Assembly: GCF_024609325.1 (NCBI RefSeq)
Contig: NZ_JANHMQ010000001.1
Location: 1,426,001 to 1,490,000 of the forward strand
DNA: 64,000 nucleotides
Direction of reading: 5' to 3'
From: Geothrix fuzhouensis
GTDB taxonomy: Bacteria > Acidobacteriota > Holophagae > Holophagales > Holophagaceae
Made by a program: the position numbers and the translations under genes. Every line of letters starts with the position of its first letter. The stretch's first letter is position 1. The notes under the pieces are model-generated. The model did not search any database. It saw only the letters and a program-made list of their open reading frames with translations, and was not told where the DNA came from. Shown here in pieces: positions 1-64,000 of the stretch.

Positions 1-1971
1 AGCGTGGCCGCGCGCATCATCGTGGACCGCGAACGCGAGATCCAGGCCTTCAACCCGGTCGAGTACTGGGTGCTGAAGGCCAAGTTCGCCGCCAAGCTGC
101 CGCCCAGCTTCTGGATGAAGCTGGTCAAGGTGGGCGGCGAGGCCCTGCAGCTGGGCAACAAGGAAACCAAGCGCCGGGTGGCCGATGCCGCCCAGGCCAA
201 AGACCTCAAGACGAAGCTGGAGAAGGCCGCCTACAAGGTCACCAGCCTGGAAACCAAGGAGAAGAAGCGCAACCCCGCCGCCCCCTTCACCACCGCCAAG
301 CTGCAGCAGGAATCGGCCCAGAAGCTGAAGATGAGCGTCAGCCGCACCATGCAGAACGCCCAGCGGCTGTATGAAGGCGCGGACTTCGGCGAAGGCCCCG
401 TGGGCCTCATCACCTACATGCGCACGGATTCGCCCCGCCTGGCCCCTGAGGCCGTGGAGGCCACCCGCGAGTTCATCGCCAAGCGGTACGGCAAGGAGTA
501 CCTGCCCCCCAAGGCCCGCATCTACCTGGGCAAGGCCGGGGCGCAGGACGCCCACGAAGCCATCCGCCCCACGGACATCACCCGCACCCCCGAGAGCCTG
601 CGCGGGCACCTGGAGCCGGACCAGTTCCGCCTCTACGCCCTGATCTGGCGGCGGACCATGGCCTGCCAGATGGAGGCCGCCCGCTTCGACGAGACGGTGG
701 TGCAGACGGAAGCCGAGCTGGGCAAGGACACGGCCCTGTTCGAGGCCAAGGGCGAGATCGAGCGCTTCCCCGGCTGGCTGGCGGTCTACCGCGCCGAGAA
801 GGCCGAGACCGACGCCGAGTCCATCGCCGACGCCACCAAGGGCGACGAGGAGGACGAGGACGAGGCCCTGCTGCCGGCCCTCAAGCTGGGCGAGGCCCTG
901 AAGCTGGAGCAGCTCGACGCGGACCAGCAGTTCACCAAGCCCCCCGCCCGCTTCAACGAAGCCACCCTGGTGAAGGAGCTGGAGGAGGACGGCATCGGCC
1001 GCCCCTCCACCTACGCCAGCATCATCAGCACCATCCAGGACCGCGACTACGTGAAGAAGCACGAGGGCCGCTTCCGGCCCACGGAGCTGGGCATGGTGGT
1101 CACGGACCTGCTCATCCAGGGCTTCCCCCGCCTGCTGGACAGCAAGTACACCTCGGGCATGGAGGGCAACCTCGATCTCATCGAGGACGGCAAGCTCACC
1201 TTCAAGAAGGCCATGACGGACTTCTACGGCCCCTTCGAGCAGGCCCTGGCCGCCGCCGGCACCGACATGCAGAACCTGAAGGCCGGCGTGCCCACGGGCG
1301 AGAAGTGCCCCAAGTGCGGTGACCGGAAGAAGCACCCGGGCGTGCTGCTCAAGCGCATCGGCCGCAACGGATTGTTCGTGGGCTGCACCAACTACAGCGC
1401 CGAGGCCGAGAAGGACAAGTGCGACTACACGGCGGACCTCGAGAAGATGGAGGAGCCCGAGGACGCGCCGGAGTGCCCGCTCTGCGGCACCACGCCCATG
1501 AACCTCCGCAAGGGCCAGTGGGGCCCCTTCTGGGCCTGCCCCAACTACCCCAAGTGCAAGGGCATCGTGAAGGCCGATCCCAAGGGCATCCCCGTGCCGC
1601 CGGACGAGCCCATCGGAGAGAAGTGCCCCAACTGCGGCAAGGACTTCGTGAAGCGTCACGGCCGCTACGGCGAGTTCATCTGCTGCATCGACTACCCGAC
1701 CTGCAAGACGGTGAAGAAGGAGATCCTGGCCGTGCCCTGCCCCAAGTGCGGCGGCGGCCTCAGCCCCCGCAAGACGCGCTTCGGCAAGATCTTCTACGGC
1801 TGCGTGAACTACCCCAAGTGCGACTACACCGCCTGGGACAAGCCCGTCCCCGTCACCTGCCCCGCCTGCAAGAACCCCAGCATGGGCGAGAAGACCCGGA
1901 AGCCCAGGGGCAAGGACCCCATCCAGGTCCTCATCTGCCCCAAGTGCGGGCATGAAGAGCCGATGGGATGA
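1..1971 (+). CDS. topA: DNA topoisomerase I (type IA), 5'-truncated by window edge
   Basis: Relaxes negatively supercoiled DNA by cutting and rejoining one strand through a tyrosyl-DNA intermediate. The reading frame is open at base 1, so the TOPRIM domain and N-terminus lie outside the window. The catalytic tyrosine is in LITYMRTDS near visible residue 137, followed by the usual HEAIRPT and GIGRPSTYASI motifs. The C-terminal third carries five cysteine clusters of the TopA C4 zinc-finger type (CPKCG, CPLCG, CPNCG, CPKCG and CPAC, each with a later paired cysteine pair). This is long but normal for topA outside Enterobacteria. The stop codon is immediately followed by the remains of a tRNA gene. 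Confidence 0.97.
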   Translation, partial: SVAARIIVDREREIQAFNPVEYWVLKAKFAAKLPPSFWMKLVKVGGEALQLGNKETKRRVADAAQAKDLKTKLEKAAYKVTSLETKEKKRNPAAPFTTAKLQQESAQKLKMSVSRTMQNAQRLYEGADFGEGPVGLITYMRTDSPRLAPEAVEATREFIAKRYGKEYLPPKARIYLGKAGAQDAHEAIRPTDITRTPESLRGHLEPDQFRLYALIWRRTMACQMEAARFDETVVQTEAELGKDTALFEAKGEIERFPGWLAVYRAEKAETDAESIADATKGDEEDEDEALLPALKLGEALKLEQLDADQQFTKPPARFNEATLVKELEEDGIGRPSTYASIISTIQDRDYVKKHEGRFRPTELGMVVTDLLIQGFPRLLDSKYTSGMEGNLDLIEDGKLTFKKAMTDFYGPFEQALAAAGTDMQNLKAGVPTGEKCPKCGDRKKHPGVLLKRIGRNGLFVGCTNYSAEAEKDKCDYTADLEKMEEPEDAPECPLCGTTPMNLRKGQWGPFWACPNYPKCKGIVKADPKGIPVPPDEPIGEKCPNCGKDFVKRHGRYGEFICCIDYPTCKTVKKEILAVPCPKCGGGLSPRKTRFGKIFYGCVNYPKCDYTAWDKPVPVTCPACKNPSMGEKTRKPRGKDPIQVLICPKCGHEEPMG

Positions 1972-1974
1972 CCT

Positions 1975-2024
1975 GCTGATTCGTAATCAGCAGATCGCAG
2001 GTTCGAATCCTGTAGATGGCTCCA
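1975..2024 (+). pseudogene. 3' fragment of a tRNA-Thr(CGT) gene
   Basis: The anticodon arm (stem GCTGA/TCAGC, loop TTCGTAA, anticodon CGT), a T arm (GCAGG-TTCGAAT-CCTGT), an acceptor 3' strand AGATGGC, discriminator T and an encoded CCA can all be read in order. The matching 5' acceptor strand (expected GCCATCT) and a D arm are absent. The upstream bases are the last codons of topA. It is therefore a tRNA remnant rather than a working tRNA. Such 3' halves are typical footprints of integration at tRNA genes, but simple decay of a duplicated tRNA is also possible. Confidence 0.65.
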
Positions 2025-2031
2025 TCAATAC

Positions 2032-2068
2032 AACCATTAGGCCACCCTCACCCGGTGGCCTAATGGTT
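2032..2068. terminator. 15-bp perfect stem-loop after topA and the tRNA fragment
   Basis: Bases 2032-2046 and 2054-2068 are perfect inverted copies with a 7-base loop. The stem is strong but has no T-run behind it, so it could be a terminator for topA, an RNA-stabilising hairpin, or the end of a mobile element. The stretch 2069-2460 that follows holds no gene I can support. Confidence 0.5.
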
Positions 2069-2508
2069 GATACCGCACCTTTAGCACATTCCAGGAAAAT
2101 CGTCCCCGTTCGGGCAGAGCTTGGGCGGGCGTACCATCATCCAGGCGGATCCTGCAATTCATCTCAATCGACCAAACATGGTCCAAGGTTCCAGCCCAGG
2201 CTGAGGCACAGCACCTCCCAGCACGAGTCGATCCCTGCGCCTCCCGGGTGGGTGGTCTTTGATGGTGTGTGGGACGCGGGGCCGGTGGAAAGACTTCGGA
2301 AGGCGGCTGGGTCATTGGCGCCTGGTTTGGAGCGATAACGGCTGCCTCCCGCCGCAGCGCCTTCTAGAAGTCCTTCACGGCGGGGATGGCGCATGTGGAG
2401 GGCACTCTTGGCCACCACAAGTGGGGCGTCCTGCCTCACCGTTCTACACATGAAGGATTTTGGAGCTTGTAGTCTATTAAAAAATAGGCATCATTTTATA
2501 AACAAATC

Positions 2509-2536
2509 TTGATTAACCAATTGTCGACCGTACATT
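2509..2536 (+). promoter_or_regulatory. candidate sigma-70 promoter for the SMP-30-like gene
   Basis: TTGATT (2509-2514) and TACATT (2531-2536) are separated by 16 bases inside an AT-rich island (about 2460-2530) that contrasts with the GC-rich surroundings. This would give a leader of roughly 100 bases before the start at 2650. It rests on pattern match only. Confidence 0.3.
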
Positions 2537-2649
2537 ACTGCCTGGTCCTGAAAAATGGGGTTTCGCTCTGCATCAGCCGCAGGGGGAAATCATCCCGGTT
2601 TTTCGATGGAACAGAGGCACGCGCCTCACAACCCACCAGGGAGGATCCA

Positions 2650-3723
2650 ATGAACAAATTCATGACAACGCTCATCCTGGGCCTCGCCACCCCGTGCATT
2701 ATCTTTGGGCAAACGAGTGCCCTTCGGCCCAGCCCAGCGACCATTGGTCGAGCCACACATCACTTGAATACCCTTCGCAAAGCGTACCTGGATCTCAGGG
2801 TCAAACCCACGCCGCCCCTATGGACCCCCAGGGATTGTGAACCGGGCCCGGTCCAAACGGCCTTGGATGTCCCGGGCGGCTGGTGTGAAGGGGTCACCGT
2901 GGACCGCAACGGCAACGTCTACACCTCCGATCAGGTCACCTTCGACGTCTATCGCATCACACCGAGGGGTGAAACCAGCGTTTTCGCGCACCTGTACGAT
3001 ATGTACAATCCCGATGCGGCCTATGCGGGCGCCTTGGGCATGGAATTCGCCCAGACCGGTGACCTTTGGATCGCGATGTTGAACTTCATGGAACCCGCGA
3101 GGCATGGGCTCTACACGGTGAGACCCGATGGAAGTTCTGAACTGACCGTCCCGATGAACCCTGATGAAATCTACTGTCCTAATGGCCTTGCCTTCGATAA
3201 CCGTGGTGATCTGTTCATCACAGAATCCATCAATGGAGGCATCTGGAAGGTCGCCAAAGGCCAACGCGAGGCCACCCTTTGGTTGGCTCACGATCAGTTA
3301 GTCCCGCCTCCGAATGGGGTATTCGGGGCGAATGGAATCGCATTCAAGAACGGCACGTTCTTTGTGGCCAATACCGATAAGGGAACCATCCTCAAGGTAT
3401 CCATTAATCCAGATGGGACGCCGGGAGAACCCTCAGTGTTCGCTTCGGGTCTGAATGGTCCTGACGGCGTCGCCCTTGGTCCCGCTGGTGATATTTATGT
3501 GGCCTGCGCTTATGGAGGCCAGTTGATCCGGTTGGCAGAGGACGGAGCCATAGAGGTACTCATCGACAAGGACCTGGGATACCCGACCACACCGGCCATC
3601 GTGATGGGTCGAGGTGAGAGGCTCACTGCGTATCTCGCCAATTTCTTTTCATCGATGAATGGGGTGCCGAGCTTGGTCAAAATAGAACTATGCAACCCCC
3701 CACGCCAAGACCCAAATCACTAG
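2650..3723 (+). CDS. secreted SMP-30/gluconolactonase-like beta-propeller protein
   Basis: Predicted exported protein of 357 residues. The ATG at 2650 follows GGGAGGATCC and begins a signal peptide (MNKFMTTLILGLATP, cleavage probably after IIFGQTSA). The mature part has repeated blades of the SMP-30/NHL kind: PGGWCEGVTVDRNGNVY, PNGLAFDNRGDLFI, ANGIAFKNGTFFVANT and LNGPDGVALGPAGDIYV, each with the G-[LVI]-[AT]-x-[DG] pattern. The family includes lactonases and phosphotriesterases that bind a metal in the centre of the propeller. The substrate here cannot be told. The gene is richer in A/T than its neighbours, has no operon partner, and lies beside the tRNA fragment, so acquisition by transfer is plausible. 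Confidence 0.75.
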   Translation: MNKFMTTLILGLATPCIIFGQTSALRPSPATIGRATHHLNTLRKAYLDLRVKPTPPLWTPRDCEPGPVQTALDVPGGWCEGVTVDRNGNVYTSDQVTFDVYRITPRGETSVFAHLYDMYNPDAAYAGALGMEFAQTGDLWIAMLNFMEPARHGLYTVRPDGSSELTVPMNPDEIYCPNGLAFDNRGDLFITESINGGIWKVAKGQREATLWLAHDQLVPPPNGVFGANGIAFKNGTFFVANTDKGTILKVSINPDGTPGEPSVFASGLNGPDGVALGPAGDIYVACAYGGQLIRLAEDGAIEVLIDKDLGYPTTPAIVMGRGERLTAYLANFFSSMNGVPSLVKIELCNPPRQDPNH

Positions 3724-3862
3724 GCACCTAGGTTGGGAATGGAAAAGATCCACCACGCCATTCTGGTTAGCCGAATATCGTTAGGTAGCTTTTCCATCCG
3801 TGTTCATCCGAGGCTGATTCAGACATTCGGATGGCTGCCCCCGTTCCTGGAATACTCCACCC

Positions 3863-4427
3863 ATGCTCCAGGACACCTCATCCTTCCTCGCCTACTGGCG
3901 CAACGCCCGGTCCCGCACGGTGCGGGTGCTGGAAGCGCTGGGGCCCGAGGACCTGGAGTGGGCGCCGGTGCCCGGGGCCTTCACCTTCGGCGACCTGTTC
4001 CGCCACCTGGCGGGGCTGGAGCGCTTCATGTACGCGGAGAACGTGCAGGGCCGCCCAAGCGCGTACCCGGGCCACGGGGCTGACCTGGCCTCGGGCCTGG
4101 ACGGCGTGCGCGCCTACGTGGACGCCTGTCACGCCGAAGCCATGGCCATCTTCGGCGCCCTCACCGACGCCGACCTGTTGGCCCCCTGCGTGAACCCGGC
4201 CGGGGCCCAGATGGCCTCCGCCTGACGTGCCCTCCCCCGGAGGGCACTCCCGCTCCTTCGTCGCGGAGTCGGAGCCTCCCTGGAAGTGGCTGCGGGCCAT
4301 GGCCGAGCACGAGGCCCACCACCGCGGCCAGCTCTACCTCATGGCCAGCCTCCGCGGCCGCCCCGTCGCCCCCCTCTTCGGCCTCACCGAAGAGCAGCTC
4401 GCCACCGCATCCAAGACAAAAAGCTGA
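3863..4427 (+). pseudogene. DinB-family protein gene broken by a short hairpin insertion
   Basis: Bases 3863-4225 encode the N-terminal part of a DinB/DUF664-like four-helix protein (FTFGDLFRHLAGLERFMY, with the first metal-ligand histidine). Bases 4227-4427, in another frame, encode the C-terminal part (WKWLRAMAEHEAHHRGQLYLM, with the usual HxxxHRGQ ligands). Joining them restores a normal DinB of about 165 residues. The junction is a segment of about 61 bases containing an in-frame TGA and a perfect 9-bp hairpin. DinB proteins are metal-binding helical bundles of varied function, some being thiol-dependent transferases. This copy is probably inactive unless frameshifting occurs. Confidence 0.75.
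4220..4280. repeat. about 61-bp hairpin insertion inside the DinB pseudogene
   Basis: The first GCCTCC (4214-4219) and a second GCCTCC (4274-4279) bracket the segment. Inside, GTGCCCTCC (4227-4235) pairs perfectly with GGAGGGCAC (4239-4247) across a CCC loop, and further downstream GCTCC/GGAGC can pair. Removing 61 bases makes the DinB frame continuous (atg gcc tcc / tgg aag tgg). The direct repeat suggests a target duplication by a very small palindromic element. I saw no second copy of this sequence in the window. Confidence 0.5.
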
Positions 4428-4433
4428 ATCAGC

Positions 4434-4463
4434 CACCGATGAACACCGATGGACACCGATAAA
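4434..4463 (+). repeat. 10-bp-period repeat (CACCGATGAA type), three units
   Basis: Three consecutive 10-base units, CACCGATGAA, CACCGATGGA and CACCGATAAA, start just after the DinB pseudogene stop. They form the left arm of the compound repeat whose core is at 4469-4676. The same unit recurs near 4894, 5134, 6005, 6247, 12101 and 12491. Confidence 0.85.
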
Positions 4464-4468
4464 AGACA

Positions 4469-4676
4469 TTTCAGCCACTGATCCCGGTGATGACGGTGAT
4501 TGCGCGCCGCGAGCCTCCCGCATGGGCCCGCCGAAGGCGGCTTCCGGCCTAGCCGGAAGGGAGCCGGGGGCGCCGTGGCCGCGCTCCCAGAAGGCACGGC
4601 GGTGGCGCCCCCGGCTCCGCCCAGGCTGCCTCGTCGCAGCAAATCACTGGAATCACTGAAATCGGTGGCGAAAAGC
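4469..4676 (+). repeat. 208-bp palindromic repeat, copy A
   Basis: The ends are imperfect inverted repeats of about 33 bases. The left end reads TTTCAGCCACTGAT with GTGAT repeated at 9-base intervals, and the right end is its rough complement finishing in AAATCGGTGGCGAAAA. The core contains GGGCCCGCCGAAGGCGGCTTCC, two long GC-rich self-complementary segments and a CTGCCTCGTCGCA tail. It is nearly identical to copies B (4919), C (6030) and D (6902). It holds no open frame that looks coding. Confidence 0.9.
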
Positions 4677-4793
4677 AGTTGGCAGGAGACGCCGCCCAGT
4701 CCTGTCAGCTGAAGGCTGGTGGCTCACCAAGCGATCGGCGGCCCCGCCCTGTTCCCCGGTCGACGACGAGCCCCAGGGATGAAGGATCAGATG

Positions 4794-4844
4794 AAGCGGA
4801 GGCCAACGGATTCGTTCCATGCTTTTCTCCGCTTCCCTCCGCTT
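4794..4844. repeat. short AAGCGGAGG...CCTCCGCTT palindrome, internally deleted copy
   Basis: Begins AAGCGGAGG and ends CCCTCCGCTT, flanked on both sides by ATG. It is the deleted form of the 97-bp palindrome at 5858-5954, with the same outer ends and the same inner segment ATTCGTTCCATGC. The ends match the inverted repeats around the GxxExxY gene at 43599-44054. Confidence 0.8.
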
Positions 4845-4893
4845 ATGGATGCTTTTCAGCCCCGGACGACACCGGAGAAAAAGAGTGCGGAGC

Positions 4894-4917
4894 CACCGAT
4901 GCACACCGATAAAAGAA
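4894..4917 (+). repeat. 10-bp-period repeat, left arm of copy B
   Basis: CACCGATGCA followed by CACCGATAAA. It mirrors the inverted units at 5134-5185 on the other side of copy B, so the whole block 4894-5185 is a nested palindrome. Confidence 0.8.
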
Positions 4918-4918
4918 T

Positions 4919-5126
4919 ATTCAGCCGCTGATTCCAGTGATGACGGTGATTGCACGCCGCGGGTTTCCCGCCTGGGCCCGCCGAAGGCGGCTTCCGGCCG
5001 GGCCGGAAGGGAGCCGGGGGCGCCGTGGCCGCGCTCCCAGAAGGCACGGCGGTGGCGCCCCCGGCTCCGCCCAGGCTGCCTCGTCGCAGAGCATCACTGG
5101 ACTCACTGAAATCGGTGGCTAAAAGC
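4919..5126 (+). repeat. 208-bp palindromic repeat, copy B
   Basis: Same ends and core as copy A, with only scattered changes. It is flanked by inverted 10-bp-period repeats on both sides. The gene-free stretch 4428-5218 consists almost entirely of these repeat families; apart from them I see nothing in it. Confidence 0.9.
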
Positions 5127-5133
5127 AGTTCTG

Positions 5134-5185
5134 CTTTATCGGTGTTCATCATGCCTTTTCGGTGTTCATCGGTGTTCCCGCTTTT
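5134..5185 (-). repeat. inverted 10-bp-period repeat, right arm of copy B
   Basis: Contains TTTATCGGTGTTCATC twice with an intervening ATGCCTTTTC. This is the complement of the CACCGATGAA units left of the copy, and ends shortly before the DinB gene's 3' end at 5219. Confidence 0.8.
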
Positions 5186-5218
5186 AGTCTTTTCAGGGTC
5201 GAATGACCAATCCCGCGG

Positions 5219-5746
5219 CTACAGGATGGCCATGAGCAGGCGCTTGAGCTGGTCCAGGTGCAGGAGGTCGTGGCCGGCGAGCATGGGCAGGAGCTGGCCC
5301 AGGGATTCGGGGCCGCGCTCGCTGTGCTGGCCGGCGCGCGCAAGGTCCTGGGGCGTCAGGCTCTGCCAGAGGCGCAGGTTGTGGGGGCGCAGGGCGCGGA
5401 ACTGCTCGACGAGTTCCCGGGGGTCGCGCTCGTTGTAGCGCTGCCCCACCACCCACTGATCCTGGTCCATGACCTGCATGACCGGGTTCTCCTCGCACAG
5501 GATGAGCCGGGTGCGGTAGCCGTAGACCCACTCGCAGTCGCAGAGGTGGCCGATGACTTCGCAGGGCGTCCACTTCCCCGCGATGGGCCGGGTCTGCAGG
5601 CGCTTCCCGGCGTGATCCCAGACGATGCCCGCCAGCATGTCCCCCGTCGTGCCGAGTACCTTGAGCGGATCCTGGTTTCCCAGGAATCCCAGCACCTTCT
5701 TCCGGTAGGCGGCGGTAGCTTCCTGCGGATTCTGGACGGTGGCCAT
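5219..5746 (-). CDS. DinB-family protein
   Basis: A 175-residue protein of the DinB_2 four-helix-bundle family. The start at 5746 is chosen because AAGGAGG lies just upstream and the family begins there. Candidate metal ligands are the histidine in EVIGHLCDCEW and the pair in GHDLLHLDQLKRLL. WTPCEVIGH and RDPRELVEQFRALR are typical of the group. Members act as thiol-dependent transferases or stress-linked proteins, and the substrate here is unknown. The gene is boxed between two near-identical compound repeats (4794-5185 and 5858-6292) in the same orientation, like cargo of a composite element, although no transposase is present. Confidence 0.85.
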   Translation of the reverse strand: MATVQNPQEATAAYRKKVLGFLGNQDPLKVLGTTGDMLAGIVWDHAGKRLQTRPIAGKWTPCEVIGHLCDCEWVYGYRTRLILCEENPVMQVMDQDQWVVGQRYNERDPRELVEQFRALRPHNLRLWQSLTPQDLARAGQHSERGPESLGQLLPMLAGHDLLHLDQLKRLLMAIL

Positions 5747-5857
5747 GGTGTCCTCCTTGCAGGGGGGGACCGAGCCTACCCAGGAACGGCGGCCCACGGA
5801 AGGGGTGCCGCGATTTTCCCGGTCAACGGCGAGGTCCAGGGAGAAAAGGATCAGATG

Positions 5858-5954
5858 AAGCGGAGGACAACGGAGGAGCTGAGGAAAGCGGAGAAAAATG
5901 GATTCGTTCCATGCTTTTCTCCGCTCTCCTCTGCCACTCCGCTTCCCTCCGCTT
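5858..5954. repeat. 97-bp AAGCGGAGG...CCTCCGCTT palindrome
   Basis: The left arm pattern AAGCGGAGG-N3-xCGGAG-N4-xGAGGA-R-AGCGGAG is mirrored by the right arm, and about 15 bases separate them. ATG flanks both outer ends. The same block pattern forms the inverted repeats of the GxxExxY locus at 43599-44054. It has no coding capacity, so it looks like a non-autonomous derivative. Confidence 0.85.
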
Positions 5955-6004
5955 ATGGATGCTTTTCAGCCCCGGGACGACACCGGAGAAAAAGAGTGCG
6001 GAGC

Positions 6005-6027
6005 CACCGATGAACACCGATAAAAGA
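6005..6027 (+). repeat. 10-bp-period repeat, left arm of copy C
   Basis: CACCGATGAA and CACCGATAAA directly left of copy C. It mirrors the inverted units at 6247-6292. Confidence 0.8.
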
Positions 6028-6029
6028 AA

Positions 6030-6236
6030 ATTCAGCCGCTGATTCCAGTGATGACGGTGATTGCGCGCCGCGGGTTTCCCGCCTGGGCCCGCCGGAGGCG
6101 GCTTCCGGCCAGGCCGGAAGGGAGCCGGGGGCGCCGTGGCCCTGCTCCCAAAAGGCACGGCGGCGGCGCCCCCGGCTCCGCCCAGGCTGCCTCGTCGCGG
6201 GGGAATCACTGAAATCACCGAAATCGGTGGCAAAAA
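6030..6236 (+). repeat. 207-bp palindromic repeat, copy C
   Basis: Same architecture as copies A and B. The compound 5858-6292 repeats 4794-5185 as a direct duplication, differing mainly by the deletion inside the short palindrome at 4794. The gene-free region 5747-6375 is otherwise empty apart from the YbaK leader. Confidence 0.9.
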
Positions 6237-6246
6237 GGCAATTCTG

Positions 6247-6292
6247 CTTTATCGGTGTTCATCAACTTTTATCGGTGTTCATCGGTGTTCCA
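6247..6292 (-). repeat. inverted 10-bp-period repeat, right arm of copy C
   Basis: Two blocks of TTTATCGGTGTTCATC in inverted orientation to the units at 6005-6027, ending about 80 bases before the YbaK-like gene. It could fold with the left arm around the entire copy C. Confidence 0.8.
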
Positions 6293-6375
6293 GCTTTGGC
6301 CTTTTGCCTCCCGCTGATGGCACCTCCAGCCTCCCGGACCCATCCTTGGGTCGCTCTCGGTCCGAGGAGGCTGCC

Positions 6376-6831
6376 ATGCCCATGACCAAGCTCAAGGAAT
6401 TCCTCACCAAGAATGGGGTGGTCCACCAGGTCATTCCCCATCCTCTGGCCTTCACAGCCACCTCGGTGGCGGGGGCCGCGCACATCAAAGGCAAGGAGAT
6501 GGCCAAAACGGTGGTGGTGAACCTGGACGGCCAGCTCGCCATGGCCGTGGTGCCTGCCGACCGGAAGGTGGACCTGGAGCGTCTGCGCCAGGCCACCGGG
6601 GCCATGTCCGCGGAGCTGGCCGACGAACGCGAGTTCATCGGCGACTTCCCGGAGTGCGAGCCCGGCGCCATGCCGCCCTTCGGGAACCTGTACGGCATGC
6701 CGGTCTACGTGGAGCCGCACCTGGCGGCCGACCCGGAGATCGCCTTCAACGCCGGCTCCCACACCGAGTTGATCCGCATGTCCTACAAGGACTTCGAGCG
6801 CCTGGCCCACCCCAAGCTCGTGGACATGTAG
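6376..6831 (+). CDS. YbaK/ProX-type aminoacyl-tRNA deacylase
   Basis: A 151-residue YbaK-domain protein. The family hydrolyses mischarged aminoacyl-tRNAs (Ala-, Cys- or Ser-tRNAs depending on subgroup). Family signatures are VVHQVIPHPLAFTA at the N-terminus, the KGKEMAKTVVV segment with the conserved lysine, PFGNLYGMPVYVE near residue 107 and FNAGSHTELIRMSYKDFERL at the C-terminus. The start at 6376 follows GAGGAG at 6364-6369. An in-frame extension upstream runs into the palindromic repeats and is not credible. It stands alone. Confidence 0.85.
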   Translation: MPMTKLKEFLTKNGVVHQVIPHPLAFTATSVAGAAHIKGKEMAKTVVVNLDGQLAMAVVPADRKVDLERLRQATGAMSAELADEREFIGDFPECEPGAMPPFGNLYGMPVYVEPHLAADPEIAFNAGSHTELIRMSYKDFERLAHPKLVDM

Positions 6832-6901
6832 CGCGGCGGCCCATTCCGGTACCAGGCAGGGCGGGGAAGCGTCTCCTGAGACCAATGAACAAGATGAATG
6901 T

Positions 6902-7106
6902 GCCGGTGATAAACAGTGTTGAACGGTGATTGCGCGCCGCGAGTTCCCCGCATGGGCCCGCCAGAGGCGGCTTCCGGCTGGGCCGGAAGGGAACCGGGGG
7001 CGCCGTTGCCGCGCTCCCAAAAGGCACGGCGGCGGCGCCCCCGGCTCCGCCCATGCTGCCTCGTCGCAGCGAATCACTGGAATCACTGAAATCGGTGGCA
7101 AACAGC
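6902..7106 (+). repeat. about 205-bp palindromic repeat, copy D
   Basis: The core is nearly identical to copies A-C, but the left end is degenerate (GTGATAAACAGTGTTGAACGGTGATT), while the right end AATCACTGAAATCGGTGGCAAA is intact. No 10-bp-period arms flank it. Together with a small hairpin (ACCCAGGG/CCCTGGGT, 7156-7176) it fills the gene-free stretch 6832-7204. Confidence 0.88.
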
Positions 7107-7204
7107 AGTTGAGATCGACGAAACCCACGCCACGCCAGTTCAGGAATCCGCATCCACCCAGGGCCATCCCCTGGGTTGCATCGCAGGCGGGTTAACATCC
7201 CTTG

Positions 7205-7738
7205 ATGTGGCCTGTGCTGTTGCTCTTCCTGCTTCCCGTCGGGGGCGGCATCCCCGCTGGGGTGCTGCTCGCCCGGGCCAAGGGTCTGGCCTGGCCCCTG
7301 ACTGCCGGGCTGTACTTCGCGTCCGATGTGGTGCTGGCCCTCGCCTTTGAACCGATCCTCCGGCTGCTCGTGCTCCTGGCGGGGAAAGTCCCCGTGCTGG
7401 CGCGGTTTGGCGCGGCGCTGAAGGAGGCCATGGCCCGCAGCACGGCCCATCTGGGCGGCACCGGCGCGGGCCCCTTCGCCCTCGTCATGATCGCCTTCGG
7501 TGTGGACCCCATGACCGGGCGCGCCTCGGCCCTGGCGGCGGGGCATGGCTTCGTGATGGGCTGGGTGTTCGCGATCACGGGCGACATGCTCTACTACGCG
7601 GTCATCGCCATCACGACCCTGCGCCTGAACGCCTACATCCGCGACCCGAACACCACCATGTGGATCGTCCTCGGCGCCATGTTCATCGTGCCCATGGTGG
7701 TCCGTTATTTACGGTCCGTCATCCGGCCCCGGCCCTAG
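7205..7738 (+). CDS. uncharacterised multi-span inner-membrane protein
   Basis: A 177-residue protein that I cannot assign to a named family. It has four to five hydrophobic segments, approximately residues 3-22, 32-62, 90-105, 115-135 and 150-170, with short loops, and ends in a basic tail (RYLRSVIRPRP). ATG at 7205 is preferred over the TTG one codon earlier. A small perfect hairpin at 7156-7176 lies in its leader, about 30 bases upstream. It stands alone. A broken GC-rich hairpin follows its stop. Confidence 0.6.
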   Translation: MWPVLLLFLLPVGGGIPAGVLLARAKGLAWPLTAGLYFASDVVLALAFEPILRLLVLLAGKVPVLARFGAALKEAMARSTAHLGGTGAGPFALVMIAFGVDPMTGRASALAAGHGFVMGWVFAITGDMLYYAVIAITTLRLNAYIRDPNTTMWIVLGAMFIVPMVVRYLRSVIRPRP

Positions 7739-7742
7739 AACG

Positions 7743-7775
7743 GGCCCGCGCGGCCGGCGGCTTGCCGGTCGGGCC
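7743..7775. terminator. possible interrupted hairpin terminator
   Basis: GGCCCG (7743-7748) pairs with CGGGCC (7770-7775) and CCGGC (7754-7758) with GCCGG (7764-7768), separated by an internal loop. No T-run follows, so termination is only a guess. Confidence 0.3.
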
Positions 7776-7932
7776 TTCCTGGAAAATTCTGTGGCTCCGG
7801 TGTCCGGCGGAGCGAAGAATGGTGCCGTGGTAGGCCGATGCTGAAGAACCAGCTTTCCCACCATCCCAGATGTTTCTCAACGGGAAAGCGCTTCCCGGGG
7901 CCTTGCCCTGCCACGCCACCGAGGAGGTTGCC

Positions 7933-8685
7933 ATGCGCCTGAAAGGCAAGACCATTCTCGTCACCGGCGGGGCCAGCGGCATCGGCCTGGCCACTGGGGA
8001 ACGCTGCCTGCAAGAGGGCGCCCAGGTCGTCCTGGCGGATCTGCCCGGCTCCGCGGGCGAGCTGCGCGCGCAGGAGCTGGACGAGCATCACCCCGACCAC
8101 TGCCTCTTCCTGCCCTGCGATGTCACCTCCACCAGCCAGGTGGACCAGCTCATCGGCGATACGGTGGCGCACTTCGGCAGCCTGGACGGGGTGTTTAACA
8201 ACGCGGGCATCGGTGGCATGAGCCCCGCGGACACCTATACCGACGCAGCCTTCCTGCGGGTGATCGACATCAACCTGACTGGCGTGTTCCGCGTGGCCCG
8301 GGCCGCGCTGCGCCAGATGTACCAGCAGCGCCGAGGCAGCATCGTCAACTGTGCCTCGATCCTGGGCCTGTTCGGCCAGACCATGACGGCGGCCTACTCC
8401 ACCGCGAAGGGCGGCGTGGTGAACCTCACGCGCACGCTGGCGCTCGAAGCCGCCACCAAGGGCGTACGCGTGAACGCCGTGGGCCCCGGCTACATCGACA
8501 CGCCGCTGCTGGCGGCGCTGGACGCCAACGCCCGCGAGGCCCTCATCGAGCTGCATCCCCTGGGCCGCCTGGGCCGCCCGGAGGAAGTCGCCAACGCCGT
8601 GCTGTACCTGCTGAGCGACGAGGCCAGCTTCACCACCGGCGCCCTGCTAATGGTGGATGGCGGCTACACGGCTGGGAAGTCCTGA
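7933..8685 (+). CDS. short-chain dehydrogenase/reductase (SDR)
   Basis: A 250-residue classical SDR that oxidises or reduces an alcohol/ketone with NAD(P). The nucleotide-binding TGGASGIG motif is at residues 12-19, NNAG follows near residue 93, and the catalytic set includes Ser in VNCASILG and the YSTAKGG motif (Tyr and Lys). The C-terminal PEEVANAVLYLLSDEASF...G...DGGYT is typical. ATG at 7933 follows GAGGAGG. An aspartate (LADL) at the end of strand 2 favours NAD over NADP. The 3' end overlaps the convergent monooxygenase gene by 22 bases. Substrate unknown. Confidence 0.9.
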   Translation: MRLKGKTILVTGGASGIGLATGERCLQEGAQVVLADLPGSAGELRAQELDEHHPDHCLFLPCDVTSTSQVDQLIGDTVAHFGSLDGVFNNAGIGGMSPADTYTDAAFLRVIDINLTGVFRVARAALRQMYQQRRGSIVNCASILGLFGQTMTAAYSTAKGGVVNLTRTLALEAATKGVRVNAVGPGYIDTPLLAALDANAREALIELHPLGRLGRPEEVANAVLYLLSDEASFTTGALLMVDGGYTAGKS

Positions 8686-9032
8686 GGGCGGCGGGCCTGG
8701 TAGGTCCCCCGCACCATCTCGACGCCCCAGCGCTTCAGGGCCGCAGGCAGGTCGAACCCGAGCCGCTGGTAGTGGGTGCGGACCTGCCGGCCCGCGTCCC
8801 CGTAGGCTTCGCGGCTCGCCCAGGCGGCGAGGGTCACGAGGTTGAAGGTGGAAGCGCCGTCCCGCTGCTCGAGGACCAGGTGGCCGCGGAAGCCGGGCAG
8901 GGTGCGGATGAAGGCCAGGTTCTGCTCCATTCGGTCCGTGAACGCCGCCCGGTCGGCCTCGGGTACCACGAAGCAGTCGTGCAGGAAGTAGAGGCCGGGT
9001 TCGCGGCTCGGATCGAGGAAGACGTCGGACAT
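8664..9032 (-). CDS. antibiotic-biosynthesis-monooxygenase (ABM) domain protein
   Basis: A 122-residue protein with a ferredoxin-like ABM fold: LYFLHDCFVVPEADRAAFTDRM as the first strand/helix pair, then FIRTLPGFRGHLVLEQRDG and FNLVTLAAWASREAYGDA. ABM proteins are cofactor-free monooxygenases or haem-degrading enzymes, but many are uncharacterised. It is divergent from the AraC-type gene at 9148, with 115 bases between the two starts, so that regulator is a reasonable candidate controller. It converges on the SDR gene with a short overlap. Confidence 0.75.
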   Translation of the reverse strand: MSDVFLDPSREPGLYFLHDCFVVPEADRAAFTDRMEQNLAFIRTLPGFRGHLVLEQRDGASTFNLVTLAAWASREAYGDAGRQVRTHYQRLGFDLPAALKRWGVEMVRGTYQARRPQDFPAV

Positions 9033-9147
9033 GGGGGGCTCCTTTGGAGGCGGGTGGAACGGCCTGAGCCGCCCTCAGATTCTTGTCGCGACGGCCATTT
9101 GGAACTTGTATGAATTCAGCGACTCCCGGCAGGGGTAGGATCACCCC

Positions 9148-9930
9148 ATGCAGATCCACTCCTTCGCTCCCGGCGAAGCGCTCGCCCCTTTCATCCGCAC
9201 CTTCGAGATCATCGAGGCCGACGAGGCCACGGAGAAGCTGCTCGTGCCGGAGACAGGGCTGATCCTCGGCTTCCGCTACGCCGGATCCTCGAGCCTGCTG
9301 GACGGCCCCTCGCGGCTCGCGGTCCCCGATCAAGTCATGACGGGCCTGCGGGTCACCGCCCGTCGCATGCTCACCAGCGCCGGCAGCGGCCTCGTCCTGG
9401 CGAAGTTCCGGGACGGTGGCGCCGGGGCCTTTCTCGATCAACCGCTGCATCAGCTCTTCGGAGCGACCATCGCCCTCGAGGAGCTGATGGGCCCCCGGGA
9501 GGTGGAGACCGCCTCGGCCCGCATCCGGGCGGCACGCAGCCACCGGGAACGCGTGGACGCCCTCGAACGGTTCCTGCTCGTGCGGAAGGCGCGGAAGGCC
9601 TGGCAGGCGGACCCGCTTGTGGGGGCGACGCTGCGAGCCATCCACGCCGACCCGGGCGCGGTGCGCGTCGGCCCCCTCGCGCAGGACCTCGGGCTGAGCG
9701 TCGACGGGCTGGAGAAGCGGTTCCGCCGGAGCGTCGGGGCCTCCCCCAAACAGCTGGCCTCCATCCTCCGGCTGCGGCGGGCCATCGGCGCGCACCGCCA
9801 GGGCTCACCCCTGACCCGGCTCGCCCTTGACGCGGGGTACTACGATCAGGCGCACTTCATCCGGCAGGTCGTCGCCGCGGTCGGCGTGGCGCCAAGGGCT
9901 TTCCTCAATGCCGCGGAGTTCTGCCTCTGA
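9148..9930 (+). CDS. AraC-family transcriptional regulator
   Basis: A 260-residue regulator. The N-terminal half (residues 1-150) matches the ligand-sensing part of DUF6597-type AraC proteins (YAPSEALAPFIRTFE-like start). The C-terminal half has the two helix-turn-helix motifs: VGPLAQDLGLSVDGLEKRFRRSVGASPKQL and LTRLALDAGYYDQAHFIRQV, with the characteristic Y-DQAHF recognition helix. It probably controls the divergent ABM gene and/or itself. No ligand can be inferred. Confidence 0.9.
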   Translation: MQIHSFAPGEALAPFIRTFEIIEADEATEKLLVPETGLILGFRYAGSSSLLDGPSRLAVPDQVMTGLRVTARRMLTSAGSGLVLAKFRDGGAGAFLDQPLHQLFGATIALEELMGPREVETASARIRAARSHRERVDALERFLLVRKARKAWQADPLVGATLRAIHADPGAVRVGPLAQDLGLSVDGLEKRFRRSVGASPKQLASILRLRRAIGAHRQGSPLTRLALDAGYYDQAHFIRQVVAAVGVAPRAFLNAAEFCL

Positions 9931-9975
9931 CCTGGCCAGGGCCAGCCCGGCGCAGGCTTCAGCGTGCAGCGTGAC

Positions 9976-10452
9976 CTACTGGAGCACGTTCTTCTGGAAC
10001 GTGGTGACGATCTGGCCCGCCACGGCGGGCAAGACGTCATCGACCGAACCCTCGCGGGGGCCGACGCCTTCCACCTGAACCTGCTCGAGGCTTTCCCCTG
10101 ACGGGTCCTGGATGGCGAACTCGACGACGAAGGTCCGCGTGCCCTTCTCCACCCGCACCACCGTGACACTCAGCTGGTACGGGCTGTCGGGACGAATGAC
10201 GTCCCCAAGGGACCTTTCCAGCGCCACGGCGAACAGCCAGGCGCGCTCCGGGGTCTGCCAGCCGATCTTGCCATCCCAGGCCACGCCGCGCTCACGCTCG
10301 AAGCCCTTGGGGAGGCTGAAGGGCAGCTGCTTGGGATCCTGAGCCGCCGCCTTCTTGTAGACCGGGGCCCGGCCCGCATCGAGCGAACCACGCGCCGACA
10401 GCGCAGGCCCTGCGAGTCCCAGCAGGGCCATCAAGGTGCAAAGACTCCTCAT
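9976..10452 (-). CDS. exported protein of unknown function
   Basis: A 158-residue protein with a signal peptide (MRSLCTLMALLGLAGPALSA). The start at 10452 is chosen because GGAGGAA lies about 8 bases upstream and the hydrophobic leader starts there. The mature part contains a mixed alpha/beta segment with YQLSVTVVRVEKGTRTFVVEFAIQD and ends in a helical tail (VLPAVAGQIVTTFQKNVLQ). I do not recognise the family. The style resembles small periplasmic proteins that are conserved within one phylum. Confidence 0.6.
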   Translation of the reverse strand: MRSLCTLMALLGLAGPALSARGSLDAGRAPVYKKAAAQDPKQLPFSLPKGFERERGVAWDGKIGWQTPERAWLFAVALERSLGDVIRPDSPYQLSVTVVRVEKGTRTFVVEFAIQDPSGESLEQVQVEGVGPREGSVDDVLPAVAGQIVTTFQKNVLQ

Positions 10453-10719
10453 CACGGGCGATTCCTCCGGAGACGGGTTTCGAAATGGGGTTGGAAGGCA
10501 ATGGGTCAGAGCGTGTCTGGACAGGGGTTGCAAAACCTTTCACCGTCTATCGGCAGAATTCCGCGTGGCGTGAGCGATTTTCCCAGCTCCGGATCAGCTT
10601 GGAGGACCTGCGCACGACGGGGGCCCCAGCCTACCTGCGAGCCATCCGGAGACACCTGGCAGGACTGGGCCAAAAACCTGCGAGGTCACGGATTCTTCTG
10701 AAGCTGGGATACTGCGATC

Positions 10720-11505
10720 ATGTCGCCCCCGGCTCCCGCCCCTCAGCGCACGCCTGCGGATCGCCCGCTGGTGGTGCTGCTCCCCGGCATGGACGGCACG
10801 GGGCTGATGTTCGAGCCGTTCGTGAAGGCCCTCGGCGGGTTCAGGACGCGGGTGGTGCGCTACCCGGAGGGCCTGACCTCCTATGCGGCCTGCCTGCACT
10901 TCGCCCGGGTGCAGCTGCCCCGGGACCGGCCCTTCATCCTGCTGGGGGAATCCTTCTCGGGCCCCGTGGCCATGGCCTTGGCCGCCGAACAACCGGAGGG
11001 CCTGGTGGCTCTGGTGCTCTGCGGCACCTTCGCCCGGAATCCCCGGCCTGGCCTGGCCTGGACGGCACCGCTGCTCGGGCTGCTGCCCGCCCGGCGACTG
11101 CCCCTGTTCCTGATCCGCTACCTGCTGTTGGGCTCCTGGGCCACGGAGCCGCTGCTGGACCGAGTGTGGGCCATGCTGCCCCAGGTCCCCGCCGCCACCC
11201 TGAAGGGCCGCCTGCGGTCGGTGCTGTCCGTGGACCACACGCCCATCCTCTGGCGCATCCAGGTGCCCGTCCTGGTCCTGCGCGGGGATAAAGATCGGCT
11301 GGTGCCGCCCGAGGCCACGGATTGGCTCCGCACCCACCTGCCCACCCTCGACATCGCCACCCTCCACGGCCCCCATTGGCTGCTGCAGACCCGCCCCGAA
11401 GCCGCCACCCAGGCCATCGTCGCCTTCCTGGACCGCCTGCCGGCTCCGGTTGACACCCGCCGAGAGGAAGCTGCCGCGCCGGGGAGGAACAGCCAGGAGC
11501 GGTGA
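10720..11505 (+). CDS. alpha/beta-hydrolase
   Basis: A 261-residue hydrolase. The nucleophile elbow GESFSG (Ser near residue 78) and the oxyanion region LPGMDGTGLMFEPF are typical of the AB_hydrolase family. RGDKDRLVPP carries the probable catalytic aspartate and LHGPHWLLQTRPE the histidine. The LLPGMDGTG start resembles carboxylesterases of the BioH/pimeloyl-ACP esterase type, but the substrate is not predictable. It ends about 40 bases before the next gene and may be co-transcribed with it. Confidence 0.8.
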   Translation: MSPPAPAPQRTPADRPLVVLLPGMDGTGLMFEPFVKALGGFRTRVVRYPEGLTSYAACLHFARVQLPRDRPFILLGESFSGPVAMALAAEQPEGLVALVLCGTFARNPRPGLAWTAPLLGLLPARRLPLFLIRYLLLGSWATEPLLDRVWAMLPQVPAATLKGRLRSVLSVDHTPILWRIQVPVLVLRGDKDRLVPPEATDWLRTHLPTLDIATLHGPHWLLQTRPEAATQAIVAFLDRLPAPVDTRREEAAAPGRNSQER

Positions 11506-11547
11506 AGGAGCGGTGAACCGGGCGGCGCTTCCTGGGATACTCCCCCC

Positions 11548-12126
11548 ATGTCGCCCCTCGCCCGCCCCGTCGTCCGCTGGTCCCTCCTCATCGGCCTCTG
11601 GGCCCTGGTGATCGCGGTGCTGTGGATTCTGCTGGTGCAGGTCTTCCTGCTGGCCCTGAACCCCTTCTGCCACGCCCAGCGGCCGGGGGTGGCCTATGTC
11701 CAGGTGCGCAGCGTGGACCGGGATGTGGACAGCCAGATCACCGACTTTGTCACGGTGAAGCACGGCGACGCGGAACGGGTGCTGCGCCTTGCCAAAGCTG
11801 AGGCGGCGGAGCTTCGCCCGGAGGATGAGGTGTGGATCCTAGATGCGTGGTACGCGGACGGCCTGCGCCCCACCCAGTTCCGGCTCACCTTCTTGCGCGT
11901 GTTGCTGGAGTACCCGGTGCTCCTGCTGCTACCGGCCGCGTGGGGTCTCTGGTACGTGCGCAAGGCCAAGCGGAAGGCCGACGCCGCCCCACCCCCGCCC
12001 GTCCGCCGCACGTTCACCGATGACTTCCACCTCCGCGCCCAGCGCTTCGCGAAACCGGGAACCACCGACGTTGAAGGGTCCACCGACAAAGCAAATCAGC
12101 CACCGATGAACACCGATGAACACTGA
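11548..12126 (+). CDS. uncharacterised two-span membrane protein with repeat-derived tail
   Basis: A 192-residue protein with one transmembrane helix near residues 12-37, a central soluble domain of about 80 residues and a second helix near residues 112-132, then a basic stretch (RKAKRKAD) and a proline-rich tail. It looks like a DUF3592-type membrane protein, but that is only an impression. The last dozen codons (KANQPPMNTDEH) are read from the 10-bp-period repeat starting near 12101, so the natural C-terminus was probably changed by repeat insertion. Confidence 0.6.
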   Translation: MSPLARPVVRWSLLIGLWALVIAVLWILLVQVFLLALNPFCHAQRPGVAYVQVRSVDRDVDSQITDFVTVKHGDAERVLRLAKAEAAELRPEDEVWILDAWYADGLRPTQFRLTFLRVLLEYPVLLLLPAAWGLWYVRKAKRKADAAPPPPVRRTFTDDFHLRAQRFAKPGTTDVEGSTDKANQPPMNTDEH

Positions 12127-12150
12127 TGAACACTGATGAACACTGATTAA
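12101..12150 (+). repeat. five tandem 10-bp units (CACYGATGAA)
   Basis: CACCGATGAA twice, CACTGATGAA twice and CACTGATTAA follow one another without gaps. Units of this type flank the 208-bp palindromes elsewhere in the window. Here they overlap the 3' end of the preceding gene and provide its stop codon. Confidence 0.9.
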
Positions 12151-12216
12151 AAGCTGATAAGAGCTGGAGAACCCGGTTAAAAGCTGAACCTGCAGATGGC
12201 ACAGAAAAGGCCTTGG

Positions 12217-12434
12217 ATCCACAGATTCCATGGATTCACACAGATTAGAGCGGAAGCCGGGTTCCATTTGGGGAGTGTGCTTCGTGAACATGCGCTCCAG
12301 CGGGGGCGCCAGGGTCGTGCCTTTTCGGAGGGCGCGGGCCTGGCGCCCCCACGGACCTCCGGCAGGGCCGGAGGCCGCCTTCGGCGGGCCCATGTATGTT
12401 GGGTCGGGGCCCATCAGTGAAAATCCGTGGTTCC
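12217..12434 (-). repeat. palindromic repeat, divergent copy E
   Basis: Read on the minus strand, the core CATGGGCCCGCCGAAGGCGG, a GGGGGCGCC box and an AAAAGGCACG box match copies A-D in order. The ends differ: CCACAGATTCCATGGATTCA at the left on the plus strand and ATCAGTGAAAATCCGTGG at the right. It is thus a related subfamily with changed termini. Together with the arms at 12101 and 12491 it accounts for the gene-free stretch 12127-12564. Confidence 0.7.
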
Positions 12435-12490
12435 AACCTTTTGGTCTTATAAAGCATCGGGCTGAGGTTCAACGGTACTGTAGGTCATTC

Positions 12491-12515
12491 TTTTATCGGT
12501 GTACATCGGTGGTTC
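12491..12515 (-). repeat. inverted 10-bp-period repeat
   Basis: TTTTATCGGTGTACATCGGTGG is the complement of the CACCGATGAA units at 12101-12150, so copy E is again bracketed by inverted arms. Confidence 0.75.
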
Positions 12516-12564
12516 CAGCGATCTTCAGCCCAGGGTTCCGCTACCCCATGGGGTCTTTCGCCTC

Positions 12565-13416
12565 CTACTTCTCGGGCTTGGGGGTCCAGAAGGCGGGATC
12601 GCTGGCGACCACTGAAGGCGCGGGGTAGCTCAGCTTGGGGTTGAAGGCGAAGAGCTGATTCTCCACGCCGTTGACCGTATCCGTGAACGTCTTCTGCATG
12701 CCCTTGCGGCCCTCCTCGCCGAGGGCCTCCTGGAAGGCTTTGTCGGCGGCGTCCATGCCGTCCAGGTCCCCCAGGGACTTCATGGGCCGCAGGGCGACGT
12801 AGGTCGGCGACCAGGTACCGGCGGCGACCTCGTAGAAGGCGAAGGAAGCCGGGTAATGGCTCTTCTCATAGGCGGCGAGCGCCGTCTTCACGCCTTCCTC
12901 GAAGACCCTGCCCATGCCCTGCTTCACGCGGAAGATGCGGATCCGGAAGTACCGCATCTTGCCGATCTCCACGGGCGGGCCGAAGCTCAGATCCTTGCGA
13001 AGGGTTCCCAGAAAGCTGCGGGTACTGCTGAGGTGGTCGCCGTCCTTCTGGGCGATCGCATCGATCTCCCCTTTGAAGACCGGGTTCTTGTCCGCCTCGT
13101 TCTGCTTGGCTTCCCAATCCGCGTACGAGCCGTAGCCCATGATGAACCAGGCCTCGGAGGGCCCCGTCAGCGAGGTCATCCCCAGGTAGTGGTCGGTGGA
13201 CTTGCCCTTGGCGAGCACCCGGCTCCAGGCGGACTCGGTGACCGCGTGGCCTGCCGCGTGGCCGGGTTTGACCTCTTCCCGGTAGAACATCATGAGCGGG
13301 GGCGGCGGCTGGGGCCCGCTCTGGGCCTGCAGGGCCGTGAAGGATGGCGCCAGCAGGGCTGGGGCCACGAGGAAGGCCAGCCGGGAGAATCGCGATGAAA
13401 CGGGTGGAACGTTCAT
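12565..13416 (-). CDS. exported two-domain ABM/NIPSNAP-like protein, function unknown
   Basis: A 283-residue protein with a signal peptide (RLAFLVAPALLAPSFTALQAQ). After a proline-rich linker it has two similar alpha+beta halves, MFYREEVKPGHAAGHAVTESAW and YFRIRIFRVKQGMGRVFEEGV, each beginning with a strand and a long helix as in dimeric ferredoxin-like ABM or NIPSNAP proteins. WFIMGYGSYADWEAKQ and SYADWE-type loops support that. It is a single gene, preceded by the AT-rich intergenic region 13417-13537 that probably contains its promoter. The true role is unknown. Confidence 0.65.
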   Translation of the reverse strand: MNVPPVSSRFSRLAFLVAPALLAPSFTALQAQSGPQPPPPLMMFYREEVKPGHAAGHAVTESAWSRVLAKGKSTDHYLGMTSLTGPSEAWFIMGYGSYADWEAKQNEADKNPVFKGEIDAIAQKDGDHLSSTRSFLGTLRKDLSFGPPVEIGKMRYFRIRIFRVKQGMGRVFEEGVKTALAAYEKSHYPASFAFYEVAAGTWSPTYVALRPMKSLGDLDGMDAADKAFQEALGEEGRKGMQKTFTDTVNGVENQLFAFNPKLSYPAPSVVASDPAFWTPKPEK

Positions 13417-13537
13417 GGAAGCCCACCTCCAGAGGGCGGCCCCGAGCCTAATCCCAATCCATTGACCGTACCTAGTAATTTTTATGTTGTAACACGATTT
13501 AACGATCTGTTTAATCCAATTATAAACCTGGTGGTAT

Positions 13538-14197
13538 CTAACTTTTAGTTTGAATGCCTGCGGTTGTCCATGCTCGGCGGAGCTGGCCCCGCAGGCGCTG
13601 GACGGCCGCGGGATAGGCGGTCTTGTCGCCGTAGAGGTGGTACTCGGCGGCGGGCGTGGGGGCCAGGTCGCGCAGGCGGGGCCCGTACTTGGCCTGGAGC
13701 AGGGCGAGAATCTGCTCGTAGCGCCATAAGGCCTCGTAGCGCACCGGCTCGCGCCAGATCTCGCGGGGGCCCAGGCGGATCACCAGGTCCTCGCCCTCCT
13801 GATCCCAACCCAGGTCCAGCAGGGACTCCGCCAGGTCGGGCAGCTGGCTGGCCATCCGCAGCTTCAGGCGGTTGAAGCGGTCGCGGCCGCTCTCGATCAG
13901 GCCGAGGTAGGACCGTTCCCCCGGCGACAATCGCGCCGCGTGAGCCTGCCACTCCTCCAGGGTGGGGTGGGGCACCACGGCCAGCATGGGCCGGGCCCCC
14001 AGGCCATGCTCACCGGGGCACTGGCAGTCCTGCAAGGCGTCATAAAGCTCAGTCCAGCCCTCCTCGAAGGTACCCGTCCAGCCGCAGGTGGGACAGGTGA
14101 GGGGGCGGGTCCTCCAGTCGCCGAAGTAGTCCAGGATGAGCGCGACCACGGGGCCTCCAAGGATGCAGAATCCAGTCTTCCCGCATCCGATGGACAC
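13538..14197 (-). CDS. zinc-ribbon protein of unknown function
   Basis: A 219-residue protein with CPTCGW near residue 35 and a second cysteine pair in DCQCPGEHG about 20 residues later, forming a likely zinc ribbon. The rest is helical (LSPGERSYLGLIESGRDRFNRLKLR and REPVRYEALWRYEQILALLQAKYG), and a glyoxylate-like ending is not recognisable. It begins 12 bases after the stop of the MFS gene upstream and is the last gene of a three-gene minus-strand operon with the epimerase-like gene. Start uncertain; a start near VVALILDYFGDW (GTG) would also keep the ribbon. Confidence 0.55.
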   Translation of the reverse strand: MSIGCGKTGFCILGGPVVALILDYFGDWRTRPLTCPTCGWTGTFEEGWTELYDALQDCQCPGEHGLGARPMLAVVPHPTLEEWQAHAARLSPGERSYLGLIESGRDRFNRLKLRMASQLPDLAESLLDLGWDQEGEDLVIRLGPREIWREPVRYEALWRYEQILALLQAKYGPRLRDLAPTPAAEYHLYGDKTAYPAAVQRLRGQLRRAWTTAGIQTKS

Positions 14198-14209
14198 TCC
14201 CTGTCCAGT

Positions 14210-15463
14210 TCAACTCTTCTCCGACTTGCCGACCTCCGACGAGCGGAAGCTCCGGTACAGCAGCAGGTCGTAGAGGATCTTCAGCCCGCCGGCGATGAGG
14301 AAGGGCGCCCCAGCCAGGGCGGGCACGGCCAGCAGGGGCCCGGCCAGCACCGGCGAAATGGCGGCCCCGGTGGTGCGGGCGATGCCGGTCACGCCAGCGG
14401 CGGCGGAGCGCTCGTCCGGGGCCACCACCGCCATGGTGTAGGCCTGGCGGGTGGGCACGTCCATCTGCGAGATGCTGAACCGCAGCAGCAGCATGGCGAC
14501 GGCCAGGGGCAGGGTCGGCATGAGCGGCACCAGGATCAGCAGCACATTCGAGGGGATGTGGGTGAACACCATAGTGCGGATGAGCCCGATCTTCGCCGCC
14601 AGCTTCACGGCATAGAGCGACGAGAGCCCGGCCAGGATGTTGGCCGCGAAGAAGATGGAGCCCAGCGCCCCCGGCGCCACGCCGAACTTCACATGGAACC
14701 AGTAGGCCACGATGCTCTGGATGACGAAGCCCCCGGCGAAGGCGTCCAGCGAGAACAGGGCCGAGAGGCGCAGCACCACCCCCTTGGAGGCGTGCAGGCC
14801 CCAGCGGCTGGCGTGGGCCGCGGCGGGCGGCGCCTCCACGGTCGGCGACATCCGCGTGAAGAGCACCGCGAGAACCATCCCCACGGCAGCGTAGGCGAAG
14901 ACCAGCACCCGGTAGCTGGCCACGGGGGCGTGACCGGCAGCCTGGAGGGCCTGGGCGGACCAGCCTCCGGCCAGGGCGCCGAGGGCGGTGGCGAAGGAGC
15001 CGGTCAGGTTGTACCAGGCGAAGACACCGGTGCGCCGTTCCCCGGGCAGCACCTGGGAGAGGGCGGCCTGCTCGATGGCCAGGAAGGGGCCCACCTCGTT
15101 GCCCGAGGGGCTGATAACCCCGAAGGTGGCCGCCAGCACCAGCACGGTGAAGTCGCCGCTGAGCGCGAAGGGGATGCCCGCGCCGACCATGAGGGCCGCG
15201 CCCACCAGCAGCATCTTCTTCCGGCCCAGGCGATCGGCGTGGAGCGTAATCCAGAGCGAGATGAGCGTATCGCCCACCAGCGTGAGCGTGAGCAGCAGGC
15301 CGATGCGCGCCTCGCTGAACCCCAGCCCCGCCAGGTAGAGCACCAGCACCACGGACAGGAACCCGTACGAGAACATCCGCGCCGCCCGGGTCACGAAGAG
15401 CAGGCGCCCATCCGGGCCCAGGGGAGTGCCCGCGGGAACCTGGCTGCGGGTGTTCAAAGGCAT
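14210..15463 (-). CDS. MFS transporter
   Basis: A 417-residue major facilitator with about 12 transmembrane segments. The A-like motif between helices 2 and 3 is ITLHADRLGRKKMLL, and the helix-5 region contains EQAALSQVLPGERRTGVFAWYN. It is most likely a drug or small-solute/H+ exporter; the substrate cannot be predicted. The start at 15463 (MPLNTRSQ) overlaps the end of the upstream epimerase-like gene by 10 bases, which suggests translational coupling. Confidence 0.85.
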   Translation of the reverse strand: MPLNTRSQVPAGTPLGPDGRLLFVTRAARMFSYGFLSVVLVLYLAGLGFSEARIGLLLTLTLVGDTLISLWITLHADRLGRKKMLLVGAALMVGAGIPFALSGDFTVLVLAATFGVISPSGNEVGPFLAIEQAALSQVLPGERRTGVFAWYNLTGSFATALGALAGGWSAQALQAAGHAPVASYRVLVFAYAAVGMVLAVLFTRMSPTVEAPPAAAHASRWGLHASKGVVLRLSALFSLDAFAGGFVIQSIVAYWFHVKFGVAPGALGSIFFAANILAGLSSLYAVKLAAKIGLIRTMVFTHIPSNVLLILVPLMPTLPLAVAMLLLRFSISQMDVPTRQAYTMAVVAPDERSAAAGVTGIARTTGAAISPVLAGPLLAVPALAGAPFLIAGGLKILYDLLLYRSFRSSEVGKSEKS

Positions 15464-16473
15464 GGGGCCTCCCCGGGGGGATCCTTCCTCTGCGCGGGCC
15501 TCTGCGCGGGATGCTTCCGTGGTGTGAGCCAGCCCGCCAGGGTTTCCGCCACACTTCCCGCGCGGGAAAGGGTCCCGGCCTCGCCGGCGATGGCGCGTCG
15601 CGCGGCCTCCTCCAGCCCCACCGGAGGCGGAAGGCCCGCCGCCTCCCAGTAGCCGGGCCGGGTCGCAAGCAGGTCCGAGGTCAAGCCTTCGACCAGCTCG
15701 CGGGCGACCGCGTATTCGGCACGCGTCACCAGCCGGATCCAGTGGGACGAGAGGCGCGGGGTGATGAGCGGGATCTTCAGGAGCAACGGCTTCCGACCCA
15801 TGACGGCCGCCAGGCGCAGGAGGATCTCCCGGCCCGAGAGGGCTTCCGGACCAGGGATGTCCCACCATGTGCTTTCCGGAAGACCGATGTGCGCGCCCGC
15901 CAGGAGGGCCGCCAGGACATCCTCCAGGGCCACGGGTTCGTTCCGGTACGAAAGCCACCCGGGGAGCACCATGGCGGGCAGACGGGCCGCCAGATCCCGC
16001 ACAATGGTCCACGAGGCACTGCCGACGCCGATGATCATGCCTGCCCGCAATTCCAGCGTGGGTACCGGGCCGGCTCGGAGCGCTTCACCGGTCTTCAGGC
16101 GGGAGAGGAGGTGCTCCGAAGGGGTCCCCTGGGGGGCCACACCGCCCAGGTAGACGATCCGGCGAACCCCCGCAGACCCTGCGGCCCGGGCAAAATTCCC
16201 GGCCCAGCGGAGCTCCGCTTCGGCCCAGCCTGGCCCATGGGAACCCATGCCGTGGACCAGATAGTAGGCTGTCTCGCAGCCCGCCAGGGCCGAGGTCAGG
16301 GACGCGGGTTCACCGATATCACCGCCTACCCAACGTCGATCCGGCCAGAGGCCCCGGGCTTCGGCGGGCTTTCGCGTCAGGCATCGGACCTCAAGGCCAG
16401 CCTCCATCAGGGGACCATAAAGGTTCCGACCGATGAATCCGGTGGCACCGGTGAGGAGAACCCGCTGGGACAT
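15454..16473 (-). CDS. NAD(P)-binding epimerase/SDR-a protein (NmrA/YbjT-like)
   Basis: A 339-residue extended/atypical SDR with the Rossmann motif TGATGFIG at residues 8-15, a YYLVHGMGSHG segment and DVLAALLAGAHIG. The pattern (TGATGFIGRNL, GCETAYYLVHGMG) resembles the YbjT/NmrA-like NAD(P)-binding proteins with a C-terminal domain rather than sugar epimerases. The first gene of the minus-strand operon with the MFS and zinc-ribbon genes, divergent from the DUF2164 gene at 16601. The start at 16473 is the ATG of MSQRVLLTGATG. Confidence 0.8.
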   Translation of the reverse strand: MSQRVLLTGATGFIGRNLYGPLMEAGLEVRCLTRKPAEARGLWPDRRWVGGDIGEPASLTSALAGCETAYYLVHGMGSHGPGWAEAELRWAGNFARAAGSAGVRRIVYLGGVAPQGTPSEHLLSRLKTGEALRAGPVPTLELRAGMIIGVGSASWTIVRDLAARLPAMVLPGWLSYRNEPVALEDVLAALLAGAHIGLPESTWWDIPGPEALSGREILLRLAAVMGRKPLLLKIPLITPRLSSHWIRLVTRAEYAVARELVEGLTSDLLATRPGYWEAAGLPPPVGLEEAARRAIAGEAGTLSRAGSVAETLAGWLTPRKHPAQRPAQRKDPPGEAPCL

Positions 16474-16600
16474 GCCTGACTCTACTCCGGTGGAACCGCG
16501 GGCTCCATCCGGCCAGGGCTCGACGGCCCTCTGGTCATCGTTTCGTTCCCTGGTCAACCGCAGCCACACTGGAGGGCAGAGACGATCCCGCGAGGCCCCC

Positions 16601-16891
16601 TTGGACATCAAGCTCTCCCCCGACACCGAGAAACGCCTGCACGGCGCCATCCAGCGCTTCGTGGCCGAGGAATACGGCGAAAGCCTGGGCGAACTGGGCG
16701 CGGGCACCTTCCTCACCTTCTGCCTCAAGGAGATCGGCCCGGCCATCTACAACCAGGCCATCGCGGATGCCCAGGCCTGCCTGCAGGAGCGCGTGACGGA
16801 CCTGGAGAACATCTGCTTCGCGGAAGAGACCAGCTACTGGGACAAGGGCGGCGCGAAACGGATCCAGCGCCGACCGGACCATCGGCGTTAG
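16601..16891 (+). CDS. DUF2164 family protein
   Basis: A 96-residue protein. It matches DUF2164: DIKLSPDTEKRLHGAIQRF, then LGAGTFLTFCLKEIGPAIYN and QAIADAQACLQERV, which are the family's conserved blocks. The TTG at 16601 is chosen because family members begin with the IKLS strand just after the first residue. A longer frame upstream reads through the divergent promoter and is not credible. Function unknown; the family is short, cytosolic and conserved in many Proteobacteria. Confidence 0.8.
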   Translation: MDIKLSPDTEKRLHGAIQRFVAEEYGESLGELGAGTFLTFCLKEIGPAIYNQAIADAQACLQERVTDLENICFAEETSYWDKGGAKRIQRRPDHRR

Positions 16892-16927
16892 CATCCGGTA
16901 GCTCGCCCTGGAGCCCTCGGACCCGCC

Positions 16928-17290
16928 ATGCCCCACTGCATCCTTGAAACGTCCAACAACCTCCTCGACCAGCCCGACTGGACGGGCCTGCTGCGGGAAA
17001 TCCATGGAACCCTGGTGGCCACGGGACTCTTCCAGGAGGCGGACCTCAAGAGCCGTGTGGTCCGCCACGACACCTTCCTCGTCGCGGACGGGGCCCCGGA
17101 CCGGGCCTTCGTGACGCTGAACGTGCAACTGCTGGCCGGGCGCCCGGATGAGGTGAAGGCCCAGCTCAGCGAAGCCCTGCTGCCGGTCCTCGCCAAGGCC
17201 TTCCCCCGCAGCGCCGAAGGCATGCGCCTGAATCTCACGGTGCAGATCAGCGAGCTGCACCGCGCCAGCTACCGCCGTCAGACCAGCTAG
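16928..17290 (+). CDS. 5-carboxymethyl-2-hydroxymuconate isomerase-like tautomerase
   Basis: A 120-residue protein of the CHMI/HpaF family, which isomerises 5-carboxymethyl-2-hydroxymuconate in homoprotocatechuate breakdown. After Met it begins PHC, giving the N-terminal catalytic proline of the tautomerase superfamily. LLREIHGTLVATGLFQEADLKSR and FVTLNVQLLAGR are family blocks. No other homoprotocatechuate genes are visible nearby, so the physiological reaction may differ. It lies between DUF2164 and a small winged-helix gene. Confidence 0.8.
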   Translation: MPHCILETSNNLLDQPDWTGLLREIHGTLVATGLFQEADLKSRVVRHDTFLVADGAPDRAFVTLNVQLLAGRPDEVKAQLSEALLPVLAKAFPRSAEGMRLNLTVQISELHRASYRRQTS

Positions 17291-17305
17291 CGGCCAGGAG
17301 CCCCC

Positions 17306-17512
17306 GTGACCGAACCCATCACCCCCCGCCAATTGATGCTGCTCCAGCTGGTGTCCAAGCACCCGGACGTGGCCCGGGACCACCTGATCAAGGCCGGAGC
17401 CACCGAGGCCGACCTGACCTACCTGGAGCGCCACGACCTCATCCGCGAACGGGCCATCGGGCGCTACCGCGTGTCCCACATGGGAATGGCCGTGCTGAAA
17501 CGGAGCTTGTGA
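17306..17512 (+). CDS. small winged-helix-like protein
   Basis: A 68-residue protein starting at GTG 17306, 15 bases after the preceding stop. RDHLIKAGATEADLTYLERHDLIRERAIGRYRVSHMG reads as a helix-turn-helix plus wing. It could be a small DNA-binding protein, but nothing identifies the target. It is 22 bases upstream of the M14 peptidase gene and probably in the same transcript. Confidence 0.6.
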   Translation: MTEPITPRQLMLLQLVSKHPDVARDHLIKAGATEADLTYLERHDLIRERAIGRYRVSHMGMAVLKRSL

Positions 17513-17534
17513 ACCGAGTCCGGAAGGAGACACC

Positions 17535-19067
17535 ATGCCCCTGCTCACCCGCGCCGAAGCCACCCGCTATGAGGAGACCAGCCGCCATGCGGATGTGATG
17601 GCCTTCATTGCCGGCCTGGCGGCCAAGGCCGACAAGCGCCTGCACATCACCAGCTTCGGCACCAGCCCCCAGGGCCGGGAGCTCCCCCTGCTGGTGCTGT
17701 CGGCCCATGGCGTGACGACCCCCGAGGAGGCCCGCAGCCTAGGCCTGCCCGTGGTGCTGGTCATCAGCGGCATCCATGCGGGCGAAGTGGAGGGCAAGGA
17801 AGGCTGCCTGATGCTGGTGCGCGACCTCTTGGAGAACAAGCCCGGCCTGGATGCAGGCCAGATCCTATCGGAGCTCACCCTCGTGGTGGTGCCGCTCTTC
17901 AACCCCGATGGCAACGACGCCATCGATCCCGGCAACCGCAAGCTGCACCTGCCGAAGCTCACCGGCCAGCTGGGCCCGGACAGCGGCGTGGGCACCCGCG
18001 TGAACGCCGCCAAGATCAACCTGAACCGCGACTACCTGAAGTACGAGGGCGCAGAGATGCGCCTGCTGCAGACCCGCGTGTGCCAGCCCTGGGCGGCGGA
18101 CCTCACCATCGACAACCACGCGACGAACGGCTCCGTGCACCGCTTCTCCATGACCTACGACATCCCCCACACCGTGGAGAGCGGGCGAAGCGAGCCCATC
18201 GAATACATGCGGAACCGCCTGCTGCCGCCCGTCACCGCCGCCCTCAAGGCCAACCACGGCCTGGACGCGGGCTGGTACGGCAACTTCGTGGAGGACGAGC
18301 GGGCCCTGGATGCGGACCGCGAGGCCGAGCCCGGCGCACCGGTGCGCGAGGGCTGGATGACCTACCCGCACCACCCGCGCTTCGGCAGCAACTACCGTGG
18401 GCTCACCAGCCGCATGGACCTGCTGCTGGAGTGCTACTCGTACATCCCCTTCTCCGAGCGCGTCCGCACGGCCTACGCCTTCATGCTGGAGACCTTCAAT
18501 TACGTGGCGGCCCACCGGGACGAGGTGGTGCAGACCGTGGCGGAGAGCCGCACGCCGCGGAACCGCATCGCCGTGCGCTACGACCTGAAGGCCTTCCCGC
18601 AACCCGTGGAGATCCTCACGCGCACGCCCCGCACGCTGGAGGGCGCGCCCAGCAGCGTGACCATCCCCCACCTGGGCCGCTTCGTGGGGAACCTGGTGGT
18701 GGACCGCCCGGCGGCCTACCTGGTGCCGCCGCCCGTGGCGGCCCACCTGCGCCTGCATGGCCTCACCCTGCAGGAAGCCCTGGGCGCCTTCGAGGTGCAG
18801 GTGCCCGTGGTGGAGGCCCTGGAAATCGAGGGCGGCCGGGCCATCCTTGAGGCCGCCGCGGTGGGCGAGCTGTCGGTGTCCTGGCAGCGGGGCTCGCGGA
18901 AAGCGCCGGCGGGCTGGTCGCTGGTGCCGACGGATCAGCCCCTGGGCGCCATCGCCGCCTACCTCTGCGAGGCCGAGAGCGACGACGGCGCCGTGGAGAA
19001 CGGCCTGCTGCCCGCCCCCTCCCTGGGCGAGGAGCTGGCCCTCTGGCGGGTGCCGCACCTGGGCTGA
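17535..19067 (+). CDS. M14-family zinc carboxypeptidase-like protein
   Basis: A 510-residue peptidase with M14 features. The HAGE motif (ISGIHAGEVEGKEG) gives the His and Glu zinc ligands, LVVVPLFNPDG is the conserved strand, NLNRDYLK the substrate-binding Asn-Arg pair, TIDNHATNG the third zinc ligand region and LLLECYSY the catalytic glutamate. The C-terminal 180 residues form a beta-rich domain of unknown role. No signal peptide is visible, which is unusual for M14 and suggests a cytosolic peptidase or amidase. ATG at 17535 follows GGAAGGAGACACC. Confidence 0.85.
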   Translation: MPLLTRAEATRYEETSRHADVMAFIAGLAAKADKRLHITSFGTSPQGRELPLLVLSAHGVTTPEEARSLGLPVVLVISGIHAGEVEGKEGCLMLVRDLLENKPGLDAGQILSELTLVVVPLFNPDGNDAIDPGNRKLHLPKLTGQLGPDSGVGTRVNAAKINLNRDYLKYEGAEMRLLQTRVCQPWAADLTIDNHATNGSVHRFSMTYDIPHTVESGRSEPIEYMRNRLLPPVTAALKANHGLDAGWYGNFVEDERALDADREAEPGAPVREGWMTYPHHPRFGSNYRGLTSRMDLLLECYSYIPFSERVRTAYAFMLETFNYVAAHRDEVVQTVAESRTPRNRIAVRYDLKAFPQPVEILTRTPRTLEGAPSSVTIPHLGRFVGNLVVDRPAAYLVPPPVAAHLRLHGLTLQEALGAFEVQVPVVEALEIEGGRAILEAAAVGELSVSWQRGSRKAPAGWSLVPTDQPLGAIAAYLCEAESDDGAVENGLLPAPSLGEELALWRVPHLG

Positions 19068-19093
19068 GCCCTCCCCGGTACCAGCCGTCCCCA

Positions 19094-19127
19094 GACCGGG
19101 CCGCCCGCGCACCAGGGCGGCCCGGTC
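19094..19127. terminator. 13-bp GC-rich hairpin after the M14 gene
   Basis: GACCGGGCCGCCC (19094-19106) pairs perfectly with 19115-19127 around an 8-base loop. Only a weak T-rich tract follows, but the position directly after the gene fits a terminator. Confidence 0.7.
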
Positions 19128-19191
19128 ATGGACTTGGTTAACTTTCTGGATAAAGATCTTAGCAATTCATCACAAAAAAAGTTTCAAAGCC

Positions 19192-19218
19192 TGTCGATTT
19201 CGCCGCCTCCCGTTCGAC
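19192..19218 (+). promoter_or_regulatory. candidate ECF42-type promoter
   Basis: TGTCGA (19192-19197) is followed after exactly 17 bases by CGAC (19215-19218). As I recall, ECF42 sigma factors recognise TGTCGA at -35 and CG(A/T)C at -10, and this window contains an ECF42 gene in the operon that starts just downstream. The site lies about 80 bases before the first operon gene. This is a strong pattern match but untested. Confidence 0.6.
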
Positions 19219-19299
19219 GCATGAGTAGAATCCGGGGCCTGCCGCCATCCCGTGCGGCAGCCACCTTTCCAACCCCAACCCTTCCAAGGAGGCATGAAC

Positions 19300-19725
19300 A
19301 TGCGCGTCATGGTCTTGATCAAGGCGACCAAGCACACGGAGGCAGGCGTCCTCCCCGATGAGAAACTGCTGGCCGATATGGGCCGCTACAACGATGAGCT
19401 GGTGAAGGCCGGCGTGATGCTCGCGGGGGAGGGGCTCCACCCCAGCTCCAAGGGCGTGCGCGTGCGGTTCTCCGGCGCGACGCGGACCGTGATCGACGGG
19501 CCCTTCACCGAGACGAAGGAGCTGATCGCCGGCTTCTGGCTCTGGCAGGTCCGGTCCATGGCGGAGGCCGTGGAATGGATCAAGCGCTGCCCCAATCCCA
19601 CGGGCGAATCGGCCGAGATCGAGCTGCGCCAGGTCTTCGAAGCCGAGGACTTCGGCCCCGAGTTCACCCCCGAACTGCGGGAGCAGGAGGAGCGCCTACG
19701 CGCCCAGATCGCCGATAAGGCCTAG
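19300..19725 (+). CDS. DGPF/YCII-domain protein
   Basis: A 141-residue YCII-related protein with the defining DGPF motif (VIDGPFTETKELIAGFWLWQV). The start at 19300 gives an ideal 7-base spacing to AAGGAGG at 19286-19292, while the ATG at 19294 is too close. DGPF proteins are dimeric ferredoxin-like folds of unknown chemistry and are the hallmark partners of ECF42 sigma factors. It is the first gene of the operon, which ends with a second DGPF gene at 22650. Confidence 0.88.
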   Translation: MRVMVLIKATKHTEAGVLPDEKLLADMGRYNDELVKAGVMLAGEGLHPSSKGVRVRFSGATRTVIDGPFTETKELIAGFWLWQVRSMAEAVEWIKRCPNPTGESAEIELRQVFEAEDFGPEFTPELREQEERLRAQIADKA

Positions 19726-19760
19726 GCCCCCGCCAGCCCCGCCCCCAAGGAGAGCCTCCG

Positions 19761-20180
19761 ATGCCGAACATGATTTTCGTGAACCTGCCCGTCACCGACC
19801 TCCAGAAGTCGAAGGTGTTCTACACATCCCTCGGCTTCACCAACAACCCCGCGTTCTCGGACGAGACTGCGGCCTGCATGGTCTGGAGCGAGGCCATCTA
19901 CGTGATGCTCCTGACCCATGCCAAGTGGCGCACCTTCACCACGCGGGCCATTCCTCCCTCCACCTCCAGCGAGGTGATGCTGGCCGTCTCCTGCGGGAGC
20001 CGGGAGGCGGTGGATGCGATGAACGCCGCGGCGGCCGCGAGTGGCGGGATGCCGGACGTCAACCCCATCCAGGATCTGGGTTTCATGTACTCCCGCGATT
20101 TCACGGATCCCGACGGGCACGTCTGGGAGGCGGTGTGGATGGATCCGGCCGCGGTCCCCCACGAGAACCAGCCAAAATGA
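19761..20180 (+). CDS. VOC-superfamily (glyoxalase/bleomycin-resistance) protein
   Basis: A 139-residue VOC protein. MIFVNLPVTDLQKSKVFYTSLGF is the usual first beta-alpha unit and FMYSRDFTDPDGHVWEAVWMD the last, with the glutamate metal ligand in WEAVW. The strand order is typical of the glyoxalase/dioxygenase fold. The ligand is unknown. It belongs to the ECF42 operon and overlaps the next gene by ATGA. Confidence 0.85.
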   Translation: MPNMIFVNLPVTDLQKSKVFYTSLGFTNNPAFSDETAACMVWSEAIYVMLLTHAKWRTFTTRAIPPSTSSEVMLAVSCGSREAVDAMNAAAAASGGMPDVNPIQDLGFMYSRDFTDPDGHVWEAVWMDPAAVPHENQPK

Positions 20181-20791
20181 GAAACCTCCGGATCATCGAA
20201 CACATCTCGCTGGACGGCGTGATCCAGCACTCCGCCGATGGCGGCGATTTCCGCCACAGCGAATGGACCGTGCCCTATCGGACACCCGCTGGCCGGGAGG
20301 CCATGCTGGCCGCCTATGGCGGGAGCTTCGATCTGTTGCTGGGCCGCCGCACCTACGACCTCTGGTCAGCCTACTGGCCCAAGGCGCCGGGCAGCCCGAT
20401 GGCGGATGGCCTCAACGCGGCCACGAAGTACGTCGCGACCCACCGTCCGGAAAGCCTCGAGTGGGGCCCGTTCCAGGGCCTGGGGCCAGATCTCGTCGGG
20501 GACCTCCGCCGCCTCAAGGCCCAGGACGGCCCGAACCTGATCCTCTCGGGCAGCTCCACGCTGACGTCCACGCTGCTCGCGCATGGGCTGGCGGATGAAG
20601 TCCTGCTGGCCGTCTATCCGGTCCTGCTGGGCACGGGGAAGCGCTTCCTCGCCGAGGGCAACCCGCCCGTTTCATTCGAGCTGGTCAGCACGAAGGCCTT
20701 TCCGTCCGGCATCCTCTTCAACACCTACAAGGCCGCTGGGCCCTTGAAGGGCGGCCCCGGCCACCATGAGCCAAAGGAGGCATCCAAATGA
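20177..20791 (+). CDS. RibD C-terminal-domain (dihydrofolate-reductase-like) protein
   Basis: A 204-residue RibD_C/DHFR-like reductase. MRNLRIIEHISLDGVIQ is the first strand and helix, FDLLLGRRTYDLW the NADPH-binding core, and LILSGSSTLTSTLLAHGLADEV the C-terminal nucleotide segment. Stand-alone members are common in sigma-factor and stress operons, and their substrate is not known. ATGA overlaps join it to the genes on both sides, so the operon is translationally coupled. Confidence 0.85.
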   Translation: MRNLRIIEHISLDGVIQHSADGGDFRHSEWTVPYRTPAGREAMLAAYGGSFDLLLGRRTYDLWSAYWPKAPGSPMADGLNAATKYVATHRPESLEWGPFQGLGPDLVGDLRRLKAQDGPNLILSGSSTLTSTLLAHGLADEVLLAVYPVLLGTGKRFLAEGNPPVSFELVSTKAFPSGILFNTYKAAGPLKGGPGHHEPKEASK

Positions 20792-21261
20792 CCAAGAACA
20801 CGATCTGTCTCTGGTTCGACCGTGACGCGGAAGAGGCGGCGCGTTTCTACACGGAGACCTTCCCGCAGAGCCGCCTCGGAGCCATCCAGAAGGCCCCTTC
20901 CGACTACCCGGATGGAAGCGCCGGCGACACCCTGGTGGTGGAGTTCGTCGTCGCTGGCATCCCGTGCATCGGCTTGAATGGCGGGCCCCAGTTCAAGCAC
21001 AGCGAGGCCTTCTCGTTCCAGATCGCGACGGAGGACCAGGAGGAGACGGACCGGTACTGGAACGCGATCGTCGGAAACGGCGGCCAGGAAAGCCAATGTG
21101 GCTGGTGCAAAGACAAGTGGGGCATCAGCTGGCAGATCACGCCCCGCATCCTGACCGACGCGATGGCCAGGGGCGGCCCGGTCGCGAAGCGTGCCTTCGA
21201 GGCCATGATGCCCATGAGGAAAATCGACATCGCCTCCATCGAGGCGGCGATCCGAGGCTGA
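20788..21261 (+). CDS. PhnB-like VOC protein (3-demethylubiquinone methyltransferase-like)
   Basis: A 157-residue VOC protein of the PhnB/3-dmu-9_3-mt type. LWFDRDAEEAARFYTETFPQSR opens the fold, IGLNGGPQFKHSEAFSFQIAT and CGWCKDKWGISWQITP are family blocks. The family name comes from an annotation and the reaction is not established. It is the fourth gene of the ECF42 operon. A GC-rich hairpin follows it before the sigma factor gene. Confidence 0.85.
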   Translation: MTKNTICLWFDRDAEEAARFYTETFPQSRLGAIQKAPSDYPDGSAGDTLVVEFVVAGIPCIGLNGGPQFKHSEAFSFQIATEDQEETDRYWNAIVGNGGQESQCGWCKDKWGISWQITPRILTDAMARGGPVAKRAFEAMMPMRKIDIASIEAAIRG

Positions 21262-21271
21262 CCGCCACCTC

Positions 21272-21310
21272 CCGGCGGGCGCGGCCGCTGCGGAGGTTGC
21301 GGCCCGCCGG
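21272..21310. other. hairpin between the PhnB-like gene and the sigma factor
   Basis: CCGGCGGGC (21272-21280) pairs perfectly with GCCCGCCGG (21302-21310) around a 21-base loop that contains GCGGCCGC. It may reduce readthrough into the sigma gene or act as a processing site; no T-run follows. Confidence 0.4.
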
Positions 21311-21331
21311 TGAAGGTGGTCTGATTCCCAT

Positions 21332-22609
21332 GTGACGACATCCGACGCCCATCGAGCCATCGACGCCGTCTGGCGGATGGAATCCGCCCGGCTCATCGCG
21401 GGGCTCCTGCGGATGGTGCGCGACCTGGACCTGGCGGAGGAGCTCGCCCAGGATGCCCTGGTCGCCGCCCTCGAGCAGTGGCCCGGAACGGGCGTGCCCG
21501 AGAATCCCGGCGCCTGGCTCATGGCCACGGCCAAGCGCCGGGCCATCGACCGGCTGCGGCGGCTCAAGCTGGCGGAGCGGAAGCACGAGGAGCTGGGCCG
21601 GGAGCTCGAGGCCCAGCAGGAGACGGCCATGGAGGCCTTCGACGCCGAGCTGGACGACCCCATCGGGGACGACCTGCTGCGGCTCATGTTCATCGCCTGC
21701 CACCCGCGGCTCCCGCCCGAGGCCAGGACCGCGCTCACCCTGCGCCTGCTGGGAGGCCTGACCACCGGAGAGATCGCCCGCGCCTTCCTCGTGCCGGAGC
21801 CCACCGTCGCGCAGCGCATCGTCCGGGCCAAGCGGACCCTGGCCGAGGCGCGGGTCCCCTTCGAGGTGCCCGGCCAGGCTGAGCTCCGCGACCGTCTGGC
21901 CTCGGTGCTGGAGGTGATCTACCTCATCTTCAACGAAGGCTATTCGGCCACGGCCGGCGAGGACTGGATCCGGCCCGGGCTCTGCGAGGAGGCACTGCGG
22001 CTCGGCCGCATCCTGGCCGGGCTGGTCCCGCAGGAGCCGGAGGTCCACGGCCTGGTGGCCCTCCTGGAGATCCAGGCCTCCCGCCTGCGGGCGCGCGTGG
22101 GGCCCGGCGGCGAACCCATCCTCCTGCTCGACCAGGACCGCGGGCGGTGGGACCAGCTCCTCATCCGGCGCGGCTTGGCCGCCCTGGAGCAAGCCTTGGC
22201 GCTGGCCCAGGCGCTGGGTGGCCCCCCGGGCCCCTACACGCTGCAGGCGGCCATCGCCGGCTGCCACGCGCGCGCCCGTGCGGCCACCGACACGGACTGG
22301 GCGCGTATCGCCGCCCTCTACGAGGCGCTGGCCCGCCTCATGCCCTCGCCCATCGTGGAGCTGAACCGGGCCGTGGCCCTGGCCATGGCCTCTGGCCCCG
22401 CAGCGGGCCTCGAGCTCGTGGATGCGCTGGCTTCCGAGCCGTCACTCAGGGACTACCACCTGCTCCCGAGCATCCGCGGCGACCTCCTCGCGAAGCTGGG
22501 CCGCGCCGGGGAGGCCCGGGCCGAGTTCCAGCGGGCGGCCGGGCTCACCCGGAACACCCGGGAGCGGAAGCTGCTCCTCGACCGGGCCGCCGCTTGCGAG
22601 CGCGGCTGA
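21332..22609 (+). CDS. ECF42-group RNA polymerase sigma factor
   Basis: A 425-residue ECF sigma factor far longer than the usual 180-200. Sigma2 (LRMVRDLDLAEELAQDALVAALEQWP, PGAWLMATAKRRAIDRLRR) and sigma4 (LTLRLLGGLTTGEIARAFLVPEPTVAQRIVRAK) occupy residues 1-180. The remainder is the DUF6596/SnoaL-like-replaced TPR extension with LLLDQDRGRWD, characteristic of ECF42. ECF42 proteins have no anti-sigma factor and need this C-terminal extension. The GTG start at 21332 is preferred, since the overlapping ATG is in a different frame. It sits between four enzyme-like genes and a second DGPF gene. Confidence 0.92.
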   Translation: MTTSDAHRAIDAVWRMESARLIAGLLRMVRDLDLAEELAQDALVAALEQWPGTGVPENPGAWLMATAKRRAIDRLRRLKLAERKHEELGRELEAQQETAMEAFDAELDDPIGDDLLRLMFIACHPRLPPEARTALTLRLLGGLTTGEIARAFLVPEPTVAQRIVRAKRTLAEARVPFEVPGQAELRDRLASVLEVIYLIFNEGYSATAGEDWIRPGLCEEALRLGRILAGLVPQEPEVHGLVALLEIQASRLRARVGPGGEPILLLDQDRGRWDQLLIRRGLAALEQALALAQALGGPPGPYTLQAAIAGCHARARAATDTDWARIAALYEALARLMPSPIVELNRAVALAMASGPAAGLELVDALASEPSLRDYHLLPSIRGDLLAKLGRAGEARAEFQRAAGLTRNTRERKLLLDRAAACERG

Positions 22610-22649
22610 GCACACCCAGGCCCCGCACCCCACCCGGAAGGAGATCCCC

Positions 22650-23009
22650 ATGCCCTACATGCTGCTGATCCTGGAACCCCGCGACCAGCGCGCCCTCCGT
22701 GACGAGGAGGCGGGGCGTGCCGTCTACGAGCGGATGCTGCGCTTCGCGGAGGAGTTGCAGAATCGCGGCCTGCTGGTGGCCACCCATTCACTCCACTCGG
22801 ACCGTGAAGCCGTGCGCGTACAGGTGCGGAACGGCCAACCCTCGCTCCTCGACGGCCCCTTCGCTGAATCCAAGGAGATGGTGGGCGGCTTCTTCTACCT
22901 CACCTGCCAAACCCGGGAGGAGGCGGTCGCCATCGCCCTGACCTGCCCCGCTGCCGAGTGGGCCACCGTCGAGGTGCGCGAGACGGGCCCCTGCTACGAA
23001 GGCACCTGA
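22650..23009 (+). CDS. DGPF/YCII-domain protein
   Basis: A 119-residue YCII protein with LLDGPFAESKEMVGGFFYL as the DGPF block and MPYMLLILEPRD as first strand. The start at 22650 follows GGAAGGAG at 22636-22643. It is the last gene of the ECF42 operon, so DGPF proteins bracket the sigma gene. The chemical role of this family is unknown. Confidence 0.88.
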   Translation: MPYMLLILEPRDQRALRDEEAGRAVYERMLRFAEELQNRGLLVATHSLHSDREAVRVQVRNGQPSLLDGPFAESKEMVGGFFYLTCQTREEAVAIALTCPAAEWATVEVRETGPCYEGT

Positions 23010-23156
23010 AGACCACGGTTCGGCAGCCGGATCGCCCCTGGTGGCCCAGACCTTCCGCGACCGGCCGACCCTTGGCCGATCCCCGCCTGGTGTTCACCGG
23101 TTCCCTCCTTGGTGATGTCCAGGTCGGTCGTAGATTGGAATGTCCCCGGAGGAGTC

Positions 23157-23801
23157 ATGTCCGCCCTGCTCGCCCCACCTCATCCCGGCTTCTTCGAGGT
23201 CCTGGCCACGCGCCGCGCCTACACGACCCTGCTCTACCTGGTGTTCTCCATGGCCACGGGGATCCTCGCCTTCACCTATGCCGTGACGGGGCTGTCGCTG
23301 AGCCTGGGCTTGGCCATCCTCATCATCGGCCTTCCCTTCGCGGTGACTTTCCTGGCCGGCACCCGGCTGCTCGCCGTGGCCGAAGTGCACTTGCTGAAGG
23401 CCATGGTGGGCGCTGAAGGGGCCGAGGCCCCAGCCCTGCTGCCCGAGGGCGAAGGCTGGTTGGCGCGCCTGAAGACCCTGGTCAGTGACCGCCGCACCTG
23501 GACCAGCCTGCTCTACTTCCTGCTGCTCATGCCCCTGGGCATCGCCTACTTCACGGTGCTGGTCACCTCCCTTTCGCTGGGCCTGGGCCTGCTGGCCGTG
23601 CCAGTGTTGCGCCTGCTTCATCTCGGCGGCAGCTTCACCGGGGACCTGGGCGGCCTCGCCTGGGTCACCGCCCATCCGGGCCTGGCCGCGGCCCTCTGCG
23701 GTCTGGTCGGCCTGGCCCTCGTGCCCCTCACCTTCCACCTGGCCCTGCTGCTGGGCCGCTTCCAGGTCTGGCTGGCCCGCCACCTGCTGGTCCACGCCTA
23801 G
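23157..23801 (+). CDS. putative sensor-domain membrane protein (PF13796-like)
   Basis: A 214-residue protein with four transmembrane stretches in two similar halves: TRRAYTTLLYLVFSMATGILAFTYAV and DRRTWTSLLYFLLLMPLGIAYFTVLV, each followed by LSLSLGLAILIIGLP-like segments. This internal repeat is the signature of the 'sensor' domain that normally precedes a histidine kinase or sigma regulator. Here no kinase domain follows, so it is a free-standing version. ATG at 23157 follows GGAGGAGTC. Role unknown. Confidence 0.75.
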   Translation: MSALLAPPHPGFFEVLATRRAYTTLLYLVFSMATGILAFTYAVTGLSLSLGLAILIIGLPFAVTFLAGTRLLAVAEVHLLKAMVGAEGAEAPALLPEGEGWLARLKTLVSDRRTWTSLLYFLLLMPLGIAYFTVLVTSLSLGLGLLAVPVLRLLHLGGSFTGDLGGLAWVTAHPGLAAALCGLVGLALVPLTFHLALLLGRFQVWLARHLLVHA

Positions 23802-23832
23802 GGGGGACTGGGATGAAGGGATCAAAAGCTTT

Positions 23833-23948
23833 TTTGCCACCGATTTCAGTGATTCCAGTGATTCTCTGCTACGAGGCAGCACGGGCGGGCCCATGCGGAA
23901 GACTCGCCGCGCGCAATCACCGTCATCACTGAAATCAGTGGCTGAAAA
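23833..23948 (-). repeat. palindromic repeat, short copy F
   Basis: It begins with GCCACCGATTTCAGTGATTC and ends with GCGCGCAATCACCGTCATCA plus GTGGCTGAAAAA, so it has the same termini as copies A-C in reverse order. The interior is cut down to a CTCTGCTACGAGGCAGC and GGGCGGGCCCATGCGG remnant, giving about 116 bases. Confidence 0.85.
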
Positions 23949-23994
23949 ATCTTTCAAGAGGAATCGACCTGGGGACCCCAGAAAGGAGAGCGCC

Positions 23995-24261
23995 ATGACC
24001 ACTGAGACCAAAGACCGCAACCGCACCGAGGAGATCCGGCTCGAGGGCGGCAAGGTGCTCGACAAGATCAAGGAGCTGATCCACCAAGGCAACATCCGGC
24101 GGATCATCCTGAAAAACGAAGAGGGAAAGACGTTCATCGAGATCCCCCTCACTTTGGGCCTGGTGGGTGCCGCCCTGCTGCCGGTCTTCGCCGCCGTGGG
24201 CGCCCTGGCCGCCGTGGTCACCCGCATGGTGATCGTGGTGGAGAAGACCGAAGAGCCCTGA
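23995..24261 (+). CDS. DUF4342 domain protein
   Basis: An 88-residue protein. The N-terminal part RTEEIRLEGGKVLDKIKELIHQGNIRRIILKNEEGKTFIEIPL matches DUF4342, and one hydrophobic segment of about 30 residues follows before a short acidic tail. It looks like a small membrane-anchored protein with a ribbon-like N-terminal domain. Function unknown. RBS GAAAGGAGAGCGCC precedes the ATG. It ends at a strong bidirectional terminator. Confidence 0.8.
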   Translation: MTTETKDRNRTEEIRLEGGKVLDKIKELIHQGNIRRIILKNEEGKTFIEIPLTLGLVGAALLPVFAAVGALAAVVTRMVIVVEKTEEP

Positions 24262-24270
24262 CGAAGCCCC

Positions 24271-24307
24271 GGCCTGAGCCGGCGGATGGGCTCCGCCGGC
24301 TCAGGCC
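24271..24307. terminator. strong bidirectional hairpin terminator
   Basis: A perfect 16-bp stem (24271-24286 with 24292-24307) and a 5-base loop sit between two convergent genes. The stop codon of the minus-strand phosphatase gene (24301-24303) lies inside the stem, an unusually tight arrangement. Confidence 0.75.
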
Positions 24308-25281
24308 GCCAGTCTGCGCACCGCCACCAGGGTGAGGTCGTCCCCATGGGGTGAGCCGTCCAGGAAGTGCTCCAGCTCCCCTCGGCAGGAGGCCAGAAGC
24401 TCGGGCAGCGGAAGCGCGGCCCCCCGGCGCAGGGAGGCCGCGGCCCGGCCGATGCCGAACTCGCGATCGCCCCGGGCGCCTTCCGTCCAGCCGTCCGTGT
24501 AGAGCAGCAGGGTCTGGCCTGGCGCGAGCGCCAGATCCCGTTCGGTGTAGACGGAATCGCAGAACAAGCCGAGCGGGAGACCCCCGCCTTCGATCGGCCG
24601 CACCCCGCGACCATCGGCGAGGAGGGGCCGGGGGTGGCCGGCGTTGGCGATCGAGAGCCGTCCGCCTCCATCCAGGCGCAACGCGGCGAGGGTCGCGTAG
24701 CTCACGGAGGAGGTGGCTTCCGCGAAGAGCTCGTTGGCCTGCTTGAACAGGTCGGGAAGCGATTTCCCCGTGGGCACCAGCGCCCGGAACAGGGCATGCA
24801 GGTGGGACTGCAGCAGCGCGGCGGCCACGCCCTTCCCGGACACGTCGCCGAGGACCAGATGCAGGGGAGCCCCGGGTGCGGCGGCGGGAATGACATCCAC
24901 ATGATCCCCGGACACCACCCCCCGGGGTTCCCAGTGGTAGGCCACTTCCCAGCCATCCTGGACCAGGTGGGTCGGCGGCAGCAGGGTGCGCTGGACCTTC
25001 CCCGCGGCTTGGAGATCCCGTTCCAGGGCCCGGCGCTCGGCCTCCGACAGGCATTCCAGACAGACCCGCACCAGGGGATCCTCGCGCAGGCGGTCCGAGG
25101 AGATGGGATCGTGGCACACCGCGCAGATGCCCCAGGTGCCGACTTCGATGGCACCGATGGCCCCATCCACCTGCCGCATCAGCTCCACCCAACGTTGTTC
25201 CTTCCTTGCGGAGGTCAGCGCGGCGAGGTGGTCACGCCGGGCGACGAGTCGTTCGAGGGTCCGGGCCTCCAACGGCGTCAT
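24301..25281 (-). CDS. DksA-type zinc finger fused to PP2C/SpoIIE phosphatase
   Basis: A 326-residue protein. Residues 45-85 form a DksA/TraR-like four-cysteine finger (ICAVCHDPI then VRVCLECLSEAERRALERDL). Residues 100-326 are a PP2C-type SpoIIE/RsbU phosphatase: EPRGVVSGDHVDV, LVLGDVSGKGVAAALLQSHLHALFR, LLYTDGWTEGARG and the final SPHGDDLTLVAVRRL. The usual GGDFYD is SGDHVD, but the acidic residues are kept. Such phosphatases act on anti-sigma antagonists. The DksA finger suggests a link to transcription. Start 25281 overlaps the stop of the upstream DinB gene by ATGA. Confidence 0.82.
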   Translation of the reverse strand: MTPLEARTLERLVARRDHLAALTSARKEQRWVELMRQVDGAIGAIEVGTWGICAVCHDPISSDRLREDPLVRVCLECLSEAERRALERDLQAAGKVQRTLLPPTHLVQDGWEVAYHWEPRGVVSGDHVDVIPAAAPGAPLHLVLGDVSGKGVAAALLQSHLHALFRALVPTGKSLPDLFKQANELFAEATSSVSYATLAALRLDGGGRLSIANAGHPRPLLADGRGVRPIEGGGLPLGLFCDSVYTERDLALAPGQTLLLYTDGWTEGARGDREFGIGRAAASLRRGAALPLPELLASCRGELEHFLDGSPHGDDLTLVAVRRLAA

Positions 25282-25778
25282 GGCGTCCTCCCCGCCGCGG
25301 CCTCGGCCTGTTTCCGCAACAATGCGATCTGGCCCGCATGATAGGCGTTGTGCTGGAGGATCCCCAGCAGCAGCCCCCGGATGGTGGTCTCCGAGCCCGA
25401 CCTCGCCTCGTCGAGGCGGGTTTCCTCCAGTTGGTGGACGGCGGACCACAGCCGCCCATGGGCCTCCTCCAGGGCCGTGCAGGTCGCCTGCCAGGTGGTT
25501 TCGGAATCCAGCTCGGCGGGGCCCCAGTCCGAGCCTGGCGCGCCCTGGAGCCGCTCAGCTCCGAGGATCTGTCGCTCCGTGTCCCCCAGCCAGTAGGTCA
25601 GATGGCCCACGAGCTCCGCGATGGAGTGCGTGGCCGGACTTGGGCGCCACTGGGCCAGGCGACCATCGACACCGGCCAGGAGTTCCATCAGGGCAGGACC
25701 GTGCCAGGCACCCCCCCTGAAGCCACGCTCCAGTTGGTCCGCCAGGCGGGTGGGGGCGAGGTCTTGAGACTGGGCCAT
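25278..25778 (-). CDS. DinB-family protein
   Basis: A 166-residue DinB_2-like protein. SIAELVGHLTYWLGDTERQ and LLLGILQHNAYHAGQIALLRK carry the histidines of the metal site, with HNAYHAGQ being the diagnostic C-terminal motif. The start at 25778 follows AAGGAGG. It is the first gene of a two-gene operon with the DksA-PP2C phosphatase, divergent from a CGNR regulator, and controlled from the operator region 25797-25863. Thiol-transferase activity is possible but unproven. Confidence 0.85.
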   Translation of the reverse strand: MAQSQDLAPTRLADQLERGFRGGAWHGPALMELLAGVDGRLAQWRPSPATHSIAELVGHLTYWLGDTERQILGAERLQGAPGSDWGPAELDSETTWQATCTALEEAHGRLWSAVHQLEETRLDEARSGSETTIRGLLLGILQHNAYHAGQIALLRKQAEAAAGRTP

Positions 25779-25796
25779 ATATAACCTCCTTGGCAA

Positions 25797-25863
25797 GGAA
25801 CGCAGGTTAATATGAAGTCCATTTCTAACCTGTCAATACCTATTTTTGGGTTATAATTGAGGC
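25797..25863. promoter_or_regulatory. divergent promoters with an AGGTTA/TAACCT inverted repeat
   Basis: The AT-rich spacer between the DinB-PP2C operon and the CGNR gene contains AGGTTA about 16 bases from its complement TAACCT, and then GGGTTATAAT. On the plus strand, CTGTCA (25830-25835) and TATAAT (25852-25857) form a promoter whose start would fall at the CGNR ATG, giving a leaderless message. On the minus strand, TTGACA overlaps the same bases and CATATT lies about 16 further on. The overlapping promoters and the palindrome suggest that the CGNR protein regulates both directions. Confidence 0.65.
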
Positions 25864-26508
25864 ATGACTGAAGCGCCTCCCCTCCCTGTCCAGGGCCCCT
25901 TTGAGTTATCCGGGGGCGACGTCAGCCTGGACTTTGCCAACACCTGGGGCGACCGGGGACGCCCGGACACCGACGACCTGAAGACCTATGCGCACCTCCT
26001 GGCCTTCGCTCAGCAGACTGGCCTCCTGGCTCCCGAAGTCGCGGAGGCTCTGGCCACCCGGGCGCAGGCGGAACCTCCGGCCGCCGAGGCCGCCCTCCAG
26101 GCCGCCCGTGGCCTCCGGGAGGCCCTGTACGGCCTGTTCTCGGCCCGGTGCCATGGGTTGGAGGTGCCTCCCGGCGACCTGACCCGCCTGAACCGGGCTC
26201 TCCAGGCGGCCCTGCCTCACCTCTGCATCGCCTGCGACGCAGCCCCCGCCTGGCGTTGGCGGGAGATGGAACGACACCTCACCGCACCCCTCTGGCCCAT
26301 CGCCCGGGCCGCGGCGGACCTCCTGACCCGAGAGCCTCCAACCCCGGTCCGGGAGTGCGGTGGCTCCCAGTGCACCTGGCTGTTCCTGGACCTCAGCCGC
26401 GGGCACTCCCGGCGCTGGTGTTCGATGACCAGCTGCGGCAACCGGGAGAAAGCCCGCCGCCACTACCAACGCGTCCGAAAGCAGGACCCGGTGGATCCCC
26501 CCGATTGA
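25864..26508 (+). CDS. CGNR zinc-finger (ABATE) transcriptional regulator
   Basis: A 214-residue CGNR protein. The N-terminal ABATE domain starts with GGDVSLDFANTWGDRG, and the C-terminal zinc finger has CGGSQCTWLFLDLSRGHSRRWCSMTSCGNREKARRHYQR-like blocks, including the CGNR signature with four cysteines. These proteins are thought to bind DNA through the finger and a small ligand through the ABATE domain. It lies divergent from a DinB-PP2C operon. Its start coincides with the predicted transcript start. Confidence 0.9.
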   Translation: MTEAPPLPVQGPFELSGGDVSLDFANTWGDRGRPDTDDLKTYAHLLAFAQQTGLLAPEVAEALATRAQAEPPAAEAALQAARGLREALYGLFSARCHGLEVPPGDLTRLNRALQAALPHLCIACDAAPAWRWREMERHLTAPLWPIARAAADLLTREPPTPVRECGGSQCTWLFLDLSRGHSRRWCSMTSCGNREKARRHYQRVRKQDPVDPPD

Positions 26509-26587
26509 TGATCTCTGGATCTCCTTGATTTTCAGGGATGGTGGTGGAAGGATGGGCCGCCTTTCCCTTTTAAATAAGGAGACAACC

Positions 26588-27208
26588 ATGAAAAAGGCAG
26601 CCGCACTTGCCCTGCTCCTCGGCGCCCCCCTGGCGGCTCAGACCTTCGAGGTGGGACTCTTCATCGGGCAGCAGCAGTACCCCTCGATCCACTCGGACGT
26701 GGCGCCGGGTACCACGCTGACGATGGAAACCGACGATAAGACGGTCGTGGCCGCGCGCTTTGGCTACACGCTGGTGGACCTGGGCCCCGCCTTCTTCCAA
26801 CTCAACGCCGGCTACCAGCCGGAAGCCAAGGCCACGGTGAAGGGGTCCCTGCCTGGCACGCCTTCGGTGGAGGTCGGCGAATTCAAGGAGAACCACTGGT
26901 CAGCGGGGGCCATGTTCAACTTCAAGGCCTTCGTGGCTGTTGGGGCTGGGTTGGAATTCCGCTCCGAGAAACTGTCCGGTGAGTTCAGCGGCAGTTCCGA
27001 CAGCACCACCTACAACCGCGTGTGGGCCCGGGTGAACGTCGGCTTCGCCATCCCCTCGCCCGTGGTGAAGCCCTTTCTGGGCCTGGAGGCGGCCTTCCCC
27101 CTCACCACCAAGAGCAGCGGGGTGGACGTCTCCGCCAGCAACGCGGATGTACTCAAGGCCATGGCGCCCAAGAGCCAGTTCGGCCTCTATGCGGGCATCC
27201 GGTTCTGA
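26588..27208 (+). CDS. outer-membrane beta-barrel protein
   Basis: A 206-residue exported protein with signal peptide MKKAAALALLLGAPLAAQ. Alternating hydrophobic strands (FEVGLFIGQQ, VVAARFGYTLVD, FFQLNAGYQ, WSAGAMFNFKAFVAVGAGLEFR, RVWARVNVGFAI, FGLYAGIRF) and a C-terminal phenylalanine fit an 8-strand OmpA/OmpX-like barrel. The start at 26588 follows AAGGAGACAACC. No operon partner is obvious. Role unknown; small barrels of this sort often mediate adhesion or resistance. Confidence 0.75.
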   Translation: MKKAAALALLLGAPLAAQTFEVGLFIGQQQYPSIHSDVAPGTTLTMETDDKTVVAARFGYTLVDLGPAFFQLNAGYQPEAKATVKGSLPGTPSVEVGEFKENHWSAGAMFNFKAFVAVGAGLEFRSEKLSGEFSGSSDSTTYNRVWARVNVGFAIPSPVVKPFLGLEAAFPLTTKSSGVDVSASNADVLKAMAPKSQFGLYAGIRF

Positions 27209-27301
27209 CGCCACCAGTCCAGCGCCCAGCGACGGCGCCCACCGCGAGGCGCTTCGCCGGGCGTTGCCAGCTATGCTGATGGACCCGGAGGTCCACCCGC
27301 C

Positions 27302-27706
27302 ATGCACATCCTCGGCCTCGACCACCTGGTACTTCGCGTCACTGACCTGGAGGCCATGACCGACTTCTACACGCGGGTGGTGGGCCTGGGCCTGGACCGG
27401 CGGGTGCCCGACCTGGGGCTGGTCCACCTTCGGGCGGGGCGCTCGATGCTCGACCTGGTCTCTGTGGCCGGGAAGCTGGGCGCGTCTGGCGGCGCGGCCC
27501 CGGGCGCGGAGGGCCGCAACCAGGACCACTTCTGCCTGCGCATCGACCCCTTCGACGAGGCCGCCTTGCGGGCCCGCTTCGCCGCCCATGGCATCGAGCT
27601 GAGCGAGGTTCAGGACAACTATGGGGCCGAGGGCACCGGCCCATCCGTCTACCTCCGGGATCCCGAGGGCAACGTGATCGAGCTGAAGGGGCCCTCGGCC
27701 GGCTGA
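27302..27706 (+). CDS. VOC-superfamily (glyoxalase) protein
   Basis: A 134-residue VOC protein. ILGLDHLVLRVTDLEAMTDFYTRVVGLGL contains the N-terminal metal histidine and VYLRDPEGNVIELKGP the C-terminal glutamate ligand. The pattern is close to glyoxalase I and fosfomycin-resistance proteins but not specific. The gene converges on the acyl-CoA ligase gene, with 7 bases between the stops. Confidence 0.85.
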   Translation: MHILGLDHLVLRVTDLEAMTDFYTRVVGLGLDRRVPDLGLVHLRAGRSMLDLVSVAGKLGASGGAAPGAEGRNQDHFCLRIDPFDEAALRARFAAHGIELSEVQDNYGAEGTGPSVYLRDPEGNVIELKGPSAG

Positions 27707-27713
27707 GCGAGCC

Positions 27714-29513
27714 TCAGGCGCCCTTGTAGAGCGATTCGATCAAGGTCGCGTACATCTCGTTCACCACCCGACGCTTCACCTTGAGGCTGGGGGTCAGCTG
27801 GCCGGTCTCCAGGCTCAATTCGTGATCGAGGATGGCAACCTTCTTCACGCGCTCGAAGTTGGAAAGCTGCTGATTGATCTGTTCCACCCTCTCCATCATC
27901 AGCTGGTGCACCTCGGGGCGGGCCACCAGGTCGCGGTTGTTGGAGAAGGGGACCTTCTTCTGATGAGCCCAGCGGTGCAGGCTGTCGAAGTTGGGGATGA
28001 CCAGCGCCGAGATGAAGTTGCGCCGGTCGCCCAACAGGACCGCCTGGGTGATGAACTTGTCCGTCTTGAGCAGCTCCTCGATGGGCTGGGGGGCGATCTT
28101 CTTGCCGCCGCTGGTGACGATGATCTCCTTCTTGCGATCCGTGATCTTGAGGAGGCCCCGGGCGCTGAGCTCGCCGATGTCGCCGGTGCGGAAGTAGCCT
28201 TCGGCATCGAACGACTCCGCCGTGCCCTCGGGATTCTTCCAGTAGCCCTTCATCACGTTGGGGCCCTGGACCAGGATCTCGCCATCCTCCGCGATCTTCA
28301 CGTAGGGCTTGCCTTCCCAGGTGTCGTAGATGGGGCGTCCCACCTTGCCGGGAACCACCTCCCCGAACCGGTTGAAGGAGATCACGGGGCTGGTCTCCGT
28401 GAGGCCGTAGCCCTCGGTGATGGGCAGGCCGATGGCCCAGAAGAAGGCCATGACCTTGGGTGCCAGGGGCGCGCCGCCGCTGATGGCGAAGCGGATGTTC
28501 CCGCCGGTCTTGGCCAGGATCTTCTGGAAGACAAGGTGGCGGCTCCACCAGAGCTGGAACTGGATCCAGAGGGGGATCTTCTGCTTCTCGTACAGGTAGG
28601 GCACGGACATGTCCCCGGCCCACATGGCCCAGTGGAAGATGAACCGCTTCACGATGCTGCTGGAGGCCACGCCCTCGCGGACCCGGGCGTAGATCTTCTC
28701 GTAGATGCGGGGCACGCTGATGATGATGGTGGGCTTGGTGGCCTGGAGGTCATCACCCACGGTGGCGATGCTTTCCGCGTAGTAGATACTCGCGCCGATA
28801 CGCATGGTCGAGTAGTGGCCCGCCATCCGCTCAAGGATGTGGGAAAGGGGCAGAAAGGACAGGCAGCGGTCGCCCTTCTTGAGCTGCAGCAGCTGGAGGG
28901 TGCGCTCCACGTTGGACACGAGGTTCCCGTGGGTGAGCATGGCGCCCTTGGGATCGCCGGTGGTGCCCGACGTGTAGATGAGCGTCAGCAGCTCCTCCGG
29001 CTTCCGCTGGCGGGCCCAGGCCCGCACTTCGGGCCGCCGGGCCTCCAGAGCCTCGCCTTCGGCCATGAGGGTGGAAAATGGGATCACGGAGGGATCGGCG
29101 GGGATGCCGTCCATCTGCACCACCCAGGTCAAAGCGGAGTCCGGCCCCTTGGCGGTGAGGGCCTTCCGAGCCTGATCGGCGGTGGAACAGAAGACGATGC
29201 GGGCCTCAGAGTGCCGGAGGATGAAGGCGCTCTGGGGGGCATTCAAGGTGGGATAGAGCGGCACGGACGGTAGCCCGGAGATGGCGCACGCGTAATCCAC
29301 GATGGCCCACTCGGGCCGGTTCTCGCAGATGAGGGCCACAGGCTCACCCGCCTTCAGGCCGCGGGCCTCCAGGGCGAGGGCCAGGCGTTCCACCCGGGCC
29401 TGCAGCTCCTGGTGGGAAATGGGCACATAAGTGCCCCCCTTGCGGTAGGCCAAGGCATCCGGGGACTGGAAGGCGCAGGCCTGATAGAACAAGTCGGCAA
29501 TGGTTTGGACCAT
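27714..29513 (-). CDS. long-chain acyl-CoA ligase (AMP-forming)
   Basis: A 599-residue AMP-forming synthetase that activates fatty acids to acyl-CoA through an acyl-adenylate. Motifs are LIYTSGTTGDPKGAMLTHGN (P-loop), YGLTETSP (adenine pocket), GYFRTGDIGE and RKKEIIVTSGGKKIAPQPIE (the C-terminal hinge). It is close to FadD15-type synthetases of actinobacteria and deltaproteobacteria. The start at 29513 is the ATG of MVQTIADLFYQAC. The DUF4388 gene lies 41 bases upstream on the same strand and may be co-transcribed. Confidence 0.92.
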   Translation of the reverse strand: MVQTIADLFYQACAFQSPDALAYRKGGTYVPISHQELQARVERLALALEARGLKAGEPVALICENRPEWAIVDYACAISGLPSVPLYPTLNAPQSAFILRHSEARIVFCSTADQARKALTAKGPDSALTWVVQMDGIPADPSVIPFSTLMAEGEALEARRPEVRAWARQRKPEELLTLIYTSGTTGDPKGAMLTHGNLVSNVERTLQLLQLKKGDRCLSFLPLSHILERMAGHYSTMRIGASIYYAESIATVGDDLQATKPTIIISVPRIYEKIYARVREGVASSSIVKRFIFHWAMWAGDMSVPYLYEKQKIPLWIQFQLWWSRHLVFQKILAKTGGNIRFAISGGAPLAPKVMAFFWAIGLPITEGYGLTETSPVISFNRFGEVVPGKVGRPIYDTWEGKPYVKIAEDGEILVQGPNVMKGYWKNPEGTAESFDAEGYFRTGDIGELSARGLLKITDRKKEIIVTSGGKKIAPQPIEELLKTDKFITQAVLLGDRRNFISALVIPNFDSLHRWAHQKKVPFSNNRDLVARPEVHQLMMERVEQINQQLSNFERVKKVAILDHELSLETGQLTPSLKVKRRVVNEMYATLIESLYKGA

Positions 29514-29554
29514 GTCTGGCTCCGAGGAAAGGGGGCTTGTTCCGGGATTTGGGT

Positions 29555-30376
29555 TCAGGGGGCGGGCCGTACCACCACGGATTCGGAGGAGCTGATGCCC
29601 CAACTCTGGAGAAAGGCTTCGGGCGCGGACAGCACACCATCGGCCAGGCCTGGAACGAAGCGCACCGCCTCGTGGGCCACCCCGCCACGCCACTGGATCC
29701 GCACCTGGGTGATGAAGCCATGGCTGTAAGGCTGGAGGCCCCGCCAACGGGACTCGTGGATGACGCCCAGCTCCACGTGATCCCCTTTCTTGAAGAGGCC
29801 GGTCTTCAGCGTCTCCAGCGCCAGGGGAACCGCGGGTTCGAACACCTGGAGGCGCTCCGCTTCCAACAGCGCGAAGGCCGCCTCGAGCACGGCCGTTTCG
29901 TTCAGCTGGGTAGAAATCATGATCTGGTGGAAATCCTGGTAGCCATCGAAGTGCGGGATGGCTTTCCGGGCTTCGGGGGAAAGCTTCAGGCCGGCCGTAA
30001 GGGCCGGCTCGGGCAGGTAGGTCCAGGGCACCGCATCCAGGGATGGGAAATAGGCCCCCAGGCGCCGGCGCGTATCCAGGGTGCGGGCCGATTCCATGAG
30101 CAGGTCGGGCACGCTCCGCCGGATGCTCCCCACAGGCTTGACGGGGCCCGCCTGGAATTCGAACTCCCCTCGTTCCCAGGTCAGGAGTTCGAAGGCGGCG
30201 GATTCACCGATGGCCCGCCCACTTTCGGCATGGACCACGGCGCCGCCGCTCACGTAGATGACCCCTTTGAACCGGCCGTTCTGCAGGAGCAGCTGGCCGG
30301 TCTTCCTGTTCAGGTGGAGCAGCTGCACCACGTCCGTGATGCTGATGCTTTCAAGAAAACCCCGCAGGTTGCTCAT
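29555..30376 (-). CDS. DUF4388 domain protein
   Basis: A 273-residue protein with an N-terminal DUF4388 (PATAN-like) domain: LRGFLESISITDVVQLLHLNRKTGQLLLQNGRFKGVIYVSGGAVVHAESG. The rest has no recognisable catalytic motifs. DUF4388 proteins in deltaproteobacteria and Acidobacteria are common in gliding and signalling clusters, often as PatA-like adaptors. It precedes the acyl-CoA ligase on the same strand. The gene-free stretch 30377-30708 upstream shows no clear element. Confidence 0.8.
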   Translation of the reverse strand: MSNLRGFLESISITDVVQLLHLNRKTGQLLLQNGRFKGVIYVSGGAVVHAESGRAIGESAAFELLTWERGEFEFQAGPVKPVGSIRRSVPDLLMESARTLDTRRRLGAYFPSLDAVPWTYLPEPALTAGLKLSPEARKAIPHFDGYQDFHQIMISTQLNETAVLEAAFALLEAERLQVFEPAVPLALETLKTGLFKKGDHVELGVIHESRWRGLQPYSHGFITQVRIQWRGGVAHEAVRFVPGLADGVLSAPEAFLQSWGISSSESVVVRPAP

Positions 30377-30543
30377 GGGCGCTCCTGGACCCCGCCGGTG
30401 CAGGCCAAAGCCGCTCCCGTGGCAGAGACGTGGCGAGGGGCGAAACAGGATGAGTACGGCATGGCCAGGGTCTTACCAATCAGAGAAGCGGACGAGGATG
30501 ATCGGCGGGGTTGAGTGGTCCATCATTGGACGGCCCACGCTGA

Positions 30544-32724
<2,181 letters not shown>

Positions 32725-32766
32725 AGACATGGTCCACAGATTAATTGCTTTCAGGATTTCTCCGTG

Positions 32767-33948
32767 ATGCAGACCATCTCCAACTCCGCGGCCCGGCGCC
32801 TCTTCCTGGGGGCCCAAGGCCTGCTGGACGACCCCACCCGGCGGGCCACGGTGGCGTCGCTCCAAGCCCTCATCGAGCGCCTGGGGTTCGTGCAGATGGA
32901 CACCATCAACGTGTTGGCCCGGGCCCACGACCTCACCCTGCTCAGTCGCCTGGACGGCTACCAGCCAGAGCAGCTGAGGAAGCTGCTGGAGGACCAGCGC
33001 AACCTCTTCGAAGGGTTCACCCACGACGCCTCCGCCATTCCCACGACCTTCTTCCCCCAGTGGAAGCCCCGCTTCGCCCGCGATCGCGCACGCATCCAGG
33101 CCCACGCCTGGTGGCAGCACCACTTCCGCGGCACGGACGGCGCGCAGGTGGTGAAGGACGTGAAGGCTCGCATTGAGCGCGAGGGCCCGCTGAAGTCCTC
33201 GGAGTTCGAACACCCCGAAAAGCGCGGCCCCTGGTGGGGCTGGAAGCCGCAGAAGGCCGCCCTGGATTTCCTCTGGCGCAGCGGCGAGCTGATGATCCCC
33301 CGGCGCGAGGGCTTTCAGAAACTCTACGACCTCACCGAGCGCGTACTACCCGATCACCAGGCCCGGCCTTGCCCCGATCGGGCTGAACACCTGGAGTGGG
33401 CCTGTGCCACCGCCGCCGAGCGGCTCTGGGTCTTCACACCCAAGGAGTTGGCGGATTTCTGGGCCGCCCTCGAAGGCCCCGAGGCCAAGTCCTGGTGTGA
33501 AGCCGCGGCCAAAGCCGGTCGCCTCGTCCCGGTGCAGGTGGAGGGCGCCGATGGCGAGACCCGCGCCGCCTTCGCCTTGGCGGACTGGGAGGCGCGGCTG
33601 GCCAAGCTGCCTGAATCACCGGAGCGGACCCGCCTGGTCTGTCCCTTCGATCCCATCCTCCGCGACCGCGCCCGGGCCCTGCGCCGCTTCGGCTTCGACT
33701 ACCGCTTCGAGGCCTTCGTGCCCGAGCCCAAACGCCAGTACGGCTACTTCGTCATGCCCATCCTCGAAGGCGAGCGGCTGGTGGGCCGGCTTGACCCCAA
33801 GCTGCATCGCGATCGCAGCCTCCTGGAGATCAAGGGGCTCTGGTGGGAGCCCAGCGTCAAGGCTACCAAGGCCCGGAAACGTAGCTTGGACGAGGCCCTG
33901 GAACGGCTGGCCTCGTTCGTGGGGGCCCAGGAGATCCAGCTGCCATGA
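32767..33948 (+). CDS. YcaQ/AlkZ-like winged-helix DNA glycosylase
   Basis: A 393-residue protein of the HTH_42 (PF06224) family. In AlkZ/YcaQ, these proteins unhook interstrand crosslinks and alkylated bases from DNA. The family's catalytic QxD-type motif is visible in FVQMDTINVLARAHDLTLLSR, and the C-terminal KLHRDRSLLEIKGLWWEP block is conserved. ATG at 32767 is used; a GTG one codon earlier is possible. It overlaps the next gene by ATGA, so the methyltransferase gene is coupled to it. Confidence 0.8.
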   Translation: MQTISNSAARRLFLGAQGLLDDPTRRATVASLQALIERLGFVQMDTINVLARAHDLTLLSRLDGYQPEQLRKLLEDQRNLFEGFTHDASAIPTTFFPQWKPRFARDRARIQAHAWWQHHFRGTDGAQVVKDVKARIEREGPLKSSEFEHPEKRGPWWGWKPQKAALDFLWRSGELMIPRREGFQKLYDLTERVLPDHQARPCPDRAEHLEWACATAAERLWVFTPKELADFWAALEGPEAKSWCEAAAKAGRLVPVQVEGADGETRAAFALADWEARLAKLPESPERTRLVCPFDPILRDRARALRRFGFDYRFEAFVPEPKRQYGYFVMPILEGERLVGRLDPKLHRDRSLLEIKGLWWEPSVKATKARKRSLDEALERLASFVGAQEIQLP

Positions 33949-34811
33949 CCGATCACCCCAACTACTGGAATGCTTTGTACGAGGACGACGCACGGCCCGG
34001 CTGGGACATGGCCAAGCCCACGCCCGTGCTGGCGGAGGCCCTGGCCCACGCGGCGGCCGCGGGACTGGCGCCGGGCGCTTCTGTCGTCGTGCCGGGCTGC
34101 GGCTACGGCCACGATGCCGCTGGACTGGAGGCCGAGGGATTCGCAGTCACGGGCCTGGACTTCGCGCCCCTGGCCCTGCAGGGCGCCAGGGCGCGGTACG
34201 GCGACCGGATCATCTGGTCATCCGCGGACTGGCTCTCCCCGCAGCTCGGCCCCTCGGGGCCTGTCCCTGCCCCCCCGTGTGCCGCGACGACGTCAGCCGG
34301 GATGCTCCGGAAGGAAGGGCCCGCAGGACAACGTGGCTCGTTGTTCAAGGGCCCTGACGTGGCGGAGCGCCCGTCTGGCGTCGTCCCTCTGGGCTGGGGC
34401 GGCGGGCGGCACCCCGCTGCGTCAAGCTCGGATCACTTAGAACCACTATGCTCACCTCGCCTTCCTTGCGGGCCACCGCCCGGCGCTCCCAGCGCGGCTC
34501 GCGGGGGGGCAGGGACAGGCCCCTGGGACGCCATCTTCGACCACACCTGCTTCGTGGCCATGGACCCGGAGCGGCGCCGGGACTATGTGGAGGCCTGCGC
34601 GCGCCATCTGAGGCCCGGCGGTCTTTGGATGGCCGTAATCTTCGACGACGTCCAGGGACGCCCCGGTCCGCCGCATGCCATTCCGCTGGAGACTTGCCGC
34701 GAGCTCGCCGACCCGCATTTCGAAATCCTCCACCTCGCGCGAGCGTCCGCCAGTCATCCCCGCCGGGCAGGGCGCGAGCTGCTGATGGTGGCGAGGCGTC
34801 GGCAGGATTGA
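33945..34811 (+). CDS. TPMT-family methyltransferase carrying a 90-codon palindromic insertion
   Basis: A 288-residue protein whose outer parts (residues about 1-103 and 194-288) form a normal 198-residue thiopurine-S-methyltransferase-like SAM enzyme: NYWNALYEDDARPGWDMAKPTPVL, VVVPGCGYGHDAAGLEAEGFAVTGLDF (motif I) and WDAIFDHTCFVAMDPERRRDYVEACARHL. Between LG and PWDAIF lies a 270-base stretch that is in frame and stop-free but encodes Gly/Pro-rich sequence unlike the family. This is a mobile element, described separately. Whether the enzyme tolerates the insertion is unknown. Confidence 0.8.
   Translation: MTDHPNYWNALYEDDARPGWDMAKPTPVLAEALAHAAAAGLAPGASVVVPGCGYGHDAAGLEAEGFAVTGLDFAPLALQGARARYGDRIIWSSADWLSPQLGPSGPVPAPPCAATTSAGMLRKEGPAGQRGSLFKGPDVAERPSGVVPLGWGGGRHPAASSSDHLEPLCSPRLPCGPPPGAPSAARGGAGTGPWDAIFDHTCFVAMDPERRRDYVEACARHLRPGGLWMAVIFDDVQGRPGPPHAIPLETCRELADPHFEILHLARASASHPRRAGRELLMVARRRQD
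34256..34523. mobile_element. 268-bp MITE-like palindromic element with perfect 22-bp terminal inverted repeats
   Basis: Bases 34256-34277 (GGGGCCTGTCC...CCCG) are an exact inverted copy of 34502-34523. The direct repeat GGCCCCT (34248-34254 and 34518-34524) is offset by exactly 270 bases, so excision restores the host reading frame (ctc ggc ccc tgg gac). Inner segments beyond the TIRs, around GCCGCG and GCCGGG, also pair imperfectly. The element has no open frame of its own that looks like a transposase. It is located inside the TPMT gene. Confidence 0.85.
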
Positions 34812-34867
34812 CCGGTGCATCTGCGGGGAGCCTTGGCCTAGAATGATCCAAACCCCAGGAGTACCCC

Positions 34868-35887
34868 ATGCGGATGAAGCCTCTGGCCTACCTGTTAGCC
34901 CTTTCCACCCTGAGCCTGGCAGCCCAGGACGTGGTGCGCCTGGGCAATCTGAAGTTCGCTCATTACGGTGCCGTGTCCTACATGAAGGAACTCGCCCCGA
35001 AGTACAACCTCAAGATTGACGAGCGGATGTTCGCTAAGGGCATCGACATCAACCCCGCCATCGTGGCCGGTGAGATTGACGCCAGCGCGGCGGCCCTGGA
35101 TGCTGCCATCGCGGGCCGTGCCGCGGGCGTGCCCATTTATGTGGTCGCCGGCTTTGCCCGGGGCGGCGCGCGCATCGTGGTGGGCGCGAACTCGGGCATC
35201 AGGTCGCTGAAGGAACTCAAGGGCAAGAAGGTCGGCGTGGCCCGCGGTGGGGCCCAGGAAGTGCTGCTGCTGGCAGAACTGGCCAAGGCCGGCCTCACCT
35301 GGTCAGACAAGCCCGGCAAGGATGTGCTGGTGCTCTACCTCCCCTTTGCGGACCTGAACCAGGCCCTCATGGCCAAGAACATCGACGCCATGTGCCAGAG
35401 CGAGCCTTACAGTTCCCAGGCCATCAACCGGAAGTTCGGCGTGGAGCTGCTGAAGCCCTATGACACCCCCATCGGCGAGCCCATTCGCGCCCTGGTCATC
35501 ACCGAGAAGCTCTACAAGGAGCGCCGCGATGTCGCCCGCCGCTTCCTGCTCTGCTTCGTGGAGGCCACCAAGAAGTTCATCGACGATCCCAAGCTGGCCG
35601 AGAAGTATGTCCGCGAGAATATGTTCAAGAACCAGATCAGCTCCGAGGACTACCTGGACGCCATCGGCAATTCCCCCTTCAGCTATGACATCACCACGGA
35701 ACATGTGCAGATCACCACGGACCTGATGGCCAAGTACGGCGTGGGCAAGATGGCGAAGCCGCCCAAGGCGACCGATTGGGTGAAGCTCGACCTTCTGGCC
35801 GACGCCAAGAAGCAGCTGAAGATCGACCAGCCGAAGGCGGCTGCTCCCAAGAAGGCGGCTCCCGCCAAGAAGGTGAAGAAGGGATGA
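34868..35887 (+). CDS. ABC transporter substrate-binding protein (SsuA/TauA/NMT1-like)
   Basis: A 339-residue periplasmic protein with signal peptide MRMKPLAYLLALSTLSLAAQ. LGNLKFAHYGAVSYMKELAPKYNLKIDERMF and IVAGEIDASAAALDAAIAGRAAGVPIYVV match the NMT1/SsuA-like family that binds sulfonates, taurine, nitrate or thiamine precursors. The natural fold ends near residue 310. The last 25 residues are rich in Lys, Ala and Pro (QPKAAAPKKAAPAKKVKKG), an unusual tail. The permease and ATPase genes follow with ATGA overlaps. RBS CAGGAGTACCCC. Confidence 0.9.
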   Translation: MRMKPLAYLLALSTLSLAAQDVVRLGNLKFAHYGAVSYMKELAPKYNLKIDERMFAKGIDINPAIVAGEIDASAAALDAAIAGRAAGVPIYVVAGFARGGARIVVGANSGIRSLKELKGKKVGVARGGAQEVLLLAELAKAGLTWSDKPGKDVLVLYLPFADLNQALMAKNIDAMCQSEPYSSQAINRKFGVELLKPYDTPIGEPIRALVITEKLYKERRDVARRFLLCFVEATKKFIDDPKLAEKYVRENMFKNQISSEDYLDAIGNSPFSYDITTEHVQITTDLMAKYGVGKMAKPPKATDWVKLDLLADAKKQLKIDQPKAAAPKKAAPAKKVKKG

Positions 35888-36702
35888 AGCGCTACCGGCA
35901 CGCCGCCTCCGGCATCCTCGTCCCGCTGGCGGCCCTGGCCTTCTGGCAGCTGCTGTCCACCATGGGCTGGGTGAACGCCACCATCCTGCCGTCGCCCATG
36001 CAGGTGCTCACCAAGTGGTGGGCCTATCTGCGGCCCCTGGAGGCGTTCGATCCCACCCAGGGCTCGTACCTCAAGTGGTGCTTCTCCGGCGAACTGCCCC
36101 AGGACGCCATGGGGAGCCTCTACCGCGTCCTTGTGGGCTTCGCCATCGGCACAGGTCTGGCCCTGCCCCTGGGCCTGGGCATGGGGTACAGCAAGGTGGT
36201 CAACGCCCTCTTCAATCCCCTCATCCAGGTGCTGCGGCCCATCCCGCCCATCGCCTACATTCCCCTGTCCATCCTGTGGTTCGGGCTGGGCAATCCACCG
36301 GCCATCTTCCTCATCAGCATCGGGGCCTTCTTCCCGGTGCTGATGAACACCGTCACCGGTGTGCAGAACGTGGACAGCATCTACCTGCGCGTGGGCCGCA
36401 ACCTGGGCGCCTCGCGGTTCACGCAGTTCAAGCGGATCATCCTGCCGGCCGCCACGCCCTACATCTTCACCGGAGCCCGCATCGGCATGGGCACGGCCTT
36501 CATCGTGGTGATCGTCTCCGAGATGATCGCCGTGAACAACGGCCTGGGCTACCGCATCCTGGAGGCCCGCGAGTACCTCTGGTCCGACAAGATCATTGCG
36601 GGCATGTTCACCATCGGCCTCCTGGGCCTGGGCATCGACACCGTCATGAGCCGCCTCAGTTCGCGCATGCTGCGCTGGCACCGTGGTCTGGAGCAGGGAT
36701 GA
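35884..36702 (+). CDS. ABC transporter permease (SsuC/TauC-like)
   Basis: A 272-residue inner-membrane permease with six hydrophobic segments. The EAA loop is in GRNLGASRFTQFKRIILPAATPYIFTGARIGMG, the typical GASRxxxFxxVxLPAxxPxIxxGxRxxxG of the SsuC/TauC type, and TGLALPLGLGMGYSKVVN starts the core. It starts at ATG 35884, overlapping the stop of the binding protein gene, and the next gene overlaps it in the same way. Substrate probably a sulfonate or similar anion. Confidence 0.92.
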   Translation: MKRYRHAASGILVPLAALAFWQLLSTMGWVNATILPSPMQVLTKWWAYLRPLEAFDPTQGSYLKWCFSGELPQDAMGSLYRVLVGFAIGTGLALPLGLGMGYSKVVNALFNPLIQVLRPIPPIAYIPLSILWFGLGNPPAIFLISIGAFFPVLMNTVTGVQNVDSIYLRVGRNLGASRFTQFKRIILPAATPYIFTGARIGMGTAFIVVIVSEMIAVNNGLGYRILEAREYLWSDKIIAGMFTIGLLGLGIDTVMSRLSSRMLRWHRGLEQG

Positions 36703-37499
36703 GCATGGACAGCCACATCTCCGTCCAGGGCGTGCACAAGGTCTTCCAGAGCGGCGGCCAGGATGTTTACGCCCTTAAGGCCATCGACCTGGAGATCGTC
36801 CGGGGCGAGTTTGTCTGCCTGCTGGGTCCGTCGGGCTGCGGAAAATCCACCCTGCTCAACGCTGTCGCGGGCTTCAGTCTGCCCAGCTCCGGGCACATCC
36901 ATGTCGACGGCACGCCCGTCACCGCCCCCGGCCCCGACCGCGGCATGGTGTTTCAGGAGTACGCGCTGTTCCCCTGGATGACCGTGGAGCAGAACATCGC
37001 CTTCGGACTCCAGATCAAGGGCGACGCCAAAGCCGCCATCCAGGCCAAGGTGGACAGCCTGCTGGAGCTGCTGCACCTCCAGGATTTCCGCAAGCGCTAT
37101 CCCAAGGACCTGAGCGGCGGCATGCGACAGCGCGTGGCCATCGCCCGGGTGCTGGCCCTGGACTCGCCCATCATGCTTATGGACGAGCCCTTCGGCGCCC
37201 TGGACGCCCTCACCCGCCGCAACCTGCAGGACGAGCTGTTGCGTCTGTGGACCGAGCTGAAGAAGACCATCCTCTTCGTCACCCACAGCATCGAGGAGGC
37301 CCTCTACCTGGCGGACCGCACGGTGGTGATGACCTATCGCCCCGGCACCATCAAGCGCGACCTGCGCGTGGACCTGGCCCGCCCCCGCGACGTGGCCAGT
37401 CCCGGCTTCAACGCCCTGAAGAAAGAGCTGAGCCTGCTCCTCATGGAAGAGCAGAACCGGCACGAGCAGGACGAGTTCCGGGGCGCGGCGGTGGACTAG
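36699..37499 (+). CDS. ABC transporter ATP-binding protein (SsuB/TauB-like)
   Basis: A 266-residue ATPase with Walker A LLGPSGCGKSTLLN, Q-loop MVFQEYALFPWMTVEQN, signature LSGGMRQRVAIARVLA, Walker B IMLMDEPFGALDALTRRNLQ and H-loop VTHSIEEALYLADRTVVM. This sequence is very close to the SsuB/TauB/NrtD class. It completes the three-gene importer. Its stop is 7 bases from the convergent barrel-protein gene. Confidence 0.95.
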   Translation: MSMDSHISVQGVHKVFQSGGQDVYALKAIDLEIVRGEFVCLLGPSGCGKSTLLNAVAGFSLPSSGHIHVDGTPVTAPGPDRGMVFQEYALFPWMTVEQNIAFGLQIKGDAKAAIQAKVDSLLELLHLQDFRKRYPKDLSGGMRQRVAIARVLALDSPIMLMDEPFGALDALTRRNLQDELLRLWTELKKTILFVTHSIEEALYLADRTVVMTYRPGTIKRDLRVDLARPRDVASPGFNALKKELSLLLMEEQNRHEQDEFRGAAVD

Positions 37500-37506
37500 C
37501 AAACCC

Positions 37507-38568
37507 TTACGGGGCGTGACTCGCCGCGGGGCTGGAAGCCAGGCGATCGTGCCACAAAAGCATCTCGATGCCGACATTCAACCGGTATTCCCGCCCCCAG
37601 TGGTGGGCCCGGTTCCACTCGATCTCCGGGGCGACGAGGTAGTAGATCCACCGGTTCCGCAATTCACGTTTAAAGAAGAACGTGAGGAGGTACATGTTCT
37701 CCTGCCCCGGCGTGCCGTAGACGCCGAACCGGACGCTCGTACCCCGGGCCATGTCCCCGCCGTTGATGCGGCGACCGATGTCGCTTTCCCGGAGGAGTTC
37801 CGTGATGTAGCCGAGGCTGAGGCTGACCTCCCACTCCCAGCCTCGGCCGCCGTTCTGGGTCGCCCAGTCGACCTCCCGTTTTTTCTCGCTCCACTTGAAG
37901 GAAGCGGCCGGCCGAAGGTTCCAGAAGCCCTGCCACCGGTCCCCCATCAGGGAGGTGATTTCGCCGGTGCCATCCTTGCTCTCCCAGTACAAACGCTCGA
38001 AGGGATAGACCTTCCAATGCCCCGCGGTCCACGTCGGACTCCAGTCCAGATGGGTGTAGAGCTGCGGGTGGAGGCTTGCCTTCAGCCCCAGGGTCGCGTG
38101 GAATTCGTCTGTCCAGCTTCGCTCAACTCCGATCCGTGCGGTCCTCTGCCCTTCAATGGGAGGCGTTCCTGGGGTCAAGGTCGGATCCAGGGTGCTCACT
38201 TTCAGCTTCAGGAAGCGGTCCGCGTTGGGAAGAAAGATTTTCGCGTCCAGGTCGATGGTGCCCTTCGAGTGGAACCGATCCGCTGCATCGAGATCCAGCA
38301 GCCCATACAGGCCCAGGCGCAGCTCAAGGGGCGGCACCGGCAGGGGCTGTTCAGTCCCCTTCCGCACGAACCAGCGGTCCAGCCGCTCCACGCGGGGTTG
38401 GAGAAACTGATACGTCCGCATCTGGTAGAGATCCAGCTTCTCGCCGAACGTCGTCGGGGCGGGAGGTCCAGGCGCCTCGTCTGCCCACGCGAACCCGGAC
38501 CCCGCCATCAACAGGGGGGGCAGCACCACAGCTCTGAGGCAGCTACGGAGTCGGGGGAAGGCTCGCAC
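37507..38568 (-). CDS. exported outer-membrane protein of unknown function
   Basis: A 353-residue protein with an N-terminal export signal (RAVVLPPLLMAGSGFAWAD). Many amphipathic strands rich in Trp and Tyr (LELRLGLYGLLDLDAADRF, VYPFERLYWESKDGTGEIT, WEVSLSLGYITEL, SVRFGVYGTPGQENMYLLTFFFKR, EYRLNVGIEMLLWHD) suggest a beta-barrel. GTG at 38568 is chosen because it begins the export signal and has AAGGTGG nearby; a TTG at 38646 would add 26 residues without an RBS. The family is not recognised. Confidence 0.6.
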   Translation of the reverse strand: MRAFPRLRSCLRAVVLPPLLMAGSGFAWADEAPGPPAPTTFGEKLDLYQMRTYQFLQPRVERLDRWFVRKGTEQPLPVPPLELRLGLYGLLDLDAADRFHSKGTIDLDAKIFLPNADRFLKLKVSTLDPTLTPGTPPIEGQRTARIGVERSWTDEFHATLGLKASLHPQLYTHLDWSPTWTAGHWKVYPFERLYWESKDGTGEITSLMGDRWQGFWNLRPAASFKWSEKKREVDWATQNGGRGWEWEVSLSLGYITELLRESDIGRRINGGDMARGTSVRFGVYGTPGQENMYLLTFFFKRELRNRWIYYLVAPEIEWNRAHHWGREYRLNVGIEMLLWHDRLASSPAASHAP

Positions 38569-38669
38569 CAGGCCCACCTTCGCAAGGCAGGCAAGTGTCC
38601 CACCAAACGAAGTGAGCGAGTTATCCAAAGTGGAAAAAACAGGCAAGTCGCCTTCGAAGGCGATCCCGG

Positions 38670-38864
38670 CTACCGCTTCGGGCAGGTCGACACACCTAGC
38701 ACGGTGTAGAGCGGGCAGAACCCCGTGAAGGCGGTCATCAGGGGCACGACACCGATGAGGCCGAACCAGCGGGCTTTGCCTTCCAGCAGAAAGACGAGGC
38801 TCAACAGCACGAGGCCCGCGACGATCCGCACGGTCTTGTCGAAGCTTCCGATGTTCACCTGCAT
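38670..38864 (-). CDS. DUF2892 (YgaP-like membrane domain) protein
   Basis: A 64-residue protein. MQVNIGSFDKTVRIVAGLVLLSLVFLLEGKARWFGLIGVVPLMTAFTGFCPLYTVLGVSTC is the DUF2892 pattern: two transmembrane helices around GLIG and the FCPLYxxLGxxTC ending. In YgaP this domain is attached to a rhodanese; here it is free. It lies 10 bases after a second small membrane gene on the same strand. Confidence 0.9.
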   Translation of the reverse strand: MQVNIGSFDKTVRIVAGLVLLSLVFLLEGKARWFGLIGVVPLMTAFTGFCPLYTVLGVSTCPKR

Positions 38865-38874
38865 AGGACCTCCT

Positions 38875-39183
38875 TCAGGAAAGGGGCAGAGAGGGCGGCA
38901 AGGAAGGCAGGACCTCCCCGCGGCCTCGGGTGGCGAGGGCCACGGCCAAGGTCCAAAGGGGGGCGAGATTCAGGTAGGGCACAGCTTCGGTGACGAAGGA
39001 GGGCAGGAAGGCCCAGTGGAAGCCGAGCATGGCCCACAGGATGATCATGGTGATCAGATCGAGGCCTGCGCCCAGGAACCAGCCCATGGGGCCCGTGAGA
39101 TCCGCCGGCACCTGGATGGCGTCCACAGCGAGCGCGATGGCCCAGGCCAGGCGGATGCGAGTTCTACTGAGGGGTTGGAGCAT
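38875..39183 (-). CDS. small inner-membrane protein of unknown function
   Basis: A 102-residue protein with three hydrophobic segments (LAWAIALAVDAIQVPADL, WFLGAGLDLITMIILWAMLGFHWAFLPSF and LNLAPLWTLAVALATR). No family motif is recognised. Separated by 10 bases from the DUF2892 gene, with which it probably forms an operon. The direction is opposite to the HAD gene at 39250, and the two starts are 66 bases apart. Confidence 0.55.
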   Translation of the reverse strand: MLQPLSRTRIRLAWAIALAVDAIQVPADLTGPMGWFLGAGLDLITMIILWAMLGFHWAFLPSFVTEAVPYLNLAPLWTLAVALATRGRGEVLPSLPPSLPLS

Positions 39184-39249
39184 GGCGGAATTCTACGCTT
39201 CGGCCTCCCGAATGCGAGACATTGAGGGGCCCGTTTCCTGGACGCGCCC

Positions 39250-39885
39250 ATGACCTCCACCTCCGCCACCTTCTCTGGCCCCCCCATCCGCGGCATCCTC
39301 TTCGATTTCGGCAACGTCATCTGCACCTTCGACAATCGCCGGATTCTCACCGCCCTCGCGCCTCTCTGCGGTCAGCCACCCGAGGTGCTGGAGCAGCTCA
39401 TCCAAAGCTCCGACCTTCCCGCAACCTACGAATCCGGCGCCATCACGTCGCAGGAATTCCTGGCCGGCATGTCGTCCCTCTGCGGCCACACCCTCTCCGA
39501 AGACACCTTCGTGCCCGCCTTCACGGACATCTTCACGCCCATCACCCCCACCTTCGAGCTCATCCGGCGACTGAAACCCCGATACCGGCTGGGTCTGGTG
39601 TCCAACACCAATCCCTGGCACGCAGACCGTGTGATCCGAACCACCGAGGTCTTCCCCCTCTTTGACGCCGTCACCCTCTCCCACGAGGTTCGCGCCCTCA
39701 AACCTGATCCCCGGATCTTCGAGGACGCCTTGGCCAAGCTGGGCCTGCCGCCCGAAGCCTGTGTCTTCATCGACGACATCCCCGCCTTCGCCGCGGCCGC
39801 CACCACCCTGGGCATGCACGGGATCACCTACACAGGACCCGAAGCCCTCCTGGCAGATCTGCATGCCTTGGGGGTGGATGCCTAG
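39250..39885 (+). CDS. HAD-IA hydrolase (YihX-like sugar-phosphate phosphatase)
   Basis: A 211-residue HAD-superfamily phosphatase. Motif I is GILFDFGNVICTFDNRR, in which the usual second aspartate is glycine, as in YihX-like proteins. Motif II is LVSNTNPWH, motif III lysine is in RALKPDPRIFE and motif IV is VFIDDIPAFAAAA. YihX removes phosphate from glucose-1-phosphate, so a sugar-phosphate substrate is plausible but not proved. It converges on the acyltransferase gene. Confidence 0.85.
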   Translation: MTSTSATFSGPPIRGILFDFGNVICTFDNRRILTALAPLCGQPPEVLEQLIQSSDLPATYESGAITSQEFLAGMSSLCGHTLSEDTFVPAFTDIFTPITPTFELIRRLKPRYRLGLVSNTNPWHADRVIRTTEVFPLFDAVTLSHEVRALKPDPRIFEDALAKLGLPPEACVFIDDIPAFAAAATTLGMHGITYTGPEALLADLHALGVDA

Positions 39886-39893
39886 GGTCTCCC

Positions 39894-40496
39894 CTAGAGA
39901 TTGATCTCCGCAAGCGCCTTCATGACCAGATCGGCACAGGCCTGATACCGTGCCCGACCAGTCAGGTCGGCGGGAAGACTCGCGAAATCGACCGGTGGCC
40001 CGGCCACGATGGTGATCCGGCCCGGCCGGGGCCAGGTTGTCCCCCGCCCCCAACACTCGAAGGCGCCGAAGATCCGCACGGGGACCACGGGCACGTCACC
40101 CTTGGCGATGATGAAGCCGATGCCAGCCTCGGCCTCCTGTATGGTGCCATCGGGCGAGCGCGTTCCCTCAGGGAAGATGAGCACGCGATTCCCTTCCTTG
40201 AGCAGGCTCAGGATGCGTTTCATGCTGGCGAGATCGCCCTTGCCAAGATCCACGGGCAGCACCTGGATCCGGGGCAACAACCACCCCAAAACGCCCTTGA
40301 AGAGGGACTTCCGGGCCAGGTAGTAGATGGGTTTCCGAAAGGCGGCACCTACGGCGGCCGGATCCAGGAAGCTCACATGATTGGCCACGATCAAGGCACC
40401 CCCGGATTCGGGAAGGAACTCCCGGTGGAGGGTGCGGTGCCGGAAGAAGATGCGGCCGGCGATGCGCGATAAGGTGTGGACAATCCAATAGATCAT
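39894..40496 (-). CDS. 1-acyl-sn-glycerol-3-phosphate acyltransferase (PlsC-like)
   Basis: A 200-residue acyltransferase that adds the second acyl chain to make phosphatidic acid. The catalytic NHVSFLD (NHxxxxD) is near residue 39, the substrate-binding FPEGTRS near residue 111, and VPVRIFGAFECWGRG follows. It is shorter than E. coli PlsC but normal for this branch. One N-terminal hydrophobic segment probably anchors it to the membrane. A spacer of 66 bases separates it from the PNPOx gene upstream. Confidence 0.9.
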   Translation of the reverse strand: MIYWIVHTLSRIAGRIFFRHRTLHREFLPESGGALIVANHVSFLDPAAVGAAFRKPIYYLARKSLFKGVLGWLLPRIQVLPVDLGKGDLASMKRILSLLKEGNRVLIFPEGTRSPDGTIQEAEAGIGFIIAKGDVPVVPVRIFGAFECWGRGTTWPRPGRITIVAGPPVDFASLPADLTGRARYQACADLVMKALAEINL

Positions 40497-40562
40497 GGGC
40501 GGCAGTCAGAAGGAGTCATGGGGTAGCGACCAGTCTCAGCCTAGGGAACCGCGGCCCTCTTG

Positions 40563-41039
40563 TCACCAACGCGCCTTGCCCGTGGCCCGCTCGATGCGAA
40601 TGCGCACCACCGCCGTGCGGGGGAGATCTTTGCTGATTTCGCCCTCCACCAGATCGGGATGCCCCGCAGCGAAACGCTGGCCCAGGGCCCGGAGCGCCGC
40701 ACGCTTCTCCCACTCGTCCGTGAGCAGCTCCGCCTGGCCGAACAGGATGACGCTCGCGTAGCGGGTGGCCAGTTCCAGGGGCAGGGGTTCGGCCAGGGTG
40801 ACGGCGCAGTACGAGACCTTGGGGTTGAAAGCCAGGTTGGCCAATTTGTGGCCCACCGTGGCGCAATGGATGATCAGATTTCCGTCCACGACCACATGGT
40901 TCACAGGCACGGCGTAGGGCCAGCCGTCCGCATCCACCGTGGCCAAGACGCCCCACTCCGCCTCTTCCAGAAGCTTCAGCGCCGCCGCCACGTCCAGGGC
41001 CCGGTCCCGCCGCCGGATGGGTTGGTTCGGCACGCTCAT
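40563..41039 (-). CDS. pyridoxamine-5'-phosphate-oxidase-family flavin protein
   Basis: A 158-residue split-barrel flavoprotein. ALKLLEEAEWGVLATVDADGWPYAVPVNHVVVDGNLIIHCATVGHKLANLAFNPKVSY follows the general PNPOx/NimA-like pattern, with FMN contacts in the first strands. Proteins of this size are usually flavin-dependent reductases or resistance proteins, not true PNPOx. Overlaps the end of mutS by ATGA (41036-41039) and is thus translated together with it. Confidence 0.85.
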   Translation of the reverse strand: MSVPNQPIRRRDRALDVAAALKLLEEAEWGVLATVDADGWPYAVPVNHVVVDGNLIIHCATVGHKLANLAFNPKVSYCAVTLAEPLPLELATRYASVILFGQAELLTDEWEKRAALRALGQRFAAGHPDLVEGEISKDLPRTAVVRIRIERATGKARW

Positions 41040-43564
41040 GTTCGGTCCTTTTGCTTCATCGCCAACCAGTTCAGGGCCTCCAGCGGCGTCATGCGGCTGA
41101 GGTCCAGGGCTTCCAGCTCGCCGCGCAGCGCATCCGGCTCAACCTCGAACAACGGCAGGGCGGGTTGTGAGGGCATGGGCGCCCGGGGTGGGGCTTCGGG
41201 TGCCTGGGCCAGGAGGCGCTGAGCCTTCTGGATGACGGATTTCGGAAGGCCGGCCAGCCGCGCCACCTGGATGCCATAGCTGCGGTCCGCGGGGCCCGGC
41301 GCCACGCGATGGAGGAAGTGCAGCTGCTCCTCCCACTCCTGCACTTCCACGTGGAGGTTCTGGATGCGGGCGTCGTCCGCGAGCTTCGTCATCTCGAAGT
41401 AGTGGGTGGCGAACAGCGTCCGCGGCGCGCCGCCCTTCAGGTCGCGGAGGAACACGGCGATGGCTTCGGCCAGCGCCAAGCCGTCCCGCGTGGAGGTACC
41501 CCGGCCGATCTCGTCCAGGATCACCAGGCTGGCGGCGGTGGCCTGGTTGAGGATGCGCGCGGTCTCCGTCATCTCCACCATGAAGGTGGACTGGCCCTTG
41601 GCCAGCTGGTCCGAGGCGCCGATGCGCGTGAAGATGCGGTCCACCAGGCCGAAGCGCATGAGCTCCCCGGGCACGAAGGAGCCCGTCTGGGCCAGCACCA
41701 CCAGGAGGGCCGCCGTGCGCAGGAAGGTGGACTTGCCGCCCATGTTGGGGCCCGTGACCACCGCCATGGGCTGGGCCGCGCTGAACTGCAGATCATTGGG
41801 AATGCACTCGCGGCCGAGGCGCGCCTCCAGCATGGGGTGACGGGCGGAGGCCAGCACCAGCTCGCGGTCCTCGCCCAGCTCGGGCCGGGTCCAGCCCGAG
41901 AGCCGCGCCCGCTCTGCCAGCGCCGCCAACACGTCCAGGGCGGCCACGGCGCGGGCGAGGCGCGTGAGGTCCGCGCGATGTTCCAGCACCAGGGCCAGCA
42001 GGCGCTGGAACTGGATGCCTTCCAGGCGCCCCTGGTCGCTCTCGGCGCTGAGGAGCCGCTGCTCGAAGGCCACCAGCTTCTCCGTGGTGAAGCGCTCGGC
42101 GTTGGCCAGGGTCTGCTTGCGCAGGAAGTGTGCGGGCACGGCGCCCAGGTTGGACTTGGTGATCTCGAAGTAGTACCCGAAGACCCGGTTGTACTTGATC
42201 TTCAGGCTGTTGATGCCGGAGGCGGCGCGTTCCTCCTCCTCGAGGTCCAGCATCACCTGCTTGGCGTCCCGGGCCAGGCGGCGTACAGCGTCCAGCTCTG
42301 CGTCCACCCCTTCGCGGACAACCCCACCCTTCTCCAGGTCCAGCGGGGGTGCCTCGGCGAGGCAGCGCTGAAGTTCCGTGAGCAGCGGCGTGCAGAGGGG
42401 CGTGTCGCCCGGCCATAGGCCAAGCTCCCCCACCTCGGAGGCCCAGCCCTCGTCCTGGATCCGTGCGGGCAGCTTCTGGAGCACGGCCAGGCCCTCGCGG
42501 AGCTGGGCCAGTTCCGGCGGCGTCGCCAGGCTCAGGGCCACGCGGCCCAGCAGGCGATCCAGATCCGGCACCTGGCCCAGCAGGGTCTGGATGGGTGTGC
42601 GGCGGCGATCCTCTGTGAGCCAGGCCACCTGGGACCAGCGGCGCTCCAGGGCTGCGCGGTCCCTCAGAGGCTGCTCCAGCCAAGCCTTCAGCAATCGGGA
42701 ACCCAGGCGCGTACGGCACTGGTCCAGCAAGGCCAGCAGCGAGCCCGCACGGCCGCCGTCCAAGCCGTTGGCCAGCACTTCCAGGTGCCGGGCGCTGGTG
42801 GCGTCCAGCAGCGGGCCCGCCGCGCCCAGCTCCAGAGAGACGCCCTGAAGGTGCGCGGGGCGGCCTTTCTGAGTGGCCTCCACGTGGTCCAGCAGCGCCG
42901 CCAGGGCGCCGAGCGCGGCCGGATAGGGATCGAGGCCCACGCCTTCCAGGTGCTGCCAGCCGAAGAAGGCCAGCACCTGCTGCTTCGCGCGCGAGGGCTC
43001 GAAGCGCCAGGCAGGCAGGCGCGTGCGGGCGGCCTCAAGCTCGTGGATGTCCTCGGCGCCTTCCGCCAGGATCAGTTCCTGGGGACCAAGGCGCTCCAGG
43101 GTGGCTCGCAGGGCTTCCTCGCCCTCGCCCGGCAACACCCGCAGTGCGCCGGAGGCCAGCTGCAGCAGGGCCAGGCCCCACATCGATCCAGCACGGTGGA
43201 GCGCGCACAGCCAGCGGGCGTCATCATCCAGCCAGGTGCCGGGCGTGATGATGCGCTTGATGGCACGAGGCAAGAGGCCCTTGACCTCCTCGGCCTTGGC
43301 CGTGGGCTCGGCGATGGCCGCGGAGAAGCCCGCCGCCAGCAGCTTAGGGAGGTAGGACTCCAGGGCAAAGTGGGGCACGCCGCACATGGGCGTCTCGGAT
43401 TCGGAGCCCTTGCCGCGGAGCGTGAGCGCGATCTCCAGCACCGGTGCCGCCCGCACGGCATCCTCGCCCAGGATCTCGTAGAAGTCCCCCATCCGCGTGA
43501 GCAGCACGGCCTCCCCCGCCTCGCGCTTGAGGCCGGCGATCTGCTGCAGCATCGGGGTGGACAT
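41036..43564 (-). CDS. mutS: DNA mismatch repair protein MutS
   Basis: An 842-residue MutS that recognises base mismatches and small loops. The mismatch-binding domain I contains LLTRMGDFYEILGEDAV with the GDFYE of the Phe-x-Glu wedge; the connector, lever and clamp follow. The ATPase carries VVTGPNMGGKSTFLRTAALLV, ILDEIGRGTSTRDGLALAEAI and FATHYFEMTKLADD. The start at 43564 is MSTPMLQQIAGLKREAGE; a longer frame reaches into the inverted repeat beside the GxxExxY gene. The gene precedes, and overlaps, a PNPOx gene. Confidence 0.97.
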   Translation of the reverse strand: MSTPMLQQIAGLKREAGEAVLLTRMGDFYEILGEDAVRAAPVLEIALTLRGKGSESETPMCGVPHFALESYLPKLLAAGFSAAIAEPTAKAEEVKGLLPRAIKRIITPGTWLDDDARWLCALHRAGSMWGLALLQLASGALRVLPGEGEEALRATLERLGPQELILAEGAEDIHELEAARTRLPAWRFEPSRAKQQVLAFFGWQHLEGVGLDPYPAALGALAALLDHVEATQKGRPAHLQGVSLELGAAGPLLDATSARHLEVLANGLDGGRAGSLLALLDQCRTRLGSRLLKAWLEQPLRDRAALERRWSQVAWLTEDRRRTPIQTLLGQVPDLDRLLGRVALSLATPPELAQLREGLAVLQKLPARIQDEGWASEVGELGLWPGDTPLCTPLLTELQRCLAEAPPLDLEKGGVVREGVDAELDAVRRLARDAKQVMLDLEEEERAASGINSLKIKYNRVFGYYFEITKSNLGAVPAHFLRKQTLANAERFTTEKLVAFEQRLLSAESDQGRLEGIQFQRLLALVLEHRADLTRLARAVAALDVLAALAERARLSGWTRPELGEDRELVLASARHPMLEARLGRECIPNDLQFSAAQPMAVVTGPNMGGKSTFLRTAALLVVLAQTGSFVPGELMRFGLVDRIFTRIGASDQLAKGQSTFMVEMTETARILNQATAASLVILDEIGRGTSTRDGLALAEAIAVFLRDLKGGAPRTLFATHYFEMTKLADDARIQNLHVEVQEWEEQLHFLHRVAPGPADRSYGIQVARLAGLPKSVIQKAQRLLAQAPEAPPRAPMPSQPALPLFEVEPDALRGELEALDLSRMTPLEALNWLAMKQKDRT

Positions 43565-43596
43565 GGGGGTCGTTCCTTGAAGAAAAGAAATATGAA

Positions 43597-44037
43597 TTAA
43601 GCGGAGGGTTGCGGAGGGACGGAGGAGAGCGGAGGAACCCTGGAGTTCAAGATGCGTTTGATCCCACCGTCCCTCATGGGCCACCGCCAGAAATTCAGCA
43701 GGAAACCGATTCGTTTTGAAGAACAGCGAAGGTAGGTAAGGAGCTGCGCTTCGTGAAAATCGGTGAGGTGGTCGACGGTCTTCAGCTCCAACACGATTTG
43801 ATCTTCCACCAGCAGATCCAATCTGTACGCGACAGGCACCCGTAGATCCTCGTAGGTGATCCCGATCGGCGCCTGGCGCTCAACTCTCAGACCGGCCTTC
43901 TCAAGCTCGTAATTCAGGCAGGCCTCGTAGGCGCTTTCCAGCAGTCCGGGCCCCAAGGCCCGTTGGACCTTGATTGCACAACCCAAGATGATCTCCGTAA
44001 GGGATGCCCATTCGAGATCTCCGCTTTCCTCCACCAC
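43597..44037 (-). CDS. GxxExxY family protein (PD-(D/E)XK nuclease-like)
   Basis: A 146-residue protein of the GxxExxY family. The name motif is GLLESAYE (residues 33-40). [23 protein letters not shown] has the D...ExK core expected of a PD-(D/E)XK nuclease. The family has no proven function. Both ends of the frame are formed by the inverted repeat: the N-terminal MVEESGDLE region and the C-terminal [15 protein letters not shown] tail are read from the left and right copies of the AAGCGGAGG repeat. The element therefore consists almost entirely of this gene. Confidence 0.85.
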
Positions 44038-44054
44038 TCTGCTTTCCTCCGCTT
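43599..44054. mobile_element. candidate GxxExxY element with about 36-bp terminal inverted repeats
   Basis: Left end AAGCGGAGG-N3-GCGGAG-N4-GGAGGA-G-AGCGGAG (43599-43634) and the complement of the right end (44019-44054), AAGCGGAGG-N3-GCAGAG-N4-GGAGGA-A-AGCGGAG, match in all conserved blocks. The ORF stop codon overlaps the outermost left bases. The same block order makes up both arms of the 97-bp palindrome at 5858-5954. No clear target duplication is visible. That the protein moves the element is an inference. Confidence 0.6.
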
Positions 44055-44150
44055 CTTTTCAGCGTCCTTCCTACCCGTACACCTGCCCCTGGACTCAATC
44101 GAGAAAGCTCGATCTTCCCACAGCCTCGCCGTTGCCGCGAAGATGGAGCC

Positions 44151-45248
44151 ATGGAACGCGTGGACTGCATCGTCATCGGAGCCGGCGTCGTGGGCCTGGC
44201 CCTGGCGCGGCACCTCGCCCAGACGGGGCACGAGGTGGTGGTCCTGGAGGCCGAAGACCGCATCGGCACGGGCATCAGTTCCCGCAACAGCGAGGTCATC
44301 CACGCGGGCATCTACTATCCCGCGAATTCGCTCAAGGCGCGGCTCTGCGTGGCCGGCAACCGGGCCCTCTACGCCTTCTGCGAGGCCCACCACGTGAACC
44401 ACCGCCGCTGCGGCAAGCTCATCGTGGCGGCGGACGACACGCAGATCGAGGCCCTGCGGCAGCTGCGCCTCCGGGCCGAAGCCAACGGCGTGGCTGATCT
44501 CCAGTGGCTGGAGGCCAATGAGGCCCAGCGCCTGGAACCGCGGCTCCGCTGCGCCGCAGCCCTGCTCTCCCCCAGCACGGGCATCGTCGACAGCCACGGC
44601 CTCATGCGGGCCCTGGCCCTGGACGCCGAACGCACCGGTGCAACTATGGTGCTGAAAAGCCCCGTCGTCGGCGGCATGGCCACGGCGGAAGGCCTGCGGG
44701 TGGATGTGGGCGGCGCGGAGCCCATGAGCCTGCTGGCGGAGCGGGTGTTCAACTGCGCCGGCCTGGGGGCCCTGGCGCTGGCCCGCACCTTCGCCGGGAT
44801 CCGCCTGGAGGCCCTCCCGCCCCTGCCTCGGCAGTTCGCCAAGGGCAACTACTTCAGCCTGGCCGGCACCGCGCCCTTCTCGCGGCTGGTCTACCCCATC
44901 CCGGACCAGAGCCACCTGGGCGTGCATCTCACCCTCGACTTGGCCGGCCAGGCCCGCTTCGGGCCCGACGTGGAGTGGATCGACCACGAGACCTACGACG
45001 TGGATCCCCGCCGCGCCGACAGCTTCTACGCGGAGGTCCGCAAATACTGGCCCGGTCTGCCGGACGGAGCCCTCCAGCCGGCCTACGCGGGCATCCGTCC
45101 CAAGCTGCACGGCCCCGGCGAGACCGCGCCTGATTTCCTCATCCAAAGGGAGGACATCCATGGAGTTCCCGGCCTGGTGAACCTCTTCGGCATTGAATCA
45201 CCAGGCCTTACGGCCAGCCTGGCATTGGCGGAGGAGGCCATCCGATAA
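44151..45248 (+). CDS. lhgO: L-2-hydroxyglutarate oxidase/dehydrogenase
   Basis: A 365-residue FAD-dependent DAO-type enzyme that oxidises L-2-hydroxyglutarate to 2-oxoglutarate, a metabolite-repair step. The Rossmann motif is [30 protein letters not shown], followed by the highly typical [17 protein letters not shown]. The C-terminal YAGIRPKL and [17 protein letters not shown] complete the FAD fold. Start 44151 is chosen for the [13 protein letters not shown]-terminus; the frame upstream passes into the repeat region. It stands between the GxxExxY element and clpB. Confidence 0.9.
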
Positions 45249-45262
45249 GGTTTTTCCACTCG

Positions 45263-45293
45263 GCACTAAAATTTTTGAAGAAAATTTTAGTGC
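45263..45293. promoter_or_regulatory. 13-bp inverted repeat upstream of clpB
   Basis: GCACTAAAATTTT (45263-45275) is an exact inverted copy of 45281-45293, with a 5-base spacer TGAAG. TTGACA follows directly at 45295-45300. A 13-bp AT-rich palindrome overlapping a probable promoter is more like a repressor site than a terminator. It is not CIRCE (TTAGCACTC-N9-GAGTGCTAA) and not a HAIR element. The candidate regulator is unknown. Confidence 0.6.
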
Positions 45294-45335
45294 ATTGACA
45301 TCATATTTGGCCCACCCTGGAAGCCGAGGTGTTCC

Positions 45336-47909
<2,574 letters not shown>

Positions 47910-48002
47910 CCGCCCTCGTCCGGCAACCGTTCACCTGGCGCTCCGCTTGGTTTGAGGCGGTTTAGGTAAAAAAAGCCTATTCATGCGAAACTTGCCATCA
48001 AC

Positions 48003-49478
48003 TTGTCCTCATCCGATGAGGTTCAGGCCAACGGAGCCGGTGTGACCCTCTCCTCTCCCATCCCTATCCTCATCGTGGACGACGAGGCGGACCTCCGGAA
48101 TCTGCTGGTGGAAGCCCTGGCGGACGAGGGCTACGCCGCGGAAGGTGCCGAAGATGGCGCCCAGGCCTTGAAGCTGGTGCGGCAAAGGCATTTCCCGGTC
48201 ATCTTCACCGACCTGAACATGCCGGGTGGACTATCCGGCCTGGAGCTGCTGCGGGCCATCCACGAAGAGGATCCGCGCAGCCTCGGCATCCTCATGACCG
48301 GCTACGCGACCACGGAATCGGCCATCCAGGCCCTCAAGCGCGGGGCCTACGACTTCATCCAGAAGCCCTTCAAGCTGGTGGAGATCGAGGCCAGTCTGGG
48401 GCGGGCCCTGGAACACTACCGATTGCTGCGGGAGAACGAGGAATACCAACAGAACCTGGAATGCATGGTGCAGGACCGAACTCAGGAGATCCTCGGCCTG
48501 AAAAACGACATCGAGCGACTGTTCGAAGGCTTCGTGAACGCCTCCGTGACCGCCATCGAGGCCCGCGATCCCAGCACCTCCGGCCATTCGAGCCGCGTGG
48601 CCGAACTCACCGTGGGCCTCGCGGAAGCCGTGAGCCTGACGCCGAACGGTCCGTACGGAGAACTCCAGTTCACCCCGGTCCAGATCCGCGAGATCCGCTA
48701 CGCGAGCCTGCTGCACGACTTCGGCAAGGTAGGCGTTCGCGAGCAGGTGCTGGTGAAGGCGAAGAAGCTCCACCAGGAACGCCTGGAGAGCATCTACCAA
48801 CGCCTTCACCAGCGCGCCCTCGAAGCCATGCGGGACCGGATGCTGGACGCCTGGGCCCGGGGGCAGACCTTCGATCATGACCAGCTCGGGCGGCTGCTGC
48901 GGGAGCAGGAGGAAGAGACCCGGCGCATCATGGACCTGGTCCGGCGCAGCAACGAACCCACCGTGCTGCCCCAGGATGTGGCCCAGGAGTTGGACACGCT
49001 GGAGGACCTCACCTACCAGCACTGGAGCGGGGACCGCCGCATCCTCTTCGAGCCCAGCGACCTTGATCTGCTGCGGATCCCCAAGGGCAGCCTGTCCCTC
49101 GAGGAACGCGAGGAGATCCAGAGCCACGTCACCCACACCTACCGCTTCCTCATTCAGATTCCGTGGACGATCGAGCTGGCGGCCGTGCCCGACATCGCCT
49201 ACGCCCACCACGAGCGAATGAACGGGCGCGGCTACCCTCGGCACCTGACCGAACCCGACATCCCCGTGCAGAGCCGCCTGATGGCCGTGACCGACGTGTA
49301 CGACGCGCTCACCGCCTCTGACCGTCCCTACAAGGCCGCCGTAAGCGTGGAACGGAGCCTGGAGATCCTCGACCAGGAGGCCAGGATGAACCTGCTGGAT
49401 AAGGAGGCGCTGCGCATCTTCATCGAGGCCCGGATCTACGAGCGAACCCTGGGCCACGGGAGGACGGCCGCCTCATGA
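48003..49478 (+). CDS. response regulator with HD-GYP domain
   Basis: A 491-residue protein. An N-terminal receiver domain (residues 20-140) contains LIVDDEADLR, the phosphoacceptor aspartate in IFTDLNMPG and a lysine in FIQKPFKL. A coiled coil (residues 145-180) leads to an HD-GYP phosphodiesterase: LLHDFGKVGV, HHERMNGRGYP and DVYDALTASDRPYK. About 115 residues of charged, helical sequence are inserted between the HD and HHE motifs, which is unusual. The likely action is hydrolysis of c-di-GMP. TTG at 48003 is used; GTG at 48042 is an alternative. It overlaps the nagZ-like gene by ATGA. Confidence 0.85.
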   Translation: MSSSDEVQANGAGVTLSSPIPILIVDDEADLRNLLVEALADEGYAAEGAEDGAQALKLVRQRHFPVIFTDLNMPGGLSGLELLRAIHEEDPRSLGILMTGYATTESAIQALKRGAYDFIQKPFKLVEIEASLGRALEHYRLLRENEEYQQNLECMVQDRTQEILGLKNDIERLFEGFVNASVTAIEARDPSTSGHSSRVAELTVGLAEAVSLTPNGPYGELQFTPVQIREIRYASLLHDFGKVGVREQVLVKAKKLHQERLESIYQRLHQRALEAMRDRMLDAWARGQTFDHDQLGRLLREQEEETRRIMDLVRRSNEPTVLPQDVAQELDTLEDLTYQHWSGDRRILFEPSDLDLLRIPKGSLSLEEREEIQSHVTHTYRFLIQIPWTIELAAVPDIAYAHHERMNGRGYPRHLTEPDIPVQSRLMAVTDVYDALTASDRPYKAAVSVERSLEILDQEARMNLLDKEALRIFIEARIYERTLGHGRTAAS

Positions 49479-50488
49479 CCGATCCGCACCAGCTTCTCTG
49501 GACCGGCTTTCGCGGCGTGGATGCCCACGCGGTGGAACTGCCGTTCACGCCGGGTGGTCTCATCCTCTTCGCCCGGAACCTGGATCCAGACCCCGAAGCC
49601 GGCCCCTCACGTTGCCGGGCGCTGGTGGACGGCCTCCAGGCTCGCTATGGGGGGGAGCTGCCCCTGGCCGTGGCCCTGGACCAGGAGGGTGGTCCCGTGA
49701 GCCGCCTGCGGCCCTGGGTGGGCCCCACACCGCCCCTCCGGCAGATCTGGACCCGCGGCGGCACGGAGAGATGTGCCGCCTGGGGCCGACTCTGGGGCGA
49801 AGGCCTCCGCCTGCTGGGCTTCAACGTGGACTTCGCGCCCGTGGTCGACCTCTGGGACGGGCACCCCGAGGCCGGCATCGGCGACCGGGCCGCCAGCGCC
49901 GATCCCGCCGAGGTGGCCGCCGCCGCGGGGGCCTTTCTCCACGGCCTCGAATCCACCGGCGTCCGGGGCTGTCTGAAGCACTTCCCCGGCCTCGGTGGCA
50001 CCACCCTCGACAGCCACCAGGGCCTGCCCGAGCTCTCAGCCACCACCCAGGTGGACTTCAACGCCAAGGCCTTCATCCCCCTGGCCCATCCCGATCGGCT
50101 GGTGATGGTGGCCCACCTGCGAACGCCCGCCTCGGCCCCCCTGCCCGCCAGCCTGCACCGCGGTTCCGTGGCCTCGAACCCCTGGGGCATCCAGGGCCGC
50201 TTCCTGCCGGACGATCTGGAGATGGGTGGCTGCGCCGACTGGAGCTGGGACGACCGCGTGCGCCTTGCCCTTGAAGCGGGCCACCAGTGGCTGCTGGTCT
50301 GCCAGACGCCCGAAGGCTGGTCCGCCTGCGCCGATGCCGCGGCCCGCCTGCCCGAATCCCTCTGGCAGGCCCCTCTCCAGGCGACCCGCGTCATGCGCCG
50401 GAACCTGGCCCGCGCCATCCCGTTCGATCCTCGGGCCTGGGAGACTTGGCGCGAGCAGCTGCGCCAAGCGGTCCACCGGGACAGCTGA
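49475..50488 (+). CDS. glycoside hydrolase family 3 (beta-N-acetylhexosaminidase, NagZ-type)
   Basis: A 337-residue GH3 enzyme. KHFPGLGGTTLDSHQGLP is the catalytic loop with its aspartate-histidine pair, and LPDDLEMGG carries the nucleophile. The N-terminal GLILFARNLDP and AVALDQEGGPVSRLRPW match NagZ, which removes N-acetylglucosamine from muropeptides in cell-wall recycling. Usual SDDLSM is DDLEM here. The gene overlaps the HD-GYP gene on one side and the GGDEF gene on the other, an unusual neighbourhood. Confidence 0.85.
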   Translation: MTDPHQLLWTGFRGVDAHAVELPFTPGGLILFARNLDPDPEAGPSRCRALVDGLQARYGGELPLAVALDQEGGPVSRLRPWVGPTPPLRQIWTRGGTERCAAWGRLWGEGLRLLGFNVDFAPVVDLWDGHPEAGIGDRAASADPAEVAAAAGAFLHGLESTGVRGCLKHFPGLGGTTLDSHQGLPELSATTQVDFNAKAFIPLAHPDRLVMVAHLRTPASAPLPASLHRGSVASNPWGIQGRFLPDDLEMGGCADWSWDDRVRLALEAGHQWLLVCQTPEGWSACADAAARLPESLWQAPLQATRVMRRNLARAIPFDPRAWETWREQLRQAVHRDS

Positions 50489-51408
50489 TGGCCGGCCGCG
50501 TCCTCATCGTCGACGACAACGCCATGATCCGCAACGAGATCAAGGCAGTCCTGCTGCGGGATGGCGAATTCACCCACTTCCTGGAGGCGGCGGATGGCCT
50601 CACCGCCTTCAAGACCATCATGGAGACCCCCCCAGACCTGGTGCTTTGCGACCTGGTGATGCCGGGCTTCGACGGGCTGAAGTTCCTGGGCCTCAAGGCC
50701 AGCCGCAAGGAGCTGGAGCAGATTCCCGTGATCATGCTCACCGCCGAGGACGACCTGGACCGCAAGGCCGAGATCCTGGAGCGGGGCGCCTCTGACTACG
50801 TCACCAAGCCCTTTCATGAGAAGGAACTGCTCGCCCGGGTGCGCATCCACACCAAGCTCAAGCGGCTCCAGGACGAATTGAGAGAGATGAACACCCGGCT
50901 CGAAGCGCAGTCCGTCACCGACGCCCTCACGGGCCTGGCGAACCGGCGCCTCCTCATCTCCCGGCTGAACGAGGAGGTGCGGCGAGCGCGGCGCACCATG
51001 GTCCCCCTCTCGTTGGTGATGATCGACATTGACTACTTCAAGCTTGTGAACGACACCTACGGTCATCCCATGGGCGATGTGGTGTTGCGCAATATCGGCG
51101 CCATGCTGAACACCAGCCTCCGGGCCACGGATCTCGCCGCGCGCTACGGTGGCGAGGAGTTCACCCTGGTGCTTCCCTATACCGACGCCACCGCGGCCAT
51201 GCGGGTTGCGGAAAACCTGCGAGAGAAGTTCGCCAACCTGGATCACCTCCTGGGCAACGCGACCCTCCGAAAGACCATCAGCCTGGGGGTCGCCGCCCGC
51301 GAAGGCAAGGCCGAGATCCCAGATGCCGAGGAGCTCCTGAAGCGGGCCGACGAGGCCCTCTACCGCGCCAAGCAGGGCGGCAGGAACCGAGTGGAGCGGG
51401 CGGAGTAG
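50488..51408 (+). CDS. response regulator with GGDEF diguanylate cyclase domain
   Basis: A 306-residue protein. The receiver part (residues 1-120) has LIVDDNAMIRNE, the phosphoacceptor in LVLCDLVMPG and the lysine in DYVTKPFHE. The cyclase part (residues 135-306) has DALTGLANRRLL, the active GGEEF motif, and an RxxD inhibitory site (RATD) five residues before it. It should make c-di-GMP under feedback control. Start overlaps the previous stop (TGATG). It is the third gene of the HD-GYP/GH3/GGDEF operon. Confidence 0.92.
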   Translation: MAGRVLIVDDNAMIRNEIKAVLLRDGEFTHFLEAADGLTAFKTIMETPPDLVLCDLVMPGFDGLKFLGLKASRKELEQIPVIMLTAEDDLDRKAEILERGASDYVTKPFHEKELLARVRIHTKLKRLQDELREMNTRLEAQSVTDALTGLANRRLLISRLNEEVRRARRTMVPLSLVMIDIDYFKLVNDTYGHPMGDVVLRNIGAMLNTSLRATDLAARYGGEEFTLVLPYTDATAAMRVAENLREKFANLDHLLGNATLRKTISLGVAAREGKAEIPDAEELLKRADEALYRAKQGGRNRVERAE

Positions 51409-51413
51409 GTTTC

Positions 51414-51489
51414 GGCTGTCAGCCACTACAAAAAGGACGCGGCCCGAAGGGCCGCATCCTTTCCCACTGATAGCTGAGAGCTGACAGCC
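51414..51489. terminator. nested hairpin terminator between the GGDEF gene and metK
   Basis: The inner stem (51432-51445 with 51449-51462: AAAGGA and GCGGCCC against their complements with one mismatch) has A- and T-runs on both sides, so it can terminate transcription from either direction. An outer perfect pair GGCTGTCAGC (51414-51423) and GCTGACAGCC (51480-51489) encloses it. The outer pair reaches the metK stop codon. Confidence 0.8.
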
Positions 51490-52631
51490 TACTTGGCAGC
51501 GGCGCGCAGCGCCTCCACCTTGTCCGTCTTCTCCCAGCTGAACTCGGGGCGGCCGAAGTGGCCGTAGGCGGCGGTAGCGCGGTAGATGGGGCGGCGCAGA
51601 TCCAGGGCCTCGATCATGGCCTTGGGAGTGCAGCTGAAGACCTCGCGCACGGCGCGGACGATGGCCTGATCGGACACCTTGCCCGTGCCGAAAGTGTCCA
51701 CGGCGATGGAGACGGGCTCGGCCACGCCGATGGCGTAGGCCAGCTGGATCTCGCAGCGATCCGCCAGACCTGCCGCCACGATGTTCTTGGCGATGTAGCG
51801 GCCCATGTAGGCAGCGCTGCGGTCCACTTTGCTGGGATCCTTGCCGGAGAAGGCGCCGCCCCCGTGGTGGCCACTGCCGCCGTAGGTGTCGACGATGATC
51901 TTGCGGCCCGTGAGGCCCGTGTCGCCCATGGGCCCGCCCACCACGAAGCGGCCGGTGGGGTTCACGTGGAAGATGGTCTGGGCGTCCAGCAGCTCCTGCG
52001 GCAGCGAGGCCTTGATCACGTCCTGGATGACCGCGTCGCGGATGCAGTTCTGGGTGATGTGCTCGTCGTGCTGGGTGGAGATGACGACGGTGTGGATGCG
52101 CTGGACCTTGTCCCCGTCGAATTCCACCGTGACCTGGGACTTGCCGTCTGGCCGCAACCAAGGCAGCTGGCCGTTCTTGCGAACCTCCGAGAGCTTCCGC
52201 GTCAGCAGGTGGCTGAAGTGGATGGGCGCGGGCATCAGCTCGGGAGTCTCCCGGCAGGCGTAGCCGAACATCAGGCCCTGGTCGCCTGCGCCGCCGGTGT
52301 CCACGCCCATGGCGATGTCGGGGCTCTGCTGGTCGATGGTCACCATCACCGCGCAGGTGGCGTAGTCGAAGCCCTTGATGTGGTGGTCGTAGCCGATGTC
52401 CTTCACCACGTCACGCACCAGCGCGGCGACGGGGATGTAGGTCTCGGTGGTGATCTCCCCCGCCACCAACACCAGGCCCGTGGTGAGGAGGGTCTCGCAC
52501 GCAACGCGGCTGCGGGGATCATCCTTGAGGGCCGCGTCCAGCACGGCGTCGGAAATCTGATCCGCCATCTTGTCGGGATGGCCTTCGGTGACGCTTTCGG
52601 AAGTGAACAGGTGACGCCCCTGGGCGGCCAT
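51489..52631 (-). CDS. metK: S-adenosylmethionine synthetase
   Basis: A 380-residue MetK that makes SAM from methionine and [50 protein letters not shown], the P-loop-like [18 protein letters not shown] and [10 protein letters not shown] are family signatures. It is convergent with the GGDEF gene and divergent from a lipoprotein gene; the 180-base spacer has a 16-bp perfect palindrome (52653-52668) near the RBS. No known SAM riboswitch is apparent. Confidence 0.97.
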
Positions 52632-52652
52632 TCGGGACTCCTAGGAATTCCC

Positions 52653-52668
52653 CCGGAAGCGCTTCCGG
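52653..52668. promoter_or_regulatory. 16-bp perfect palindrome upstream of metK
   Basis: CCGGAAGCGCTTCCGG, centred between 52660 and 52661, lies 21 bases upstream of the metK start codon and just upstream of its AGGAG. It might be a protein-binding site or a hairpin without a loop; SAM-I or SAM-II riboswitch signatures are not seen. Confidence 0.35.
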
Positions 52669-52813
52669 AGGAAACGGAAAGTATATCGTGAGGCTGCTGG
52701 TCCTACATCTTTCGGATGACGCGGGAAACCTTGCCATGCTCTAGCCTGAAGGACTAAGGTGGAATGTTTCCATCCCCGAAGCGCTATCTTAAGCCCCCTC
52801 AGTGGAGGAACCC

Positions 52814-53947
52814 ATGATTCCCTTCCGCCGTCCGACGCTGGCCCTCGTAATGATGGCCGCATCCATCCTGATGGTATCCACCGCCTGCAAACGCGAGGAT
52901 CCACAGATCCGGGAGCTGACCCAGAAGGCGGCCGAAGCCGACAAGGCCAACCAGCAGCTGAACCAGGCTGGCGCGGAGCAGCAGAAGAAGCTGGCCCAGG
53001 CCGGCGTCAATGACATCCGGCCCAACGCCGAGACGCTTCAGCTCACGGACGACCAGAAGAAGGCCCTGGAAGAGCGCATCAAGAACGAAAAGAACAGCTC
53101 CTACCAGGCCCTGCTCCAGGAAGTGTTGGACAAGGACAAGGACATCAAGGACCTGAACACGAAGCTCGCGAAGCTCAAGGCTGATCTGCCGAAGCCTGAC
53201 ATCGCCCGCCCCAACGACAGCCACTACGGCATGGCCCTGCGCTTCCTGAAGAAGAAGGGCGTGTCTGAGGCCGAGGCCAAGAAGCTGGTGAGTCGCGTGG
53301 CCATCATGGAAAAGCTTGCCCCCGGGTTCGAGGTCTACCACTTCTATGCCAACGGCACCTATGGCACCTGGGTCGCCCAGGGGCATGCCAAGATCACCCC
53401 CAACGACCTCACCCGGCAGGAGCGGGAGAAGGTCGAGGGCGAGCGTGACGAGGCCTTGGCCCAGAACGACAAGCTGCAGGAAGAGGTTACCGATCTCGAA
53501 AGCCAGAAGCAGAAGATCACGGAAGAGATCGCTGGCCTCCAGACCGAGCGCGCCAACCTCATCGAAGAGCGCACCAAGCTCCAGGCCGACAACACCGTCC
53601 AGCTGGGCAAGCTCAACTCGCTGCACTACGTTGTCGGCGTCCGCGACACCCTGAAGGCCGAGGGCGTGATCGAGATCCCCGTCTTCGCCAAGGACCGGGC
53701 CGGCAAGAACTGGCGTGATGAAGTCTTCACCCAGAGCCTGGACCTCCGCACCGGCAAGACCATCACCATCAAGGCGTCAGATCTGGGCCTGAAGAAGATC
53801 GGCAAGGTGAACGTGGTGCCTGGTTCGTACCTGAAGGATGAGCACTACAAGCTCACCATCAGCGCCGACAAGCAGACCGCCACGGTCGAGCTCATCACCG
53901 TGAGCCGTTTTAAGAACGACAAGGTCGTCTTCGCCGTCACGGATTGA
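52814..53947 (+). CDS. coiled-coil lipoprotein of unknown function
   Basis: A 377-residue protein with a signal peptide and lipobox (ILMVSTACKRE). ATG at 52814 follows GGAGGAACCC; an in-frame codon 4 upstream is less likely. Residues 40-80 and 215-275 are coiled coils (KAAEADKANQQLNQAGAEQQKKLAQ, ERDEALAQNDKLQEEVTDLESQ). A folded segment KKGVSEAEAKKLVSRVAIMEKL and a C-terminal beta-rich domain (LNSLHYVVGVRDTL to FKNDKVVFAVTD) follow. It is probably an envelope structural or tether protein. It ends at a strong terminator. Confidence 0.75.
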   Translation: MIPFRRPTLALVMMAASILMVSTACKREDPQIRELTQKAAEADKANQQLNQAGAEQQKKLAQAGVNDIRPNAETLQLTDDQKKALEERIKNEKNSSYQALLQEVLDKDKDIKDLNTKLAKLKADLPKPDIARPNDSHYGMALRFLKKKGVSEAEAKKLVSRVAIMEKLAPGFEVYHFYANGTYGTWVAQGHAKITPNDLTRQEREKVEGERDEALAQNDKLQEEVTDLESQKQKITEEIAGLQTERANLIEERTKLQADNTVQLGKLNSLHYVVGVRDTLKAEGVIEIPVFAKDRAGKNWRDEVFTQSLDLRTGKTITIKASDLGLKKIGKVNVVPGSYLKDEHYKLTISADKQTATVELITVSRFKNDKVVFAVTD

Positions 53948-53970
53948 CCGGCGATTTACCTACCCGAAGT

Positions 53971-54003
53971 AAGGAGGGGCCCCACCGTGGGCCCCTCCTT
54001 TTA
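53971..54003 (+). terminator. rho-independent terminator
   Basis: AAGGAGGGGCCC (53971-53982) pairs perfectly with GGGCCCCTCCTT (53989-54000) around CACCGT, and a short T-run continues into 54003. It ends the lipoprotein transcript. Confidence 0.9.
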
Positions 54004-54084
54004 TGTGGCAATTCCACCCCGGGCCGCCTATTGTCATCAAACCAATCCTCGAAACCTTCCCAACCCCACCCATGAGGTGACGCG

Positions 54085-56481
54085 ATGCATCCACGCTTGA
54101 ACCAAGCGATCCTCGGCGCTTCCCTGCTGGCGCTCCTCGCCTGCAGCGGCGGTGGCGACTCCAAGGCCCCCATCGTCGCCACGGGCCCCGCCAGCATGCC
54201 GAGTTCGACTACACCTGTCTTTGATCCGGCGAACGCGAACGTGCCCCTGCCGAATGTGCTGGCCACGGCCACGGCCGCCAATCCACTGACCGGCCGGGCC
54301 GCCAACAAGCCCATGACGCCCCCCGAGGCCCTGGCTTACGTGAACCTCAAGGAAATGGGTGGCACCAACGCCGTCTCCGGCCTGAATGCCCCGGTCTACC
54401 TCCAGTTCACCGCAGCGGTGGACGCCACCACGGTCACCGCGGCCAACGTCAAGGTCTTCCAGATCACCCCGGACGCCGCAGGCACCGAGAACAACCCCCT
54501 CGGCTTCACGGACGTGTCCGGCATGTTCACCTATAAGTACACCGCCGGCGGAACGGACCTGTTCCTCTTCCCGAACTTCCCGCTGCTGCCTGGAACCCGC
54601 TACCTCTATGTGGTGACCAACCGCGTGAAGGACACCGCGGGCAAGCCGATCTCGGCCTCCCCCTACTTCGAGGCCCTCAAGTCCCTCACCCCGCTCGCCG
54701 GTTCCTTCGGTGCCCTCGAGCCCATCCGGGCCAATGTCCTCAGCGGCTCCACCATCCTCTTCTCCGGCTATGCGAAGGTGATGAATGACCTCATCACCGC
54801 CTCGGCCACCACCACCGTAGCCCAGCGATCCGAGATCGCTGTGATGGGCCGCTTCATCACCACGGGCGCCGGAGCCATCTCCCTGACCACCACGAGCCCT
54901 TCCGCACCGGGCGCCTCGCTCCTGCCTGTCGAATCCGCCCTCAGGTCCTACGCAGCCGGATCCAACATCCCGGGCAACCTGCCAGCCAAGACCTGGAGCA
55001 ACACCATCACGGTGACGGCCACCTTCGATCGTGGGGGCACGAACCCTTCGCCTGACGCCTACTGGAGCCTGGTCATGGGCACTGCCACCACGGCTCCGGC
55101 CACGGTGGGGACTGTCGTTCTTGGCAAGATCAACAGCGCCGACCTCTCCATGGATCCCGTGGTTGTCGCCGCCCACGCCGCGACCAACGACCTCACGGGC
55201 ATCACCGGCGCCTACAATCCTGCCGCCGGTGTGACCCAGGCCTTCCGTCCGGATGGGCTCCACCTTGCCGGGTTCTATTCCACGGATCGCCAGGTGCCCT
55301 TCATCTACATCGCCCCGACCGCGGCCGCGCCCGGTGGTGGCTATCCCCTGGTCATCTACGCTCATGGCATCGGCGGCCAGAAGGAGCACGTCCTTGCCGT
55401 GGCCCAGAGCCTGACCACCATCGGCCGGGCCGTCATCGCCATCGATGAGCCTCTCCATGGCGAGCTCGCCGTCCCTGGTCACACCACCGGCGCAGCCTGG
55501 TTCCAGGACTTTGCCGCCTACGGCGCACCTCTGGCCCTGCGCTCCAACGTCCAGCAAGGGGCCTTCAACCTTGACCGCCTGGAATTGACGATCCGCACCG
55601 GTGGGTTCGCCGGCCTCGGGGCGGCCATGCCCTCCATGGCCGACATCAAGTTTGTGGGCCACAGCCTGGGTTCCATCATCGGGAGCTACTACCTGGCCGG
55701 GAACACCACGCTTTCCGCCACGGGTTACCCCTACACTCAGGCCACGCTCAACAACGACATGAAGGGTTACTTCTCCGTGCCGGCAGGCCGGTGGGGCTAT
55801 ATCGGCCAGGACACTGCCTCCACCTTCGAACCTGTCGTCACGGCCGGCCTCACGGCCGTGGGTATCACCAAGAACACGCCCACCTACTACCAGTTCTTCC
55901 TCGTGACTCAGTCCATTCTGGATCCCACCGATCCCGCATCCATGACCACACCGCTCGCCTCTGGGCTTCCCAGCCGGCTCTCCGGCCGCATCGCCATGCA
56001 GGAAGCCGTGGGCGAAACATCCATCCCCAATGCCTACACCCGCTACCTCGGCAACGCCCTGGGCGGCCGTGCCGTGCTCGGCACGGCCGCGGCGGCGGCC
56101 ATCGCACCAGGCTTCAAACAACTGGCCTACGCGGCTGGTGGCACGCCGGCCCACCCCGCAGGTGTGCCCGCCCAGTTCATGTTCACGATCACCGGCGGCG
56201 CGCTGGCTCCCAAGGTCGCCAACGCGGCTGTGGCCCTCACGGACACCACGCCAAACGAAGGCTATTTCCAGTTTGATCAGACAGGCATCAACCACAATTC
56301 CCTGATCGATCCCTCGAACCTGGTCAACCTCGGCCTGATCCAGCGCCAGATGCGCTATTTCATGGGCGTCACCGGCGCTTCCATCGTCGTGGATCCCACC
56401 CAGGGCGCAGCGCTCCCGATCGCACCGGTTCCCTTCCAGGAGCTGGCGCTTCCTGCGCAGTTCACCATCCTCGGCCACTGA
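54085..56481 (+). CDS. VolA/Pla-1-like lipase-type lipoprotein with Ig-like domain
   Basis: A 798-residue lipoprotein with signal peptide and lipobox (LGASLLALLACSGGG). Residues 100-220 form a Big_5-like Ig domain (NAPVYLQFTAAVDATTVTAANVKVFQITPD). The C-terminal 400 residues are an alpha/beta hydrolase: YPLVIYAHGIGGQKEHVLAVAQ and the nucleophile elbow KFVGHSLGSIIG. The overall order is that of VolA/Pla-1 extracellular lipases, which release fatty acids from lysophospholipids. It probably sits on the outer membrane surface. RBS GAGGTGACGCG. A strong terminator follows. Confidence 0.82.
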   Translation: MHPRLNQAILGASLLALLACSGGGDSKAPIVATGPASMPSSTTPVFDPANANVPLPNVLATATAANPLTGRAANKPMTPPEALAYVNLKEMGGTNAVSGLNAPVYLQFTAAVDATTVTAANVKVFQITPDAAGTENNPLGFTDVSGMFTYKYTAGGTDLFLFPNFPLLPGTRYLYVVTNRVKDTAGKPISASPYFEALKSLTPLAGSFGALEPIRANVLSGSTILFSGYAKVMNDLITASATTTVAQRSEIAVMGRFITTGAGAISLTTTSPSAPGASLLPVESALRSYAAGSNIPGNLPAKTWSNTITVTATFDRGGTNPSPDAYWSLVMGTATTAPATVGTVVLGKINSADLSMDPVVVAAHAATNDLTGITGAYNPAAGVTQAFRPDGLHLAGFYSTDRQVPFIYIAPTAAAPGGGYPLVIYAHGIGGQKEHVLAVAQSLTTIGRAVIAIDEPLHGELAVPGHTTGAAWFQDFAAYGAPLALRSNVQQGAFNLDRLELTIRTGGFAGLGAAMPSMADIKFVGHSLGSIIGSYYLAGNTTLSATGYPYTQATLNNDMKGYFSVPAGRWGYIGQDTASTFEPVVTAGLTAVGITKNTPTYYQFFLVTQSILDPTDPASMTTPLASGLPSRLSGRIAMQEAVGETSIPNAYTRYLGNALGGRAVLGTAAAAAIAPGFKQLAYAAGGTPAHPAGVPAQFMFTITGGALAPKVANAAVALTDTTPNEGYFQFDQTGINHNSLIDPSNLVNLGLIQRQMRYFMGVTGASIVVDPTQGAALPIAPVPFQELALPAQFTILGH

Positions 56482-56500
56482 TCCACCGGTCGCATCTGAA

Positions 56501-56532
56501 GAGGCGGGGCTTCGGCCCCGCCTCTTTTTTTT
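56501..56532 (+). terminator. rho-independent terminator
   Basis: GAGGCGGGGC (56501-56510) and GCCCCGCCTC (56515-56524) around a TTCG tetraloop, with eight T's afterwards. It ends the lipase transcript and lies 3 bases from the end of the convergent acyltransferase gene. Confidence 0.95.
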
Positions 56533-56534
56533 GT

Positions 56535-57788
56535 CTACCTTGCCAGCCCCGGAAAGGCTTCCATCAGCTGCCTCCGGGCCTCCAGCAGTTCGGGCACGGC
56601 GGGATCTCGGCGGCGGCGGAAGCCGCGGATGGCCTGGAGGTCCTCACCGGCGCGCTCAAGGACAGGCAGACCCAGGAGGACCAGCAGCAGGGCCACCGGC
56701 GCGACCAGGGCCCCAGGCCAGCCCCAGCGCCAACCTCCGACACCCGCCAGGACCGCGGCCCACAGGGGATGCACCAGCAGACCGCCCAGCAGCTTCAGGG
56801 TGGCGGCCTGGTCGCCCTCGTCCGTGAACCGTCCCGCGGCCCAGTCCACCAGGCGGTACGAGGCCCAGAAGAGCAGCGCCAGTGGCAGCAGCAGGGCCGC
56901 CAAAGCCAGGCGGAGGGCTGCGCTCGGTAGCCAGTGGCGGACTTCCGCGCTCGGATAAGGGTGACCCACCTGATCGGGCCGGAGGCCCTTGGCCCGCAGC
57001 CAAGCCTGGGCCCCGTGGACCCGGGCTTCCAGGGCCGCCAGCTCGTCCATCGGCAGCGAGGCGAGATGCGGCACCAGGGCCCGCACGCGGCGGCGCAGGG
57101 CCTCCAGGTCCACCCGGCTTCCCGGAGCTTCCGCCAAGAGCCAGGCCACCTCCTGGGCCAGGGCCAGCACCCGGGCTTCGGCGGCGTGCAGGGTGAGGGG
57201 CTGCAAGGCCGCCCGGATGCGGGCGGTCAGCTCGATCACGGCCTCGGACTCTGCGCCCCGAGCGGCGAGATCCTCCCAGGGCACCGGCTCGCCCAGACGC
57301 AGGAGGACGCTGTGGCGGAAGGTGGCCCGATCCCCGTAGACCAGACCCGCCGGCACCAGCGAGACCGGGACGGGACTGGACAGGACGATGCGGGCCGCAC
57401 CGGTCTTCAGGGGGGCCAGGTCCGCGTCCGAGTGGCTCACACCTTCAGGGAACATGGCCACGGAACCGCCGCGGCCCAGCACCTCGTGAACCTTCCGGAA
57501 GCAGTGTTGGATAGATTCCGGGGTGGCCCCGCCATCCTTCGGGCGGGTCACCGGGATGGCCCGGAAGGCGGCGAGGAAGGGGCGCAATGGGGGCAGGTTC
57601 CAGAGGGTGGCCTTGGCCAGCCAGCCCGCCCGCCGGTCCAGCAGAGCTGCAGCCGCGAGGGGATCCAACAGGCCGTTCGGATGGTTCAGCAGGATCAGGC
57701 AGGGCCCGGGCGGCAGGGTCGGGCCTTCACAGCGCAGGTTCCGGAACCACATGCGGGCCAGATACCGGGCCACCCGGCTGGCAGCCAT
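56535..57788 (-). CDS. PlsC-like acyltransferase, membrane-bound
   Basis: A 417-residue protein. The N-terminal half is a PlsC-type acyltransferase: LILLNHPNGLLDPLAAAAL (NHPNGxxDP) and VAMFPEGVSHSDADLAPLKTGAARI. The C-terminal half has two or three transmembrane segments (ALRLALAALLLPLALLFWASYRL, GGLLVHPLWAAVLAGVGGW, GALVAPVALLLVLLGLPVL). It resembles glycerol-3-phosphate or lysophospholipid acyltransferases. Lies one base after the MFS gene's stop in the same operon and is the final gene before the terminator at 56501-56532. Confidence 0.85.
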   Translation of the reverse strand: MAASRVARYLARMWFRNLRCEGPTLPPGPCLILLNHPNGLLDPLAAAALLDRRAGWLAKATLWNLPPLRPFLAAFRAIPVTRPKDGGATPESIQHCFRKVHEVLGRGGSVAMFPEGVSHSDADLAPLKTGAARIVLSSPVPVSLVPAGLVYGDRATFRHSVLLRLGEPVPWEDLAARGAESEAVIELTARIRAALQPLTLHAAEARVLALAQEVAWLLAEAPGSRVDLEALRRRVRALVPHLASLPMDELAALEARVHGAQAWLRAKGLRPDQVGHPYPSAEVRHWLPSAALRLALAALLLPLALLFWASYRLVDWAAGRFTDEGDQAATLKLLGGLLVHPLWAAVLAGVGGWRWGWPGALVAPVALLLVLLGLPVLERAGEDLQAIRGFRRRRDPAVPELLEARRQLMEAFPGLAR

Positions 57789-57789
57789 G

Positions 57790-59022
57790 TCAGACGTGCA
57801 CCGGCCGGTGCCGGGCCCACCAGAGGGCCAAGCCGCTGATCAGGATCGCCGGCAGCACCAGCACCAGGGCCCGGGCCAGGGCATCGCCGCCTGCCACCCC
57901 GAGGGCGTGGAGGGCATCCGCCCGGCGGCCCACCAGTTCGGGACTGATGGCGTCGCCCAGCAGGTGGATGAACAGCACGTTCACCGCCACGCCCGTGGCG
58001 CGGATGCTGGCGGGCAGGCTGCTGACCGTGAGGGCGTTCACGGGACTGGTGTTGACGAAGAGCAGGAACATGCCCACGAAGAACAGGGCGTAGGCCACCC
58101 CAAGACTGCCGGTGGCCAGGGCCCAGGCCACCACGGGCGCCGCGGCCACCAGAGTGAGGCCGGAAATGCCGGCCCCGGCATCCGGCCAGCGCTTCTGCCA
58201 GCGATCCGTGAGCCATCCCCCCAGAAAGGTGCCCAGGAGGCCCGTCACCACCGCCAGCGCCCCGAACACGAGGCCCGCCTTGGCCGTGGAGACGGCGAAC
58301 CGCCGCTGAAGCAGGGTCGGGCCCCAGGTGCTGAGGCCCCCCATGGCAAAGGTGTAGGCCACGTAGCTGGCCGTGCAGGCCAGCCAGATCCGGTTCCGGA
58401 AGACGAGCTTCAGGCGCTGGAAATAGGGTTCGCCCGCCCCGGGGTCAACCGCCTCGTCCATGGCCCCACGCTCCGGGTCCATCTGGAAGGCCATCCAGAT
58501 GGCGAGGGCCAGTCCGGGCACGCCCGCCACGAGGAACGAGGCCCGCCAGCCCCAGGTGCCGGCCACCAGGCCCCCCAGCCCGTAGCCGAAGGCGCTGCCC
58601 ACGGGAATGGCCAGATAGAACCAGGTGAAGACTTTGGCCCGGTCGGATTCATGAAAGCCATCCGCCAACATGGCGGGACCCAGGCTGGCGTAGGCCGCCT
58701 CGCCCACGCCCACCAGGGAGCGCATCACCAGCAGGCCCGGATAGCTGTGGACGAACGCGGCGCCCACAGTGGCCAGGCTCCAGAGCGCGACGCCCGCGGC
58801 CACGAGGCGAGGGCGATGGAAGCGGTCGGCCAGGTAGCCGAAGAGGGGCGCGGCGCACATGTACACCGCAATGAAGACCAAGGTCAGGCGCCCCAATTGG
58901 GCGTCGGACAGGTGCAGCTCATGCCCGAGCGGCTCAAGCACCGCCGCGACGACGTACCGATCCAGGTAGTTCACCAAGTTGATCCCGGTGAGCAGCAGGA
59001 GCAGCCGTCGGGCGGCGGTCAT
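57790..59022 (-). CDS. MFS transporter (spinster-like)
   Basis: A 410-residue transporter with twelve predicted spans. INLVNYLDRYVVAAVLEPLGHELHLSDAQLGRL and PLFGYLADRFHRPRLVAAG follow the spinster/SLC17-like pattern of MFS proteins, with YLDR and the loop 2-3 DRF-RP motif. GLGGLVAGTWGWRASFLVAGVPGLALAIWM is a second conserved block. The substrate is unknown; relatives move sphingolipids or other lipids. It shares an operon with the following acyltransferase gene, separated by one base, which suggests lipid trafficking. Confidence 0.85.
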   Translation of the reverse strand: MTAARRLLLLLTGINLVNYLDRYVVAAVLEPLGHELHLSDAQLGRLTLVFIAVYMCAAPLFGYLADRFHRPRLVAAGVALWSLATVGAAFVHSYPGLLVMRSLVGVGEAAYASLGPAMLADGFHESDRAKVFTWFYLAIPVGSAFGYGLGGLVAGTWGWRASFLVAGVPGLALAIWMAFQMDPERGAMDEAVDPGAGEPYFQRLKLVFRNRIWLACTASYVAYTFAMGGLSTWGPTLLQRRFAVSTAKAGLVFGALAVVTGLLGTFLGGWLTDRWQKRWPDAGAGISGLTLVAAAPVVAWALATGSLGVAYALFFVGMFLLFVNTSPVNALTVSSLPASIRATGVAVNVLFIHLLGDAISPELVGRRADALHALGVAGGDALARALVLVLPAILISGLALWWARHRPVHV

Positions 59023-59048
59023 GCGCGGGTCAGGCCTTCAGGCCTCTC

Positions 59049-59624
59049 CTACTTCTTGGGGGTAGCGGGCTTGGGCGCGGCAGACTTGGGGGCGGCGGCA
59101 CCCTCACTGGCGTCCAGTCGCTTTGCCACTTCGGCGGTGAAGCCCTTCATCCATTCCTGGTCGGCCCAGGAAAGAATGTTCACCGACTGATCGGAGAACA
59201 CCATCTGCAACTTCTGCTCCTTGGCCAGCTGCTCGACGATGGGACCGGCCAGCTTGGTGATGGCTTCGCCGACCTTCTTCTCCACGCGCTGGTACTCCGT
59301 CTGGCTGTCTTCCTGCATCTTCTTGGCCTCGAACTCCAGATCCCGGTACTTCTTGGCCAGGGCCTCCTTCTTGTCGGGGTCGATGCTGGGAGAGTTCAGC
59401 TGCTGCTGCAGGGTCTGCAATTCCTGGCCCTTGGCCTGGAGCTTCTCCTGCAGGTTCTTGCCGGTGATCTCCAGCTCGGAGAAGATGGCGCCGGCCTTCT
59501 TGGAGCTGCGCACCAGCTGGTTGATGCTGAAGAAGGCAAAGCGGGGGGCTTCCTGGGCCGCGGCGGGAACGGTCAAAGCAGCGGACAGGCACAGGGCGGC
59601 CAGAGAAGGGGCAAGCAGGCGCAT
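59049..59624 (-). CDS. skp: OmpH/Skp-family periplasmic chaperone
   Basis: A 191-residue exported protein with signal peptide (MRLLAPSLAALCLSAALTVPAAAQ). The core has the typical OmpH start FAFFSINQLVRSSKKAG and a long amphipathic coiled coil (ELEITGKNLQEKLQAKGQELQTLQQQLNSP to EAKKMQEDSQTEYQRVEKKVGEAI), then VFSDQSVNILSWADQ. Skp holds unfolded outer-membrane proteins in the periplasm for BamA. The start at 59624 places a GGAG at 7 bases. It ends in a Lys/Pro/Ala-rich tail. bamA is 56 bases upstream on the same strand. Confidence 0.92.
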   Translation of the reverse strand: MRLLAPSLAALCLSAALTVPAAAQEAPRFAFFSINQLVRSSKKAGAIFSELEITGKNLQEKLQAKGQELQTLQQQLNSPSIDPDKKEALAKKYRDLEFEAKKMQEDSQTEYQRVEKKVGEAITKLAGPIVEQLAKEQKLQMVFSDQSVNILSWADQEWMKGFTAEVAKRLDASEGAAAPKSAAPKPATPKK

Positions 59625-59680
59625 GGGGAGACTCCAAGGGGAAAGGGTCATTGTAACGCGGGGGACTCAGCCCCCAGCAA

Positions 59681-62263
59681 TCAGAAGGTGGTGCCGATGG
59701 AGAACTGGAAGTCGTTCCGCCCATCCGTATCGAACGGATAGGGGTTCAGTTTCCGTGACCAGATCAGGCGCAGAGGTGCGGGGCTGATGGGCAGGAAGAA
59801 CCGGAACTCCACCCCCGCCGATCGCACGAGCGTGGGATTGGTGTAGGAGACCGCCGTGGTGCTTCCGTAAGGGGTGTAGACCACGGGATCCTTGCTGAAG
59901 ATCTTCGTGCCGCTGCCCCAGGCGTTGCCCGCGTCGTAGAAGAACACGAGCCGGAACTGGTCCGCGATCTTGAACTGGTATTCCAGATTGGCGATGAACT
60001 GCTTGTTGCCGCCCACCACCACGGGCTGACCGTTGTTGTCCAGGAGGACGCTGCCCACCTGGCCATAGCGGTAGCCACGGATGCTGTTCTCGCCGCCGGG
60101 ACGGTAGAGGTCATAGAGCGGAAGTTCTTCGCGACCAAGGTTCTGGAGGTAGCCGTAACTGAGGTTCGCGGCGAAGATGTGTCGGTCCGCCACGTTGGCG
60201 AACTTGGCGAAATCCCAGGTGGCGCGCAGGAAGGGCTTGTCACCGCCGAACTGCCAGCCGCCGTACTCCAGGCCGAAGGCGACGCGGGTGCCCTGGGTGG
60301 GCTTGAACTGGTGATTCACCGTGCTGTAGCTCAGGCTCTGGCTGAACGTGGAGGTGAGCTGGTTGCTCAGGTCGCGGAAGTAGTAGTTGCGGCCACCCTC
60401 GATGCGGATCAGGCGGAAGCTGTAGCCGGTGGAATAGGTGGTGAAGAAGGCCCAGGGCTGGTTGGTGAACCAGTTGCTCAGGCGCGCGCCCACAGACAGC
60501 CCGAGACTGCGGGTGTACTGCTTGTAGGCGTTGGCGATGCCCACCCGCGAGGCGTCGTAGTCCGCCGATCCGTTCGAGACGGAAGCGGAGAACGAGTAAG
60601 GCAGATCGAACACGTAGGGTTCAGTGAACCCGACAGAAATGTTCTTGGAGAACTTGCCGCCGTTGTAGCTCACGGACAGGGTCTCGCCGCCGCCGCCCAG
60701 ATTGCGGGTGGAGAAGCTCACGCCGAGTGAGAACCCGAACAGCGACCCGTAGCCGCCCTGGAAGAGCAGTTCGTTGACCCCGGCCTCCTCGCCGCGGATC
60801 ACCACGTCCACCTGGGGCTTGTCCGGCACCAGGTCCACCTTGGGTTCGGAGGTCTTCACATCGAAGAAGCTCAGCTGGCTGATGCCCAGCAGCGAATCCT
60901 TGAAGATGTCGAGGCGGAAGGGGTCGCCCTCCTTCAGCATCATGCTGCGGCGCAGCACCTTGTCCTTGGTGGTGAGGTTGCCCTCGAACTCGATGCGGCG
61001 GACCGTGTAGGGTTCGCCTTCATCCAGCTTCAGGGTGGTGTCCACCTTCTTGACGCCGTCCTCTTCGCGGATCTCGAACTTCTTCTCCGCGCGGAACATG
61101 ATGTAGGCCTGATTGCTGTAGGCCTCCTTGATCTTGTCCACGGTCTGGTTCACCGCGTCCAGATCGAAGGGCACGGGCTTGGCACCCGGCTTCGGGGCCT
61201 CCATGGAAGGCCGGATGTTGAAGAACTTCTTGAGGAACGAGTGGTTGTCCCGCTTCACTTCCGCGTACTTCATCGGGTAGTAGTTCTCGCGGAAGAGCTT
61301 GCCGCCCTCGGCCTTGAAGGTGCCTTCGAAGAACTGCTGGCCCTCGAGAATGGGGATGGTGAGGGTGGCGCGGAGATCGTACTTGGGTGACTTCGCCTCC
61401 TTGACGCGCTTCTCGTTCTTTTTCTTCTGCTTCGCGGTGGTGCGGTCCTCTACCTCAATGACCGGCTTGCCCACGAAGACATCCTTGTAGCCCCGCTTCC
61501 AGTAGGCCTTCTTGAGGTTCTCCAGATCCTCTTCCAGGTTCTTGTCCACCAGCAGGTCATGGGTGGTGAGCCAGCTGAACATCCAGTGGTTGCGCGTCTT
61601 CTTCATGACGCCGCGCAGCTGGGAGCTGGAGAACACCTTGTTGCCCCGGAACTGGACCTTGTAGATCTTCGCCTTGCCGCCTTCCTTGACCTCGAAGACC
61701 AGCCGGGCCACGCCGGGGCCCATGGGCTCGAGCGTGATGTCCACCACGGGGTTCCGGAAGCCCTTCTCGCCCGCCTGATCCACGATCAGATCCTTGATCT
61801 TCCGGGCCGCCTCGGGATCGTAGACCGTGTCCGGATTGATGGTGAGCTTCTTCTCCTTCACCTTGTCCTTGATGTTGGTGATGCCCACCTCGGTGCCGCC
61901 GCGGTAGTCGATCTCCTTGATGAGCGGGCGCTCCTTGATGCGAATGACCAGCTTCTTGCCCCCCGGGGCGTCTTCGAGCTCCAGCTTGATGTCATCGAAC
62001 GAACCGCTGGCCCAGAGCCTGCTCATCACGCTGCTGAGATCGACGTTCCGGAGATCGTCGCCCACATGCACACCCGACTTGAAGATCACCGTCTCGGCTG
62101 TCTGTTTCTGGGCGCCTACCACCTCGATCTTGACGATGGGTTCGATGTCCTGTGCCGCCAGCGGAAGGGTGAATCCCCCCACCAGTACTACGAGGGTCAG
62201 GGGCAGCACGCCCTTCCACCACCGGGGCAGAGCCCGGTTATATTCCAATTTCCGCTGCGTCAT
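59681..62263 (-). CDS. bamA: outer-membrane assembly factor BamA
   Basis: An 860-residue Omp85 protein. The N-terminal signal peptide is followed by five POTRA domains (residues 40-460), the third of which has an unusually charged insertion (DRTTAKQKKKNEKRVKEAKSPKY). The 16-strand barrel has the lid-loop motif SIRGYRYGQVG and ends in a terminal phenylalanine (FQFSIGTTF). BamA inserts other barrel proteins into the outer membrane. ATGA overlap with clpC couples the two genes, a pairing that I do not know as standard. Confidence 0.95.
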   Translation of the reverse strand: MTQRKLEYNRALPRWWKGVLPLTLVVLVGGFTLPLAAQDIEPIVKIEVVGAQKQTAETVIFKSGVHVGDDLRNVDLSSVMSRLWASGSFDDIKLELEDAPGGKKLVIRIKERPLIKEIDYRGGTEVGITNIKDKVKEKKLTINPDTVYDPEAARKIKDLIVDQAGEKGFRNPVVDITLEPMGPGVARLVFEVKEGGKAKIYKVQFRGNKVFSSSQLRGVMKKTRNHWMFSWLTTHDLLVDKNLEEDLENLKKAYWKRGYKDVFVGKPVIEVEDRTTAKQKKKNEKRVKEAKSPKYDLRATLTIPILEGQQFFEGTFKAEGGKLFRENYYPMKYAEVKRDNHSFLKKFFNIRPSMEAPKPGAKPVPFDLDAVNQTVDKIKEAYSNQAYIMFRAEKKFEIREEDGVKKVDTTLKLDEGEPYTVRRIEFEGNLTTKDKVLRRSMMLKEGDPFRLDIFKDSLLGISQLSFFDVKTSEPKVDLVPDKPQVDVVIRGEEAGVNELLFQGGYGSLFGFSLGVSFSTRNLGGGGETLSVSYNGGKFSKNISVGFTEPYVFDLPYSFSASVSNGSADYDASRVGIANAYKQYTRSLGLSVGARLSNWFTNQPWAFFTTYSTGYSFRLIRIEGGRNYYFRDLSNQLTSTFSQSLSYSTVNHQFKPTQGTRVAFGLEYGGWQFGGDKPFLRATWDFAKFANVADRHIFAANLSYGYLQNLGREELPLYDLYRPGGENSIRGYRYGQVGSVLLDNNGQPVVVGGNKQFIANLEYQFKIADQFRLVFFYDAGNAWGSGTKIFSKDPVVYTPYGSTTAVSYTNPTLVRSAGVEFRFFLPISPAPLRLIWSRKLNPYPFDTDGRNDFQFSIGTTF

Positions 62264-64000
62264 TCAGGCGCTCCGACCAGATGGGTTTCCTGGCCAGCGG
62301 CCACGTCTCCGGAATCAGACAGGGTGGGGACGAGTTTCTCGTCCACCAGATCGAACTTCACGAAGCCAGAAGGCACCGTGTCCTGACCCACCATCAACTC
62401 GGCGAGGGGGTCCTCCACCTGCTTCTGGATGGCCCGCCGCAGCGGCCGGGCGCCATAGGCGCGATCCCGCAGGGTGGTCTTCACCAGCCAGTCGCAGGCG
62501 GCATCCGTGAGGGACACGGTGAGCCGGTGCTTCTGGAGGGTGACATTGAGATCCTCCACCAACAGGCGGACGATCTTCCGAAGCTCCTCGTCGCCCAGGC
62601 GGTTGAACACCACGATCTCGTCGATGCGATTGAGGAACTCGGGCGGGAAGGTCCGCTTGAGCACCTTCATGGCATCGCCGGACTTGGCGTCGGGACGGCC
62701 GTCCTGCTCGACAAAGCCGAGGCTCTTATCTGACAGCAGCTCCCGGCTGCCCACATTGGACGTCATGATGATGATGGTGTTCTTGAAGTCCACCAGGTTC
62801 CCGAAGGCGTCCGAAGCCTGACCGTCGTCAAAAATCTGCAGCAGGATGTTGATCAGGTCGGGATGGGCCTTCTCGATCTCGTCGAAGAGCAGGACACAGT
62901 ACGGGTTCCGCCGGATGCGGTCCGTGAGCATGCCGCCTTCTTCATATCCCACGTAGCCTGGAGGGGCCCCAAGCAGCTTGGAGACCTCATGCTTCTCCAT
63001 GTATTCGGACATGTCGAAGCGGATCATCTTTTTGGGGTCGCCGAAGAGGAAGGCCGCCAGGGTCTTGGCCAGCTCGGTCTTACCCACGCCGGTGGGACCC
63101 AGGAACAGGAACGAGCCCATGGGCCGGTTGGGGTTTTTCAGGCCCGTGCGTGCCCGGCGCACGGCGCGCACCACGGCGCTCACCGCCTCGGGCTGGCCGA
63201 TGACGCGCTCGTTGATCCGGGGTTCCATGTTCACCAGGGTGGCCTTCTCGTCGCCCTTGAGCGCCGACACGGGAATGCCGGTCCAGCTGGCCACCACATC
63301 CTCGATGTCCCGCTCGGTCACTTCGGGGAAGCGGGCGTAGTCCTCGTCCGTCAGCTCGCCGTGATCCTTCTGGAGCTCGTCGCGCAGTTGCAGTTCCCGC
63401 TGCCGGAGCAGGACGGCTTTCTCGAAATCGCGGCTGAGGACAGCCTCGTTCATCTCGTTGATGACCCGGTGCAGCTCCTCCTCGTGGGACTGCCCCTCGG
63501 TGCTGGCACCGCCGCCGGCCGCTACGCGCAGCTTCACCCGCGCCCCCGCCTCGTCCAGCAAGTCGATGGCCTTGTCGGGCAGGAAGCGGTCCGTGATGTA
63601 GCGGTTGGAGAGGTAGACCGAGGCCTCCATGGTCTTGGCGGCGTAGCGCACCCGGTGGAACAGCTCGTAGCGGCTGCGGATGCCCTCGATGATGCGGAGG
63701 CTCTCGGCCTCATCCGGGGGGTTCACCGTCACGGGCTGGAAGCGCCGGACCAGGCTTCGGTCCTTGTCGATGTACTTGGCGTATTCCTTGTGCGTCGTGG
63801 CGCCGATGCACTGGATCTCGCCCCGGCTCAGCGCCGGCTTCAGGATGTTGGCCGCGTCCAGGCTGCCTTCCGCGGCGCCCGTGCCGATGAGGCTGTGGAT
63901 CTCGTCGATGAAGAGCACCACGCTGGGATCCTTGCTGGCCTCGGCGATGATGGACTTCAGGCGCTCCTCGAACTGGCCGCGGTACTTGGTGCCCGCCACC
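62260..64000 (-). CDS. clpC: ATP-dependent Clp protease ATPase subunit ClpC (N-terminal part outside window)
   Basis: The visible 580 residues cover the end of NBD1 and all of NBD2 of a ClpA/B/C chaperone. It has a UVR-like segment (EEELHRVINEMNEAVLSRDFEKAVLLRQRELQLR) in the short middle domain, which marks ClpC rather than ClpB. NBD2 includes LGPTGVGKTELAKTLA, FDMSEYMEKHEVSKLLGAPPGYVGYEEGG and FDDGQASDAFGNLVDFKNTIIIMTSNVGSREL. ClpC unfolds substrates for ClpP. The stop overlaps the bamA start by ATGA. The NBD1 P-loop and N domain lie beyond the window edge. Confidence 0.94.
   Translation of the reverse strand, partial: VAGTKYRGQFEERLKSIIAEASKDPSVVLFIDEIHSLIGTGAAEGSLDAANILKPALSRGEIQCIGATTHKEYAKYIDKDRSLVRRFQPVTVNPPDEAESLRIIEGIRSRYELFHRVRYAAKTMEASVYLSNRYITDRFLPDKAIDLLDEAGARVKLRVAAGGGASTEGQSHEEELHRVINEMNEAVLSRDFEKAVLLRQRELQLRDELQKDHGELTDEDYARFPEVTERDIEDVVASWTGIPVSALKGDEKATLVNMEPRINERVIGQPEAVSAVVRAVRRARTGLKNPNRPMGSFLFLGPTGVGKTELAKTLAAFLFGDPKKMIRFDMSEYMEKHEVSKLLGAPPGYVGYEEGGMLTDRIRRNPYCVLLFDEIEKAHPDLINILLQIFDDGQASDAFGNLVDFKNTIIIMTSNVGSRELLSDKSLGFVEQDGRPDAKSGDAMKVLKRTFPPEFLNRIDEIVVFNRLGDEELRKIVRLLVEDLNVTLQKHRLTVSLTDAACDWLVKTTLRDRAYGARPLRRAIQKQVEDPLAELMVGQDTVPSGFVKFDLVDEKLVPTLSDSGDVAAGQETHLVGAPE

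Follow-up and report, generated by a model that had tools for sequence, protein, structure and literature searches.

A GxxExxY nuclease-like gene between inverted iteron arrays and its same-type solo palindromes in Geothrix

The window analysed here, a stretch of 64,000 nucleotides from Geothrix fuzhouensis, carries just upstream of mutS a small gene of the GxxExxY family enclosed by two inverted repeats, and at some distance from it palindromes of the same repeat type that contain no gene. The features concerned are the following:

43597..44037, minus strand: GxxExxY gene, 146 amino acids, with a GTG start in the right arm and its last 12 codons in the left arm
43599..43636, plus strand: left terminal inverted repeat, four GCGGAG-type iterons, AAGCGGAGGGTTGCGGAGGGACGGAGGAGAGCGGAGGA
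44019..44054, minus strand: right terminal inverted repeat, whose reverse complement is AAGCGGAGGAAAGCAGAGTGGTGGAGGAAAGCGGAG; 28 of 36 positions match the left arm
43580..43598, plus strand: A-rich stretch outside the left arm, a possible element end
43007..43564, minus strand: 5' end of mutS, the anchor for the orthologous site, present in 45 of 47 genus genomes
5858..5954, no strand: solo palindrome of the same iteron type, with both arms and no gene, among the genome's 12 pattern matches
4794..4844, no strand: shortened solo palindrome, sharing a duplicated composite repeat with the solo at 5858

The first-pass annotation had described the gene as bounded by inverted repeats of about 36 bp, and both arms are indeed found in the sequence: their 36-bp inverted-repeat alignment scores 18.4 (from which the number of identical positions listed above is derived), and each is built from iterons of about 9-10 bp. 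Its further claim, that the repeats supply the first and last codons of the gene, holds for the end of the frame, where the left arm encodes the final 12 codons plus the first stop-codon base. For the start it is plausible, since an in-frame GTG within the right arm, 36 nt upstream of the domain, is kept in six of the eight examined copies of the window type. An arm reaching into the end of the gene is not general (31/122 genus genes). The two solo palindromes carry the same blocks as the gene's arms, as claimed, and a search for the pattern in the source genome (G000, 3.32 Mb) was above chance, with 12 matches of AAGCGGAGGNNNGCGGAG and none of its reversed control. The window solos are not independent, being located in two copies of a composite of about 400 bp (4794-5184 and 5886-6297, 88% identical), and five of the 12 genome matches lie within another near-identical composite, so that independent solos number fewer than 12. 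The observation itself, a GxxExxY gene inside inverted repeats accompanied by solo palindromes of the same type, is confirmed. The composite repeats at 4794-5184, 5886-6297 and 6914-7111 hold several palindrome types, are about 88-92% identical to one another and resemble bacterial mosaic elements; a further palindrome family is seen at 6005-6271 and 12101-12495, where CACCGAT-type inverted iteron pairs occur in composite nested repeats with no GxxExxY gene. No Rfam family matched the palindromes of the window at gathering scores.

The window protein matches TIGR04256 (GxxExxY) with 133.6 bits (cut-off 35) and PF13366 (PDDEXK_3) with 129.7 bits (cut-off 22). Among 76 GxxExxY sequences, E34, D74, K86 and Q98 are invariant and G31, Y37, E84 and Y102 nearly so (E84 in at least 90%), and the D, ExK and Q motif residues of the PD-(D/E)XK superfamily are kept in GxxExxY proteins. 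A structure model of the protein (pLDDT 89.3) finds PD-(D/E)XK-fold nucleases among its top-ranked solved structures; a search for sequence relatives in the PDB gave none that was credible (best E 0.22), and the Foldseek match to the Cas4/RecB-type protein SSO0001 (4ic1), which we take to be Cas4, has an E of only 2.6e-2. GxxExxY proteins are thus predicted from motif and model to have a Cas4/RecB-like PD-(D/E)XK nuclease core. They differ from SSO0001 in size (146 against 202 residues) and in standing alone between iteron arms.

This architecture recurs throughout the genus. TIGR04256 matches occur in 40 of 47 genus genomes, 163 when summed and six in the source genome; 149 of these loci were read, hence a few gene holders may have been missed, and three were excluded for short flanks, so that 146 with flanks of 100 bp or more on both sides remained. 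An inverted repeat scoring at least 16 joins the two flanks of 122 of the 146 genes, against 45 of 730 flank pairs taken from different loci; for the first 71 loci the figures are 65/71, against 24/426 mismatched and 0/284 shuffled pairs. The elements span a median of 475 bp from arm to arm, and their arms are mostly arrays of similar units of 6-8 bases, with a best internal period of 8, 9 or 10 in 223 of 244. For 100 of 222 genus arms an A-rich pentamer lies no more than 22 bp outside, compared with 13 of 639 background windows. The iteron differs by gene: GCGGAGG, CGCGAATG, CGCAGATG, CACAGATT, CACCAAG, CGCCAAG, CACGGAG, CACCGAT, ACAGGATT and others are found, and the AAGCGGAGG type of the window is one of many, a point absent from the first-pass annotation. 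At four loci (L045, L048, L063, L080) the best inverted repeat around the GxxExxY gene is a long GC-rich hairpin and not a plain iteron array.

Gene and iteron diverge together, which had likewise not been noted before. Across 65 genus loci (six of the 71 had no strong inverted repeat and were excluded from the Mantel and pair tests, and 78 loci fetched later lie outside both), protein identity correlates with arm similarity (Mantel r 0.584, reached in 0 of 5000 permutations). At protein identities of at least 0.7, the same arm sequence is shared by a fraction of 0.89 of 65 pairs at orthologous sites and by 13 of 20 pairs at different sites; for different-site pairs the share is 6% of 126 between 0.6 and 0.7, and a fraction of 0.00 of 1,852 below 0.6. 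Shared ancestry of the site therefore explains the co-divergence only in part. One orthologous locus is of different type in different species: its arms are of CGCAGATG type in G025, G026 and G032 and of CACAGATT type in G015, G030, G034 and G035, the difference affects both arms simultaneously, and the proteins form two matching groups (support 0.999), a grouping to which three genes (G031; G016 and G042) were added by arm type and protein only. Proteins separate by arm type for CACCAAG (support 0.83), CGCCAAG (0.88) and CACGAAG-CAGGAAG (0.999) as well, and CGCGAAA proteins from CGCGAATG proteins (1.0). Here, as in the junction matching and in the cross-phylum and target-duplication tests, type labels were assigned from the arm sequences.

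The first-pass annotation suggested testing whether palindrome number correlates with GxxExxY genes; at the level of type it does, in that arrays follow the gene of their own type: the AUC of array count against the presence of a same-type gene is 0.90 for GCGGAGG (10 holders), 0.97 for CGCGAATG (5), 0.85 for CGCAGATG (4) and 0.96 for CACCAAG (7), and the true pairing of genes and iterons ranks first of 24, equalled in 0 of 20,000 joint permutations. These statistics ignore kinship among the 47 genomes, which are related, so that the counts are not independent. The ten GCGGAGG holders include one gene that is frameshifted (G004), one seen in part (G033), one read as L259 (G040) and one whose start is apparently out of frame (G030). 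Reversed controls over the 47 genomes gave 0 hits for CGCGAATG, 0 for CGCAGATG and 2 for CACCAAG; for AAGCGGAGGNNNGCGGAG they gave 18 against 127 true hits, and per-genome counts of one or two may therefore be chance. With a fixed four own-arm hits subtracted, p is 0.048 for GCGGAGG, 0.0019 for CGCGAATG, 0.019 for CGCAGATG and 8.6e-5 for CACCAAG; when only the true own-arm hits (one or two) are removed, GCGGAGG has a p of 4.6e-4. The four genomes richest in CGCGAATG arrays (52, 32, 19 and 19) are all gene holders, and the remaining holder has 4. The match between gene and array type is blurred: GCGGAGG arrays are likewise abundant where the CGCGAATG gene is present (AUC 0.92), and four of its five holders have the GCGGAGG gene too. 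The frequency of palindromes differs between genomes with and without the gene, a comparison on which the first-pass annotation had staked its reading, yet some genomes hold them with no matching gene: G011 has 10 GCGGAGG hits and G023 has 92 CACCAAG arrays, both with no GxxExxY match in assemblies that are 86% and 58% complete, respectively; G000 has 52 CACCAAG and 32 CGCAGATG arrays, neither type being among its six genes; and CGCAGATG arrays are most abundant in two non-holders (G024, 47; G016, 38).

Comparison of orthologous sites shows both filled and empty states. Upstream of mutS, G000, G001, G005, G027, G030, G032 and G046 carry the AAGCGGAGG gene, as does G040 by coordinates (L259); it is frameshifted in G004 and seen in part in G033. 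The frameshifted copy (L101) still lies between both arms and is likely a decay stage. In G029 both arms and the last codons of the gene are found with the middle deleted, six genomes (G002, G003, G008, G014, G025, G034) are element-free between the same two genes, G009 and G015 carry a solo of another type (CACAGAT), and other genomes have a different neighbour. The gene thus keeps a fixed place in ten genomes, yet elsewhere in the genus this site is empty, so the absence of any empty site, which the annotation had named as an argument against mobility, is not what is found. The two conditions that the annotation gave for its refutation have a mixed outcome. Many genus genes occupy orthologous sites in several species, and the gene itself therefore seems to move rarely.

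Solo palindromes show the same alternation. A junction between two genes that we take, from a reading of the protein ends, to be sufB and sufC holds a solo in 30 of the 39 genomes read (of 47), the other nine having a gap of 14 or 29 bp; second query matches (for example in G013, G025, G029, G035, G041 and G045) lie outside the loci read. By eye, these solos (L288-L317, L348-L357) are of at least nine palindrome types across species: the junction is a hotspot, or a place where one palindrome type replaces another. The type of the solo is that of a resident gene in 13 of 30 genomes, one of them (G037) matched through a loose motif, where 5.2 are expected (2 of 20,000 shuffles). A second junction, for which 30 loci were fetched and all but G009 and G033 parsed, is filled in 7 of 28 and short in the others, with GCGGAGG in G001, G005 and G014, a CACGGAT type in G031 and G032, and other types in G029 and G041; type matching is not significant at this junction (4/7, reached by 2,181 of 20,000 shuffles). 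In G001 (L274), a CGCGAATG palindrome is broken up by other repeats. The annotation had called for orthologous loci to be compared for precise insertion and target duplication: filled and empty sites were found and a duplication was not, direct repeats outside 108 elements (those with a score of at least 18 and at least 25 bp outside) scoring 4.20 against 4.16 for mismatched flanks (p 0.22). The element ends used in this test are approximate, since filled sites contain extra DNA beyond the palindrome, and this makes the test less powerful.

The idea of an autonomous one-gene element with gene-less derivatives, put forward in the first-pass annotation, gains support from the deletion copy in G029, from the filled and empty solo sites and from the gene-linked number of palindromes. 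A predicted nuclease gene lies between repeats that are also scattered elsewhere and its close relatives mostly keep the same repeat, suggesting that the enzyme likely spreads its own repeats. We therefore consider it probable that the GxxExxY gene, together with the inverted repeat on either side, constitutes an autonomous mobile element whose predicted nuclease would recognize the repeats and would spread the solos as its gene-less relatives. The protein, probably dimeric, would bind the three to four iterons of each arm and might cut beside the palindrome near the A-rich ends; the excised or copied palindrome could then be joined by host repair at intergenic gaps, with no target duplication.

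Alternatively, the palindromes might be spread by another enzyme or by host replication and repair, with the GxxExxY gene a passenger inside one of them. In its favour, some genomes contain palindromes and no matching gene, and the searches that revealed no target duplication identified no cleavage site either; against it, the protein co-diverges with its iteron, same-type counts track the gene, and Y1 transposases (PF01797) had no match in 42 of the 47 genus genomes, G000 included. We regard this explanation as unlikely. Still less probable is that GxxExxY binds the iterons to regulate its own gene or in repair or defence, the solos being selected regulatory or mRNA-structure elements: this would suit the retention of gene copies at orthologous sites and the frequent occupation of the sufB-sufC junction, but empty sites exist, the palindrome type at one and the same junction varies by species, unlike a conserved protein-binding site, and the 76 sequences show no variation at the nuclease residues D74, K86 and Q98. 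Least probable of all is a homing-type spread, in which the nuclease would cut empty alleles and be copied by recombination, with solos as decayed remnants, because same-type genes and arrays occur at many different places, which homing alone does not yield, even if a AAGCGGAGG type upstream of mutS in ten genomes and an empty place in others is the pattern that it would leave.

The mobile element that we favour has partial parallels among known systems. I-Ssp6803I is a PD-(D/E)XK homing endonuclease, and in endonucleases of this type, as here, a small PD-(D/E)XK nuclease is the only gene of the mobile unit; GxxExxY genes differ in having no visible intron host and in having cognate repeats dispersed over the genome. 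Homing would carry an element to the allelic site only; GxxExxY genes have many orthologous placements and also same-type copies at other sites. The MITEs of DDE transposons are similar in being short derivatives that lack a gene and keep the arms of an autonomous element, but the gene of the GxxExxY element is not a DDE transposase and there is no signal of target duplication. The closest analogue in organisation is the RAYT/TnpA-REP system (REPtron), to which the first-pass annotation had already compared the locus. According to PMC2817692 and PMC8266576, a REPtron consists of one small nuclease gene between two inverted palindromic repeats that are also scattered intergenically, protein and repeat co-diverge, and RAYTs were recognised by evidence of like kind, namely inverted REPs on both sides of the gene and cognate palindromes in the same genome. 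GxxExxY genes are similarly flanked by inverted, dispersed repeats (122 of 146 genes, the arrays of four types being dispersed). The differences are that a RAYT is an HUH Y1 tyrosine enzyme whereas the window gene encodes a PD-(D/E)XK protein, and that a GxxExxY arm is made of three to four iterons whereas a REP is one GTAG-tagged hairpin; GTAG occurs in 4 of 244 genus arms taken with 10 bp outside. With no HUH enzyme and no GTAG tag, the GxxExxY element would work like a REPtron and not be one. A RAYT or other Y1 enzyme as mobiliser was rejected on the genome counts given above. Searches of open-licence PMC full text found no paper whose title or abstract links a GxxExxY protein to repeats, no described role for these proteins, which are named by motif only, and no paper with any of six iteron strings.

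Similar loci are found well beyond the genus. Species genomes scanned with a single peptide pattern gave 574 loci, the best 80 of which were kept and come from Bacteroidota, Ignavibacteria, Chlorobi, Chloroflexi, Verrucomicrobia, Planctomycetes, Acidobacteria, Spirochaetes, Gemmatimonadetes, Proteobacteria and others, including one contig binned as an archaeon. Three of these 80 were dropped for short flanks, and among the other 77 an inverted repeat is found at 40, against 11/308 mismatched and 0/308 shuffled pairs. Most of the 40 are iteron arrays by eye, with ACAGAG, GCAGAG, ACGGAG or GCAAAG units, and at least three (L127, L153, L174) are not. CACAGAG arrays occur in 28 of 40 cross-phylum genomes, with 1,066 hits against 47 reversed, and a CACAGAG gene is present in the richest genome (373); CGCAAAG has 396 hits against 12 in the control, and its richest genome (129) is also a holder. 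At the genome level, with only one gene typed per genome, the cognate test is weak for CACAGAG (p 0.036) and gives no support for CGCAAAG in the 40 genomes (p 0.29). Relatives on plasmids are rare (8 of 72,556 records). On balance, and with somewhat less assurance than for the element in Geothrix, we lean towards viewing GxxExxY genes as a new class of mobile DNA in which a PD-(D/E)XK nuclease stands alone between iteron arrays with a lineage-specific iteron code, and whose palindromes would have spread in many bacterial phyla and would be the source of many unexplained intergenic repeats of the CACAGAG and CGCAAAG type in environmental genomes.

The data tie GxxExxY proteins to families of intergenic palindromes and yield matched natural pairs of protein and iteron, making DNA recognition, cutting and spreading directly testable. 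If the proposed reading is true, the RAYT-REP system has an independent counterpart whose nuclease has another fold, one frequent origin of the intergenic hairpins in environmental bacteria would be accounted for, and a small nuclease with a readable, evolving DNA specificity would become available for study.
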